41,946 nt of DNA, taken from contig JAKEFB010000143.1 of NCBI GenBank assembly GCA_022616275.1, forward strand, positions 1 through 41,946. The letters run 5' to 3'. This document shows, piece by piece, positions 1 to 41,946 of this stretch. Made by a program: the position numbers and the translations under genes. The stretch is from Chloroflexota bacterium (GTDB taxonomy: Bacteria; Chloroflexota; Anaerolineae; Promineifilales; Promineifilaceae). Position 1 is the first letter of the stretch. Each line of letters begins with the position of its first letter. A model generated the notes under the pieces. It was not told where the DNA came from. It saw nothing but the letters and a program-made list of their open reading frames with translations, and searched no databases.

Positions 1-1402
1 CACTGACCCGTTGTGACAACCCTTCGACCACCCCGCCGACCCGCTGCGGCTCAGACAGGACGACCACGTTGTCGTTGAAGGTCAGGAGGGCCACCTCGTC
101 GCCGGGGTCCAGGCGGGAGAGAAACTCGACCGTCGCCGCCGTGGCCGATTGAATCTTGTCGCCCTGCATACTGCCGGACACGTCCAGGACGACGATGACC
201 GTCGCCTTGCGCTTGGTAATCTGGAACAGGTCAATGACCGCCGCGCTGACGGCCGCGTCCGGGCTGGGCAGGGCCGGGATGGTCGCCGGCGTCACCTGGG
301 GGTCGGTGCCGTGGGCCAGGTCCAGTGGCGCGTGCAAGGCGATGCTGCCATCCAGCGGCCGGAGGTAATTGTCTATAGCCAGTTCCTGCTGCTCGCTGGC
401 CAGCAGGTACTCCTGGAAAACGGCCGCCGCCTCAGCCTGCTCGTCGCCGACCCAATCAGCGTTGTCCAGGATGCAGTAGGGGTGGTCGGCCCAAATGGTG
501 CCCCCGGCCGGGAAGATAAAAGCCAGGGGAAATTGCAGCTCACCACCCCGCTCGACGTTGAAACGCACGGCCTCGGCCTCCGGCACGGCCGCAGCGTGCA
601 GGTAGCTGGGCCCCTGCCGGGCCATCAGGTCCAGCAGGGCCGGAGCCTGGCGGCCGTACTTGGAGGTATTTTGCTCCAGGGTGCGCATCGCCTCTTCGGC
701 CTCGTAGACCTGGGCGGCCGCCAACGGCCCCTGGCTGCCAACGACGCCATAGACAAACGACGTCATGGATAGCAGGCCGGAATTGGCGTAAGCGGGGTGG
801 GTGTGGCCAAAGCGGAACTCGCCCCACTCCGGCCGGCCGTAGCTGGCCCAGCCCTGGGGATCGGCGGCCAGGGCCACGATCGTGTCCCAGCCAATTGGTT
901 GCTCCGGCCAGCCCAGCGTCTCGGCCATCGGCTGCCACATGACAAAGCCCAGAGGGGCGTAAACCGTCGGCCGGCATTCCTGGCTGTTGATCGGCCGGTT
1001 GTAGCGCTGCCGCCACGTTTCGTTGAGCTGGTCCACCCAAGAAGGGTCGCCGGGACTCCAGGCCACCGGCGTTGAGTTGCCGTCCAGAATGGCGTTCATC
1101 GAGCCGCCCGACGTCACGTGGCTGACCTCGACGATGATGGTGTCGCCGGCGGCCGTTTTTTGCCCGGTGGCGTTAAAGCGCTCCACGACTGCGTCCAGCC
1201 AGCTTTCCTTGGTGTTAGACGAAGCCAGCGTGACCAGGACCGAACCGGCCGGCAAGGACGTCGGCTCGGCGGGTACGTTTCCGTTGCCAGCCTGGCTGTT
1301 GTCGTCCGGCCGGTCGCCAACAAACTGGGCTGCCAGCGCCCCCATGACAATAACCACCGTAACGGAAAGGATAATGAGGAAAATAAGGCGGGTTCGGTTC
1401 AT
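1..1402 (-). CDS. Solute-binding/VWA-domain protein, 3' end cut by window edge
   Basis: The frame is open from an ATG at 1402 to the left edge (about 467 codons; C-terminus missing). It starts MNRTRLIFL followed by a hydrophobic stretch to about residue 27, a membrane anchor or signal peptide. Residues about 45-370 resemble an extracellular solute-binding domain (SxGSM and GWDT-type segments, tryptophan-rich). At about residue 410 there is a von Willebrand A core with the metal-binding motif DVSGSM (about base 170). Proteins joining a binding-protein-like half with a VWA half are known in Chloroflexota and Actinobacteria; the ligand is unknown. It lies 51 bp downstream of ettA on the same strand and may be co-transcribed. 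Only a VWA fragment appears here, so further domains beyond the edge cannot be judged. Confidence 0.85.
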   Translation of the reverse strand, partial: MNRTRLIFLIILSVTVVIVMGALAAQFVGDRPDDNSQAGNGNVPAEPTSLPAGSVLVTLASSNTKESWLDAVVERFNATGQKTAAGDTIIVEVSHVTSGGSMNAILDGNSTPVAWSPGDPSWVDQLNETWRQRYNRPINSQECRPTVYAPLGFVMWQPMAETLGWPEQPIGWDTIVALAADPQGWASYGRPEWGEFRFGHTHPAYANSGLLSMTSFVYGVVGSQGPLAAAQVYEAEEAMRTLEQNTSKYGRQAPALLDLMARQGPSYLHAAAVPEAEAVRFNVERGGELQFPLAFIFPAGGTIWADHPYCILDNADWVGDEQAEAAAVFQEYLLASEQQELAIDNYLRPLDGSIALHAPLDLAHGTDPQVTPATIPALPSPDAAVSAAVIDLFQITKRKATVIVVLDVSGSMQGDKIQSATAATVEFLSRLDPGDEVALLTFNDNVVVLSEPQRVGGVVEGLSQRVS

Positions 1403-1453
1403 ATTGCCTACAATTGCCAGATGTTTTCTCCGGCCAGGAGTTGCCGGATTTGT

Positions 1454-3136
1454 TCAATTACGGCGCAACTTACGATAAGTGATGCGGTGCGGCCGGTCGG
1501 CGGCGTCGCCCAACCGCCGCCGGCGATCTTCCTCGTACTCGCTGTAATTGCCGGGAAACCAGACCACCTGGCTATCGCCTTCAAAAGCCAGGATGTGAGA
1601 GACAACGCGATCCAGGAACCACCGGTCGTGAGACACAATAATAGCCGAACCACCGAAATTTAACAGCGCCTCTTCCAGGGCGCGCAAGGTATTCACGTCC
1701 AGGTCGTTGGTTGGTTCGTCCAGGAGCAGCAGGTTGGCCCCGGACTTCAACATTTTGGCCAGGTGGACGCGGTTGCGTTCGCCGCCGGAGAGCGCGCCCA
1801 CTTTCTTTTGCTGGTCAGCGCCGGTAAAGTTGAAGCGGGCCACGTAGGCGCGGGAGTTCATCAACCGCCGGCCCAGTTGGAGTTGCTCTGCTCCACCGGA
1901 AATCTCCTCCCAGATACTGTTGTTGGGCTGCAAATCTTCGCGACTCTGGTCCACGTAACCCAGTTGCACTGTCTGACCGACGGCCAACCGGCCGCCATCC
2001 GGCGCTTCCTGACCGACAATCAGGCGCAGCAGGGTGGTCTTGCCGGCCCCGTTGGGCCCGATCACGCCGACGATGGCCCCCGGCGGCACGTCAAAGGTCA
2101 TCTTTTCAAACAGCAGCCGGTCGCCGTAGCTTTTGGCCAGCTCCTCGGCCCGGACGACCACGTCGCCCAGGCGCGGGCCGGGCGGAATATAAATTTCCAG
2201 CTCTTCCTGGGCCTTATCACTGTTTTGTTCCAGGAGCTGGTGATAGGCATTCACGCGGGCTTTGCTCTTGGCCTGGCGGGCGCGCGGCGTCATATTCACC
2301 CATTCCAACTCCCGTTCGAGCGTCTTCATCCGCTGCGACTCCGCTTTTTCTTCCCGGGCCAGCCGCTCCTGCTTTTGGGCCAGCCAGGAGGAGTAGTTGC
2401 CCTTCCAGGGGATGCCGTGGCCCCGGTCCAGTTCCAGGATCCAGCCGGCCACGTTGTCCAGGAAGTAGCGGTCGTGGGTCACAGCAATCACCGTGCCAGC
2501 GTAGCGCTGCAGGTGCTTTTCCAGCCAGGCCACTGTTTCGGCGTCCAGGTGGTTGGTCGGCTCGTCCAGTAGTAAAATGTCTGGCTCCTGCAGCAGCAGC
2601 CGGCACAACGCCACCCGGCGGCGCTCGCCGCCAGATAGAACGGCAATTGGCGTCTCGCCCGGCGGGCAACGCAGCGCGTCCAGGGCCAGCTCCAGGCGGC
2701 TGTCCAGGTCCCAGGCGTTGAGCCGGTCCAGCTCCTCCTGCAGGCGGCCCTGGCGATCCACCAACCGGTCCATCTCTTCGGGTGTTAACTCCTCGGCAAA
2801 GCGGGCGTTAACTTCGTCCCACTCGCGCAGGGCACTGACCACCTCCTGGACCCCCTCTTCGACGATGTCGCGGACTCTCTGGCTTTCGTCCAGAACTGGC
2901 TCCTGCTCCAGGTAGCCGACGGTGTAGCCGGGGACCAGGACCGTTTCCCCCAGGTGTTCTTTGTCCACCCCAGCCATAATGCGCAGCAGCGTGCTCTTGC
3001 CCGAGCCGTTAAGGCCCAACACGCCAATTTTCGCCCCATAGAAGTAAGAAAGGGAGATGTCTTTCAGGACTTGTTTGTTAGGTGGGTAAACTTTACCCAC
3101 CCGGATCATCGAATAAATAACCTTGTTTTCAGCCAT
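1454..3136 (-). CDS. ettA: ABC-F ATPase, energy-dependent translational throttle EttA
   Basis: 560 aa, close to the 555 aa of E. coli EttA. There are two ABC cassettes: Walker A GLNGSGKST at residues 41-49 and GPNGAGKTT at about 360-368; signature LSGGE at 167-171 and again near 450; Walker B LLLDEPTNHLD (about 188-198) and LLLDEPTNDLD. The family-specific start (RVGKVYPPNK near residues 12-21) and the inter-domain linker with the basic ARQAKSKAR stretch (about 287-295) favour EttA over Uup. The family binds the ribosomal E site and gates the first elongation steps according to ADP/ATP ratio. It has no membrane segments. The start at 3136 has only a weak upstream GAAG. It is divergent from the YflT-type gene, separated by about 200 bp. 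Confidence 0.95.
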   Translation of the reverse strand: MAENKVIYSMIRVGKVYPPNKQVLKDISLSYFYGAKIGVLGLNGSGKSTLLRIMAGVDKEHLGETVLVPGYTVGYLEQEPVLDESQRVRDIVEEGVQEVVSALREWDEVNARFAEELTPEEMDRLVDRQGRLQEELDRLNAWDLDSRLELALDALRCPPGETPIAVLSGGERRRVALCRLLLQEPDILLLDEPTNHLDAETVAWLEKHLQRYAGTVIAVTHDRYFLDNVAGWILELDRGHGIPWKGNYSSWLAQKQERLAREEKAESQRMKTLERELEWVNMTPRARQAKSKARVNAYHQLLEQNSDKAQEELEIYIPPGPRLGDVVVRAEELAKSYGDRLLFEKMTFDVPPGAIVGVIGPNGAGKTTLLRLIVGQEAPDGGRLAVGQTVQLGYVDQSREDLQPNNSIWEEISGGAEQLQLGRRLMNSRAYVARFNFTGADQQKKVGALSGGERNRVHLAKMLKSGANLLLLDEPTNDLDVNTLRALEEALLNFGGSAIIVSHDRWFLDRVVSHILAFEGDSQVVWFPGNYSEYEEDRRRRLGDAADRPHRITYRKLRRN

Positions 3137-3157
3137 TCGTTAACTTCGTTCGTAACT

Positions 3158-3185
3158 AAGTAATTCGGTAATTACCCAATTACTT
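3158..3185. repeat. Palindromic element upstream of ettA and the YflT gene
   Basis: Inverted repeat AAGTAATT (3158-3165) / AATTACTT (3178-3185) around a second palindrome, GGTAATTACC (3167-3176). It lies between two divergent genes close to the ettA start. It could be an operator or a mobile palindrome; the sequence does not decide. Confidence 0.5.
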
Positions 3186-3322
3186 TTGCGCGATTATACA
3201 ACATGTACCCGATTTTATACCCAGACATATGTCGTGATATATGGTCATCGTTATCTCTTTTTAGTACAGTGCCTCTATGGTTAGGGTAGCAAGCTGCAGA
3301 TTTTGCCTGCCCCCAGCTTAGT

Positions 3323-3330
3323 AAAGGAGA
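3323..3330 (+). promoter_or_regulatory. Ribosome binding site of the YflT-type gene
   Basis: AAAGGAGA lies 6 nt before the ATG at 3337. It fixes the start and helps to reject the long antisense frame at 3172-4482. Confidence 0.7.
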
Positions 3331-3336
3331 AAAATT

Positions 3337-4557
3337 ATGAGGACAGTTATAGGCGTTTTTGACGAAATGATGCATGCCCGCGCCGCCGTCCAGGACCTGG
3401 TTAATGCCGGCATTCCCCGGGACGACATCAGCCTGATCGCCAGCGACCCGAACAAGGAATATGCCACCACTCTGGGCGAGGAAGTAGACGACGCGGCCGA
3501 AGGCGCTCTGGAAGGCGCTGTAGCCGGTGGTCTGCTGGGCGGTCTGGCCGGCGCCTTGCTGGGCCTGAGCGCCTTTGTCATTCCCGGGCTGGGTCCCATC
3601 ATTGCTGCTGGCCCGGTTGCCGCCGCCCTGATTGGGGCTGGCGTCGGCGCGGCTGGTGGCGGCCTGGTGGGCGCCCTCATTGGCTGGGGGCTCTCCGAGG
3701 AAGAGGCCGGCTATTACGCTGAGGCGATCCGCCGGGGTAGTACCCTGGTGGCCGTCCGTGTGGACGAAGACCAGGTAGACACGGCCGTAGAAGTGCTGAA
3801 CCGCCACAATCCGGTGGATGTTGACCGGCAGGCGGATTTCTGGCGGACCGAGGAAAGCTGGATCGGCTACGATCCCAACACACCGGCCTATACCCGCGAC
3901 GAAGTCCAGGATTACCGTAACCGATATTACAACTATGCCGGTATCGGCATGGCCGAAGACATCTACGAAGATTACTCGGTTTACGAGCCAGGCTTCCGCC
4001 GCCATTACGACATAGCCTACGCCGCCGCCGGTTATCCCTATTCGCAATATGACCCGGCTTACCGCTACGGCTATAGCCTGGCCACCGACGCCCGTTACCG
4101 CGATTACACCGATTGGGAAACATTGGAGCCGATGGCCCGCCGCGATTGGGAAGACATGGCCCAAGGCGCCTGGGAAGATTTCAAGGATGCCATCCGCCAC
4201 GCCTGGAACGAGACGAAGCAAGCCGTCCGCGAGACTTTCGACACCGACTACGACTATGCCGAGTATGAAGACGACTTCCGCCGCCACTATGACACCGTCT
4301 ATGGTGTCTATGACTACACCTACACGCGGTATGAACCGGCTTACCGCTACGGCTATCTCCTGGCTACTGACGAGCGCTATGCTGATTACGATGACTGGGA
4401 GACGCTGGAGCCGATAGCCCATCGCGATTGGGACGACGCCTACGACGGGCCGTGGGAGGACTTCAAAGAGGCCGTGCGCCACGCCTGGAACCGGGTGACC
4501 GGCGCGACCGAACGAGCCTGGGATGAAGCGACCGATACGTTTGACGACCGGCCGTAA
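3337..4557 (+). CDS. General stress 17M-like (YflT domain) protein with C-terminal repeats
   Basis: 406 aa. Residues 1-45 (MRTVIGVFDE..., then LVNAGIPRDDISLIASD) match the start of the YflT/general stress protein 17M-like domain. A glycine/alanine-rich hydrophobic hairpin follows at about 55-120, then a second small alpha/beta half (VAVRVDEDQVDTAVEVL, about 140-155). The C-terminal half holds two tandem copies, about 95 residues each, of a tyrosine/tryptophan-rich acidic module: FRRHYD, YxPAYRYGYxLATDxRYxDY, DWETLEP, WEDFKxAxRHAWN. Similar modules occur in Deinococcus and cyanobacterial stress proteins (from memory). The function is unknown; a membrane-interacting stress role is inferred. A strong RBS supports the start. 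Confidence 0.9.
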   Translation: MRTVIGVFDEMMHARAAVQDLVNAGIPRDDISLIASDPNKEYATTLGEEVDDAAEGALEGAVAGGLLGGLAGALLGLSAFVIPGLGPIIAAGPVAAALIGAGVGAAGGGLVGALIGWGLSEEEAGYYAEAIRRGSTLVAVRVDEDQVDTAVEVLNRHNPVDVDRQADFWRTEESWIGYDPNTPAYTRDEVQDYRNRYYNYAGIGMAEDIYEDYSVYEPGFRRHYDIAYAAAGYPYSQYDPAYRYGYSLATDARYRDYTDWETLEPMARRDWEDMAQGAWEDFKDAIRHAWNETKQAVRETFDTDYDYAEYEDDFRRHYDTVYGVYDYTYTRYEPAYRYGYLLATDERYADYDDWETLEPIAHRDWDDAYDGPWEDFKEAVRHAWNRVTGATERAWDEATDTFDDRP

Positions 4558-4591
4558 CGACGATTAACCCCTGACCCTTTTGTCAGCATGG

Positions 4592-4626
4592 AAGGCCGGC
4601 GGCTGTAGATAACAGCCGCCGGCCTT
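4592..4626 (+). terminator. Perfect 15-bp hairpin after the YflT-type gene
   Basis: Arms 4592-4606 (AAGGCCGGCGGCTGT) and 4612-4626 with a 5-nt loop, starting 35 bp after the stop codon. The U-tract is poor (ACTCTATT), so this is a terminator-like stem rather than a textbook intrinsic terminator. Confidence 0.6.
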
Positions 4627-4679
4627 ACTCTATTAAGCTGGCTTTTCCTTGGCACGCACTTTCGGGTACTATTGAGCCT

Positions 4680-5411
4680 GTGCCCTGGCTGCTGGTTTTT
4701 GCTATCGTCTTCTTGGCCGTTTTTACTCAGAGCCTGACCGGCTTTGGCCTCTCCCTGGTTTCCATGCCCCTGCTGACCGCCCTCCTGGGCCTGCCGGTGG
4801 CCGCGCCCCTGATGGCCGTGGTGGGCCTGGTTTCTGAACTGATTTTGCTGATCAACTACCGCCGGGCCTTCAACTGGCCGGTGGTCTGGCGGCCGATTGT
4901 CGCTTCCCTGGCGGGTATTCCCCTGGGTGTGCTGGCTCTGAGCCGGGTGGATAGCCGGTGGCTGCACCTCGCCCTGGGCCTGGTGGTCGCCGGCTACGCC
5001 CTCTACGCCTTGCTGAACCTCCGCCTGCCGGCCGTCCGGCAACAGGGCTGGGCCTACGGCATGGGCTTCCTGGCCGGGTTGCTAGGCGGGGCTTACAACA
5101 TCTCCGGACCACCAATGATCATTTACGGCCACTGCCGGAGCTGGCCGCCGGCCGAATTCAAGAGTAACTTGCAGGGCTTTTTCGTCCTCAACAGCGTGGT
5201 GGTGGTCGCTTCCCACTTCCTGGACCGTAACTTCACCCAGGTAATCTGGCAAAACAGCCTGGTTGCCCTGCCGGCCGCGGCCGGGGCCATCTGGCTGGGC
5301 CTGCGGCTCGACCGGCGTATAGACCCCCTTCTCTTTCGTAAGATCGTCCTCTGGCTGTTGCTGGTCTTAGGGCTGAGTCTCGCCCTCGGCTCTCTGTGGG
5401 TTGGAGAATAG
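4680..5411 (+). CDS. TauE/SafE (DUF81) family membrane permease
   Basis: 243 aa, starting at a GTG. It is almost wholly hydrophobic with about 8 membrane segments, in the two-half layout of the sulfite exporter TauE/SafE family. Family-like features are the TQSLTGFGLSLVSMPLL segment in helix 1 (about residues 13-30) and the GxxxGxYNISGPPMIIYG repeat in the second half (about 133-150). Members export sulfite, sulfoacetate and related anions or are uncharacterised; the substrate here cannot be told. The stop codon at 5409-5411 touches a repeat element (5412-5458). No clear Shine-Dalgarno precedes the GTG, so the start is moderately certain. Confidence 0.88.
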   Translation: MPWLLVFAIVFLAVFTQSLTGFGLSLVSMPLLTALLGLPVAAPLMAVVGLVSELILLINYRRAFNWPVVWRPIVASLAGIPLGVLALSRVDSRWLHLALGLVVAGYALYALLNLRLPAVRQQGWAYGMGFLAGLLGGAYNISGPPMIIYGHCRSWPPAEFKSNLQGFFVLNSVVVVASHFLDRNFTQVIWQNSLVALPAAAGAIWLGLRLDRRIDPLLFRKIVLWLLLVLGLSLALGSLWVGE

Positions 5412-5458
5412 AGAAATCTCCAATCTCTAATCTCCAATCTCTATTGGCTTTGGCCAAT
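5412..5458. repeat. AATCTCCAATCTCT repeat element (copy 1)
   Basis: Tandem AATCTC(C/T) units at 5415-5442, followed by a small hairpin ATTGGC-TTTG-GCCAAT (5443-5458). It begins directly after the TauE stop codon. The same units recur at 19166-19244 and 28907-28943. Confidence 0.8.
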
Positions 5459-5525
5459 TGCCGGGTTGCCACTAAAATACAGGCCACATCTCACATTTGC
5501 CGATCACTATGGAGGGTATTTATCA

Positions 5526-6302
5526 ATGGAGGATTTGTTCACTGTCCAGAACCTCGTGGCCTTACTGACGTTGACGGCGCTGGAAATTGTGCTGGGCATT
5601 GACAACGTCATTTTTATTGCCATCCTATCCGGCAAGCTGCCGGCCGACGAGCGGGACAAAGCCCGTCGGCTGGGCATTGGTCTGGCCGTGGGTAGCCGCA
5701 TTGCCCTACTGTTGGCAATTAACTGGATCAGTAGATTGACCGATCCGCTTTTCTTCCTGTCCAGCAACGATATTTCCGGCCGGGACTTAATCTTGTTAGG
5801 GGGTGGCTTGTTCCTCATTGGCAAAAGCACCTACGAAATCCACGAACGATTGGAAGCCGTCGAAGGACACCGGGCCCACGAAGCGGCCGGTGTAGGCTCG
5901 CTGGCGGCCGTCATTGCCCAGGTCATTTTAATTGACGTGGTCTTCTCCCTGGACTCGGTCATTACGGCCGTGGGCATTTCCGGCGAGTTGGCGGTCATGA
6001 TCCCGGCCATTATCGTTGCCGCGATCATTATGCTGGCCTTCTCTGGGGTGGTCTCCCGTTTCGTGGAACAGCATCCCACCATGAAAATCCTGGCCCTGGC
6101 CTTCCTCATCCTCATTGGCGCGTTGCTGGTCATTGAAGGCTGGAATAGGGAAGCGGTCGAGGAAAACCACCTCAAGAATTACGCCTACTTCGCCATGGCC
6201 TTTTCAGTAGCCATCGAGTTGATCAACATACGGGTGCGCCGCCGAGTCGAAGAGCCGGTCAAACTCCACAACCAGCCTACGCTCCCGCCTGGGCAGCAAT
6301 GA
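5526..6302 (+). CDS. TerC family integral membrane protein
   Basis: 258 aa from the ATG at 5526, chosen because GGAGGG (5511-5516) lies 9 nt upstream. TerC hallmarks are EIVLGIDNVIFIAIL at about residues 19-33 and VIAQVILIDVVFSLDSVITAVG at about 130-150, each with the conserved acidic residues in membrane helices, and ISGRDLILLGGGLFLI. There are about seven membrane helices. TerC proteins are linked to tellurite resistance and, in better studied cases, to manganese export. It stands alone between repeat elements. Confidence 0.93.
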   Translation: MEDLFTVQNLVALLTLTALEIVLGIDNVIFIAILSGKLPADERDKARRLGIGLAVGSRIALLLAINWISRLTDPLFFLSSNDISGRDLILLGGGLFLIGKSTYEIHERLEAVEGHRAHEAAGVGSLAAVIAQVILIDVVFSLDSVITAVGISGELAVMIPAIIVAAIIMLAFSGVVSRFVEQHPTMKILALAFLILIGALLVIEGWNREAVEENHLKNYAYFAMAFSVAIELINIRVRRRVEEPVKLHNQPTLPPGQQ

Positions 6303-6371
6303 GCAATGAGCGATGAGCGATGAGTAACTATGCTCATTGCTCATTGCTTTCAACTCATTGCTCATTACTTC
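6297..6371. repeat. GAGCAATGAGC-type inverted repeat (copy 1)
   Basis: GCAATGAGCAATGAGCGATG on the left is mirrored by GCTCATTGCTCATTGC and CTCATTGCTCATTAC on the right. It fills the gap from the TerC stop to the uup ATG at 6372. Related sequence occurs at 34612-34652 and, as a fragment, at 38641-38657. Confidence 0.75.
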
Positions 6372-8267
6372 ATGAACCTCGTCACCCTCGAAAACGTCAG
6401 CAAGCAGTACGGCGAGCGGGTGTTGCTGGATGGCGTGAACCTGCTGATCAACGAGGGCGACCGGATTGGCCTGATTGGCCCAAACGGCAGCGGTAAGACG
6501 ACGCTCTTGCGCCTGGTGGCCGGGCTGGAGCCGCCCGACGCCGGCGCAGTCACGGCCCGGGGCCGGGCGCGCATTCATTACTTGTCCCAGGAGCCGGAGT
6601 TGGCCGGCGATTTGTCCGTGTTGGAAACCCTTTTTGCCGGCGACTCGCCCCAACTGCGCCTGCTGCGCGATTACGAACAGGCCAGCGCCCGGCTCCACCA
6701 GGACCCCCACGACGCCGACTGGCAGGAGCGGCTGGCCACGCTGGCCGACGAGTTGGAACGGACCGGCGGTTGGGCGGCCGAGGCCAACGCCCGGGCCATT
6801 CTCACCCGGCTGGGCATAGACAGCTTCGACGCGCCCCTGGCCGCTCTGAGCGGTGGCCAGCGTAAGCGCGTCGCCCTGGCGCGGGTGCTCCTGGACCCGG
6901 CCGACCTGCTCATTCTCGACGAGCCGACCAACCACGTGGACGCCGAGACGGTCGCCTGGTTGGAACAATACCTGTTGGCCACGCCCGGCGCGTTGCTGAT
7001 GGTGACTCACGACCGCTACTTCCTGGACCGGGTGGTCAACCGCATCGTCGAGCTGGACCGCCGCCAACTGGTCAGCTACTCCGGCCATTACAGCCGCTAC
7101 CTGGAGCTGCGCACCACCCGCCATGAGCGTCTGGCGGCGGCCGAAGCCAAACGACAAAACCTGTTGCGCCGCGAGCTGGAGTGGCTGCGCCGGGGAGCGA
7201 TGGCCCGTACGACCAAGCAAAAGGCCCGCAAACAGCGCATTGCCGAATTGCAGCAGCTCCGCGCCGACAGCGGCGAAGAGGCGGTGGTTATGGCCCTGGC
7301 CGGCCGGCGGCTGGGCAAGAAGGTGCTGGAAGCGCGTGACCTCAGCAAGTCCTACGATGGCCTCTCCCTCTTTGCCGGTGTGGATTTTTCCCTGGTCCCC
7401 GGCGACCGGATTGGCATCGTCGGCCCTAACGGGGCCGGCAAAAGTACCCTGCTAGACATCCTGGCCGGGGAGACGGCGCCGGACAACGGCGCGGTCGTTT
7501 GGGGCGAGACCGTCCAACTCGGCTATTACGACCAGTTGAGCCGGGACCTGGACGAGTCCAAACGGGTGATCGAGTTCATCAACGATAAAGCGCCGCTCGT
7601 CCGCACGGCCGACGGCCACCGGGTGGAAGCGGCCCAGATGCTGGAATGGTTCCTCTTCCCCCGGCCGCACCAACAGACATACATCAGCTCCCTCAGCGGC
7701 GGCGAGCGACGGCGGCTGTACCTGTTGTCGGTGCTGGTCAGCCGGCCCAACGTCCTCTTCCTGGACGAGCCGACCAACGACCTGGACATCCAGACGCTGG
7801 CCGTCCTGGAGCAATTCCTGGACCATTTCCAGGGCTGCCTGGTGGTCGTCAGCCACGACCGCTACTTCCTGGACCGGACGGTGGACTTCCTGGCCACTTT
7901 TGAAAACGGCTCTTTTAGCCCGCGTTACCCGGCCCCCTACGAAACCTTCCAACGGCTGCGCCAGGAACAGACGGCCGCGCCGGAAGAAGAAACACCCCTG
8001 CCCCGGCCGGCCAAAGCGCCTGCCCCGCCACCAGAAAAGGAACGGCCGCGCAAGTTGACCTGGAAGGAAGCTCGGGAGCTGGAAGCGCTGGAGAGCAGCA
8101 TCGAGGCCCTGGAAGCCCGCAAAGCCGCCCTGGCCGAAGCCATCAATACTGCCGGCGGCGACTACGAGCGGCTCCCGGCGCTGGTGGAGGAACTCCGGGC
8201 GGTAGAGGCGGAGCTAGAAAAAGCCCTGGGAAGATGGTTGGTGTTATCCATAACAGACGATGGATGA
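6372..8267 (+). CDS. uup: ABC-F ATPase, Uup type
   Basis: 631 aa from the ATG at 6372 (MNLVTLENVS); the earlier in-frame ATG at 6330 lies inside a repeat. Two ABC domains: Walker A GPNGSGKTT at residues 36-44 and GPNGAGKST near 351; signatures LSGGQRKRV (about 159) and LSGGERRRL (about 441); DEPTNHVD and DEPTNDLD. A Pro/Ala linker leads to a C-terminal coiled coil (KLTWKEARELEALESSIEALE, about residues 555-620), the DNA- and ribosome-associated tail typical of Uup. The last residues (VLSITDDG) do not look like family sequence: they and the stop codon are encoded by a palindromic element at 8247-8289. Role: cytosolic, ribosome-linked ATPase. Confidence 0.92.
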   Translation: MNLVTLENVSKQYGERVLLDGVNLLINEGDRIGLIGPNGSGKTTLLRLVAGLEPPDAGAVTARGRARIHYLSQEPELAGDLSVLETLFAGDSPQLRLLRDYEQASARLHQDPHDADWQERLATLADELERTGGWAAEANARAILTRLGIDSFDAPLAALSGGQRKRVALARVLLDPADLLILDEPTNHVDAETVAWLEQYLLATPGALLMVTHDRYFLDRVVNRIVELDRRQLVSYSGHYSRYLELRTTRHERLAAAEAKRQNLLRRELEWLRRGAMARTTKQKARKQRIAELQQLRADSGEEAVVMALAGRRLGKKVLEARDLSKSYDGLSLFAGVDFSLVPGDRIGIVGPNGAGKSTLLDILAGETAPDNGAVVWGETVQLGYYDQLSRDLDESKRVIEFINDKAPLVRTADGHRVEAAQMLEWFLFPRPHQQTYISSLSGGERRRLYLLSVLVSRPNVLFLDEPTNDLDIQTLAVLEQFLDHFQGCLVVVSHDRYFLDRTVDFLATFENGSFSPRYPAPYETFQRLRQEQTAAPEEETPLPRPAKAPAPPPEKERPRKLTWKEARELEALESSIEALEARKAALAEAINTAGGDYERLPALVEELRAVEAELEKALGRWLVLSITDDG

Positions 8268-8300
8268 CAACTCCATCGTCTGTTATGGACAGAGTAACAC
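8241..8300. terminator. Hairpin shared by uup and the convergent Usp gene, containing both stop codons
   Basis: Perfect 18-bp arms at 8247-8264 (TCCATAACAGACGATGGA) and 8272-8289 with a 7-nt loop. The stem extends outward by GTGTTA/TAACAC across a 5-nt bulge. The uup stop (8265-8267) lies in the loop and the stop of the minus-strand gene (8283-8285) lies in the right arm. This is probably a bidirectional terminator. Confidence 0.85.
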
Positions 8301-9971
8301 CGGCCGGCCGGCCGCCGCCAGCACCGCCTCCACCACGTCCCCCAGGGCGCGCCGGCCGCGGCCATAGCCACCCAGGATGAGCAGGTCGCTGCCCTGGGCG
8401 AGAGCCGCTTCCACGATTTTGGCTGCCGCCGGCCCTTCCTCGACCACAAAAGTCGCCTCGACCTCGTGCATGGCCAGGTAGTCGCGGGCGTGCTGCTGCG
8501 TTTCCGGTCCGGTCCGGCCGGGTTCCAGGACGGTCAGCACCACCAGGGCCAGGCCATGCTGCTCGGCCAGGTAAGCGGCGGCGAAGAGCGCTTCTCGCGA
8601 CCTGGGCCGGCCGTCGTAGGCCAGCAAGGCTCGCCGCAAAGGAGATGGCTCATCTGGCGCCACCAATACTGGCCGGGCGCAGCGCCGCAGGATAGCCTGG
8701 AGCCCAGGGAAGCGTTGGTCCACCACCACCAGGTCCGTCACCGCCGCCCGCTCGCCAATCACTTTGGCGGCGTCGCCGCCGGCCACTGCCAACCGGCCGG
8801 TCGCGCCGGCCGCCTGGCAGCCCTCTTCAAAAAGCTGGCGTAACGTTTGTAGCCCGGCCGCCGGCGCGCCGGCAGCGCTCAGGCACAGCCCCTGGAGCTG
8901 GGCCTTTTCCAGCGCGGCCACCACCAACGCCTGGGCCAGGGCCGGCCACTGTTCGGCCGTGTCTGGCGCGGCCACCAGGATGTCGGCAAAGAGGCGGTCA
9001 CTGTAGCGGTCCAACATCTTTTCCTGGGACCAGACCGGCCGGCCGCCTTTCCGCCGTTTGGGAACGACCACATTCAGGACGCGCTGTCGCAGACGGGTGA
9101 CCAGCCGCGCCGGCGCCGGTTGGACCCGGCCGGCGAGTTGCGACACGGCTACCTGCGGCCGGATAGACCAGCCTAATTCGTGCTGCAGCGCCGCCTGGTG
9201 CCGGGCAATCCAGACGTAAAAGTCCGTCTCCGTCCGGCCGGGGAAGTAGCGCAGAATACCCTGTTCGCGGATGGCCTGGACCAATGGCAGGTAAGCCTCG
9301 TCGTACCAGCGGCCCACCGCTTCGGCGTCGGAAAGCTCACACTCTTCGGCCATCTCGACGAAGTAACGGTAGACCTCGATCAGGTTTTCCAGGTGAGGGT
9401 ATTGGCCGGGGACGCTGACGACCAGGTCGGCCCCCGGCCGGAGCTGGTCCAGGTGAGTGAATTCCAGGAAGTTGGCATATTCGGCCTTGATAATTAACTC
9501 GTCGGGCTGGACGTTGGAGCCCAGGGGGACCCGGGTGCGCACTTCCGTGACGTAGGCGTAGATGGTGTCCAACCCCTGCTGCCGGGCAATGGAGACCCGG
9601 TGGTTGCCGTCCAGGACAAAATAGATCTGGCCCACCTGGTAGACCTCGATGGGCGGCAGCTCGTTGACGCTGGCGGCGGCGCTTTTCACCCTGGCCCAGC
9701 GTTGGACGTTTTCATCCCGGCGGGGCAAAAAGGTGCGGGTAAAATCGGCGTAGCGGCCGACGCTGCCGACAATCGCCTCCAGCGGAACTTCCTGCAGGCC
9801 ACGGTCCGACTGGCCGGTGACGTGCAACTGGCGGGCAATCTCCTCGTAGGCCAGCAACTCAACCGGCCGGCCGGTGACGCGGGCCATAATGGCCTGTAAA
9901 GAGGCCCGCTGCCGGGCGCGGTAAAAATCAACGATGGCTGACTGAAAAGAAGAACCTTCTTTTGGAAACAC
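8283..9971 (-). CDS. ParB-like N-domain fused to tandem universal stress domains
   Basis: 562 aa. The N-terminal third resembles ParB/sulfiredoxin-type domains: ELPPIEVYQVG followed by YFVLDGNHRVSIA, with the DGNHR core at residues 121-125. The middle (about 150-290) is unassigned. From about 310 there are two UspA-like halves; the second (about 458-562) has ALLAYDGRPRSREAL and GGYGRGRRALGDVVEAVL, a normal ATP-binding Usp motif, ending RPVLLCP. The start is a GTG at 9971 with AGGGAG only 1-2 nt upstream, so it is uncertain. The partner and substrate are unknown; a DNA- or nucleotide-sensing stress role is conceivable but not shown. It converges on uup. Confidence 0.82.
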   Translation of the reverse strand: MFPKEGSSFQSAIVDFYRARQRASLQAIMARVTGRPVELLAYEEIARQLHVTGQSDRGLQEVPLEAIVGSVGRYADFTRTFLPRRDENVQRWARVKSAAASVNELPPIEVYQVGQIYFVLDGNHRVSIARQQGLDTIYAYVTEVRTRVPLGSNVQPDELIIKAEYANFLEFTHLDQLRPGADLVVSVPGQYPHLENLIEVYRYFVEMAEECELSDAEAVGRWYDEAYLPLVQAIREQGILRYFPGRTETDFYVWIARHQAALQHELGWSIRPQVAVSQLAGRVQPAPARLVTRLRQRVLNVVVPKRRKGGRPVWSQEKMLDRYSDRLFADILVAAPDTAEQWPALAQALVVAALEKAQLQGLCLSAAGAPAAGLQTLRQLFEEGCQAAGATGRLAVAGGDAAKVIGERAAVTDLVVVDQRFPGLQAILRRCARPVLVAPDEPSPLRRALLAYDGRPRSREALFAAAYLAEQHGLALVVLTVLEPGRTGPETQQHARDYLAMHEVEATFVVEEGPAAAKIVEAALAQGSDLLILGGYGRGRRALGDVVEAVLAAAGRPVLLCP

Positions 9972-10012
9972 GCTCCCTGTTTACCATATCTTGCCCCATT
10001 AGGCTACCCCTC

Positions 10013-10041
10013 GTAGAGACGTTGCATTGCAACGTCTCTAC
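10013..10041. repeat. GTAGAGACGTTGCA palindrome (copy 1)
   Basis: Arms 10013-10026 and 10028-10041 around one base. The same element recurs at 35104-35132. Nearly identical palindromes are scattered through cyanobacterial and Chloroflexota genomes (from memory). It lies between two divergent genes. Confidence 0.85.
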
Positions 10042-10084
10042 CTTAATAACACCTCAGAGAAGAGTCCCAGGCGGTCTTTCCTAG

Positions 10085-10114
10085 TTGACTAGTACCTGGG
10101 TCATGGTTCATAAT
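10085..10114 (+). promoter_or_regulatory. Sigma70-like promoter of the response regulator
   Basis: -35 TTGACT (10085-10090), 18-bp spacer, -10 CATAAT (10109-10114). It argues against translation starting at the TTG at 10085 and for a start near 10160. Confidence 0.5.
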
Positions 10115-10159
10115 AGGCTCATCGTGGGAATGCGGGTGCGAGCTGGGCAAGAGCGAGAG

Positions 10160-10834
10160 ATGAAAAAAATCAAAGTACTTGTAGCAGAAGATCATCATGT
10201 TGTTCGTTCGGCCATCGCCGTCCTGCTGAACCGGGAACCTGATATAGAGGTAGTGGGAGATGTGGCTGACGGCCGCCACCTTTTGGAAGAAGTGGAGCGG
10301 CTGCAGCCTGATGTCGTGTTGATGGATGCCCAGATGCCCCACCATCAGCCAGTGGAAGCCACCAGGGCGTTGCGCGCTCAATGTCCCAACGTACACATTG
10401 TCGTCCTGTCAGCTTATCGCCTGGAGGAGTACGTCGTCGGGTTGTTGAAGGCTGGCGCGGCTGGCTACCTGCTGAAGGAGGACCCGCCCAGTATGCTCAT
10501 TCAGGCGATTCAGGCGGTTGACCAGGGGCAGGAATGGATTTCGCCGCGTGTGGCCGGTATCCTGGTGGATTCGGTTCGTAGTAAAGACAATGTGCTGGCC
10601 CGGCTGACTGACCGGGAGACCGAAGTGCTACAATTAATGGCCCACGGCCGGACCAACCCCCAAATTGCCGAAGATCTGGTAATTTCCGAACACACGGTGA
10701 AGAACCACGTGACCAGCATCTTTCGCAAGCTGGGCGTAGAGACGCGCGTGGAAGCGGTGCTATATGCCATTAGCTCTAGCCTGGTGTCCGCCGAGGAAAT
10801 CAAGCACGAACTTGACCTGTCTGCGCAAGCGTGA
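10160..10834 (+). CDS. NarL/FixJ-type response regulator (orphan)
   Basis: 224 aa from the ATG at 10160 (MKKIKVLVAEDHH). Receiver domain residues 1-120: acidic pocket ED at 10-11, phosphoacceptor Asp in VVLMDAQMP (about 54), conserved Ser in VVLSAYR and Lys in YLLKEDPP. The LuxR-type helix-turn-helix at about 150-215 carries LTDRETEVLQLMAHGRTNPQIA and SEHTVKNHVTSIFRKLGV. Phosphorylation by a histidine kinase would promote dimerisation and DNA binding, but no kinase gene is in the window, so the signal is unknown. In-frame starts further upstream overlap the promoter -35 box. An inverted repeat follows the stop at once. Confidence 0.93.
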   Translation: MKKIKVLVAEDHHVVRSAIAVLLNREPDIEVVGDVADGRHLLEEVERLQPDVVLMDAQMPHHQPVEATRALRAQCPNVHIVVLSAYRLEEYVVGLLKAGAAGYLLKEDPPSMLIQAIQAVDQGQEWISPRVAGILVDSVRSKDNVLARLTDRETEVLQLMAHGRTNPQIAEDLVISEHTVKNHVTSIFRKLGVETRVEAVLYAISSSLVSAEEIKHELDLSAQA

Positions 10835-10837
10835 TTG

Positions 10838-10868
10838 AACCTCCGGGAGGTCGAACCTCCCGGAGGTT
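10838..10868. terminator. AACCTCCCGGAGGTT element (copy 1) between convergent genes
   Basis: AACCTCCGGGAGGT (10838-10851) and its reverse complement (10855-10868) with a 3-nt loop. It starts 4 bases after the response regulator stop and ends 9 bases before the end of the facing pcm-esterase gene. Probably a bidirectional terminator. Other copies: 23231-23295, 29444-29476, 33379-33411. Confidence 0.75.
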
Positions 10869-10877
10869 TAGAAGGGT

Positions 10878-12869
10878 TCACAACCCGAAGGGGAAAGTAT
10901 CAGGCATCCCCTCGGCCGCCTCTTTCTTCAGAGGCGTTACCGCCCGCGTTTCGTCGAACCAGATATATTCGTCAAATTGCCGGGGCAGCGAGGCAAAGAA
11001 GTAATGGCTCTGCAGTTCCGTTTCCGGCCGGTAGATCACGCCGATGGCCCGCTCCAGCCGCTCTTCCAACAACCGGCGGCGTACTTCCTGGTCGGCCGGC
11101 TCTCGCAGCGCCAGCAAGAAAGCTGGCGTTTCTGTGTCGTGGCACAGCCGCTCATAACTTTGGGGCAGGGCCGGCCGTACCCGCTTGATTTCCATTGGCC
11201 CACCCCAATCCGAAGCCGCCGCCACCGTGCCGTGGTCGGTGCCAAAGCCAACCAGGTAAGCCTGGAGGCTAAAGCGCTCCCGGCAGAGTTGGCCGACGTT
11301 AAACTGGCCGTGGCCGCCCATCTCCGTGGCCGAGGCGTCGCCGATGTGAGAGTTGTGCTCCCAGACTACCGCCCTGGACTCCGGCCCCCGGAATTTAAGG
11401 ATGCTTTCCAGTGTCTCAAACATGTGCCGGTCGCGTAAATTCCAGGAAACGTGGGAGCCGTAATACATGAGCCGGTAATAACGCTCGGCGTTGGTAACCA
11501 GACGGGCGTTTTGGACGGCATCCAGGAAGCGGTGGCCATCCTGGGCGGCGTATTCCAATTGCTTGTTTAACAGTTCCTGCAGCATGGCCAGCACTTCCGG
11601 CTCGCACTCGTGGTAGCGGCCGGAGAGGGTGGCTGCACCGTAAGTCGCCGGGCCCTTTTCCCAGGGGGACAGGCAGCCATAACGGAGCCGGGCCACCTTG
11701 GCCGTGTCCGGGTCTATCTCCTCCAGGTAATTCAGGACTGCCGCAATCGAAGCGTGCAGGCTATACAGGTCCAGGCCGTAAAAACCGACGGCCTCTTCCG
11801 GGGAGCTAAACTGCTCGTTGTATTGTCGCAGCCATTGGATAAAGGCCAGCACCTGGGCATTGGCCCACATCCAAGTCGGAAACCGGCTAAACGGCCGGGC
11901 CCCATCGGCCGGACGGGCCGGGGCGTGGCGGACGTAGCGGTCAATTGTGGCCGCGTCCGGCCAGTCGGCCTCGACGGCGACAATGGTAAAGCCCCGGCGC
12001 TCAATCAGTTCCTGGGTGATTCGAGCCCGCACCTGGTAAAACTCGGCCGTGCCGTGGGAAGCCTCGCCCAACAACACCACCCGCGCCTCGCCAATCCGTT
12101 CCAACAGGCTGTCCAGGTTGGCTTCTTTGATACTGTCAATTGGTTCGCCGGCTGCGGCAATGGCCTCGGCCAGGGGCCGTTCCCTGGCCGGCCTGTCCAC
12201 CCGGCTGGGTTCCCCGCCTGGCGTGGTTGGTCCGGCCGCGCTGACAAGGGGTACAAAGCGGATAGCCCCCAGGTCTTCTCGCCGGTATTCATCTACACTT
12301 ACCCGCCGAATGCGCAACAGCTTCTGCAGCCGTGGTTCCGTTCCCACAGGTATAACCAGCCGGCCGCCGACCATTAACTGGGCTAACAACGGCTCGGCCA
12401 CGTCCGACTCGCCGGTAGCCACGAGAATGGCCTGGTAGGGGGCGTATTCGGGCCAGCCCAGTTTGCCCTCGCCCTGCCGGACGTGGACGTTGTCGTAGCC
12501 CAGTTCTTGCAGCCGTTTTTGGGCGGCGTGGGCCAGGCCGCTGTGGCTCTCAATGGTGTAGACCTCACCGGCCATGTGGGCCAGCACGGCGGCCGTGTAG
12601 CCGGAGCCAGTCCCCACTTCCAACACCCGCTCCCCGGGTTTTAGCCCCAGCGCTTCCACCAGCAGGGCGACGACATAAGGCTGGGGGAGCGTCTGTTCTT
12701 CGACAATGGGCAGAGGGGCATCTTCGTAGGCAAACTCCACCAGGTCGTCGGCGACAAACGCCTCGCGCGGAACCTGCCGCACGGCGTCTAGCACCGCCTG
12801 GTCCCGGATGCCCCGGGCCACCAGTTGGTTCTTGATCATTTGCTCGCGAAGGGTCGTCAAAGATGGCAT
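10878..12869 (-). CDS. Protein-L-isoaspartate methyltransferase fused to erythromycin-esterase-like domain
   Basis: 663 aa, start supported by AGGAG 6-7 nt before the ATG. Residues 1-215 are a complete Pcm: TLPQPYVVA (about 60-68), SAM motif VLEVGTGSGY (82-91), and LMVGGRLVIPVG. After a short Pro/Arg linker, residues about 235-663 match the erythromycin esterase (EreA/EreB) superfamily: VVLLGEASHGTAEFY with the conserved Glu/His pair, VEADWPDA, and VVWEHNSHIGDA. Pcm repairs isoaspartyl residues in damaged proteins; the Ere-like half is a hydrolase whose substrate in non-resistance relatives is unknown. Macrolide resistance should not be assumed. Similar fusions exist in other phyla (from memory). 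Confidence 0.9.
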   Translation of the reverse strand: MPSLTTLREQMIKNQLVARGIRDQAVLDAVRQVPREAFVADDLVEFAYEDAPLPIVEEQTLPQPYVVALLVEALGLKPGERVLEVGTGSGYTAAVLAHMAGEVYTIESHSGLAHAAQKRLQELGYDNVHVRQGEGKLGWPEYAPYQAILVATGESDVAEPLLAQLMVGGRLVIPVGTEPRLQKLLRIRRVSVDEYRREDLGAIRFVPLVSAAGPTTPGGEPSRVDRPARERPLAEAIAAAGEPIDSIKEANLDSLLERIGEARVVLLGEASHGTAEFYQVRARITQELIERRGFTIVAVEADWPDAATIDRYVRHAPARPADGARPFSRFPTWMWANAQVLAFIQWLRQYNEQFSSPEEAVGFYGLDLYSLHASIAAVLNYLEEIDPDTAKVARLRYGCLSPWEKGPATYGAATLSGRYHECEPEVLAMLQELLNKQLEYAAQDGHRFLDAVQNARLVTNAERYYRLMYYGSHVSWNLRDRHMFETLESILKFRGPESRAVVWEHNSHIGDASATEMGGHGQFNVGQLCRERFSLQAYLVGFGTDHGTVAAASDWGGPMEIKRVRPALPQSYERLCHDTETPAFLLALREPADQEVRRRLLEERLERAIGVIYRPETELQSHYFFASLPRQFDEYIWFDETRAVTPLKKEAAEGMPDTFPFGL

Positions 12870-13120
12870 AGCCAGCTCCTTTTTACACCTCCGGCGACAC
12901 TAGCCACCCTAAACGTAACACGACGCCCCCCGGACTTCAAGCCTCTCTACCGCCTGAGAGGGAATTTTGATACTCTGGTAGGGGAAATATAGAACTGGGG
13001 TCCTATCTTAGCTTCCAGGTAAAGACGCCTGACTCCCCCGGATGAACTGACAGTTACTGGTTGTCCCCTACGGAATTATGACAAAGACGGCCCGTGCTCT
13101 CTTCTGTAAATACTATCTGA
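12870..13120. other. Intergenic region between pcm-ere and the RNase gene
   Basis: 251 bp with no convincing ORF or strong palindrome. It probably holds the promoter of the pcm-esterase gene, but no clear -35/-10 pair was found. Confidence 0.4.
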
Positions 13121-15016
13121 TCACTGATTTAGGTACTGGAAGTGGGCCTCCAGGTATGCCAGCCAGACCTTTTTCAGACCCACGCGGATCCGGCTATCCA
13201 GCGGCCGGACCTGTGACTGGTAAACCTGGGTCTCCAACCCCAACTCAGGAATCAGGACCACGTCCTGGTTGCCGCGCCGATCCACGATAATCCCTTCGCC
13301 TTGCCAGCCGGGGTGCTGCAGCAGGTAGACCAGCGTCCAATGCTCGTTGGCCCGCCGCTCGGCCCAGCGCACGCTGCCAGTTACGGCGTCGGCCGCGCCG
13401 ATGCGGGCCAGGATGGCCTGGCTGTCCAGCAACGGCGCGCCGCGCAGGTAAGCCCGCAGTTGCTGGTGGGCGACCAGGTCCAGGTAGCGGCGCAGCGGGC
13501 TGGTACATTGGACGTACAGCTCCATCCCCAGCCCGGCGTGTGGTCCGGGAGCGGTGACCTGCTGGCTGGGCTTGAGCGTGCGGCGGAGGGCGAAGCCCTG
13601 AGAGGGGGAGAGAGGGTGGTTCGATTTTGGATTTTCGATTTTAAATTTTGGATTGGGTGGTGAATCCAAAATCGGCAATCCAAAATCCAAATTTTCAAAG
13701 GGGGGATTTTGGATGGTGTAGGGCAGGGGGATGTTCTGGGCGAGGGCCAGGCGGGCGACGGCTTCGCCGGCCATGAGCATCGCTTCCCGGACCAGGTCGC
13801 GGCTGCGCAGCGGCGGCAGGGGGCGAATGACTACCTCCTCGTCTATGACCCGTATCTTGACTTCCGGCAGGCCAATCTCAATGGCCCCGTTGCCCAGCCG
13901 CCGGGCCTGGTATCGCTGGGCCAGCCGCAGTAGCCCGGCCAGCAGCGGTTCGTCCAGGCGGCCTTCCGCCTCTTCGTAGCTCAGGCGGGTGACACGGACC
14001 CAACTGGGCGTAATCTCTAACTCTCCAATCTCTCCTTCCGGCCCCAGCGCCAGACCAAAGGAAAGGGCCGGCGAGACCTCGTCCAGGCCCAGCGCCAGCC
14101 GGGGCGTGGCCTCGGCCGGCAAGATGGGAACTGTCCCTTCCGGCAGATAGAGGTTGGCTCCCCGCGCCTGCGCTTCTAGGTCGGCCGGGCTGTCCGGCGG
14201 CACCAGCGCAGCCACGTCGGCAATGTGGACCCACAGCCGGCCGCCGTCCAGGCTCAGCGCGTCGTCGGGGTCGCGGTTGCCTTCGTCGTCAATGGCCAGG
14301 GCCAGCAGGTGAGTCAAATCGCGCCGCTCTTCGGCCGGCAGCGTTGGCAGGGCCACGGCCGGCGGCGCGACCGGCAGGCCAGCCCGTTCCGGGTAAGGGT
14401 TCACGGCCGGGGTCCAATAACCCACCTTGAGTAAAAAATCGTGGGCGTTTTCCTGGCTTTCTTCCTGGTTCAGGGCGCGCAGCACCCGGCTGTGGCTGGC
14501 CCGCCCCACGGCCAGCGCCGCCACCTCTTCCAGGTACGGCCGGTCCTCCGGCCGGTAGTGGTCGGCGGCGATTCCGGCCAGGAAGGCGGCCCAGGCCCGT
14601 TCCTCGGCCGCCCGCGCCTGGCGCGCCGCCTGCTCCCGGGCCACCGCTTCCGGCGAATGGGCCGCGATCCGCTCCGGCGAGCCGCTGAAGTAGAGGCCGT
14701 CGGCCACCAGATCCCAGGTCGCCCAGGCCGCAGCCGGCGTATAGCGGCCATAAATCAACTCGGCCAGTTCAGCCAGGCTGGCGCTCTCCCCGGCCAGCAA
14801 CTCCCAGGCCGTCTGCACGTCGCCGGCCGGAGGCCGCAGCGCCGCCAGGCTGTCCAGCGGGCCGGGATGGAGCAGGGTCACATCCTTGGGGCGGACGCTC
14901 AGGCGCTGGCCGCCCTCAATTTCCAGTTCAACCTTTTTCTCGCCAACCTGGAGAATGCGCCCCGGCCGGTTCTTGTAGAGGACCAGGCTGCCAGGGTAAA
15001 GAGAGTCGTTCGCCAT
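13121..15016 (-). CDS. RNase II/R family 3'-5' exoribonuclease with in-frame repeat insertion
   Basis: 631 aa from the ATG at 15016, which overlaps the lplA stop (TGATG); a TTG one codon upstream is less likely. The N-terminal KOW-like barrel (residues 3-50) resembles cyanobacterial-type RNase II. The RNB catalytic centre is IDDEGNRDPDDALSL (about 242-256), with the metal-binding aspartates intact, followed by SRDLVREAMLMAGE and AGLGMELYVQCTSPLRRYLD. Between YTIQNPP and ALRRTLKPSQ, residues about 435-470 are low complexity and encoded by AATCCAAAATCC-type repeat DNA that looks inserted. All family motifs remain in frame, so activity is plausible. It is the third gene of MFS-lplA-RNase and degrades RNA processively 3' to 5'. 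Confidence 0.9.
   Translation of the reverse strand: MANDSLYPGSLVLYKNRPGRILQVGEKKVELEIEGGQRLSVRPKDVTLLHPGPLDSLAALRPPAGDVQTAWELLAGESASLAELAELIYGRYTPAAAWATWDLVADGLYFSGSPERIAAHSPEAVAREQAARQARAAEERAWAAFLAGIAADHYRPEDRPYLEEVAALAVGRASHSRVLRALNQEESQENAHDFLLKVGYWTPAVNPYPERAGLPVAPPAVALPTLPAEERRDLTHLLALAIDDEGNRDPDDALSLDGGRLWVHIADVAALVPPDSPADLEAQARGANLYLPEGTVPILPAEATPRLALGLDEVSPALSFGLALGPEGEIGELEITPSWVRVTRLSYEEAEGRLDEPLLAGLLRLAQRYQARRLGNGAIEIGLPEVKIRVIDEEVVIRPLPPLRSRDLVREAMLMAGEAVARLALAQNIPLPYTIQNPPFENLDFGLPILDSPPNPKFKIENPKSNHPLSPSQGFALRRTLKPSQQVTAPGPHAGLGMELYVQCTSPLRRYLDLVAHQQLRAYLRGAPLLDSQAILARIGAADAVTGSVRWAERRANEHWTLVYLLQHPGWQGEGIIVDRRGNQDVVLIPELGLETQVYQSQVRPLDSRIRVGLKKVWLAYLEAHFQYLNQ
13615..13716. 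repeat. AATCCAAAATCC inverted repeat lying in frame inside the RNase gene
   Basis: GATTTTGGATT units on the left (13622-13652) are mirrored by AATCCAAAATCGG and AATCCAAAATCC on the right (13662-13690), then a further GATTTTGGAT. It is AT-rich in a GC-rich gene and keeps the minus-strand frame open. Exact borders are uncertain. Confidence 0.7.
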
Positions 15017-15999
15017 CAAAATAGCAGGTTCAAGAGAGCGGCCGGCGGCAGGTCGCCAAAGTAAGCGCCCACGTCTAGCCCCTCCAGGGCAGCGGCCAGC
15101 GCCTCCCGGTCATAGGGCACGCCCACCAGCAGCGCCTCCAGCTCGGCCACGTCGCGCCGGCCGCTGAAGTTGCCGTAGAACTTAATGCCCTGTACCCGGC
15201 CGCCGGCCACGTCAATGCGCGCCTCAATTTTGCCGGCCGGGAACGCCTCACTCTTTTGGACGTTAAAGCGGGGCGAGCGGCCGTAGTTCCATTCCCATTG
15301 GGCGTACCGTTCGGCCGAGAGCCGCCGGATTTCCTGCCAGTCGGTCTCAGCTAGGTCGTAGGTGGGTATCTCCCCTGGCCCAAAGACGCCGGCCAGCAGG
15401 GCCTGTTTCAACTGGTGGATGTCCATCGCTTCGGCCAGCAATTCGCGAATGTTGGCCACAAAGTTGCGGACCGACTGGACCGCTTTAGACTCAATGTGCG
15501 CCTGGCGAGGGTTCAACGCTTTAAGCATGTGCTCCAGGTCAGTGTCAAAGAGCAGCGTGCCGTGGCTGAACATCCGCCCGGCCGTGGCGTACTGGGCGTT
15601 GCCGGAAATCTTCTTGCCGCCGGCAAAGATGTCGCTCTTGCCCTGCAGCTCCGCCTCAACCCCCAACCGGCGCAGCACCGCCACCACCGGCTCGGTGAAG
15701 CGGGCAAAGTTGTGCAGGTGCTCCCGGCCGGGGGTAACAAAGCTGAAATTCAGGTTGCCCAGGTCGTGGTATACCGCCCCCCCACCGGACAGCCGGCGAA
15801 CTACATGAATGTCGTTGGCCGTAATGTAATCAGGGTCTATTTCTTGCAGCGTATTCTGGTTCCGGCCGATAATGACCGCTGGCTCGTTGACGTAAAAGAG
15901 CAAGATTGGCTCCTCCGCCTGGACGTTGCGCAGCAAATGTTCCTCGATGGCCAGGTTCAGCCGGGGGTCGGTGATATTGCCATTGTCTACGAAGAGCAT
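15016..15999 (-). CDS. lplA: Lipoate-protein ligase A
   Basis: 327 aa. The start at 15999 is set by GGAGGA directly upstream. The fold is the biotin/lipoate ligase type: RRLSGGGAVYHD at residues 68-79 (lipoyl-AMP loop), the conserved lysine region GGKKISGNAQ (about 128-136), and a C-terminal accessory domain (about 245-327). It activates free lipoate with ATP and transfers it to the lysine of E2 and GcvH lipoyl domains. It overlaps the upstream MFS gene by 13 bp and the RNase start by one base, so the three genes are almost certainly one transcript. Confidence 0.94.
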   Translation of the reverse strand: MLFVDNGNITDPRLNLAIEEHLLRNVQAEEPILLFYVNEPAVIIGRNQNTLQEIDPDYITANDIHVVRRLSGGGAVYHDLGNLNFSFVTPGREHLHNFARFTEPVVAVLRRLGVEAELQGKSDIFAGGKKISGNAQYATAGRMFSHGTLLFDTDLEHMLKALNPRQAHIESKAVQSVRNFVANIRELLAEAMDIHQLKQALLAGVFGPGEIPTYDLAETDWQEIRRLSAERYAQWEWNYGRSPRFNVQKSEAFPAGKIEARIDVAGGRVQGIKFYGNFSGRRDVAELEALLVGVPYDREALAAALEGLDVGAYFGDLPPAALLNLLF

Positions 16000-17471
16000 A
16001 CTTCCTCCGCTACGCCGGCCGTTTCCTTTGGCAGCCGATTGGCCACCTGCCGCCGTTCTTGCAGCAGCCCCCAGGCGCTCAACAGTAGAGCCAGGCCGAC
16101 CATGATCGCTACGACCAGCAGCGTATCTTGCAGTCCGGCCACCTGGGCCGCGGCCGGGGCTTCTGTCACGCCACCGGGCAGCGCCTCCCCGGCGTGGTAC
16201 GAGACCCGGATCGCCCACACCGCCGCCAGGATGGCTGTGCCCACGGTCTGGCCCAGCGTGCGGGTAATGGCCAGGACGCCGGAGACGACGCCCAGCCGTT
16301 GGGGTGGGGCCGCGCCCATAATGGCGCTATTGTTGGGCGATTGGAAAATGCCCATCCCCAGGCCAACGGGCATAAAACGGAGCAGGTAACCAGCCACGCT
16401 GGTGTCCTCGTCCAGCGTGCTCAGGGCGTAATAGCCAATGAACAGGACCAGCAAACCAGCCACCGTGATCGGCCGGGTGCCCAGGCGGTCGGACAGCGCC
16501 CCGGCCACCGGCGCGCTCAGTCCCAGGCCCACCGGGACTACGGCCAGTAAGAAACCAACCTGTTTCTGGTTATAGCCCAGCACATTTTGCAGGTAAAACG
16601 GTATCAAAATAATCACGCCGGCAACGGCGACAAAGGTAATAAAACCGGTGACCAGATTGACGCTGAAGAGGCTATTGGCGAACAGCCGCAGGTCAATCAT
16701 CGGCTGCCTGGCCCGCCACTCGATGGCGATAAAGGCGGCCAGGGATACCGCCGAAGCGGCAAACAGGGCCAGTGTCGTCCCACTGCCGAAGCCCAGGCTT
16801 TGGCCTATTGTCAGGGCCAGCAGGAGCGCCAGCAGGCTGATGAGGAGGGTAGCCGCGCCCAGGTAATCAAAACGCTGGCCGCCGGCCGGCCGGAGGTCAG
16901 GTAAGAACTGAATCGCCATCCAGGTGCCGATAATGCCGACCGGCAAATTGACGAAGAAGATCCAGTGCCAGGACAGGGCGTCGAGCAGCAGGCCGCCCAA
17001 CACCGGCCCGACGACAATGCCGACCGAGATGATCGCCCCGGTAACACCCAGCGCCTTACCTCGTTCCTGGGGTGGGAAGGACTCGGTCGTGATAGCCAGG
17101 CCCAGGGCCAGGATCATGGCCGCGCCCACGGCCTGGACTACCCGGAAGCCGATCAGCCAGTGAATGTCCGGGGCCAGGCCGCACAGCACCGAGCCGATGG
17201 TAAAGACGACGAACCCGGCGGTGTAAATGGCTTTTTTGCCGACCATGTCGGCCAGCCGGCCGATACTCAACAGCAACGTCGTCAGGGCCAGCAGGTAGGC
17301 CAGGACCACCCATTGAACGAGGGCAAACTCGGTATTCAGCTCTCGTTCCAGTGTGGGCAGGGCCACGTTGACGATGCTGCCGTCAATGGTGGATAGGAAG
17401 AGACCCATGCCCACGGCGGCCATGGCGTACCATTTGCGGTTGTAGTCTATGGTTGGTTGGTTGGTCACCAT
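15987..17471 (-). CDS. DHA2-family MFS drug:H+ antiporter
   Basis: 494 aa with about 14 predicted membrane helices, as in EmrB/QacA. Visible motifs: STIDGSIVNVALPTL in helix 1 (motif D1-like), GRLADMVGKKAIY (motif A, about 71-83), GFRVVQAVGAAMI (motif B), and GAIISVGIVVGPVLGGLL (motif C, typical of antiporters). Substrate unknown. First gene of the MFS-lplA-RNase operon. AAGGA lies just upstream of the ATG, slightly close. A perfect 15-bp hairpin separates it from the AspT-family gene. Confidence 0.93.
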   Translation of the reverse strand: MVTNQPTIDYNRKWYAMAAVGMGLFLSTIDGSIVNVALPTLERELNTEFALVQWVVLAYLLALTTLLLSIGRLADMVGKKAIYTAGFVVFTIGSVLCGLAPDIHWLIGFRVVQAVGAAMILALGLAITTESFPPQERGKALGVTGAIISVGIVVGPVLGGLLLDALSWHWIFFVNLPVGIIGTWMAIQFLPDLRPAGGQRFDYLGAATLLISLLALLLALTIGQSLGFGSGTTLALFAASAVSLAAFIAIEWRARQPMIDLRLFANSLFSVNLVTGFITFVAVAGVIILIPFYLQNVLGYNQKQVGFLLAVVPVGLGLSAPVAGALSDRLGTRPITVAGLLVLFIGYYALSTLDEDTSVAGYLLRFMPVGLGMGIFQSPNNSAIMGAAPPQRLGVVSGVLAITRTLGQTVGTAILAAVWAIRVSYHAGEALPGGVTEAPAAAQVAGLQDTLLVVAIMVGLALLLSAWGLLQERRQVANRLPKETAGVAEEVCSS

Positions 17472-17483
17472 CTGTCCTTACTC

Positions 17484-17517
17484 AGGTGACAGGCACTTTT
17501 GGAAGTGCCTGTCACCT
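17484..17517 (-). terminator. Perfect 15-bp hairpin between transporter genes
   Basis: AGGTGACAGGCACTT (17484-17498) and its complement (17503-17517), 4-nt loop. It is 7 bp past the end of the AspT-family gene. Probable terminator for that gene. Confidence 0.7.
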
Positions 17518-17524
17518 TTGACCA

Positions 17525-19162
17525 TTACTGTAACAGAGTCAGTAGCAATTGGGCAAACAAGATCTTGGTCATCGTGGCCATAAGAAAGATCAGGGCGTAG
17601 CCGATGTTGGGCAGATCGTTGTCGGCCTGTTCCAGCGCATAGCCCAGCACGGCCGGCTGGGTCTGCAAAGCCGATAGCATCCCGGCCAGCAGAGCAAAGG
17701 GGATATGTAGCGTTTTGTACCCCAGCCACAGTGTTAAAACAGCCGTGGCCCAGGTGACGGCCGCCCCGGCCAGGAAGATGGCCAGCCCTCCGCTCTGGCT
17801 AAAGGTAGAAAAGAAGGTGTAACCAGAGCGGACGCTGATGCCAGCCAGCAGCAGCGTCAGCCCTACCTGGCGCAAAGTCAGGTTGGCGCTATAGGGTAGC
17901 GTCCAGACCAGCCGGCCGGTGCGGCGCAGCGCGCCCAGGACCAGGGCGACAATCAGTGGACCGCCGGCAAAGCCCAGCCGGAACGTCACCCCGCCGGGCA
18001 GCGGGATGGGGACCAGGCCCAGCAGCAGGCCGGCCGTCAGCCCCAGGCCAAAAGAGACCAGGTTTAACTCGCTCAGATCACGGTAGGAATCGCCGAAAAG
18101 CCGGCTAAGGGCCGGCAGCGCCTCGCGCCGGGCCACCACCCGGACCCGGTCGCCCAGTTCCAGGACGGTGTCCCCTTCGGCCAGCAGGTCAATGTCGCCC
18201 CGGCGGACCCGGGTGACGACGGCCCCATACTGCCGGGGCAGGTGCAGCTCGGCCAGCCGCCGGCCGGCGATGGCCGGGTTGGAGACAAACACCCGCCGGT
18301 AATCGTACTCGCTGCGGTCCCACTCCAGATCCTGGCCGGCCGGCTCGCCCAGTTGGGGGATCAGCGCGTCTACCGCCTCCGGCGTGCCGACGAGGTTAAT
18401 CAGGTCGCCCGGTTGCAGCGTGGTCTGGGCTCGGGCCAGGCTCACTTCTTCGCCCCGTTTCAGCCGGCTAAAGAGAACGTCCCACTGGTGGTGGCGCAGC
18501 TCGCGCAGCGGTACGCCGGTCACTTCCGGCCGGGTCACCCGGACAGTGCGGTTGTACAGTTCCTGCTCGACCACGTGAAATTTGCGCAGCCGCCGGGCCT
18601 CGGCCGGGTAATCAATCCGCCACAGTCGCTGGGTGACAAAAACGGCCAGGATCACGCCCAGGACGCCCATCGGGTAAGCGACCGAGTAGCCGACGACCGG
18701 CTCGGCCAGCAGGGCGTCGCGCTGAGCGGCCGGCGCCGTGCTGTTGATCAGGTCCAGCAGGCCGGCCAGGGCCGGCGTGTTGGTCAGGCTGCCGGCAAAC
18801 AGGCCGGCCGTCACCGTGGCCTTTAGCCCCAATAAGAAATGGGCGCCCCCGCTGAGCAGAGCGGCAAAGGTAATCATGCCGACCACAAAGAGGTTGTCGC
18901 GTAGCCCCTTGCGCCGGAAGGAAGCAAAAAAGCCCGGCCCACTGCTCAGGCCGACGGTGTAGACAAAGACGACCAGCCCTAACAAGAAGATGATCTCCGG
19001 CAGGGCCAGGTCCGGGTGGAGCGCCCCGGCCGCCAGCCCCACAAAAAGCACCGCCGCCACCCCCAGGCTGCTCCCCTTGACCTTAATCCGCCCGATGGCA
19101 TAGCCAACGGCCGAGACCAGGAAGAGGAGCAGAAGGGGGTTGGCGATGAGGAGGTCAATCAT
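17525..19162 (-). CDS. AspT/YidE/YbjL-family transporter with two TrkA-C domains
   Basis: 545 aa from the ATG at 19162 (MIDLLIANPL); the longer frame to 19225 would add residues encoded by a repeat. N-terminal membrane half (about 1-185) with GLSSGPGFF and AGSLTNTPALAGLL; two TrkA-C ligand-binding domains in the middle (about 195-270 and 280-355); C-terminal membrane half with a related GFAGGPLIVALVLGALRR repeat. This layout is the aspartate:alanine exchanger superfamily. The substrate cannot be assigned; the TrkA-C domains suggest control by a nucleotide or ion. No good Shine-Dalgarno is visible. Confidence 0.88.
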   Translation of the reverse strand: MIDLLIANPLLLLFLVSAVGYAIGRIKVKGSSLGVAAVLFVGLAAGALHPDLALPEIIFLLGLVVFVYTVGLSSGPGFFASFRRKGLRDNLFVVGMITFAALLSGGAHFLLGLKATVTAGLFAGSLTNTPALAGLLDLINSTAPAAQRDALLAEPVVGYSVAYPMGVLGVILAVFVTQRLWRIDYPAEARRLRKFHVVEQELYNRTVRVTRPEVTGVPLRELRHHQWDVLFSRLKRGEEVSLARAQTTLQPGDLINLVGTPEAVDALIPQLGEPAGQDLEWDRSEYDYRRVFVSNPAIAGRRLAELHLPRQYGAVVTRVRRGDIDLLAEGDTVLELGDRVRVVARREALPALSRLFGDSYRDLSELNLVSFGLGLTAGLLLGLVPIPLPGGVTFRLGFAGGPLIVALVLGALRRTGRLVWTLPYSANLTLRQVGLTLLLAGISVRSGYTFFSTFSQSGGLAIFLAGAAVTWATAVLTLWLGYKTLHIPFALLAGMLSALQTQPAVLGYALEQADNDLPNIGYALIFLMATMTKILFAQLLLTLLQ

Positions 19163-19163
19163 A

Positions 19164-19245
19164 ATAGTTAAGACTGGAGATTGGAGATTAGAGATTGGCA
19201 ACCAAAGGTTGCTCACAATCTCCAATCTCTAATCTCTGATCTCCG
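19164..19245. repeat. AATCTCCAATCTCT repeat element (copy 2), long imperfect hairpin
   Basis: GGAGATTGGAGATTAGAGATTG on the left faces CAATCTCCAATCTCTAATCTC on the right around a centre GCAACC-AAA-GGTTGC. It covers the gap between the MutS-like gene and the AspT-family gene and includes the MutS-like stop codon (19229-19231). Confidence 0.8.
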
Positions 19246-21064
19246 TTACCGGCAACCCCTCCCGCCGCATGATCTTCAAGGCGTTGGTCGTCGGGCTGGG
19301 GCCCGGCCGGACAGTGTAGTCAAAGGCCATCCGGTCTTCAATGACCTCGTCCTGGAAATGGTAATTGCGCACCAGGGGCGCTTCCTCGGCCAGCGAGACC
19401 AGCTCCAGGTCGTGGGTGGAGATGAGGCCGACGCCCGGCCGGCCGGCCAGCACCCGAATGTAAGCCCGGCTGCCAATCAGCCGCTCCCGGTTGTTGGTGC
19501 CCTGGAAGATTTCGTCAATCAGGTAAAAGAGCGGCAGCGGCTGGGAGGTTTCCAGCTCGACCAGCAGTCGCTTGAGGCACTTGACTTCGGCGTAGAAGTG
19601 GGAAATGCCGTCCGTCACCGAGTCGCTAATGCGGATGCAGGTACACAGCCGGAAGAGCCGGGTCCGCAGTGACCGGGCGTTAACCGGGCCGCCGGCGTGG
19701 GCCAGGACCAGGTTAATACCAATGGTCCGCAAAAAGGTGCTCTTGCCGGACATATTGGAGCCGGTAAAGAGGGCTACCTCACCGATACGGTCAATGGTGA
19801 AGTCATTGCAGACCTTTAAGGGGTCTGGGATGAGGGGGTGGCCGGCCGCCTGGACCTGGAATACTGGCCCTTCGTCTGGCCCTCCAGCCACGATCTCTGG
19901 AAAGGTATAGTCCGGGTTGACGGTGGCCAGGTTAGCCAGCGAGCCGAGCGCCTCCAGCTCAATCCACGCGTCCATCCAGACGGGCAGGTGGTGGGCTATG
20001 TCGGCCTTCAACTGGCCCAGCCGGTAGGCAAAGTAAAAGTCCCAGGGGACGGCGACGTTGAGCGCCAGCCAGACCAGCGGGTTGCCCCGCAGCCCGGTGG
20101 CGTTAACCACCCGGTTGAGCCGGGCCAGGAGGCGGGACGGGCGGTGGGCCGGGTCCAGGAACGGAGCGCACAGGGCGGCCAGGTGGGGCTTCCGCCGGTA
20201 AGAATACCCTTCCAACTGCTGGAAAACGGCCCCCAGTTGCTCCAGGGCGTCGCGCAGGCGGGTGGCCTCGGCGAACGGCTCGCCCAGTTCCCGGTTTTTG
20301 ACCAGGAACAGGCCCAGGTACAGCAGCAGGCTGGCTTTCCACAGGGACGGGCTGAGGCCGGCCAGGTCGGCCAGGAAGAAGAGCAGGTTGGCCGCCGCCA
20401 GCGCGCTAAAAACCACCAGCCAGTAGCGCAATGACCGGGGAAAAGGGCGCTCTTGCAGCCAGGCCAGCAGCCGCTCCGGCTCTTGCCGCCGGCCGCTCCG
20501 GCCGGCCAGGGTAGCCGCCAGGGCCAGCCGCTGCCGGAACAGGCTGAGTGGTACGAGTTCGCGTACTAACTGCTGGCGCGCTTCAATTTGCTGGTGGCCG
20601 GTCAGCGGGTTCACCAGCCACTCGCCCAGCCGTTCGCCGCCCGGCCGGGAGACGGCCGTGTTGAGCAGCCGGTGCAGGGAGTGGTCGCCAAGCAGGTCCA
20701 GATCGAGGGCCAGGGGGTGGTCCGGCGCCAGGGAGGAGGGGGGAATGTGCCCCCAATCCAGCCGCATCCGGGCGATTTGCGTCGCTTTCATCTCCAGCCA
20801 CACTTTGTGCCGGGCGATGCTGGTCTCCAGCCGGCGGTGCCGGGCGACCACCAGGCCGAACACCAAGAGGGTGGTGAAGAAGGTGCTCCAGGCCAGCCAG
20901 GAGCCTTCCAGGAAAAGGAAGGCCCCGCTGGCGATCATACCGGCCGTAAAAATAGCCAGCCGGACCCAGGAATAGGTGTAGCTGGTCCGTTCCAATTGAA
21001 CCAGGCGGCGCTGCAGCCGCCGGATTTGCCGTTGGTGAGCCTGTAAACGTTTTTCTTTGGTCAT
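19229..21064 (-). CDS. Membrane-anchored MutS-like ATPase
   Basis: 611 aa. The C-terminal third is a MutS domain V ATPase: Walker A TGSNMSGKSTFL (about 436-447), a segment with SVTDGISHFYAEVKCLK, Walker B FYLIDEIFQGTNNRE, and a SxHD-like STHDLELV. The N-terminus has a basic coiled-coil start (1-30), two hydrophobic segments (about 34-80), and another pair near 215-260, so it is probably membrane bound. It lacks the mismatch-recognition domain I of MutS. Related membrane MutS-like proteins of unknown role are annotated as mismatch repair proteins in Bacteroidota and Chloroflexota; a repair role is doubtful. The last residues (EIRD) and stop come from repeat DNA. Confidence 0.87.
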   Translation of the reverse strand: MTKEKRLQAHQRQIRRLQRRLVQLERTSYTYSWVRLAIFTAGMIASGAFLFLEGSWLAWSTFFTTLLVFGLVVARHRRLETSIARHKVWLEMKATQIARMRLDWGHIPPSSLAPDHPLALDLDLLGDHSLHRLLNTAVSRPGGERLGEWLVNPLTGHQQIEARQQLVRELVPLSLFRQRLALAATLAGRSGRRQEPERLLAWLQERPFPRSLRYWLVVFSALAAANLLFFLADLAGLSPSLWKASLLLYLGLFLVKNRELGEPFAEATRLRDALEQLGAVFQQLEGYSYRRKPHLAALCAPFLDPAHRPSRLLARLNRVVNATGLRGNPLVWLALNVAVPWDFYFAYRLGQLKADIAHHLPVWMDAWIELEALGSLANLATVNPDYTFPEIVAGGPDEGPVFQVQAAGHPLIPDPLKVCNDFTIDRIGEVALFTGSNMSGKSTFLRTIGINLVLAHAGGPVNARSLRTRLFRLCTCIRISDSVTDGISHFYAEVKCLKRLLVELETSQPLPLFYLIDEIFQGTNNRERLIGSRAYIRVLAGRPGVGLISTHDLELVSLAEEAPLVRNYHFQDEVIEDRMAFDYTVRPGPSPTTNALKIMRREGLPVTEIRD

Positions 21065-21123
21065 ACAAACCGGAATTATACCGGATGTATGGGCCAGCGC
21101 GCCTGGAATCCTCGTCCTAAATA

Positions 21124-21152
21124 GCTATCCGCTATCCGCTTTCAGCTATAGT
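21124..21152. repeat. AGCTATCCGCTATCCGCTTTCAGCT element at the DoxX stop
   Basis: Tandem TATCCGC units inside the arms ATAGCT/AGCTAT. The stop codon of the DoxX gene (21146-21148) lies within it. A single copy in this window. Confidence 0.55.
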
Positions 21153-21583
21153 CCCAGGACCGGATCGAGCGCGAGGCTGCCTGCGCCGGTGAACAGCAAC
21201 GCCAGCGCCGCGGCCAACAGAATAAATTCAAACTCCCAACCGATGCCCTCTGTCATAGAGCTGAACTTGGCGCCCATTGGTCGTCTGGCGCGCACAATGG
21301 CCACCAGCATATCAATGGCGAAGCCCAGGGCCAGAATACGCGTTCCTAACCCAAGGATGAGCAGCACTGCGCCAACTGTCTCCAGCAAGACGACGACCCA
21401 GGCGAAAAACGTGGGTAGAGGAATACCCATCTGTTTCAGGCCCATGGCGAATCCGGCCGGGCCTTTGATGGGCGAGTTCGGATTGAGTTTTGGCCAGCCG
21501 TGGGCAATGAAGATGATGCCCATAGACAGGCGCAGGATTAATAGACCCCAGTCGCTGAACGGTGAGAAGATGTTTTCTAACAT
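21146..21583 (-). CDS. DoxX family membrane protein
   Basis: 145 aa, four hydrophobic segments. ILRLSMGIIFIAHGWPKL near the start and VVLLETVGAVLLILGLGTR are typical of DoxX/MauD-like quinol-associated membrane proteins. RBS AAGGA lies about 6 nt before the ATG. It is 8 bp downstream of another DoxX-like gene, so the two form an operon facing a divergent TetR gene. In some bacteria DoxX takes part in thiosulfate or thiol redox balance; here the function is unknown. Confidence 0.87.
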   Translation of the reverse strand: MLENIFSPFSDWGLLILRLSMGIIFIAHGWPKLNPNSPIKGPAGFAMGLKQMGIPLPTFFAWVVVLLETVGAVLLILGLGTRILALGFAIDMLVAIVRARRPMGAKFSSMTEGIGWEFEFILLAAALALLFTGAGSLALDPVLGL

Positions 21584-21591
21584 AGTGTCCT

Positions 21592-21966
21592 TTAGAGTGG
21601 CTGAATCACAAAGCGGCCGTAGGCAACAAACGCAGCCAGAGCCAAAAGAATAAGATTAAAGACGATGTTGGGATATTCGCGGCGCATAAGGTGGAACCCG
21701 GCCGCCAACAGCATGATCAGGGCCAGACCGGCGGCCGCCAATGGTGTCAGCCAGGGCAGAATTCCCGTTAGTGCCGGCACAATCACACCGATCCCGCCAA
21801 GAATCTCGGACAGGGCGATAAAGTTCAACAATCCCCGGGGGACGGCCGCAATCCACTGCATTCCTTGTTGTGACCTCATTTGCTCGGCGCGGAAGCCGTG
21901 GGTATATCCGGCGGCCACAAATGCCAGCCCGACCAAAACCTGCACAATCCATAAGACCACATTCAT
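21592..21966 (-). CDS. DoxX-like membrane protein
   Basis: 124 aa, four hydrophobic helices with AGYTHGFRAEQM after helix 1 and ALSEILGGIGVIVPALTG in the second pair, as in DoxX-like (DUF4345/SURF4-type) proteins. AAAGGAGG lies 6 nt before the ATG. First gene of the pair; promoter and probable operator are at 22031-22068. Confidence 0.85.
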   Translation of the reverse strand: MNVVLWIVQVLVGLAFVAAGYTHGFRAEQMRSQQGMQWIAAVPRGLLNFIALSEILGGIGVIVPALTGILPWLTPLAAAGLALIMLLAAGFHLMRREYPNIVFNLILLALAAFVAYGRFVIQPL

Positions 21967-22030
21967 GGTTTGCCTCCTTTCACTTGCCTTAGCGTTGAAA
22001 ACAACTGTTGTGAAAACTACAAATGTCGTG

Positions 22031-22068
22031 TATCATGTATATGATAGATTTCTTGGCAGGCTCGTCAA
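22031..22068 (-). promoter_or_regulatory. DoxX promoter with palindromic operator over the -10 box
   Basis: On the minus strand: -35 TTGACG (22068-22063), 16-bp spacer, -10 TATCAT (22046-22041). The palindrome TATCAT-N4-ATGATA (22031-22046) overlaps the -10 exactly, as expected for repression. The divergent TetR protein is the obvious candidate. Confidence 0.55.
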
Positions 22069-22086
22069 CCGACAAAGGCGTGTTTT

Positions 22087-22102
22087 TGTCGCTTAAGCGA
22101 CA
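22087..22102 (+). promoter_or_regulatory. Perfect 16-bp palindrome before tetR
   Basis: TGTCGCTTAAGCGACA, 11 bp upstream of the tetR start and next to its AGAGG Shine-Dalgarno. It could be an autoregulatory operator or an RNA hairpin over the RBS. Confidence 0.5.
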
Positions 22103-22113
22103 GAGGCTTAAAA

Positions 22114-22722
22114 ATGTTGCTTAAACAAGAAGAAAAGAAATTGGATCCCCGGGTCAGGCGCACCCGCCAGTTGCTACAGCAGGCGCTGATGGCGCTGATG
22201 GCCGAGAAGAGCTTTCAAGCCATCACCGTCCAGGATATTGCCGAGCGGGCGACGGTCAACCGGGTCACCTTCTACGCTCATTTTGCCGACAAGTACGCGC
22301 TGCTAGAATACGCCATCCGTGAAATGATCCAGCAGCGGTTGCGGAGCCAGGTGCCGGAAGGCACCCTCTTCAGTTCGGAGAACCTGGCCCGCCTCATCCT
22401 GACGGTCTGTGAGTTTCTGGCTGAGATCAACCGCCGCTGCCCGCCGCCGCACGGCCAGTTGGGGCCGTTGATGGAGAAGCAGATTAAGGTCGAGCTGTAC
22501 GAAATCCTCCGGACCTGGCTGGCAGAGATGCCGGCCGGTGAATCAAGCCGGCCCGCAACGCCGGAACTGGGAGCAATGGTCACCAGTTGGGCGATCTATG
22601 GCGCGGCCGTCCAATGGAGCCAGCAGGATCGGCCGGTTCCGGCCGGCGAATTTGTCCAGCAAGTGCTGCCGCTGATCCTGGCCAGCCTGCAGCCTTCGGC
22701 CAAATTGCCGGCGCCTTCATGA
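22114..22722 (+). CDS. TetR-family transcriptional regulator
   Basis: 202 aa. The N-terminal TetR helix-turn-helix spans residues about 12-60: RVRRTRQLLQQALMALMAEKSFQ, ITVQDIAERATVNRVTFYAHFADK. The ligand-binding C-terminus is variable. Divergent from the DoxX operon, with palindromes between them, so it probably represses that operon and possibly itself. The inducer is unknown. Confidence 0.92.
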   Translation: MLLKQEEKKLDPRVRRTRQLLQQALMALMAEKSFQAITVQDIAERATVNRVTFYAHFADKYALLEYAIREMIQQRLRSQVPEGTLFSSENLARLILTVCEFLAEINRRCPPPHGQLGPLMEKQIKVELYEILRTWLAEMPAGESSRPATPELGAMVTSWAIYGAAVQWSQQDRPVPAGEFVQQVLPLILASLQPSAKLPAPS

Positions 22723-22744
22723 TCACCGGGTCGGAAATGGAGAA

Positions 22745-22769
22745 TGGTCCAGTCTCCAAGACTGGACCA
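22745..22769. terminator. Hairpin between convergent tetR and globin genes
   Basis: TGGTCCAGTCT / AGACTGGACCA, 11-bp perfect arms with loop CCA, lying 22 bp after tetR and 8 bp before the globin end. Bidirectional terminator likely. Confidence 0.65.
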
Positions 22770-22777
22770 CCCGCCAC

Positions 22778-23203
22778 TCAGGCAGGGAGTGGGACGGTTT
22801 GCGCCGCCGCTTCTAGCATCAAATCAGCCAGCAATGTGTAAGCGGCCGTCCACGCCGCTTCTACCTCAGCCGTAAACCTGTCCCCCAGCCCCTGGTTCAA
22901 TGTCCACAGCAGAGCGCTACCAACTGTGTTGTAATGGGCTGGTTGCACCCCGTAGGTTGCGTGTCGCTGGCCGAGGTGCTGAACGGCGGCAATGATCGTT
23001 TCCGGTTGCTGTAAGTCGCGCACGACGAGGGTCAGGGTGGCCATCAATTTTTTGCCCTGTTCGTCCATGTTACTACGGAATAATGGACGTAATGAGGGGT
23101 CCAGGGTAAACAGGCGGGCATAAAAAAGCGCGGCCGCCTGGTCGGCCATCGGGGCCACCAGGGCAAATGTTTCTTGTACGAGTTCGATTTGTTTCGGGGT
23201 CAT
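22778..23203 (-). CDS. Single-domain globin (Vitreoscilla haemoglobin-like)
   Basis: 141 aa from the second ATG (23203), which has AAGGAG at 7-nt spacing; the ATG at 23209 is too close. Full-length globin of the flavohaemoglobin class without reductase: Tyr B10 in FYARLF (about 28), distal Gln E7 in MDEQGKKLM (49), proximal His F8 in LGQRHATYGV (81). Tyr/Gln distal pairs suit oxygen binding and nitric oxide detoxification with a separate reductase. A SARP-type site and -10 box (23312-23345) point at it, with a large hairpin in the presumed leader. Confidence 0.93.
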   Translation of the reverse strand: MTPKQIELVQETFALVAPMADQAAALFYARLFTLDPSLRPLFRSNMDEQGKKLMATLTLVVRDLQQPETIIAAVQHLGQRHATYGVQPAHYNTVGSALLWTLNQGLGDRFTAEVEAAWTAAYTLLADLMLEAAAQTVPLPA

Positions 23204-23230
23204 CTTCATTCTCCTTGTTCATAGTTTGAT

Positions 23231-23295
23231 AACCTCCCGGAGGTTCAAGCGATGTCGCCGGGCCGCCCGGCGGCATCGCCAACCTCCGGGAGGTT
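23231..23295. repeat. AACCTCCCGGAGGTT element (copy 2) with nested inner hairpin
   Basis: Outer arms AACCTCCCGGAGGTT (23231-23245) and its complement (23281-23295). Inside, GCGATG-T-CGCCGGG (23249-23262) pairs with CCCGGCG-G-CATCGC (23266-23279). It lies between the globin start and its probable promoter, so it would form a strong structure in the 5' leader. Confidence 0.85.
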
Positions 23296-23311
23296 ATTTG
23301 TTCATAGGCCC

Positions 23312-23345
23312 ACCATACCAGGCTATCGTTTCAACATCGTTTCAA
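23312..23345 (-). promoter_or_regulatory. SARP-type operator and -10 box facing the globin
   Basis: On the minus strand: TTGAAACGA (23345-23337), 2 bp, TTGAAACGA (23334-23326), exactly 8 bp, then TATGGT (23317-23312). An 11-bp repeat period and 8 bp to the -10 are the known SARP promoter layout. The same design is at 28177-28221. Confidence 0.6.
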
Positions 23346-23347
23346 GC

Positions 23348-23353
23348 TATAAT
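23348..23353 (+). promoter_or_regulatory. -10 box of the SARP gene, probably leaderless
   Basis: Perfect TATAAT ending 6 bp before the GTG at 23360, so transcription would begin at or near the start codon. No SD is present. The tandem repeats at 23326-23345 overlap the -35 position. Confidence 0.55.
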
Positions 23354-23359
23354 GAACCA

Positions 23360-26300
23360 GTGCAACAGCTACACCTGGCCCTGTTGGGCACGTTCCATCT
23401 AATGACAACCGGCGGCGCCACTATCTCCCTGGCGACGGACAAGGTGCGTGGCTTGCTGGCTTACCTGGCGGTGGAAGCGGATCGCCCCCACCGGCGGGAA
23501 GCTTTGGCCGGGCTGTTCTGGCCGGATATGCCCGATCAGCAGGCGCGCAGTAATTTGCGCCTGTCTTTACACCGGTTACGGCAGGCGGTAGATGAGATTG
23601 TGCCCGGCGTGAGTGACACCATGCTCACGGTGAACCGGGATGTGGTGCAGTTACACACGGCCGGGCTGGCGCGGGATCATCAGCTTTTCCAACAGGCCCT
23701 GTTGGCCTGTGATAGACACGATCACCCGGAACTGGAAAGCTGCGCGGAATGTTTACAGCAATTGGAAACCGCGGCCGCGCTCTATCGCGGTGAATTTCTG
23801 GCCGGGTTTTCCCTCGATGAGGGCGAGACGTTCGAGGATTGGCTACTGGTGCAACGAGAGTTCTTGCAGCAAAAAGCGTTGCTGGCCCTGCATACCTTGA
23901 CCGATATGCAGGCCGGACGGGGCGACGTCGAAGCCGCTCTTCATTATGCCCAACGCCAGATGGCCCTCGATCCGTTTTATGAACCGGCCTACCAGCAGGC
24001 GATGCGCGTCCAGGCCTTACACGGTCTGCGGCCGCAAGCCCTCGCCCTTTACGAACAATGCCGGCAACTCCTCGCCGATGAGCTGGGTGTGGAACCTGCC
24101 CCAGAAACGACCCATCTCTGGCAACAGATCAAAGATGGGAGTTTACAGTCCATTCCGGCCCGCCCCGCCCAAACCGAAATCCACCATTTCCCCACGCCGC
24201 TTACTCCCTTTATTGGTCGCCAGCGCGAACTGAACGAGATCGTGACCACCCTGGCCAACCCGGCCTGCCGTGTGCTCACCTTGCTGGGGCCGGGGGGCAT
24301 GGGCAAAACGCGACTCAGCCTGCAAGTTGGGCATCAGCTTGCCGGCGGCACCAGGCTGTATCGCGATGGCGTCTATTTCATCCCCTTAGCTACCGTCACC
24401 GAAGAGGACCTGCTGGTGACAACCATCGCCCAGCGGTTAGGGTTGCGCCTGGAAGAGCAGACCAGCCCTCGCCACCAATTGCTGGCCTATCTGCGCGACA
24501 AAGAGATGCTCCTGGTCTGTGACAACTTTGAGCAAATCGTCAGCGGTGCCCCTTTCGTGGCCGAAATGGTGGCGACTGCCCCCCAGGTACAAATTTTGCT
24601 GACCTCTCGCGAACCGCTCAACATCCAGGCCGAGTGGCGGCAACTGATTCGGGGGCTGGATGTGACCGGGGAAAGTTCGGAAGCGGTGGAACTGTTCCAG
24701 CGTAGCGCCCGGCGCATGGTTCCCAATTTCCAACTGCGACCCGGTGATGGGGCGACGGTGCTGGAACTGAGCCGGCTGGTGGATGGGATGCCGCTGGCGC
24801 TGGAGATCGCGGCCGCCTGGGTGCGGGTCATGGAACCGGCGGCCATCTTGCGCGAAACCAAAAAGAGCCTCGATTTCCTGGCTTCTCCTTTACAAGATAT
24901 GCCCGAACGGCACCAGAGCGTGCGGGCGGTGCTGGCCCAAACGTGGCAACTGCTGGCTACTCATCTACAAGGGGTTCTGGCCCGTATGGCCCTGTTCCCG
25001 GCCGGGTTTACCCTGGAAGCGGCGCTGGCCATTCTGCCCGACGTGACCATGCTGGACATCGCCACCCTGCTCGATAAATCGCTCCTGCACAGGCTTCCCC
25101 AGGGGCGGTACGAAATGCACGAACTGTTACGCCAGTTTGCCCTTGGCCAACCCCAACCCCAGCGGTACAGTTTTCAGGAGAGGTATAGCCATTACTACCT
25201 GAGCTTGATGGGACAGCAGGCGGAAACTTTACGTGGCCGCCATCCTCAATCCGCCATCACCATCACCCAGGCTGAATTAGAACACATCCGCCAGGCCTGG
25301 CAATGGGCCGTGGAGCAGCAACAGGTGGACCTGCTTCGCGCGGCCATGTCCGGGCTGGCCCGTTTCTACCATCTGGCCGGGCTATTCCAGGAGGCCCAAC
25401 AACGGTTACTGGCGACCATTCAGGCGGTACAATCCTGGCCTGTCGCCCCCGGAGCCACTTTGTTGCTCTGTGAACTGCACGCCGGGGCTTCCGATTTTCT
25501 GGGCCAGAGCGGGCAATATGAAGCCGCTATCCGGCACGCCCAGGCGGCCCGGCAACTGGCTGAATCGGCGGCGGCGGCCGACCTGCTGGCCCAGACGTAC
25601 ACTCTGGAAGGGGAATGGCGCCGCCATCTGAGCCAGTTTGACGAGGCCAAAAAGGCTTTAGCGCAGGCGTTGCACTTTTATACCGCCCCTGCCCCCACTG
25701 GCGAGGTGGCCCACGTTCTGAACGAGATTGGTTTTGTCCACCTGAAACAGAGCCAGTACACGGCCGCGCTGACCGTTTTTGCCCGGGCCCGGCAAATTTA
25801 CGAAGCGGTCGGCGATCAAACCGAAATATCAACCACGCTGGGAAACATCGGTTATGTGTATCAGCTCAAGGCTGAGTATCCCCAGGCCCTGGATCATCTA
25901 CGCCAGGCGCTGGCTATCGCCGAGACCATCGGTTACAAGCAGGGCATCGTCAAACATACCCTGGGGCTGGGCACTGTTTACCTGGATCAGGGTGACATCG
26001 CGGCCGCGCGCAAGGCCTATGAAAAAACCTTACAAATGGCTCAGGGGTTGGGGTACGTGCGGGGCATCATCAACAGCCTGATCCAGATGGGTAGCACTTA
26101 CGTCAGCAAGGGGCAACTTCAAGAAGCCGGGCAATGGTTTCAGAAAGCCAGAACACAGGCAGAAGCGGCCGGTTTGCGCGATTTGATCGCCCTGGCGATT
26201 GGTAAACAGGCCACCATTCTGGCCTTGCACGGTGAGAATCAGGCCGCCATCGCCCATTACGAACAGGCCATTCAGTTGTGCCGGGAACTCAACGATCAAG

Positions 26301-27160
26301 CCGAATTAGCCCGGAATTTGAGTCACCTGGGCAATATCTATTTGCGCCTGGGCGATCCCGAGCAGGCGTGCCAGCATTTTGAGGCTGGCCTGGCCGTGGC
26401 CCAGACTACGGGAGCGCAGCAGATCGTTGCCAACACCATGCTGGCGCTCGGCAATGCTTATAAGCGACTGGGGCAATATGATCGGGCCTTAGCCTATTAC
26501 CAGCAATTGCTTACCCTCAGCCAGACACTGGGGCTTCAACCCAGCATCGCCAATAGTATCGGTTCCATCGGGCTCGTTCATTTTGAACAAGGCAACTATG
26601 AAGCGGCGCGGCAGGCCTATGAGCAGGCCTTGCAGCTAAACCAGGAATTGGGGAAAGCGTTATCAGAAGGGCTCTGGTGGCTGAACATCGGACAGGTGGA
26701 CATGGTGATGGACCGGTACGAATCCGCTTTACAAAATACACAACAGGCGATCACCCGGTTTCGAGCGTTGGCCAATCAACGCTATACCGCCATGGGGTTG
26801 TTACAACAAGCCCAAATCTTGTTCCGGCAGGGGCAGTCAGAATCGGCCTTTCTGGTGCTGACTGAAGCTTTACAAAGTAGCGAGCCTTTTCAAGAAAAAC
26901 AGGTGCTTTTTGAAGGCTACCTCCTCCGGGCCCGCTTGTGGTCTGCACTTGGCGAACAGGGTAAAGCGCGGGCACAGCTTGATACAATGTTAGGCCACTA
27001 TGGCAGCCCGGCCGAGCAAGCCCAGCTACATTATGATTTATGGCAGTTGACAGGAGACGTGAGCAGCAAAGAGACGGCCACGACGTTATACCAGCAATTA
27101 TTGGCCCAAACGCCCAATCATCAATACCGGCAACATTTAAAGGCCTTATTGGCAGACTGA
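23360..27160 (+). CDS. Large SARP-family regulator (wHTH-BTAD-NB-ARC-TPR)
   Basis: 1266 aa from the GTG at 23360; an ATG at 23252 is in frame but sits in a hairpin before the -10 box. Residues 1-95: OmpR-like winged helix of SARP type (LALLGTFHL, LLAYLAVEADRPHRREALAGLFWP, ARSNLRLSLHRLRQAV). About 100-250: BTAD domain (YEPAYQQAMRVQALHG, LYEQCRQLLADELGVEPAPET). NB-ARC with P-loop GPGGMGKTRLS near 310 and LLVCDNFEQI near 380. From about 640 onward, at least ten TPR-like repeats. This is the AfsR-like STAND architecture: DNA binding gated by ATP and a signal sensed by the repeats. Probable targets are its neighbours (globin and secreted protein). Confidence 0.92.
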   Translation: MQQLHLALLGTFHLMTTGGATISLATDKVRGLLAYLAVEADRPHRREALAGLFWPDMPDQQARSNLRLSLHRLRQAVDEIVPGVSDTMLTVNRDVVQLHTAGLARDHQLFQQALLACDRHDHPELESCAECLQQLETAAALYRGEFLAGFSLDEGETFEDWLLVQREFLQQKALLALHTLTDMQAGRGDVEAALHYAQRQMALDPFYEPAYQQAMRVQALHGLRPQALALYEQCRQLLADELGVEPAPETTHLWQQIKDGSLQSIPARPAQTEIHHFPTPLTPFIGRQRELNEIVTTLANPACRVLTLLGPGGMGKTRLSLQVGHQLAGGTRLYRDGVYFIPLATVTEEDLLVTTIAQRLGLRLEEQTSPRHQLLAYLRDKEMLLVCDNFEQIVSGAPFVAEMVATAPQVQILLTSREPLNIQAEWRQLIRGLDVTGESSEAVELFQRSARRMVPNFQLRPGDGATVLELSRLVDGMPLALEIAAAWVRVMEPAAILRETKKSLDFLASPLQDMPERHQSVRAVLAQTWQLLATHLQGVLARMALFPAGFTLEAALAILPDVTMLDIATLLDKSLLHRLPQGRYEMHELLRQFALGQPQPQRYSFQERYSHYYLSLMGQQAETLRGRHPQSAITITQAELEHIRQAWQWAVEQQQVDLLRAAMSGLARFYHLAGLFQEAQQRLLATIQAVQSWPVAPGATLLLCELHAGASDFLGQSGQYEAAIRHAQAARQLAESAAAADLLAQTYTLEGEWRRHLSQFDEAKKALAQALHFYTAPAPTGEVAHVLNEIGFVHLKQSQYTAALTVFARARQIYEAVGDQTEISTTLGNIGYVYQLKAEYPQALDHLRQALAIAETIGYKQGIVKHTLGLGTVYLDQGDIAAARKAYEKTLQMAQGLGYVRGIINSLIQMGSTYVSKGQLQEAGQWFQKARTQAEAAGLRDLIALAIGKQATILALHGENQAAIAHYEQAIQLCRELNDQAELARNLSHLGNIYLRLGDPEQACQHFEAGLAVAQTTGAQQIVANTMLALGNAYKRLGQYDRALAYYQQLLTLSQTLGLQPSIANSIGSIGLVHFEQGNYEAARQAYEQALQLNQELGKALSEGLWWLNIGQVDMVMDRYESALQNTQQAITRFRALANQRYTAMGLLQQAQILFRQGQSESAFLVLTEALQSSEPFQEKQVLFEGYLLRARLWSALGEQGKARAQLDTMLGHYGSPAEQAQLHYDLWQLTGDVSSKETATTLYQQLLAQTPNHQYRQHLKALLAD

Positions 27161-27168
27161 CCGTTTTC

Positions 27169-27213
27169 GCGAAAAAGCGCCTGTTGGCTCTAAGGCCAAC
27201 AAGCGCTTTTCGC
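27169..27213 (+). terminator. Terminator hairpin after the SARP gene
   Basis: GCGAAAAAGCGCCTGTTGGC pairs with GCCAACAAGCGCTTTTCGC with one mismatch and one bulge, followed by TTTTACC. Lies between convergent genes. Confidence 0.75.
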
Positions 27214-27254
27214 TTTTACCGGTTTACTACCGGCGCTAAACCTGAACGCGGGCC

Positions 27255-28115
27255 TTATCCGGCGCAGGGATCGGCCGCCAGGGGTAGCTCGGCCAACGCC
27301 TCGAAAGAAACGGCCTGGCCCGGGACAGAATCAATAATGTCGAAGAGGACAATGTCGCCACCGCCACCGCCACCTGCCGGCCGCCCCTGGGCGCGACTGT
27401 CGCCCACTGCCTGCCATAAGCCGTTTATTTGCTGGTAGCGCGTGCCGTAAACAACCACGGCCGCTTCCCCGGCCAGGCACAGCGTGGCGCCGCTCTCGAC
27501 CACAATGCGGTCGTCGCTATCCAGTTGGATGGTGCCCACGGCCGGGCCGTCGTTCAAGACCAGCAGGTCGGCCGAGAAATCGTCTAACTGCCCGTCGCCA
27601 TCGGTGTCCACCTGGGCCGCCGGGGCCATCACCCCGGCCACGTACTCCCGTTGCCATTCGCCGCTGGCCATAAAAACAGTGGCACTAGCATCAGTCTGGA
27701 ATTGGAAGTCGGGACCACTACCGCCCCCGGCCGGTTTGGCTTCCACCTGGACGTTGCCGGTTGCCTGCCATTGGCCGTTCACCTTCTGGTAATGGACCCC
27801 GTCCAGCACGGCCTTCTCTTCACTGCTCGTCCACACGATGTGGCCGCTCTGCAGCTTAATCTTGCTATCGCTGTCCAGGAAGATCACGCCGCTGGCGGTG
27901 TTGTCACTGTTGACGGCAAAATCGGCCGAAAAGAAATCGAGGCTGCCATCGCCATCGGTGTCAATTCGTTGCTGAGGGGCATGGATAAAGATCAGTTGCA
28001 GGCCGATAGCCTGGGCCGATTGGGCCAGCCACAAGGCCATGAACACAGCCAGGAGGCTGAGCCAGCGCATCGGCTGGGTCCGGATACGACGAATGAGAGT
28101 ACTCTGCTGAAACAT
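27255..28115 (-). CDS. Secreted protein with two DTDGDG modules
   Basis: 286 aa. Signal peptide: basic start, hydrophobic WLSLLAVFMALWLAQSAQA, cleavage likely after residue 36; M16 is an alternative start, but AAGGAAAA precedes the ATG at 28115. The mature protein has two modules of about 115 residues, each with a calcium-loop motif (DTDGDGSLDFFSADF and DTDGDGQLDDFSADL), then IxLDSDxxIxxxSG, YQxxNGxWQAxG, and a Pro/Gly-rich linker (PAGGGSG, PAGGGGGG). The loops resemble EF-hand/thrombospondin-3 calcium sites. No enzyme motif is seen. Exported, perhaps calcium-dependent binding or structural. A SARP-type operator lies upstream. Confidence 0.82.
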   Translation of the reverse strand: MFQQSTLIRRIRTQPMRWLSLLAVFMALWLAQSAQAIGLQLIFIHAPQQRIDTDGDGSLDFFSADFAVNSDNTASGVIFLDSDSKIKLQSGHIVWTSSEEKAVLDGVHYQKVNGQWQATGNVQVEAKPAGGGSGPDFQFQTDASATVFMASGEWQREYVAGVMAPAAQVDTDGDGQLDDFSADLLVLNDGPAVGTIQLDSDDRIVVESGATLCLAGEAAVVVYGTRYQQINGLWQAVGDSRAQGRPAGGGGGGDIVLFDIIDSVPGQAVSFEALAELPLAADPCAG

Positions 28116-28176
28116 GATAGATTTTCCTTATACTGTGATTTGGTTTGAATGGATACCATCTGTATCCTCACAGTCG

Positions 28177-28221
28177 AGTGTAGCAATCTATCGTTTCAAG
28201 TTCGTTTCAACATCGTTACCC
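28177..28221 (-). promoter_or_regulatory. SARP-type operator and -10 box of the secreted protein gene
   Basis: On the minus strand: a degenerate GTAACGA unit (28219-28213), TTGAAACGA (28210-28202), 2 bp, TTGAAACGA (28199-28191), exactly 8 bp, TACACT (28182-28177). The predicted leader is about 55 nt to the ATG at 28115. Confidence 0.6.
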
Positions 28222-28262
28222 CCACACCCCTACACCCCTACACTTCCACACCCCTACACGCT
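28221..28262. repeat. ACACCCCTAC tandem repeat
   Basis: About four imperfect copies of a CACCCCTACA unit. The end of the run contains the stop codon of the F420-type reductase (28261-28263). Confidence 0.7.
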
Positions 28263-28902
28263 ACAATTCCCCCTCCCGGTGCAACAGGGCAAAGGCAATA
28301 TTGCGCCCCAACCCCTGGACGGCCGCCAGGTGAATCCACAGAATGGCTAACGGCTCCAGGGTGCGGGCCAGCTTCAGCGGGCCGCAGTCTACCACCCCAA
28401 ACCCCAGGTCGCTGGCCAGGCTGGCGACGGTAGCCCTGGCCCCGGCGTCGTCGCCGCAGATGAACATCGTCGCTGGCCGGCCGCCGTAATCGGGGTTGGC
28501 CATATTCTCCGCTCCCGTCGTGTTGAAGGCCTTGACCACCCGGGCGCCGGCCGCCCAGCCGGCCACCTGCTCCCCACCGGAAGTGGTCAGCCCCACGGCC
28601 AGCTCCAGCCCCGGCTTGATTGGATTGGTGCAGTCCACCACCACTTTGCCGGCCAGGTCGCCGGCCGAAGCAATGACGTCCCGGACGGCCGCCCAGGGCG
28701 TGGCCAGGACGACGACCCCGGCCGCAGCCGCCGCCTCGGCTACCGGGGCCGCGCTGGCGTTGGGCCCGGCCGCCGCCACAATCTGCTGGACCTCGTCGCT
28801 ATCCGGCCGGCGCGAGCCAAAGATAACCTGGTGGCCGGCCCGGGCCCAGCCCGTCCCCAACGCCTGCCCCACCCGCCCCGTACCGATAATGGCGATTTTC
28901 AT
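28261..28902 (-). CDS. NADPH-dependent F420-reductase-like oxidoreductase
   Basis: 213 aa. N-terminal Rossmann fold MKIAIIGTGRVGQALG with the GxGxxG motif, FGSRRPDS (NADP-preferring basic residues), VVLATPWAA, VVVDCTNPIKPG, and KAFNTTGAENMANP. This is the NADP-binding, F420-dependent oxidoreductase family. Members in F420-free species act on other substrates, so the cofactor partner is uncertain. It follows the Rrf2 gene on the same strand; the 42-bp gap is filled by a repeat that supplies a GGAG 8 nt before the ATG. Confidence 0.9.
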   Translation of the reverse strand: MKIAIIGTGRVGQALGTGWARAGHQVIFGSRRPDSDEVQQIVAAAGPNASAAPVAEAAAAAGVVVLATPWAAVRDVIASAGDLAGKVVVDCTNPIKPGLELAVGLTTSGGEQVAGWAAGARVVKAFNTTGAENMANPDYGGRPATMFICGDDAGARATVASLASDLGFGVVDCGPLKLARTLEPLAILWIHLAAVQGLGRNIAFALLHREGEL

Positions 28903-28906
28903 CTCG

Positions 28907-28943
28907 CAATCTCCAATCTCTAATCTCCAATCTCTAATCTCCC
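28907..28943. repeat. AATCTCCAATCTCT repeat element (copy 3)
   Basis: Tandem CAATCTCCAATCTCTAATCTCC from directly after the Rrf2 stop (28945-28947) to just before the reductase start. Read on the minus strand it provides the probable GGAG ribosome binding site of the reductase. Confidence 0.8.
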
Positions 28944-28944
28944 C

Positions 28945-29391
28945 TTACCTGCTATAACTGGCATACACCCGCTCCAGCCGCGCCTCAATGGCCTGGACCA
29001 CGTCGGCAATGGTCGTCCGGGCCAGGACTCCTTCCATCGCCCTCTCTGCCCGGTAAAAGACGGCCGACAGGACCGGCTGGATGTTGCTGCCGCATTGGCA
29101 CAGGGGGTTGGGAGTGTTGGGGTGTAGACTGAAGAGGTCGCCCTTTTCGGTGGCCCGGTAGACTTGCAGCAGGGTGATCTCCTCGGCCGGCCGGGCCAGT
29201 TCCGCCCCTCCTTCCGAGCCTAGCAGCGTGTTGACCAGCCCGGCCTCGTTCAGCGCCCCCAGGATGCGGCGAATAACCACCGGGTTGGTATTGACGCTGC
29301 CGGCGATGTAGGTGGAAGGCAACGGCCGTTTCTCCAGAGTTAACAGGGCCAGCGTATGGACGGCCACGGCAAAGCGGCTGCTGGTGCTCAT
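28945..29391 (-). CDS. Rrf2-family transcriptional regulator
   Basis: 148 aa. The winged helix at residues 1-80 shows FAVAVHTLALLTLEKRP, STYIAGSVNTNPVVIRRILGALNEAGLV and LLGSEGGAELARP, as in YwnA-like Rrf2 proteins. The cysteine pair in PNPLCQCGSNIQ (near residue 98) is at the place where YwnA proteins have a PxC motif, and it is not the three-Cys cluster of IscR/NsrR. It probably senses an electrophile or thiol stress and controls itself and the downstream reductase through the operator at 29394-29410. Confidence 0.9.
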   Translation of the reverse strand: MSTSSRFAVAVHTLALLTLEKRPLPSTYIAGSVNTNPVVIRRILGALNEAGLVNTLLGSEGGAELARPAEEITLLQVYRATEKGDLFSLHPNTPNPLCQCGSNIQPVLSAVFYRAERAMEGVLARTTIADVVQAIEARLERVYASYSR

Positions 29392-29393
29392 AA

Positions 29394-29427
29394 GTAACTA
29401 TTTTAGTTACACATTTGCCTTTGTCAA
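29394..29427 (-). promoter_or_regulatory. Rrf2 promoter and operator
   Basis: Minus strand: -35 TTGACA (29427-29422), 16 bp, -10 TAAAAT (29405-29400). Perfect 17-bp palindrome GTAACTA-TTT-TAGTTAC (29394-29410) covers the -10 and ends 2 bp before the ATG, giving a nearly leaderless mRNA and a clear autorepression site. Confidence 0.75.
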
Positions 29428-29443
29428 GCCCGCCTTCACCAGC

Positions 29444-29476
29444 AACCTCCCGGAGGTTGCCAACCTCCGGGAGGTT
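29444..29476. repeat. AACCTCCCGGAGGTT element (copy 3)
   Basis: AACCTCCCGGAGGTT (29444-29458), spacer GCC, then its complement (29462-29476). It lies just upstream of the Rrf2 -35 region, between divergent genes. Confidence 0.85.
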
Positions 29477-29570
29477 CCAGTATCATTTCCTGCTAGAAAC
29501 AGATCCTGTTAGCCTGCAGCCGGGCACACAGACTAGACAGTCTGGGCCACGCTTGTACTGGAGAAATGGA

Positions 29571-29858
29571 ATGGATAAGGGGTCAGCAAAACCGGAGGAG
29601 CTAAAAGTATTTATCACTGTTAAAGAATCTACTTGTGCCGAACACGCCTGCCTCAAGTACAGCGGACGGGTCGGCCGGTCGGCCGCGGCGAAGGATTTTG
29701 ACGAGGCGGCTATCCGGCTGGCCATCATGGCCCACATTCGCCACCGGGAAACGAACTACCATACGCTCCTGGCCAGGGGCTACGAACGCTGGGATGCGCG
29801 GGCAGAAGTCGAGCCGGCCGTCGCCAGAGTCATGGCCCGTTGGGAGCAGCCCCGGTGA
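29571..29858 (+). CDS. DUF2293-like small protein
   Basis: 95 aa from the ATG at 29571, with GGAGAAA about 6-8 nt upstream. The core AAKDFDEAAIRLAIMAHIRHRETNYHTLLARGYERWDARAEV matches the DUF2293 pattern (IRH, then T/Y, LLxxGxxR, AR). Two cysteines near residues 22-26 are not part of that pattern. Function unknown. Its stop overlaps the GTG of the next gene (GTGA), so the two are translationally coupled. Confidence 0.82.
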   Translation: MDKGSAKPEELKVFITVKESTCAEHACLKYSGRVGRSAAAKDFDEAAIRLAIMAHIRHRETNYHTLLARGYERWDARAEVEPAVARVMARWEQPR

Positions 29859-30874
29859 ACGGCAGCAGCCTGGCCGGGCCGCTCATCCGTTTGACCCACC
29901 TGCAAAAGGTGGTGGACCAGTCAACCCTGGTTGACATTGAGTTGCTGGTCGTCGAGGCGGGCGAAATCGCCGCCGTCGTCGGCCTGCGCAACCAGAACAA
30001 GGTCGCCTTGCTGGAACTGCTGGCCGGCCGCTCCCAGCCCACAGCCGGCACAGTCGAAGTGGCCGGCTTGAACCCGGCCGCGGCCCAACCGGAACTGGCC
30101 CGGCGCCTGGGCGTTTTGCTGGCCGACAACGCCCTCTATCCTCGCCTGTCGGTGCGGGAAAACCTGGCCTTTTACGCCCGGCTCTATGGCCTGCCGCCCG
30201 GCCGGGTAGAGGAAGTCCTGGCCCAGGTCGGCCTGGCCGACCGGGCGACGGCGCGGGCCAGCGTCTTATCGCCGGGGCTGGGGCGGCGCCTGGCCTTTGG
30301 CCGGGCCATTTTGCACCGGCCGGTCGTGTTGTTGCTGGTCGAACCCTTTGGCGACTGCGATAATTCCTCGGCCGAGCTGCTGGCCCGGCTGGTCGGCCAA
30401 TGGGCGGTGGATGGCGTGGCCGTTCTCGTCCTGGCCGCCGACGCCGCCACCGTCGCCTCGCTCTGCCGGACCATTCACGTCGCCGAGAACGGCCGCCTCA
30501 GCCGCAGCTACAACCCCGGAGCGGAAGGGCGGGTGGACTTACCCTTCAAGATACCGGCCCGGCTGGAAGATAAGGTCGTCCTGGTCAACCCCGGCGACAT
30601 TCTCTACGCCACCGTCGAGAACGGCCAGTCCTACCTCCAGACGGCCGGCGGCCGGATTCCCACCCACCTGAACCTGTCCGAGCTGGAGGAGCGGCTGGCC
30701 CGTAGCGGCTTCTTCCGCGCCCACCGCAGTTACCTGGTCAATCTGCAGCACGTCAAAGAAGTCATTTCCTACACCCGTGACAGCTTCACCCTCATCCTCG
30801 ACGGCCCCGGCCCGGCCGAAATCCCCCTCAGCAAACACTCCGCCCGCGAACTGCGCGAGCTACTAGGCTACTAA
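29855..30874 (+). CDS. Degenerate ABC ATPase fused to LytTR DNA-binding domain
   Basis: 339 aa from the GTG at 29855 (GGGAG 8 nt upstream). Residues 10-215 align with an ABC cassette, but its key motifs are broken: Walker A place GLRNQNKVA (43-51) lacks GxGK(S/T), the signature reads LSPGLGRRL, and Walker B reads LLLVEPFGDCD without the first Asp. Residues about 240-339 form a LytTR domain: VEDGxxY-like VENGQSYLQT, FFRAHRSYLVNLQHVKEV, IPLSKHSARELRELLG. It is thus a DNA-binding regulator with a non-hydrolysing sensor. It precedes a hydrolase and an ABC exporter and should control them via repeats at 30981-31032. Confidence 0.9.
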   Translation: MNGSSLAGPLIRLTHLQKVVDQSTLVDIELLVVEAGEIAAVVGLRNQNKVALLELLAGRSQPTAGTVEVAGLNPAAAQPELARRLGVLLADNALYPRLSVRENLAFYARLYGLPPGRVEEVLAQVGLADRATARASVLSPGLGRRLAFGRAILHRPVVLLLVEPFGDCDNSSAELLARLVGQWAVDGVAVLVLAADAATVASLCRTIHVAENGRLSRSYNPGAEGRVDLPFKIPARLEDKVVLVNPGDILYATVENGQSYLQTAGGRIPTHLNLSELEERLARSGFFRAHRSYLVNLQHVKEVISYTRDSFTLILDGPGPAEIPLSKHSARELRELLGY

Positions 30875-30881
30875 ACAGTGT

Positions 30882-30975
30882 CACGTATCACGTGTCATAT
30901 GTCAGGTATCGTTGCACTTGATACTTGACAGGACTTTGGCCTTGCCAAAGTCTGACACCTGACACCTGGCACTCC
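30882..30975. repeat. TGACACCTGACAC-type repeat with a hairpin after the LytTR gene
   Basis: Several GTGTCA/TGACAC and GTATC/GATAC units. In the middle is a clean hairpin GACTTTGGC-CTT-GCCAAAGTC (30932-30952). Likely a terminator for the regulator gene. Confidence 0.6.
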
Positions 30976-30980
30976 CCCGC

Positions 30981-31069
30981 GCCATTCAGCCCCCTTTTAC
31001 TGCCATTCGGCCGCCCTATGCGCCTTTCGGCCGGAATTTGCTGCGCCCCGTGGCCGATTCTGCTAGGCT
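30981..31069 (+). promoter_or_regulatory. LytTR-type operator (three direct repeats) and -10 of the hydrolase gene
   Basis: GCCATTCAGCC (30981), GCCATTCGGCC (31002) and GCCTTTCGGCC (31022): periods of 21 and 20 bp. LytTR proteins bind 9-bp direct repeats with 12-bp spacers, the same 21-bp period. Downstream, TAGGCT (31064-31069) ends 6 bp before the ATG at 31076, suggesting a leaderless start. Confidence 0.55.
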
Positions 31070-31075
31070 GTCAGC

Positions 31076-32557
31076 ATGACTGCGCAACCGAACCTCACCC
31101 GATTTCTTGCCATTTCCTTGTTATTGCTCCTCGCCCTGGCCGGGCTGGTGGCCTGCGCTGCCCGCCAATCGGCCGCAAACGGCGGGCCGGCCGTGGCCCT
31201 GGAACCGTGCCGCCTGCCGGCCGGGGTGGCCGCCCGCTGCGGCACGTTGACCGTCTTTGAAAACCGGGAAGCTGCCAGCGGCCGGACCATTGACCTGCGC
31301 ATCGCCGTCATTCCGGCCACCGGCAGCCTGCCCGAAGCGGCCCCGCTCTTCTTGCTGGCCGGCGGGCCGGGCCAGGCCGCCAGCGAGGCCTTCCCGCCCT
31401 TACTGGAGCTTTTTACGGCCATCAACAAAGAGCGCGACCTGGTCCTGGTGGACCAGCGCGGCACCGGCCAGTCAAACCCGCTGGCCTGCGAGAATTTCAC
31501 CGACGCGTCCCTGACCCGGCCGTTGTCGGATGAAGAGAGAGTCGCTTTAACCCGCCAGTGCCTGGCCTCGCTGGACGCCGACCTGACCCGCTATACGACC
31601 GACGTGGCCATGGCCGACCTGGACGACGTGCGCGCCGCCCTGGGCTACGAGCAAATCAATCTCTACGGCGGTTCTTACGGCACGCGGGCCGCGCTCACCT
31701 ACCTACGCCTCTACCCGGAGCGCGTCCGCACCGTCGTCCTGGACGCCGTCGTCGGGCCGGAACTGGTCCTTTTCTTGCAAGCGCCCCGCGACGGCCAGCG
31801 GGCGCTGGAGATGCTCTTCGCCCGCTGCGCCGCCGACCCTGCCTGTAACGAGCAGTTCCCCGACGTAGAGATGGAATTTCAGGCGCTGCTGGCCCGGCTG
31901 GAAACGCCCCTGGAATTTGCTGTTGCTCACCCGCTCAGCGGCGAACAACTGGAAGTGATCCTGACCCGCGACCTCTTCGCCCAGGTCATCTTTAACCTGC
32001 TGTACAGCACCGACCTGACCTCATTGCTGCCGCTGCTCATTCACCAGGCCCACCAGAGCGGCGACTTTGGGCCGCTGGTGGCCCAGGGGCTGCTCCTGGC
32101 CGGGGAGACCGGGCTTTACCATGGCATGCTCTACTCCGTCACCTGCGCCGAGGACGCACCGTTTATTGCCCTGGAAGAGGCCAAGGCTTTCCAGGCCGGC
32201 ACGATCTTCCCCTTGATGGCTGAACCATTTGTCCAGAGCTGCGCTGAATGGCCACACGGCCAGGCGCCGGCCGCCCTTCACCAACCGGTTGTCTCCAGCG
32301 TACCTACCCTGCTCCTCTCCGGCGAGGCCGACCCGATCACCCCACCGGTGTACGCCGCCCAGGTGGCGGAGTCGCTGCCCAACAGCCTGCACCTGGTTGT
32401 GCCCGGCTATGGGCACGTCGTCATCAGCGTTGGCTGCCTGCCGCGCCTGGCGGCCGACTTTATCGCCCAGGGTACGGTCGAAGGGTTAGACGCCACCTGC
32501 CTGGAACGGCTGCAACCACCGCCGTTCTTCGTAGACTTCGCCGGCCCCCAACCATAA
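31076..32557 (+). CDS. Lipoprotein alpha/beta hydrolase, proline iminopeptidase/TAP type
   Basis: 493 aa. Lipoprotein signal: hydrophobic stretch then LVAC, lipidated Cys27. The hydrolase core has LLAGGPGQ (oxyanion region), LVDQRGTGQSNPLAC, nucleophile in GGSYGT (Ser about 199), acid in GEADPITPP (about 417) and His in GYGHVV (about 444). The C-terminal part matches the TAP-like domain of extracellular tripeptidyl aminopeptidases. It probably acts on small peptides or esters outside the membrane. Placed between the LytTR regulator and the ABC exporter, it may process or detoxify the exported or sensed compound (inference). Confidence 0.9.
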   Translation: MTAQPNLTRFLAISLLLLLALAGLVACAARQSAANGGPAVALEPCRLPAGVAARCGTLTVFENREAASGRTIDLRIAVIPATGSLPEAAPLFLLAGGPGQAASEAFPPLLELFTAINKERDLVLVDQRGTGQSNPLACENFTDASLTRPLSDEERVALTRQCLASLDADLTRYTTDVAMADLDDVRAALGYEQINLYGGSYGTRAALTYLRLYPERVRTVVLDAVVGPELVLFLQAPRDGQRALEMLFARCAADPACNEQFPDVEMEFQALLARLETPLEFAVAHPLSGEQLEVILTRDLFAQVIFNLLYSTDLTSLLPLLIHQAHQSGDFGPLVAQGLLLAGETGLYHGMLYSVTCAEDAPFIALEEAKAFQAGTIFPLMAEPFVQSCAEWPHGQAPAALHQPVVSSVPTLLLSGEADPITPPVYAAQVAESLPNSLHLVVPGYGHVVISVGCLPRLAADFIAQGTVEGLDATCLERLQPPPFFVDFAGPQP

Positions 32558-32560
32558 ATA

Positions 32561-32630
32561 GGACGCAGATGAACGCGGATTGGCGCAGATAAAGGTAAAA
32601 ATCAGCGTAAATCAGCGAAAATCTGCGTCC
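32561..32630. repeat. GGACGCAGAT inverted repeat element
   Basis: GGACGCAGAT (32561-32570) and ATCTGCGTCC (32621-32630) flank inner GCGGATT, GGCGCAGAT and AATCAGCG units. It lies between the hydrolase stop and natA, ending 18 bp before its start. Confidence 0.75.
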
Positions 32631-32647
32631 CGTTGGAGAAAAACGGA

Positions 32648-33379
32648 ATGATTGAAGTGAGTCAACTGAGCAAGTCTTTTGGCCCGGTGAAGGCGGTGCA
32701 GAACGTTTCTTTCACCGCGCCTAATGGGTTGATCACCGGGCTGCTGGGACCGAATGGCGCAGGCAAGAGCACGACGATGCGCCTGATTGCCGGCGTATTA
32801 CGGCCGGAAAGCGGCCAGGCGACCATTGACGGCCACGACACGGCCGTCCAGACCCTGGCCGCCCAGCAGCGGATCGGTATCTTGCCTGACAAGCGCGGGC
32901 TGTACCACCGGCTGACGGCCCGGGAGAACGTCCGCTACTTCGGCCGGCTGCGTGGGCTGAAAGGGGAGTCGCTGGAACAGGAAATTGACGGGTTGCTCCA
33001 ATTGCTGGACATGGCCGACATCGCCGACCGGCGCGCCGAGGGCTTTTCCACTGGGCAGCAGATCAAGGTGGCCATTGCCCGCGCCCTGGTCCACCGGCCG
33101 CAAAACGTCATGCTCGACGAGCCGACGACCGGGCTGGACGTGATGAGCACGCGAGCCATGCGCGAAGTCATCCGCCGGCTGCGGGATGAGGGGAAGTGCC
33201 TGCTCTTTTCCAGCCACGTCATGCAGGAAGTGGCCATGCTGTGCGACAACATCGTCGTCATTGCCCACGGCCGGGTGGTCGCCCAGGGTTCCCCTGACGC
33301 CTTGAGGCAGCAGACGGGCCAGGAAAACCTGGAGGATGCCTTCGTGGCCGTGATTGGCACGCCGGAAGGATTAAAATAA
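32648..33379 (+). CDS. ABC exporter ATPase, NatA type
   Basis: 243 aa from the ATG at 32648, with GGAG 9 nt upstream. Walker A GPNGAGKST (34-42), GILPDKRGLYHRLTARENV (Q-loop region), signature FSTGQQIKVAIARAL, Walker B VMLDEPTTGLD, H-loop SSHVMQEV. The sequence is closest to ATPases of sodium- or drug-exporting ABC-2 systems such as NatAB. It energises the two permeases at 33430 and 35148. Unlike the LytTR fusion upstream, all catalytic motifs are intact. The stop codon touches a palindromic element. Confidence 0.93.
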   Translation: MIEVSQLSKSFGPVKAVQNVSFTAPNGLITGLLGPNGAGKSTTMRLIAGVLRPESGQATIDGHDTAVQTLAAQQRIGILPDKRGLYHRLTARENVRYFGRLRGLKGESLEQEIDGLLQLLDMADIADRRAEGFSTGQQIKVAIARALVHRPQNVMLDEPTTGLDVMSTRAMREVIRRLRDEGKCLLFSSHVMQEVAMLCDNIVVIAHGRVVAQGSPDALRQQTGQENLEDAFVAVIGTPEGLK

Positions 33380-33411
33380 ACCTCCCGGAGGTTCCCAACC
33401 TCCGGGAGGTT
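33379..33411. repeat. AACCTCCCGGAGGTT element (copy 4)
   Basis: AACCTCCCGGAGGTT (33379-33393), CCC, complement (33397-33411). Its first base is the last base of the natA stop; the next gene starts 18 bp further on. It could attenuate transcription between natA and the permease. Confidence 0.85.
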
Positions 33412-33429
33412 AGCATAAGGAATCGAAAC

Positions 33430-34611
33430 ATGCTGGATCGGATCTGGATCATCGCCTGGAAAGAAACCATTGACAACCTGCGTGACCGGCGCTCGGTGGG
33501 CAACGCCCTGGGGACGGTCCTTTTCAACCCCATCTTTTACATTGTCCTCTTCGGCTTTGTGAATCGCAGCGTCAGCCAACAGGCCGAGCGGCCGCTGCAG
33601 TTGCCGGTGGTCGGCGCCGCCCACGCGCCCAACCTGGTGGCTTACCTGGAACAAAACAACGTCGAAATTCTGGCCGCGCCGGCCGAACCGGAAGCGGCCG
33701 TGCGTAGCGGCGAGGCCGACGTGATCCTGGTCATTCCCGACAGTTACGGCGAGTCGTTTAGCAGCGGCCGGCCGGCACCGGTGCAACTGCTGGCCGACGA
33801 ATCCAATAACAGCGCCAGCATTGTTGTAGACCGGGCGGAGGAGTTGCTGCAGGAATACAGCGGCCGGGTGGGCAATCTCCGCCTGCTGGCCCGGGGCATC
33901 AGCCCGGCGGCGCTGGCCGCCGTCCCGGTGGACGTGGTGGACGTGTCGCCGGCTACGCAGGGTGGGGCCAGCTCGGTCCTGAATTTGCTGCCGGTCATCA
34001 TGATTACGGCCGCCTTCTTTGGCGGTTTCTACCTGGCCGTGGACACGACGGCCGGCGAGCGGGAGCGGGAGTCATTGGAACCCCTGCTCCTCAACCCGGT
34101 GCCACGCTGGGCTATCCTGCTAGGTAAATACCTGGCCGCCCTGGCCTTCACCATTGTCGCCACCGGGCTGGCGACCTCGGCTTTCATTCTCTTGCTGCGC
34201 CTGCCCCAGGTCCAGGAATTTACCAATATCCGTCTCGACGTAAACAACCAGACGTTGCTCACCGCCGTGCTGCTGATGGTCCCCGTGGTCACGATGGCCG
34301 TCGCCCTGGAGATGTTGATTGCCGCCCGGGCGCGCAGCGTGCGCGAGGCCCAGACCTACACCCAACTGGTGGCCCTGGTCGGCTTCCTGCCGGCCGTCTT
34401 CCTCTCCGTTCTGCCGGTCAAACAGCAGGCCTGGATGCAGTTCGTTCCCACCGTCGCCCAACTGTTCCTGGTTAACAACGTCTCGCGTGGCGAGCCCCTC
34501 GACTGGCCGGCGGCGGCCGTCGCCTCGGCCATCACTCTTCTCCTGACCGTCGCCGCCCTGGCCGCCGCCATCCGCTACTATTACCAGGAGCGCATTGTTT
34601 TGGGGAAGTAA
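33430..34611 (+). CDS. ABC-2 type permease, NatB-like
   Basis: 393 aa. One membrane helix near residues 25-45, a long extracytoplasmic domain (about 50-185, PVVGAAHAPN, ADVILVIPDSYGE), then five or six helices. VDTTAGERERESLEPLLLNPVPRWAILLGKYLAAL is the hallmark loop of NatB/ABC-2 exporters. RBS AAGGA lies before the ATG. It works with the ATPase at 32648. Confidence 0.92.
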   Translation: MLDRIWIIAWKETIDNLRDRRSVGNALGTVLFNPIFYIVLFGFVNRSVSQQAERPLQLPVVGAAHAPNLVAYLEQNNVEILAAPAEPEAAVRSGEADVILVIPDSYGESFSSGRPAPVQLLADESNNSASIVVDRAEELLQEYSGRVGNLRLLARGISPAALAAVPVDVVDVSPATQGGASSVLNLLPVIMITAAFFGGFYLAVDTTAGERERESLEPLLLNPVPRWAILLGKYLAALAFTIVATGLATSAFILLLRLPQVQEFTNIRLDVNNQTLLTAVLLMVPVVTMAVALEMLIAARARSVREAQTYTQLVALVGFLPAVFLSVLPVKQQAWMQFVPTVAQLFLVNNVSRGEPLDWPAAAVASAITLLLTVAALAAAIRYYYQERIVLGK

Positions 34612-34652
34612 TGAGTAATGAGTGATGGGTGCTCATCACTCATTACTCATTA
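34612..34652. repeat. GAGTAATGAGTGATG inverted repeat (copy 2)
   Basis: GTAATGAGTAATGAGTGATG and its mirrored half CATCACTCATTACTCATTAC. It follows the permease stop at once and ends shortly before the GGAGG of the next gene. Confidence 0.8.
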
Positions 34653-34664
34653 CTTGGAGGACTT

Positions 34665-35099
34665 ATGTTACTCAAACAATTCATCCAACGTTGTGTGGTT
34701 GCCTGGACGGCCCGGGACGCGGCCGCGGTGGTGGTCGTCGTCGCCACGCTCGTGGCTGGCGGCGCTGTCTACCTGGCTGTTGATACCGTCTGGTCTACGG
34801 CCGCTATGGCCGCCATCTTTACCCTGGGTTGCCTGGCTATGGCCGTCCTGATGGCCGGCGACACCACGACCAGGGGCGCGCTCGTGGCCGGGGCGATGAT
34901 CCTGGTAGCGACGATGTTTTTGCCTCTTTTCCTGTCCGGCCGGGCTTACTGGCAGGAGCACCTGTTGGGGCTGGGCATCTCGGCCGTGACCTACACCTTC
35001 ATCCTGGGCGCCACCCGCTCCCAATCAGCCGGCTACCTCCTGACCGGCGCCCTGGCCCTGGCCGTGGCGATGTTGTTGCCGCCGTATCTTTTCCTATAA
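34665..35099 (+). CDS. Small membrane protein of the ABC exporter operon
   Basis: 144 aa from the ATG at 34665, chosen for GGAGG 4 nt upstream; an earlier in-frame start lies in repeat DNA. There are about four hydrophobic helices (AAAVVVVVATLVAGGAVYLA, TAAMAAIFTLGCLAMAVLMA, ALVAGAMILVATMFLPLFL, and a C-terminal GALALAVAMLLPPYLFL). I recognise no family. Its place between two permease genes suggests an accessory subunit of the exporter. Confidence 0.8.
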   Translation: MLLKQFIQRCVVAWTARDAAAVVVVVATLVAGGAVYLAVDTVWSTAAMAAIFTLGCLAMAVLMAGDTTTRGALVAGAMILVATMFLPLFLSGRAYWQEHLLGLGISAVTYTFILGATRSQSAGYLLTGALALAVAMLLPPYLFL

Positions 35100-35103
35100 T
35101 CAT

Positions 35104-35132
35104 GTAGAGACGTTGCCATGCAACGTCTCTAC
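35104..35132. repeat. GTAGAGACGTTGCA palindrome (copy 2)
   Basis: GTAGAGACGTTGC (35104-35116), CAT, then the complement (35120-35132). It begins 4 bp after the preceding stop codon. Confidence 0.85.
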
Positions 35133-35147
35133 ATCATAAGGTCTGGT

Positions 35148-36272
35148 ATGGAAACCTCAACCCCGCTCAAAATTGGTTCAACCGGCGGCCGGCTGGCCCG
35201 CTGGCAGCTCATCCTGGCCCTGGTTCGCAAGGACCTCCTCAACCTGGCCAGGTCGCCCAGTATGCTCCTGATGATGGTCCTGCCCCTCTTCCTGCAACTG
35301 TTCTTTCAAGTTGCCTTTGGCGACCTGTCAGGCGTGCCCGTCCTGCCGGTGGCCCTTTACGATCCGGCCGGGTCGCCGGTGGCCGCCCTGTTGGCGGAAC
35401 TGCCGAACGTTGAACTCCAGCAGGTGACCTCAGAAGCGGCTTTGGCCGCGGCCATGGAAGACGCTGCCGCCGGCATTGCCGTGCCGGCCGATTTTGCGGC
35501 CGCCCTGGCCGGCGGCGAGCGGCCGGAATTGACCGTCTGGCTCAATTCCCGGCCTATCTGGGAGTCCGAGCTGGCCGACTTCCAGCAGGGCCTGGCCGAA
35601 CAGGTGTGGGAGCTGGGTGGGCAACAACCGCCGGTCCGGTTGTCCTGGACACCGGTGGCCGGCACTGCCGAGCTACCGGACGACGACAGTTCGGCGGGTG
35701 CCTTCCTGCTGACCTTGTTGCTCATGACCGGCATGGCTATGAACGGCCTGAATGTTTCCCTCCTGGTGGTGGAGGAAAAGGATGAACGAACCTTGGACGC
35801 GCTGCTGCTCTCCCCGGCCGGCAAAGCGGAGTTTGTCATCAGCAAGGGACTGACCGTTTTCCTCTATACGCTCCTGATCACCGGGGTCATGTTTGCCATT
35901 AGCGGCCAGATTGGTGGCGCCTGGCCGGTCACCACGGCCAGCCTCCTCCTGGGCGCTTTGTTCATGGTCGGGAGCGGCTTATTGCTGGGCAGCATTTTTC
36001 AGACCAAGAACCAGTGCAACGCCTGGGGCGGGCTGATCATGTTGGTTCTGATTATGCCCAGTTGGCTGGCCGTCTGGCAGCCGACCCAGTCCTGGCTGGT
36101 CGTTTTGCGCGTCCTGCCCACCTACTACCTGACGGACCTGCTAATGATGTCCCTGGGCCAGGCCCTCGTTGCCACCCGCCTGCTTCTCGACCTGGCCCTG
36201 CTCCTGGGCAGCGTCCTGCTGGTGTTTTTCCTCACCGGCCGGCGGCTGGACCGTTTCCCGCTAGGGGCGTAA
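35148..36272 (+). CDS. Second ABC-2 type permease
   Basis: 374 aa from the ATG at 35148 (METSTPLK), preceded by AAGG. N-terminal helix (SMLLMMVLPLFLQLFFQVAF, about 40-60), extracytoplasmic domain (about 65-195), then membrane helices with VEEKDERTLDALLLSPAGKAEF, the ABC-2 loop equivalent to that of NatB. It probably forms a heterodimer with the permease at 33430. Its last 167 bp occur again, decayed, at 38346-38512. Confidence 0.92.
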   Translation: METSTPLKIGSTGGRLARWQLILALVRKDLLNLARSPSMLLMMVLPLFLQLFFQVAFGDLSGVPVLPVALYDPAGSPVAALLAELPNVELQQVTSEAALAAAMEDAAAGIAVPADFAAALAGGERPELTVWLNSRPIWESELADFQQGLAEQVWELGGQQPPVRLSWTPVAGTAELPDDDSSAGAFLLTLLLMTGMAMNGLNVSLLVVEEKDERTLDALLLSPAGKAEFVISKGLTVFLYTLLITGVMFAISGQIGGAWPVTTASLLLGALFMVGSGLLLGSIFQTKNQCNAWGGLIMLVLIMPSWLAVWQPTQSWLVVLRVLPTYYLTDLLMMSLGQALVATRLLLDLALLLGSVLLVFFLTGRRLDRFPLGA

Positions 36273-36287
36273 AGAAGGTGTAGGGGT

Positions 36288-38195
36288 TTAGGGCCGCGTA
36301 ACACGCAGGTAATCTATCTCAAAATCGCCTGGGCTAACTGTAGGATCCAGGCGGAGTTGAACAATTTGATTCAGCCACGTCCTGACACTAGACATATCAA
36401 TCGTGTAAATGTGGTATTCTCCATCGCTGATGATCGCGAAGTGCTGTGATTTCTCTTCGCCCCAGGAAGGATCTTGATCGGTGATAAAGTAAACCGAGGC
36501 GCCATCACTGGCGCTCGTTCGCATGCGGATTTCAATCTGGTTAAATTCCGCTGCTTCGATACCCAGATAAGGTGACTCCAGATACGGGTCAGAACCCGTG
36601 GCCGTAGAGATCAGGCTTTCACCTCTGATTTGTAATGGCAATAACTCATTCCGGGCAATCCATCCATCGGCATCCTGCGGGTGGTTAAATTCCCAGCCAT
36701 ACAACGCGTGTTCCACCCGGATTTGGTCAATTTCCAGGACAGCGGGCATTAAAGTTGCCAGTTGAATTTGCGTAACCAGCCCCTCCATCCATGAAGGATT
36801 GGTCGAAAAGTCGAAGCGGTAGTTTCTAAATACCCCCGGTTGTATCTGTTGGCAGGCTGATTTCGCCGTGCTCCACAGCCAGTCGCTAAAAGTGATGAAG
36901 TTCAAACATACCTCAGCGCCGCCATTTCCTGCTCGCGCGGTCATTTCGACCACGGGCGCATGGGAGCCGTAATAATTCAAACCGGGCATAGATGTCAAAG
37001 AATCGGCCGCAGACAGATTGGCGGTTAAGACGCCACCCGATACTCCAACCGGTTGGCCCGAACTGCTCCACCCCTCGGCCGTGTTGAGATCAAAAGTCCA
37101 GGTCGTATGGGGAATCAGATCGTAGACAATCGAGCGGCCCTGGGCTATCGGCCCGGGAATCAGGTAATAGGTCAGCTCGTGTACCGTAGATGGCTCTGTT
37201 TCTAAGTAGGCAAACGGGGCAATATAGCCAAGCGGGCTGGGGGTGTCACCCTCAATGGTGAAAACTGACCAGTCAGGAAATACGTTGCGCTGAGGTGGAA
37301 GCGCCAGAATTAACCCATTCCCCTGCTGGTCACCAAAAGCCATCCAGCTTTCAGAAGCAAAGACAGGTGGATCCCCTTTTACCAGATTATATTGCTGGAT
37401 GGGGCCGGCCGTAAACGGATCTGCTCCTGTATAACCATATTCCAGCGTGAGAGCGGCCCCAAAGTAGGCCGCCGGAAACTCCGCCCGCGCCGCACTATGG
37501 CTATCCGTCCCCGTGTGGGTCAGACGGATATGAACTTCAAAGAAACCGCCCCTTTCCCAGGCCCAGGTTTCATAAATCACATCTGAGATTCCCAACGAGT
37601 GCCCCCATTCCACGGCCGGGGCTTTGACGTAAAGCCCATCGGCCCAGCGCCGATATTCCTGGACCTGGGCCGGCACTCCGTCTACTGAGCCAGCCTGCAA
37701 GGGATTCCAACCCCAGGTCACGTAGCAAGACGATGGTTCGCAGATGTATTGAGCGCCGCCGTCGTAAGGTGAAAATTGAATATACCGCCCAAAGTCAGTG
37801 TCATCTATGAAGTCCGTGCCATAAAAAAGCAGGCTGCCGATGGCGCCGCCGGCCGATAGGTCAAAGCCCAGGGCGACAGTGCTGGGATCTCCCAGGTAAA
37901 CGTAGCCCCCCGGCAATGGTTGTATTTCACCCATGGGGGCTAAGGTGGCTGCCGGGGTCGGCGTTGGCAACGATTGGGTCGTTGGGCTTGGCGTTGGCAG
38001 CGCCCCGGATGTTGGTGTGGCCGATGCAGGTTGGATTTCACCCATGGGGGTCAATGTGGCCGCCGGCGTCTGCGTTGGCAGCGATCCGGCCGCCGGCGTA
38101 GCCGATGCAGGCGTCGGCGCTGGATTGATTCTGCACGCGATCATAAGCACCAACGCGATCCAGAGTAAACATTTCCGGCCGGCGACGGTTTCCAT
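36288..38195 (-). CDS. Secreted lipoprotein with Pro/Thr-rich stalk
   Basis: 635 aa from the ATG at 38195 (AGGAG 6 nt upstream); a longer frame to 38258 has no RBS. Lipobox LMIAC, Cys21. Residues 22-95 are a Pro/Thr/Ala stalk with a duplicated PMGEIQP-containing unit. The globular part is rich in Trp/Tyr. The C-terminal half holds two beta-sandwich-like segments (TWTFDLNTAEGWSSSG..., then YGWEFNHPQDADGWIA...FEIDYLRVTRP) that resemble carbohydrate-binding modules. No catalytic motif recognised. Its codon use and GC look lower than its neighbours, and it interrupts the exporter region, which suggests acquisition by transfer. Confidence 0.82.
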   Translation of the reverse strand: METVAGRKCLLWIALVLMIACRINPAPTPASATPAAGSLPTQTPAATLTPMGEIQPASATPTSGALPTPSPTTQSLPTPTPAATLAPMGEIQPLPGGYVYLGDPSTVALGFDLSAGGAIGSLLFYGTDFIDDTDFGRYIQFSPYDGGAQYICEPSSCYVTWGWNPLQAGSVDGVPAQVQEYRRWADGLYVKAPAVEWGHSLGISDVIYETWAWERGGFFEVHIRLTHTGTDSHSAARAEFPAAYFGAALTLEYGYTGADPFTAGPIQQYNLVKGDPPVFASESWMAFGDQQGNGLILALPPQRNVFPDWSVFTIEGDTPSPLGYIAPFAYLETEPSTVHELTYYLIPGPIAQGRSIVYDLIPHTTWTFDLNTAEGWSSSGQPVGVSGGVLTANLSAADSLTSMPGLNYYGSHAPVVEMTARAGNGGAEVCLNFITFSDWLWSTAKSACQQIQPGVFRNYRFDFSTNPSWMEGLVTQIQLATLMPAVLEIDQIRVEHALYGWEFNHPQDADGWIARNELLPLQIRGESLISTATGSDPYLESPYLGIEAAEFNQIEIRMRTSASDGASVYFITDQDPSWGEEKSQHFAIISDGEYHIYTIDMSSVRTWLNQIVQLRLDPTVSPGDFEIDYLRVTRP

Positions 38196-38345
38196 CTTGC
38201 GCTCCTTTTCGTTCAGATGATGATAGAAGTTTCGGCCTTTGGCGGCAATTATGCCCACGGACCAAGGGGGAGCAAGTACATCGTTGGCACGACTGGCTGC
38301 CAGAGGTAGCCACCGTGCCAGCGATACGTGCCGTTATACACCGTC

Positions 38346-38512
38346 TGCGCGCCTTGCTCACTTACTACTTGATGGACCTGCTACTGATGTCCGTGGACCA
38401 GGCTCTCGTCGCCGCCTGCCTGCTCCTCGACCTGGCCCTGCTCCTGGGCAGCATGCTGCTGGTGTTTTTCCTCACCGGCCGGCGGCTGAACCGTTTTCCA
38501 GTAGAGGCCTAA
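38346..38512 (+). pseudogene. Decayed copy of the permease 3' end
   Basis: Ungapped alignment by eye to 36106-36272: 145 of 167 bases identical (about 87%), including the stop. The frame encodes YYLMDLLLMSVDQALVA and LLLDLALLLGSMLLVFFLTGRRL, as in the intact protein. No plausible start or upstream part is present. Confidence 0.85.
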
Positions 38513-38677
38513 AGATAAGGCAAGCTGCCAGGAAAATAACCCTCATCAAAATCCTTCCCAAATAAGAACATTTGTGCTAAAATCCAGCTAAATCCGCCCA
38601 TTCCCAAGCCAGAAGGACATTATTAGCTTAACATAAGACAAACTCATCACTCATCACTTTTTTGGAGGTACACCCCA

Positions 38678-38974
38678 ATGTGGAGACACGGAGACGTTTT
38701 AATCGCCCCAATTGAAGCCCTCCCCCCGGCCGCCCAGAAACGCCCGACGCTCATCCTGGCCCAGGGTGAACTCACTGGCCACAGCCACCGCATTGCCGAA
38801 CCCGGCGCGGCCGCGCTGTGGAAACACCAGGAGGACCTCTTCCTGGAAATTGTGGCCAGCTCGGCCACGGTCATCCACGAGGAACATGCGCCCATTGTCC
38901 TGCCGCATGGCCTCTACCGGGTCTGGCAGCAACGCGAATACACCCCCCAGGTCGTCCGGCCGGTCAAGGATTGA
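38678..38974 (+). CDS. Small His-rich conserved protein
   Basis: 98 aa. GGAGGT lies 9 nt before the ATG. Starts MWRHGDVLI, then LAQGELTGHSHRIAE, VIHEEHAPIVLPHGLYRVWQQREY. I recall this pattern from many bacteria as an unnamed conserved protein, but know no function. The clustered histidines (HSH, HEEH) and the small beta-rich size suggest a cupin-like metal site (inference). It is 8 bp upstream of the LRR gene and surely in one operon with it. Confidence 0.82.
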   Translation: MWRHGDVLIAPIEALPPAAQKRPTLILAQGELTGHSHRIAEPGAAALWKHQEDLFLEIVASSATVIHEEHAPIVLPHGLYRVWQQREYTPQVVRPVKD

Positions 38975-38982
38975 GTAATCAG

Positions 38983-40053
38983 ATGAGTGACGAAGCGATT
39001 CCGGCAACGCGCGCCGCCGAACTGATCATTTCTGGGCGGGCTCCGGCCGGTCTGCGCGTCCGCGGCCACCTGGACCTCTCCGGCCGGGAATCGCTGGCCA
39101 CCCTGCCGGCCGGCCTGGCCGCTAGCAGCCTGGACTTGAGCGGCTGCACGGCTTTACGCGCTCTGCCGGCCGGTTTGCGCGTCCGGCGGCTGGCGCTGAA
39201 CGGCTGTACCACGCTGCCTGGCCTGCCGGCCGGCTTTACCTGCTACGAGCTGGAAATGCGGGAAACGGCCGTCCGCTCGCTGCCGGCCGATCTGCGCGTC
39301 GAATACCGGCTGGATCTGTCTGGCTCCCGCCGGTTGCAGGCCCTGCCGGCCGGCCTGAAAGTCGGCTCGCTCATTCTCCGTGACTGCACCGCCCTCGCCG
39401 TGCTGCCCGAAGGGCTGGACGTCTACTTTCTGGACATCTCCGGCTGTACCAGCCTGGCCGATTGGCCGGAGACCGGCTCGCTGAAAATCGGCCGCCTCAG
39501 CGCCAGGGGCTGCACCCGGCTACGGACCCTACCTGCCTGGCTAGGGACCCTCTCCCAACTGGACGTGCGCCATTGCATCAATTTACGAGAGCTGCCGGAG
39601 GGACTGCGCGTCACTTCCTGGCTAGATCTGGCTAATACCCAACTTCAATCCCTACCCGCCTCCATGCAGGGCGTCCAACTGCTCTGGCAAGGCGTGCCCA
39701 TCAACGAGCGCATCGCCTTTCAGCCTGAGGCCATCACCGCTCAAGAAGTTCTTCAGGAAGATAACCTGGAACTGCGGCGGGTGTTGCTGGCCCGGATGGG
39801 CTACGAGTCATTTGTGCAGCAGGCCGGGGTCCAGATTCTGGACCGGGACTACGACGCCGGGGGTGAGCGCCGGCTGTTGCGGGCGCCGCTGCCCAACGAG
39901 GAAGACCTGGTTTGCGTAGCCGTCCTTTGCCCCTCCACCGGCCGGCAATACATCATTCGCGTGCCCCCCACCACCAAAAGCTGCCACCAGGCCGCCGCCT
40001 GGATTGCCGGCTTCGACAACCCCAACAACTACCGGCCCATCCTGGAAACCTGA
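38983..40053 (+). CDS. Leucine-rich-repeat protein with DUF6745-like C-terminus
   Basis: 356 aa from the ATG at 38983. Residues about 25-245 form about ten 20-residue repeats of the pattern LxLSGCTxLxxLPAGLxVxx, similar to IpaH-type bacterial LRRs. The C-terminal 110 residues (RRVLLARMGYESFV, DRDYDAGGERRLLRAPL, YIIRVPPTTKSCHQAAAWIAGF, NYRPILET) resemble DUF6745 as I remember it. Soluble, no signal peptide. Coupled to the small His-rich protein upstream and convergent with the STM4014/4015 pair, which also includes an LRR protein. Biological role unknown. Confidence 0.85.
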   Translation: MSDEAIPATRAAELIISGRAPAGLRVRGHLDLSGRESLATLPAGLAASSLDLSGCTALRALPAGLRVRRLALNGCTTLPGLPAGFTCYELEMRETAVRSLPADLRVEYRLDLSGSRRLQALPAGLKVGSLILRDCTALAVLPEGLDVYFLDISGCTSLADWPETGSLKIGRLSARGCTRLRTLPAWLGTLSQLDVRHCINLRELPEGLRVTSWLDLANTQLQSLPASMQGVQLLWQGVPINERIAFQPEAITAQEVLQEDNLELRRVLLARMGYESFVQQAGVQILDRDYDAGGERRLLRAPLPNEEDLVCVAVLCPSTGRQYIIRVPPTTKSCHQAAAWIAGFDNPNNYRPILET

Positions 40054-40068
40054 AAACCCCGCACTTAT

Positions 40069-40119
40069 AAACCCCGTAGGTCTCAGAGGGCACGTTTCGT
40101 GCCCCGACCTACGGGGTTT
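40069..40119. terminator. Nested hairpin between convergent LRR and STM4014 genes
   Basis: Outer arms AAACCCCGTAGGTC (40069-40082) and complement (40106-40119); inner GGGCACG-TTT-CGTGCCC (40088-40104). The stop codon (40083-40085) and last residues of the STM4014-like gene are encoded in it. Confidence 0.8.
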
Positions 40120-41269
40120 GGGGCGGCCAGGACGGCCTGAATTTCGGCCGTGTACGTGTCCACCCCATCACACAACACGCCCAGCAGCAGATCGCCAAAG
40201 GCGTTGGCCTCTAAAATGGCGTGCCGGCGATAGCCGGGCGCCACCAGCACGTCCAGTCCGGCGTACAGGCTGGCTGGGAAGCAGCGCGCCGCCGCTTCGC
40301 AGGTGGACCGGACGTCCTCCCAGGCGGCCGGGGCCATCCGGGTGAGCAACTCCGCCAGCGGGCCACGCTTGTTCGCCAGGTGCAGGTTGGTCATCGGCCC
40401 CCGGCTCAACCGCACGACGGTGTGGCGAACCTGCCCGGCAATGGTCAAGACCCGCAGGTCAAAGCGCCGGCCGCCCAGGCCGGCCTTGGGGATCCACTGT
40501 TCGACGTGGACGCAATGCCGGCAGAGGGCGTTGATTAATTCGGCAATCTCCACCACCCGCCGGTAAGTATGCAGGCGCAGGGAATTGTAGAGGCGCAACT
40601 CGCCGTCCTGGCGGACCATTTCTACCGTAGTCGTGGCCTGGTGCTGCCGGCCGTTGGTCTGGTAAGCCACTACGCCGGAAGCGCTGGAGCCGTGGGCCAG
40701 CTTGACGAAAACGCGGTAGCAGTTGGCCTGCTGCATCCGCGTCACCAGCTCGTCAAAGGAGTGGACCGGGCCAAGCGTCCGGGGCACAGGAACGCCGTGG
40801 GCCAGCAAATGGGCCTGGCAGCGGCGCTTGTCGAACATCAAGGCAATCTCGGCCGGCTGGTTCATCAACCGGTGGCTGGGGCAGCCGGCCAACTGCTGCT
40901 CAATCAGTTCCAGCGCCCGGCAAAAGCCCAGGTACCACTGGCGCGGATAAAGCAGGCGGCCGCGCTCAAAGGCCAGTTGAGCCACGGCCGGCCCGGACAA
41001 ACGAGCGTACGCTTCGTCGTCGGGCGCGCCGGCGCCCAGCGCCAGCAGTTGTTGCTCGACCTCAAAATCCTGGCCAGGGGAGTCAATGCGGACAACCGAG
41101 CCCGGCCGGACGGCATCTGGTAGTGCTACCCGCCCACTGAGTAGGTCCCTGTAGGCGATGACTTCGGCGGCACGCAAACCCAACCAGGCCAGCGCGGCCT
41201 GGAACAGCGCTACCGGCCGGCTATCGGGGTTGCCGATGACGACAAAATGGGCCAGCCGGCCGGTTTCAC
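40083..41269 (-). CDS. STM4014-family ATP-grasp protein, apparent frameshift near start
   Basis: An uninterrupted frame runs from about 41255 to 40083. The first standard codon in it is a TTG at 41183, but family-like residues lie upstream (HFVVIGNPDSRPVALFQAAL, 41249-41190). The expected start is the GTG at 41269, overlapping the STM4015 stop as GTGA, one frame off; a single base in the CCC run at 41249-41251 would join them. The body (366 aa from TTG) shows ATP-grasp features: LMFDKRRCQAHLLAHGVPVPRT, VFVKLAHGSSASGVVAYQ, VEQWIPKAGLGGRRFDLRVL, ILEANAFGDLL. In Salmonella the STM4011-4015 set also has two radical SAM proteins and a hydrolase; the product is unknown. Confidence 0.85.
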
Positions 41270-41946
41270 TCGCTGACGGCCATATAGCGCCAGCGCTCGC
41301 CCCCGTAGACCTCTTCCTTTTGCCTGTCGCCGGCGTTGAGGCGAATCCCGGCTTTTTCCAGCCTGGCCACCATCCCCTTGGAGCAAAAGTGGTGGTGAAT
41401 GTCCAGCAGTTCCAGCCGGGCCACGGCCGGGCTGGCCAGGAGCGCGGCGGCCCCTTCGTCGCCCAGCGTCCCCAGCGACAGGTCCAGAACCCGAATGCGC
41501 TCTAAAATCGGGGCCGGGGCTATTGCCCCGGCAATAGCGTCGGTAAATTCGCTGTCCCTTAGCCCCAGATAACGTAGCTTGGGGAGCAAATGGCCCGCAA
41601 AAAGGGGCGCCAGGTCTTCGACGGTCGTCGTCGCCCCGTAATGCTCGCTGCCCAGCCACAGCTCCAGGTGTTCCAGCGCCGGCAGCTCGGCCGCCAGCAC
41701 CTGGCGCACCACGCCAACGTCCAGGCCGCCGCTCTCAATTACCAGCGATTTGAGCCGGCCGTGGCGCAGCGAGCCCAGGCTTAACCGGTTGCCCCCACGC
41801 ACGGTAAAATGCTCCAGGGCCGGGTAGGCCTCGAACAGCGGGGAAACGTCCGTTTGTTCAATCCAGGAGATCTCGCTCTCTTCCATAATAATGTCACCCA
41901 GGAAGAGCGCCGCCAGCCTGGGTAGCCGCTCACGGGCCGCCACCAG
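41266..41946 (-). CDS. STM4015-family LRR protein, 5' end beyond window
   Basis: At least 226 codons, open to the right edge, so the true start is outside. Leucine-rich repeats of ribonuclease-inhibitor style: LPALEHLELWLGSEHYGATTTVEDL, LPKLRYLGLRDSEF, IRVLDLSLGTLGDEGAAAL, LELLDIHHHFCSKGMVARL, ending RYMAVSE. This order and wording match the STM4015 family as I remember it. It is followed by the STM4014-like gene with a GTGA overlap. Likely a protein-interaction partner in the STM4011-4015 pathway; the other members should lie to the right of the window. Confidence 0.88.
   Translation of the reverse strand: MVAARERLPRLAALFLGDIIMEESEISWIEQTDVSPLFEAYPALEHFTVRGGNRLSLGSLRHGRLKSLVIESGGLDVGVVRQVLAAELPALEHLELWLGSEHYGATTTVEDLAPLFAGHLLPKLRYLGLRDSEFTDAIAGAIAPAPILERIRVLDLSLGTLGDEGAAALLASPAVARLELLDIHHHFCSKGMVARLEKAGIRLNAGDRQKEEVYGGERWRYMAVSE

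Follow-up and report, generated by a model that had tools for sequence, protein, structure and literature searches.

SARPs are known mainly as activators of antibiotic synthesis in Streptomyces. AfsR from Streptomyces coelicolor and its afs box (PMC10936776) resemble the locus described here in the order of their domains (SARP-NOD-TPR) and in the architecture of the operator, which consists of two 11-bp direct repeats, the first unit of which lies 28 bp before the -10 (for AfsR, a value derived from the positions given in that source). According to the same source, residues T88 and R92 of AfsR contact G-36 and T-38, which correspond to positions 5 and 3 of the unit. The operator of PimR, a SARP-LAL from Streptomyces natalensis (PMC5930380), consists of heptamer repeats with 4-bp spacers, and thus has the 11-bp period found here, and at least two monomers are described to bind co-operatively. 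Unlike the box reported below, the heptamer of PimR is CGGCAAG and its main operator does not overlap the -35 region; the gene it controls encodes a further regulator of antibiotic production.

The regulator studied here is encoded in a window of 41,946 nucleotides (the whole stretch of DNA analysed, contig C43). In contrast to AfsR, it belongs to a Chloroflexota host, has 1266 amino acids, is associated with the half-site TTGAAACG, carries Leu instead of Thr at residue 88, and is predicted to act on the genes of a globin and of exported proteins; the contact residue R92 is common to both proteins. No published report of SARP sites in Chloroflexota was found.

The regulator and the paired sites

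The SARP gene (23360..27160, plus strand) encodes an N-terminal DNA-binding domain followed by BTAD, NB-ARC/STAND and TPRs. Pfam recognizes the BTAD domain (PF03704, 2.2e-22), the NOD (NB-ARC/STAND; PF00931, 7.6e-9) and the TPRs (several models), and lists no HTH model at E <= 0.001; the N-terminal DNA-binding domain is seen with phmmer, which aligns residues 9-258 to AfsR and residues 3-76 to EmbR. The NCBIfam AfsR model matches residues 3-595 (5.2e-37), yet far under the cut-off of the model. As stated in the first-pass annotation, this is the only BTAD (SARP) match of the contig, and it lies between the two sites. The true start of the gene is very likely GTG 23360, because 6 nt separate it from the end of a TATAAT (23348..23353, plus strand) and this is the position to which the homologues align. 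This hexamer, 2 bp from the box, would be the -10 of the gene's own, apparently leaderless promoter. The ATG at 23252, which gives the longest ORF, was rejected as the start, since homologues begin at the GTG behind TATAAT.

The same annotation had described tandem copies of TTGAAACGA with an 11-bp period, an 8-bp spacer and a TANNNT box, and this arrangement was confirmed at both sites, all of whose elements lie on the minus strand. In the globin promoter, half-site 1 (23337..23345) is followed 11 bp downstream by half-site 2 (23326..23334), and 8 bp past the latter by the -10 element TATGGT (23312..23317), with the geometry also seen in the test of 156 loci described below. In the exported-protein promoter, half-site 1 (28202..28210) and half-site 2 (28191..28199) precede the -10 element TACACT (28177..28182). 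All four half-sites are exact matches, the distance from the first unit to the -10 is 28 bp at both sites, and the 8-bp spacers are TAGCCTGG and TAGATTGC, respectively. The start of these spacers with TAG, which had also been pointed out, is not a feature, since the spacer of the genome's third exact site is TGGATGGT. The whole window holds exactly four copies of TTGAAACGA, compared with 0.20 in dinucleotide shuffles (largest value, 2), and the tandem TTGAAACGA-N2-TTGAAACGA, present at both sites, does not appear in the shuffles even with three mismatches allowed. A weak third unit, GGGTAACGA, lies upstream of the exported-protein box (28213..28221, minus strand) and is echoed by AGGCAACGA at contig C22; it was discarded as a general feature, given that such a unit is found at -11 in only 5 of 72 sites and in equally many at -12.

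A search of the 8.53-Mb source genome (a bin with 5.5% contamination) revealed five promoters that carry the tandem word with at most one mismatch. Besides the globin and the exported protein of the window, the genes behind them encode a 77% paralogue of the exported protein (contig C22) and two further exported proteins (contig C56). The pattern is rare and its five best places are all located before genes, in agreement with the genome-wide search that had been suggested, although the regulon is not "local", as first proposed, with sites spread over three contigs. The tetranucleotide composition of these contigs agrees (r 0.91-0.94, vs 0.68-0.75 to two relatives). The sixth match, on contig C109, has three mismatches and was taken as chance, as the control gives 2.

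The notion that the sites arose by chance or duplication and have no regulatory role could draw on the exported-protein promoters of C43 and C22, which are paralogous and therefore do not constitute independent evidence. Nevertheless, it is contradicted by the shuffle and reversed-pattern controls, by the preservation of box and -10 between the globin and exported-protein promoters of the window while their flanks differ, and by the conservation in other genera, so that we give it practically no credence.

Box geometry and the specificity word in the family

In this Chloroflexota family, 156 SARP genes were compared, and 72 of them have a box with a score of at least 12 on the divergent strand. 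Shuffled sequences give 0.2 such boxes and the gene's own strand gives none, the latter being the fairer control because the core letters of the score were derived from the same loci that were counted. The remaining 84 loci have no box at this score. On the divergent strand, a period of 11 with a spacer of 8-9 occurs in 44-46 of the 156 loci, and any other period from 6 to 20, with those spacers, in 0-1.

These data bear on the proposal that the sites are mainly operators of the SARP gene itself, the globin and exported-protein genes being incidental. In G000 and G044, the box abuts the TATAAT of the leaderless SARP gene, and in G044 the first ORF of at least 100 amino acids across the box from the SARP gene starts ~690 bp away. 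However, all 72 family boxes of that score face away from the SARP gene, with none in the opposite direction, four of the five genome sites are not at the SARP promoter, and two globins located apart from a SARP gene have boxes, which makes a mainly autoregulatory role quite improbable.

The half-sites of the family read TNNNNACG, in which NNNN varies between SARPs and is usually repeated. Among the matches listed, the free NNNN is identical (4/4) in both half-sites of 68 of 140 pattern-matched sites, vs 1.9% between sites; outside the family, the corresponding values, again among the matches listed, are 57 of 146 and 1.4%. One of 150 strings was left out of the comparison of half-site words. 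Unit positions 9-11 were rejected as part of the word, since the two units agree there in no more than 2 of 140 cases. The 130 family SARPs comprise 30 loci and 100 of the further matches listed; these leave out the listed matches of the source genome, G012:C275, with too little upstream sequence, and the last matches listed. The counts are not fully independent, as the strings of closely related genomes, including G001-G006, resemble one another, albeit without being identical.

SARP residues 88 and 92 covary with bases 5 and 3. When 220 residue-base pairs were compared on a tree whose branches all count equally, the combination of residue 88 and base 5 ranked first (P 1.4e-7), and that of residue 92 and base 3 is the second of all pairs in a permutation test. 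After removal of redundancy, the DNA-binding domain and the word correlate only weakly overall (Mantel r 0.10, a value reached in 90 of 2000 permutations), and a quick tree does not group the four TTGAAACG SARPs as a single clade. The existence of own words, together with the covariation at AfsR contact residues, links the box to the adjacent SARP.

A near-match of the window's word was detected in four other genomes of the family. It lies directly beside a SARP gene in three of them (G032, G041 and G044), and the word adjoins a SARP gene in four genera; the fourth near-match (G051), with no SARP in its 3-kb locus, was taken as chance. The comparison of related genomes, which had been recommended, finds the word kept in other genera beside SARP genes, and also before a homologue of the exported protein and several globins.

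It could still be argued that TTGAAACGA is recognized by another regulator, be it a SARP paralogue or a factor of a different kind, and that the SARP gene is a mere neighbour. The source genome has 27 SARPs taken as canonical among 30 BTAD matches, the other three (L012, L039 and L040) being set aside as non-canonical. Moreover, the two C56 sites deviate at unit position 9, and that contig has no SARP match. Position 9, however, is outside the eight bases described as contacted in AfsR (PMC10936776), and both the adjacency in four genera and the many SARPs that adjoin their own covarying word tie the box to its neighbour. We therefore regard a different reader as unlikely, albeit less so than the mainly autoregulatory role.

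The globin and exported proteins as predicted targets

The globin gene (22778..23209, minus strand) encodes a single-domain protein of 143 amino acids (Pfam Globin, 6.4e-18) whose PDB relatives are 3wfw (1.6e-31), 3s1i (2.7e-25) and 1vhb (6.2e-16). It covers only positions 2-138 of the 399 of the flavohaemoglobin model, with 93 bits vs a cut-off of 432, and the reductase domain that accompanies the globin domain in NO-inducible flavohaemoglobins is absent from it. The label of "haem sensor" is not supported: the protein resembles single-domain bacterial haemoglobins and the globin domain of flavohaemoglobins. No published report of SARP control of such a haemoglobin was found.

In the family, the globin is divergent from a SARP gene in 8 of 30 globin loci, seven of which have box scores of 14-16; the eighth (G004) has the same box with TATAAA as its -10. 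In G044 and G001, a globin apart from the SARP gene still carries the box, and no SARP exists within the 18 kb surrounding that of G044. The SARP gene of G001 has no box itself (score 4), so that the pairing with the globin rests there on the word of its relatives. Control of globins is not universal, because only 10 of the 30 family globin genes (11 with G004) are preceded by a box scoring at least 14; two more score weakly (11 and 12), three have less than 180 bp of upstream sequence, and none of the three globins of G041 has a box.

The exported protein (27255..28115, minus strand; 286 amino acids) shows, by eye, an N-terminal hydrophobic segment, and contains a DTDGDG-bearing module twice. 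The only other homologue found in the 53 genomes, in G041, is divergent from a SARP gene and has the word before it. The attribution of calcium binding rests on the DxDxDG motifs, and the best EF-hand match (15.3 bits) falls below the curated cut-off of 25.9. An AlphaFold model built from three sequences was too weak (mean pLDDT 45) and was set aside. The generalization that SARP boxes mostly drive exported proteins was also rejected: by a crude hydrophobic-start rule, 27 of the 68 divergent ORFs with a box would be exported, compared with 15 of the 67 that lack one, which is suggestive only, as ORF starts and operons are uncertain.

Proposed mechanism and implications

The rarity and conservation of the word support, as first suggested, a SARP box, one regulator for both promoters, and links of the SARP with the globin and the exported protein. 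These features and the general family pattern indicate that the SARP most likely activates the globin and the exported proteins in trans. Two SARP molecules would sit side by side on tandem T-TGAA-ACG half-sites (11-bp period) over the -35 region and recruit the RNA polymerase to the -10 located 8 bp downstream, in a sigma adaptation like that of AfsR. The targets would be the divergent globin, the DTDGDG protein, its C22 paralogue and the two C56 exported proteins. The four-base word of each half-site would be read mainly by the recognition-helix equivalents of AfsR residues 88 (L) and 92 (R), while the signal is presumably sensed by the NB-ARC/TPR half. This explanation as a whole, with binding to the box, activation of five promoters and reading by residues 88 and 92, is considered highly probable. 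The same box would occlude the TATAAT of the SARP gene; the negative autoregulation suggested by this geometry is a tentative proposal, to which we give slightly less than even weight.

A regulator of the SARP family thus appears to switch on the genes of a haemoglobin and of several exported proteins by means of a single short word in tandem repeat, which links a member of the family with a globin and secreted proteins rather than with antibiotics. Many related SARPs seem to use their own words, and therefore their targets could be read from the sequence. The test over 156 regulators defines, from sequence only, the site geometry and the specificity word in another phylum, and its covariation agrees with the base contacts in the cryo-EM structure of AfsR, although those residues were not used to find the sites. 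We consider it somewhat more probable than its opposite that orphan AfsR-type STAND regulators are many in this Chloroflexota class, with 0 to 39 matches per genome across 53 genomes, and that a large share of them has a private T-NNNN-ACG word, present twice, 11 bp apart, in a divergent promoter and read by residues 88 and 92, which would make hundreds of regulons predictable, one of them a recurrent globin circuit. If so, the word could be taken from the flank of the regulator gene and searched for across the genome, so as to predict regulons in uncultured bacteria, and the globin circuit would point to NO or oxygen as the signal of a STAND-type activator. The results open the targets and signals of these large STAND regulators to direct tests in organisms known chiefly through metagenome bins.

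Tandem boxes in the SARP loci of the family

The sequence TTGAAACGA occurs four times in the window, always on the minus strand, and these copies form two tandem pairs with a period of 11 bp, each followed after 8 bp by a TANNNT hexamer, as the first-pass annotation had described. The first box lies between the genes for a globin (143 aa, 22778-23209, minus strand) and for a SARP regulator (1266 aa, 23360-27160, plus strand) with BTAD, NB-ARC, and TPR matches, whose N-terminal part aligns to AfsR and EmbR. The second is located upstream of the gene for an exported protein (286 aa, 27255-28115, minus strand). The most likely start codon of the SARP gene is the GTG at 23360, because a TATAAT ends 6 nt upstream, as in the same-family genomes G044, G032, and G041, an arrangement that would make the SARP mRNA leaderless; a TATAAT-like element, 5-8 nt, and an in-frame start are found in 40 of 156 SARP genes of the family. 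The window also holds seven dispersed, mostly paired copies of the palindrome AACCTCC(C/G)GGAGGTT (23229-23245 and 23281-23297, a pair within the globin leader; 10854; 29444-29476; 33379-33411).

Direct repeats of 11 bp were already known as SARP sites (PMC10936776; PMC5930380). Among the non-subscription papers listed, titles and abstract openings yielded nothing on SARP sites of Chloroflexota or on a SARP-controlled globin. The geometry was analyzed from -400 to +60 of the start of the DNA-binding domain (DBD) in 156 loci, comprising 27 of the 30 BTAD matches of the window's own genome, taken as canonical SARPs, and 129 further family SARPs. When 9-mer repeats (at least 8 of 9 positions alike) followed by TANNNT were counted at periods of 6-20 and spacers of 0-19, the divergent strand showed 44-46 loci with period 11 at spacers of 8-9, versus 0-1 at other periods with these spacers; on the SARP strand, period 11 gave a diffuse 4-15 loci across all spacers (maximum at 16), and the 8-9 peak was absent. 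The aligned units read T-NNNN-ACG-N-T. A box score for the repeat and the core letters reached at least 12 in 72 loci (0.2 in ten rounds of a first-order Markov null, 0 on the same strand) and at least 11 in 86 (null 1.2, same strand 4), including 13 of the 27 own-genome loci; since the core letters were derived from the same loci, the same-strand control is the most important one. A pattern that fixes T, ACG, and TA...T alone matches 14 sites in the own genome, versus 0 when reversed. In the 72 boxed loci, the distance from the box to a TATAAT-like element on the SARP strand is uneven, in small numbers (16 bp in seven loci; 5, 18, 34, and 38 bp in four each).

The four free bases, or word, are the same in both units in 68 of the 140 distinct family sites listed, versus 1.9% between sites, and at least three of four agree in 91 (8.4% between sites). 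Among 146 sites listed from other families of the class, the word is identical in 57 (1.4% between sites) and alike at three or more bases in 80 (8.3%); the repeated word is therefore real beyond the own family. A larger candidate SARP regulon is seen in G007 (39 SARP matches), with TCGTAACG twice at seven or more sites, and the own-genome SARP locus L009 (contig C292) includes a CRISPR-looking repeat-spacer array whose repeat ends in CGCCCCCGCGATTGAAAC.

A proposed regulon beyond the window

The exact tandem is found at three places in the own 8.53-Mb genome: both window sites and C22:29290, on another contig, which precedes a paralogue of the exported protein (77% identity). When the 8-base core and the -10 are included, five places show at most one mismatch, the next having three (reversed-pattern control: 2). 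The motif is thus rare, and its places stand before genes: C56:3593 precedes the gene for a protein of 2032 aa that matches fn3, and C56:13497 the gene for one of 842 aa that matches GEVED and, by eye, has an HEFGH motif; both proteins show by eye a hydrophobic N-terminal segment. The SARP search of contig C56 gave no match; regulation in trans would therefore be expected, and the small local regulon proposed in the first-pass annotation is not supported.

In the exported protein, a module containing DTDGDG is duplicated in tandem; no Pfam family scores above its cut-off, and its fold model is too poor for use. Its gene leader contains an inverted repeat, GGATAC-N5-GTATCC (28151-28167), nearly retained in the C22 paralogue.

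With up to two mismatches, the box appears in 5 of 53 family genomes, the own one counted. A SARP gene directly adjoins it in G032, G041, and G044, and in G041 it also precedes, divergently from the SARP gene, the only exported-protein homologue among the 53 that does not come from the own genome (34% identity, E 9.4e-7). The match in G051 was taken as chance, as its 3-kb locus contains no SARP. The G044 SARP, 80% identical to that of the window, has TTGAAACG twice upstream of its own gene.

Globins and other possible partners of SARP genes

In sequence, the window globin comes closest to single-domain bacterial haemoglobins, 3wfw first among them; it also aligns to the globin portion of the flavohaemoglobin model and lacks the reductase. 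Of 30 globin genes, found in 16 of the 53 genomes, eight are transcribed divergently from a SARP gene. Box scores of 14-16 were obtained for seven of these; the eighth, in G004, has the same box with the -10 TATAAA, which the -10 rule of the score did not recognise. Boxes also precede globins standing apart: in G001, about 10 kb from a SARP gene that has no box of its own, the globin carries TTGTCACG/TTGTGACG, the same word as in the SARP-globin pairs of its relatives, and in G044 a globin within an 18-kb stretch without SARP match carries TTGAAACG/TTGTAACG. A second G044 globin has a different word, TTCGGACG twice. Repeated TTCGGACG boxes, another SARP word, occur among the sites listed in G001-G006 and G044:C64. 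The remaining 19 globins lack a score of 14 or more (upstream sequence was below 180 bp for 3 of the 30), including all three of G041, most second copies, and the two further own-genome globins, one of which reaches a weak 12. The SARP-globin link is therefore recurrent, in five genera (g1, g2, g9, g21, and g23), but not universal.

Other genes recur divergent from SARP genes. Twenty of 134 clustered ORFs in this position form one family of about 70 aa (Y.SYLLRLWR..WRA.LEN..TGE..GFA.LE.L..FL; loci L014, L029, L034, L067, L069, L079, L083, L086, L097, L099, L104, L111, L122, L126, L135, L143, L153, L159, L170, and L184; also L046:1068), possibly a partner of the SARPs it adjoins. Neither Pfam (three members) nor NCBIfam above its cut-off (two members) gave a family, and a 12-member profile found no relative in the PDB. 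The TTGAAACG box of G032 is also upstream of one such ORF. A second recurring partner, of 140-188 aa (L084, L098, L115, L127, and L167), has GTGTCACG in three of four boxed members.

Proposed box recognition and mechanism

The afs box extends from -40 to -19, and in each of its 11-bp repeats AfsR contacts the first 8 bp; R92 touches T-38 and T88 touches G-36 of the template strand (PMC10936776), positions 3 and 5 in our unit numbering. DBDs were aligned to AfsR and numbered along its chain, with which the residues named in that paper then fit. In 45 non-redundant boxed SARPs, the top residue-base associations were 45-2, 92-3, 92-2, 88-5, and 88-4, reached by 0 to 14 of 400 permutations; G3 is present in 19 of 20 SARPs with R92, versus 6 of 25 with another residue. 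With the helix masked, a count of changes on a tree of the 72 boxed SARPs put 88-5 at the top of 220 pairs (P 1.4e-7, on 13 shared branches) and 92-3 in sixth place (P 0.003); 75-4, 84-2, and 71-4 were also high, pairs with no contact named in the passages used from PMC10936776. Two results weigh on the other side: the Mantel correlation is weak in the non-redundant set (r 0.10, reached by 90 of 2000 permutations; r 0.28 in all 72, reached by 0 of 500), and SARPs with TTGAAACG are split across a quick tree rather than forming a single clade. These comparisons give good evidence that the adjacent box is read by the adjacent SARP, and they sketch a code in outline, not a finished one.

In the AfsR complex, the tandem units are occupied by two adjacent SARP domains, which take the place of the -35 element as the support of sigma region 4, and the polymerase is held on the -10 (PMC10936776). 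The window boxes share the AfsR geometry, with 28 bp from unit 1 to the -10, and a similar arrangement may operate here, in which sigma region 4 would rest on the SARP pair and place the polymerase at the -10. Since the boxes face away from the SARP gene, its divergent neighbour would be the target. The box is separated from the TATAAT of the SARP gene itself by 2 bp in the window and G044, and by 6 bp in G032; with a pair bound there, the spacer and -35 region of the SARP promoter would be covered, and this geometry alone suggests negative autoregulation. The NOD and TPR parts of AfsR inhibit its SARP domain (PMC10936776); those of the window SARP could be the sensor.
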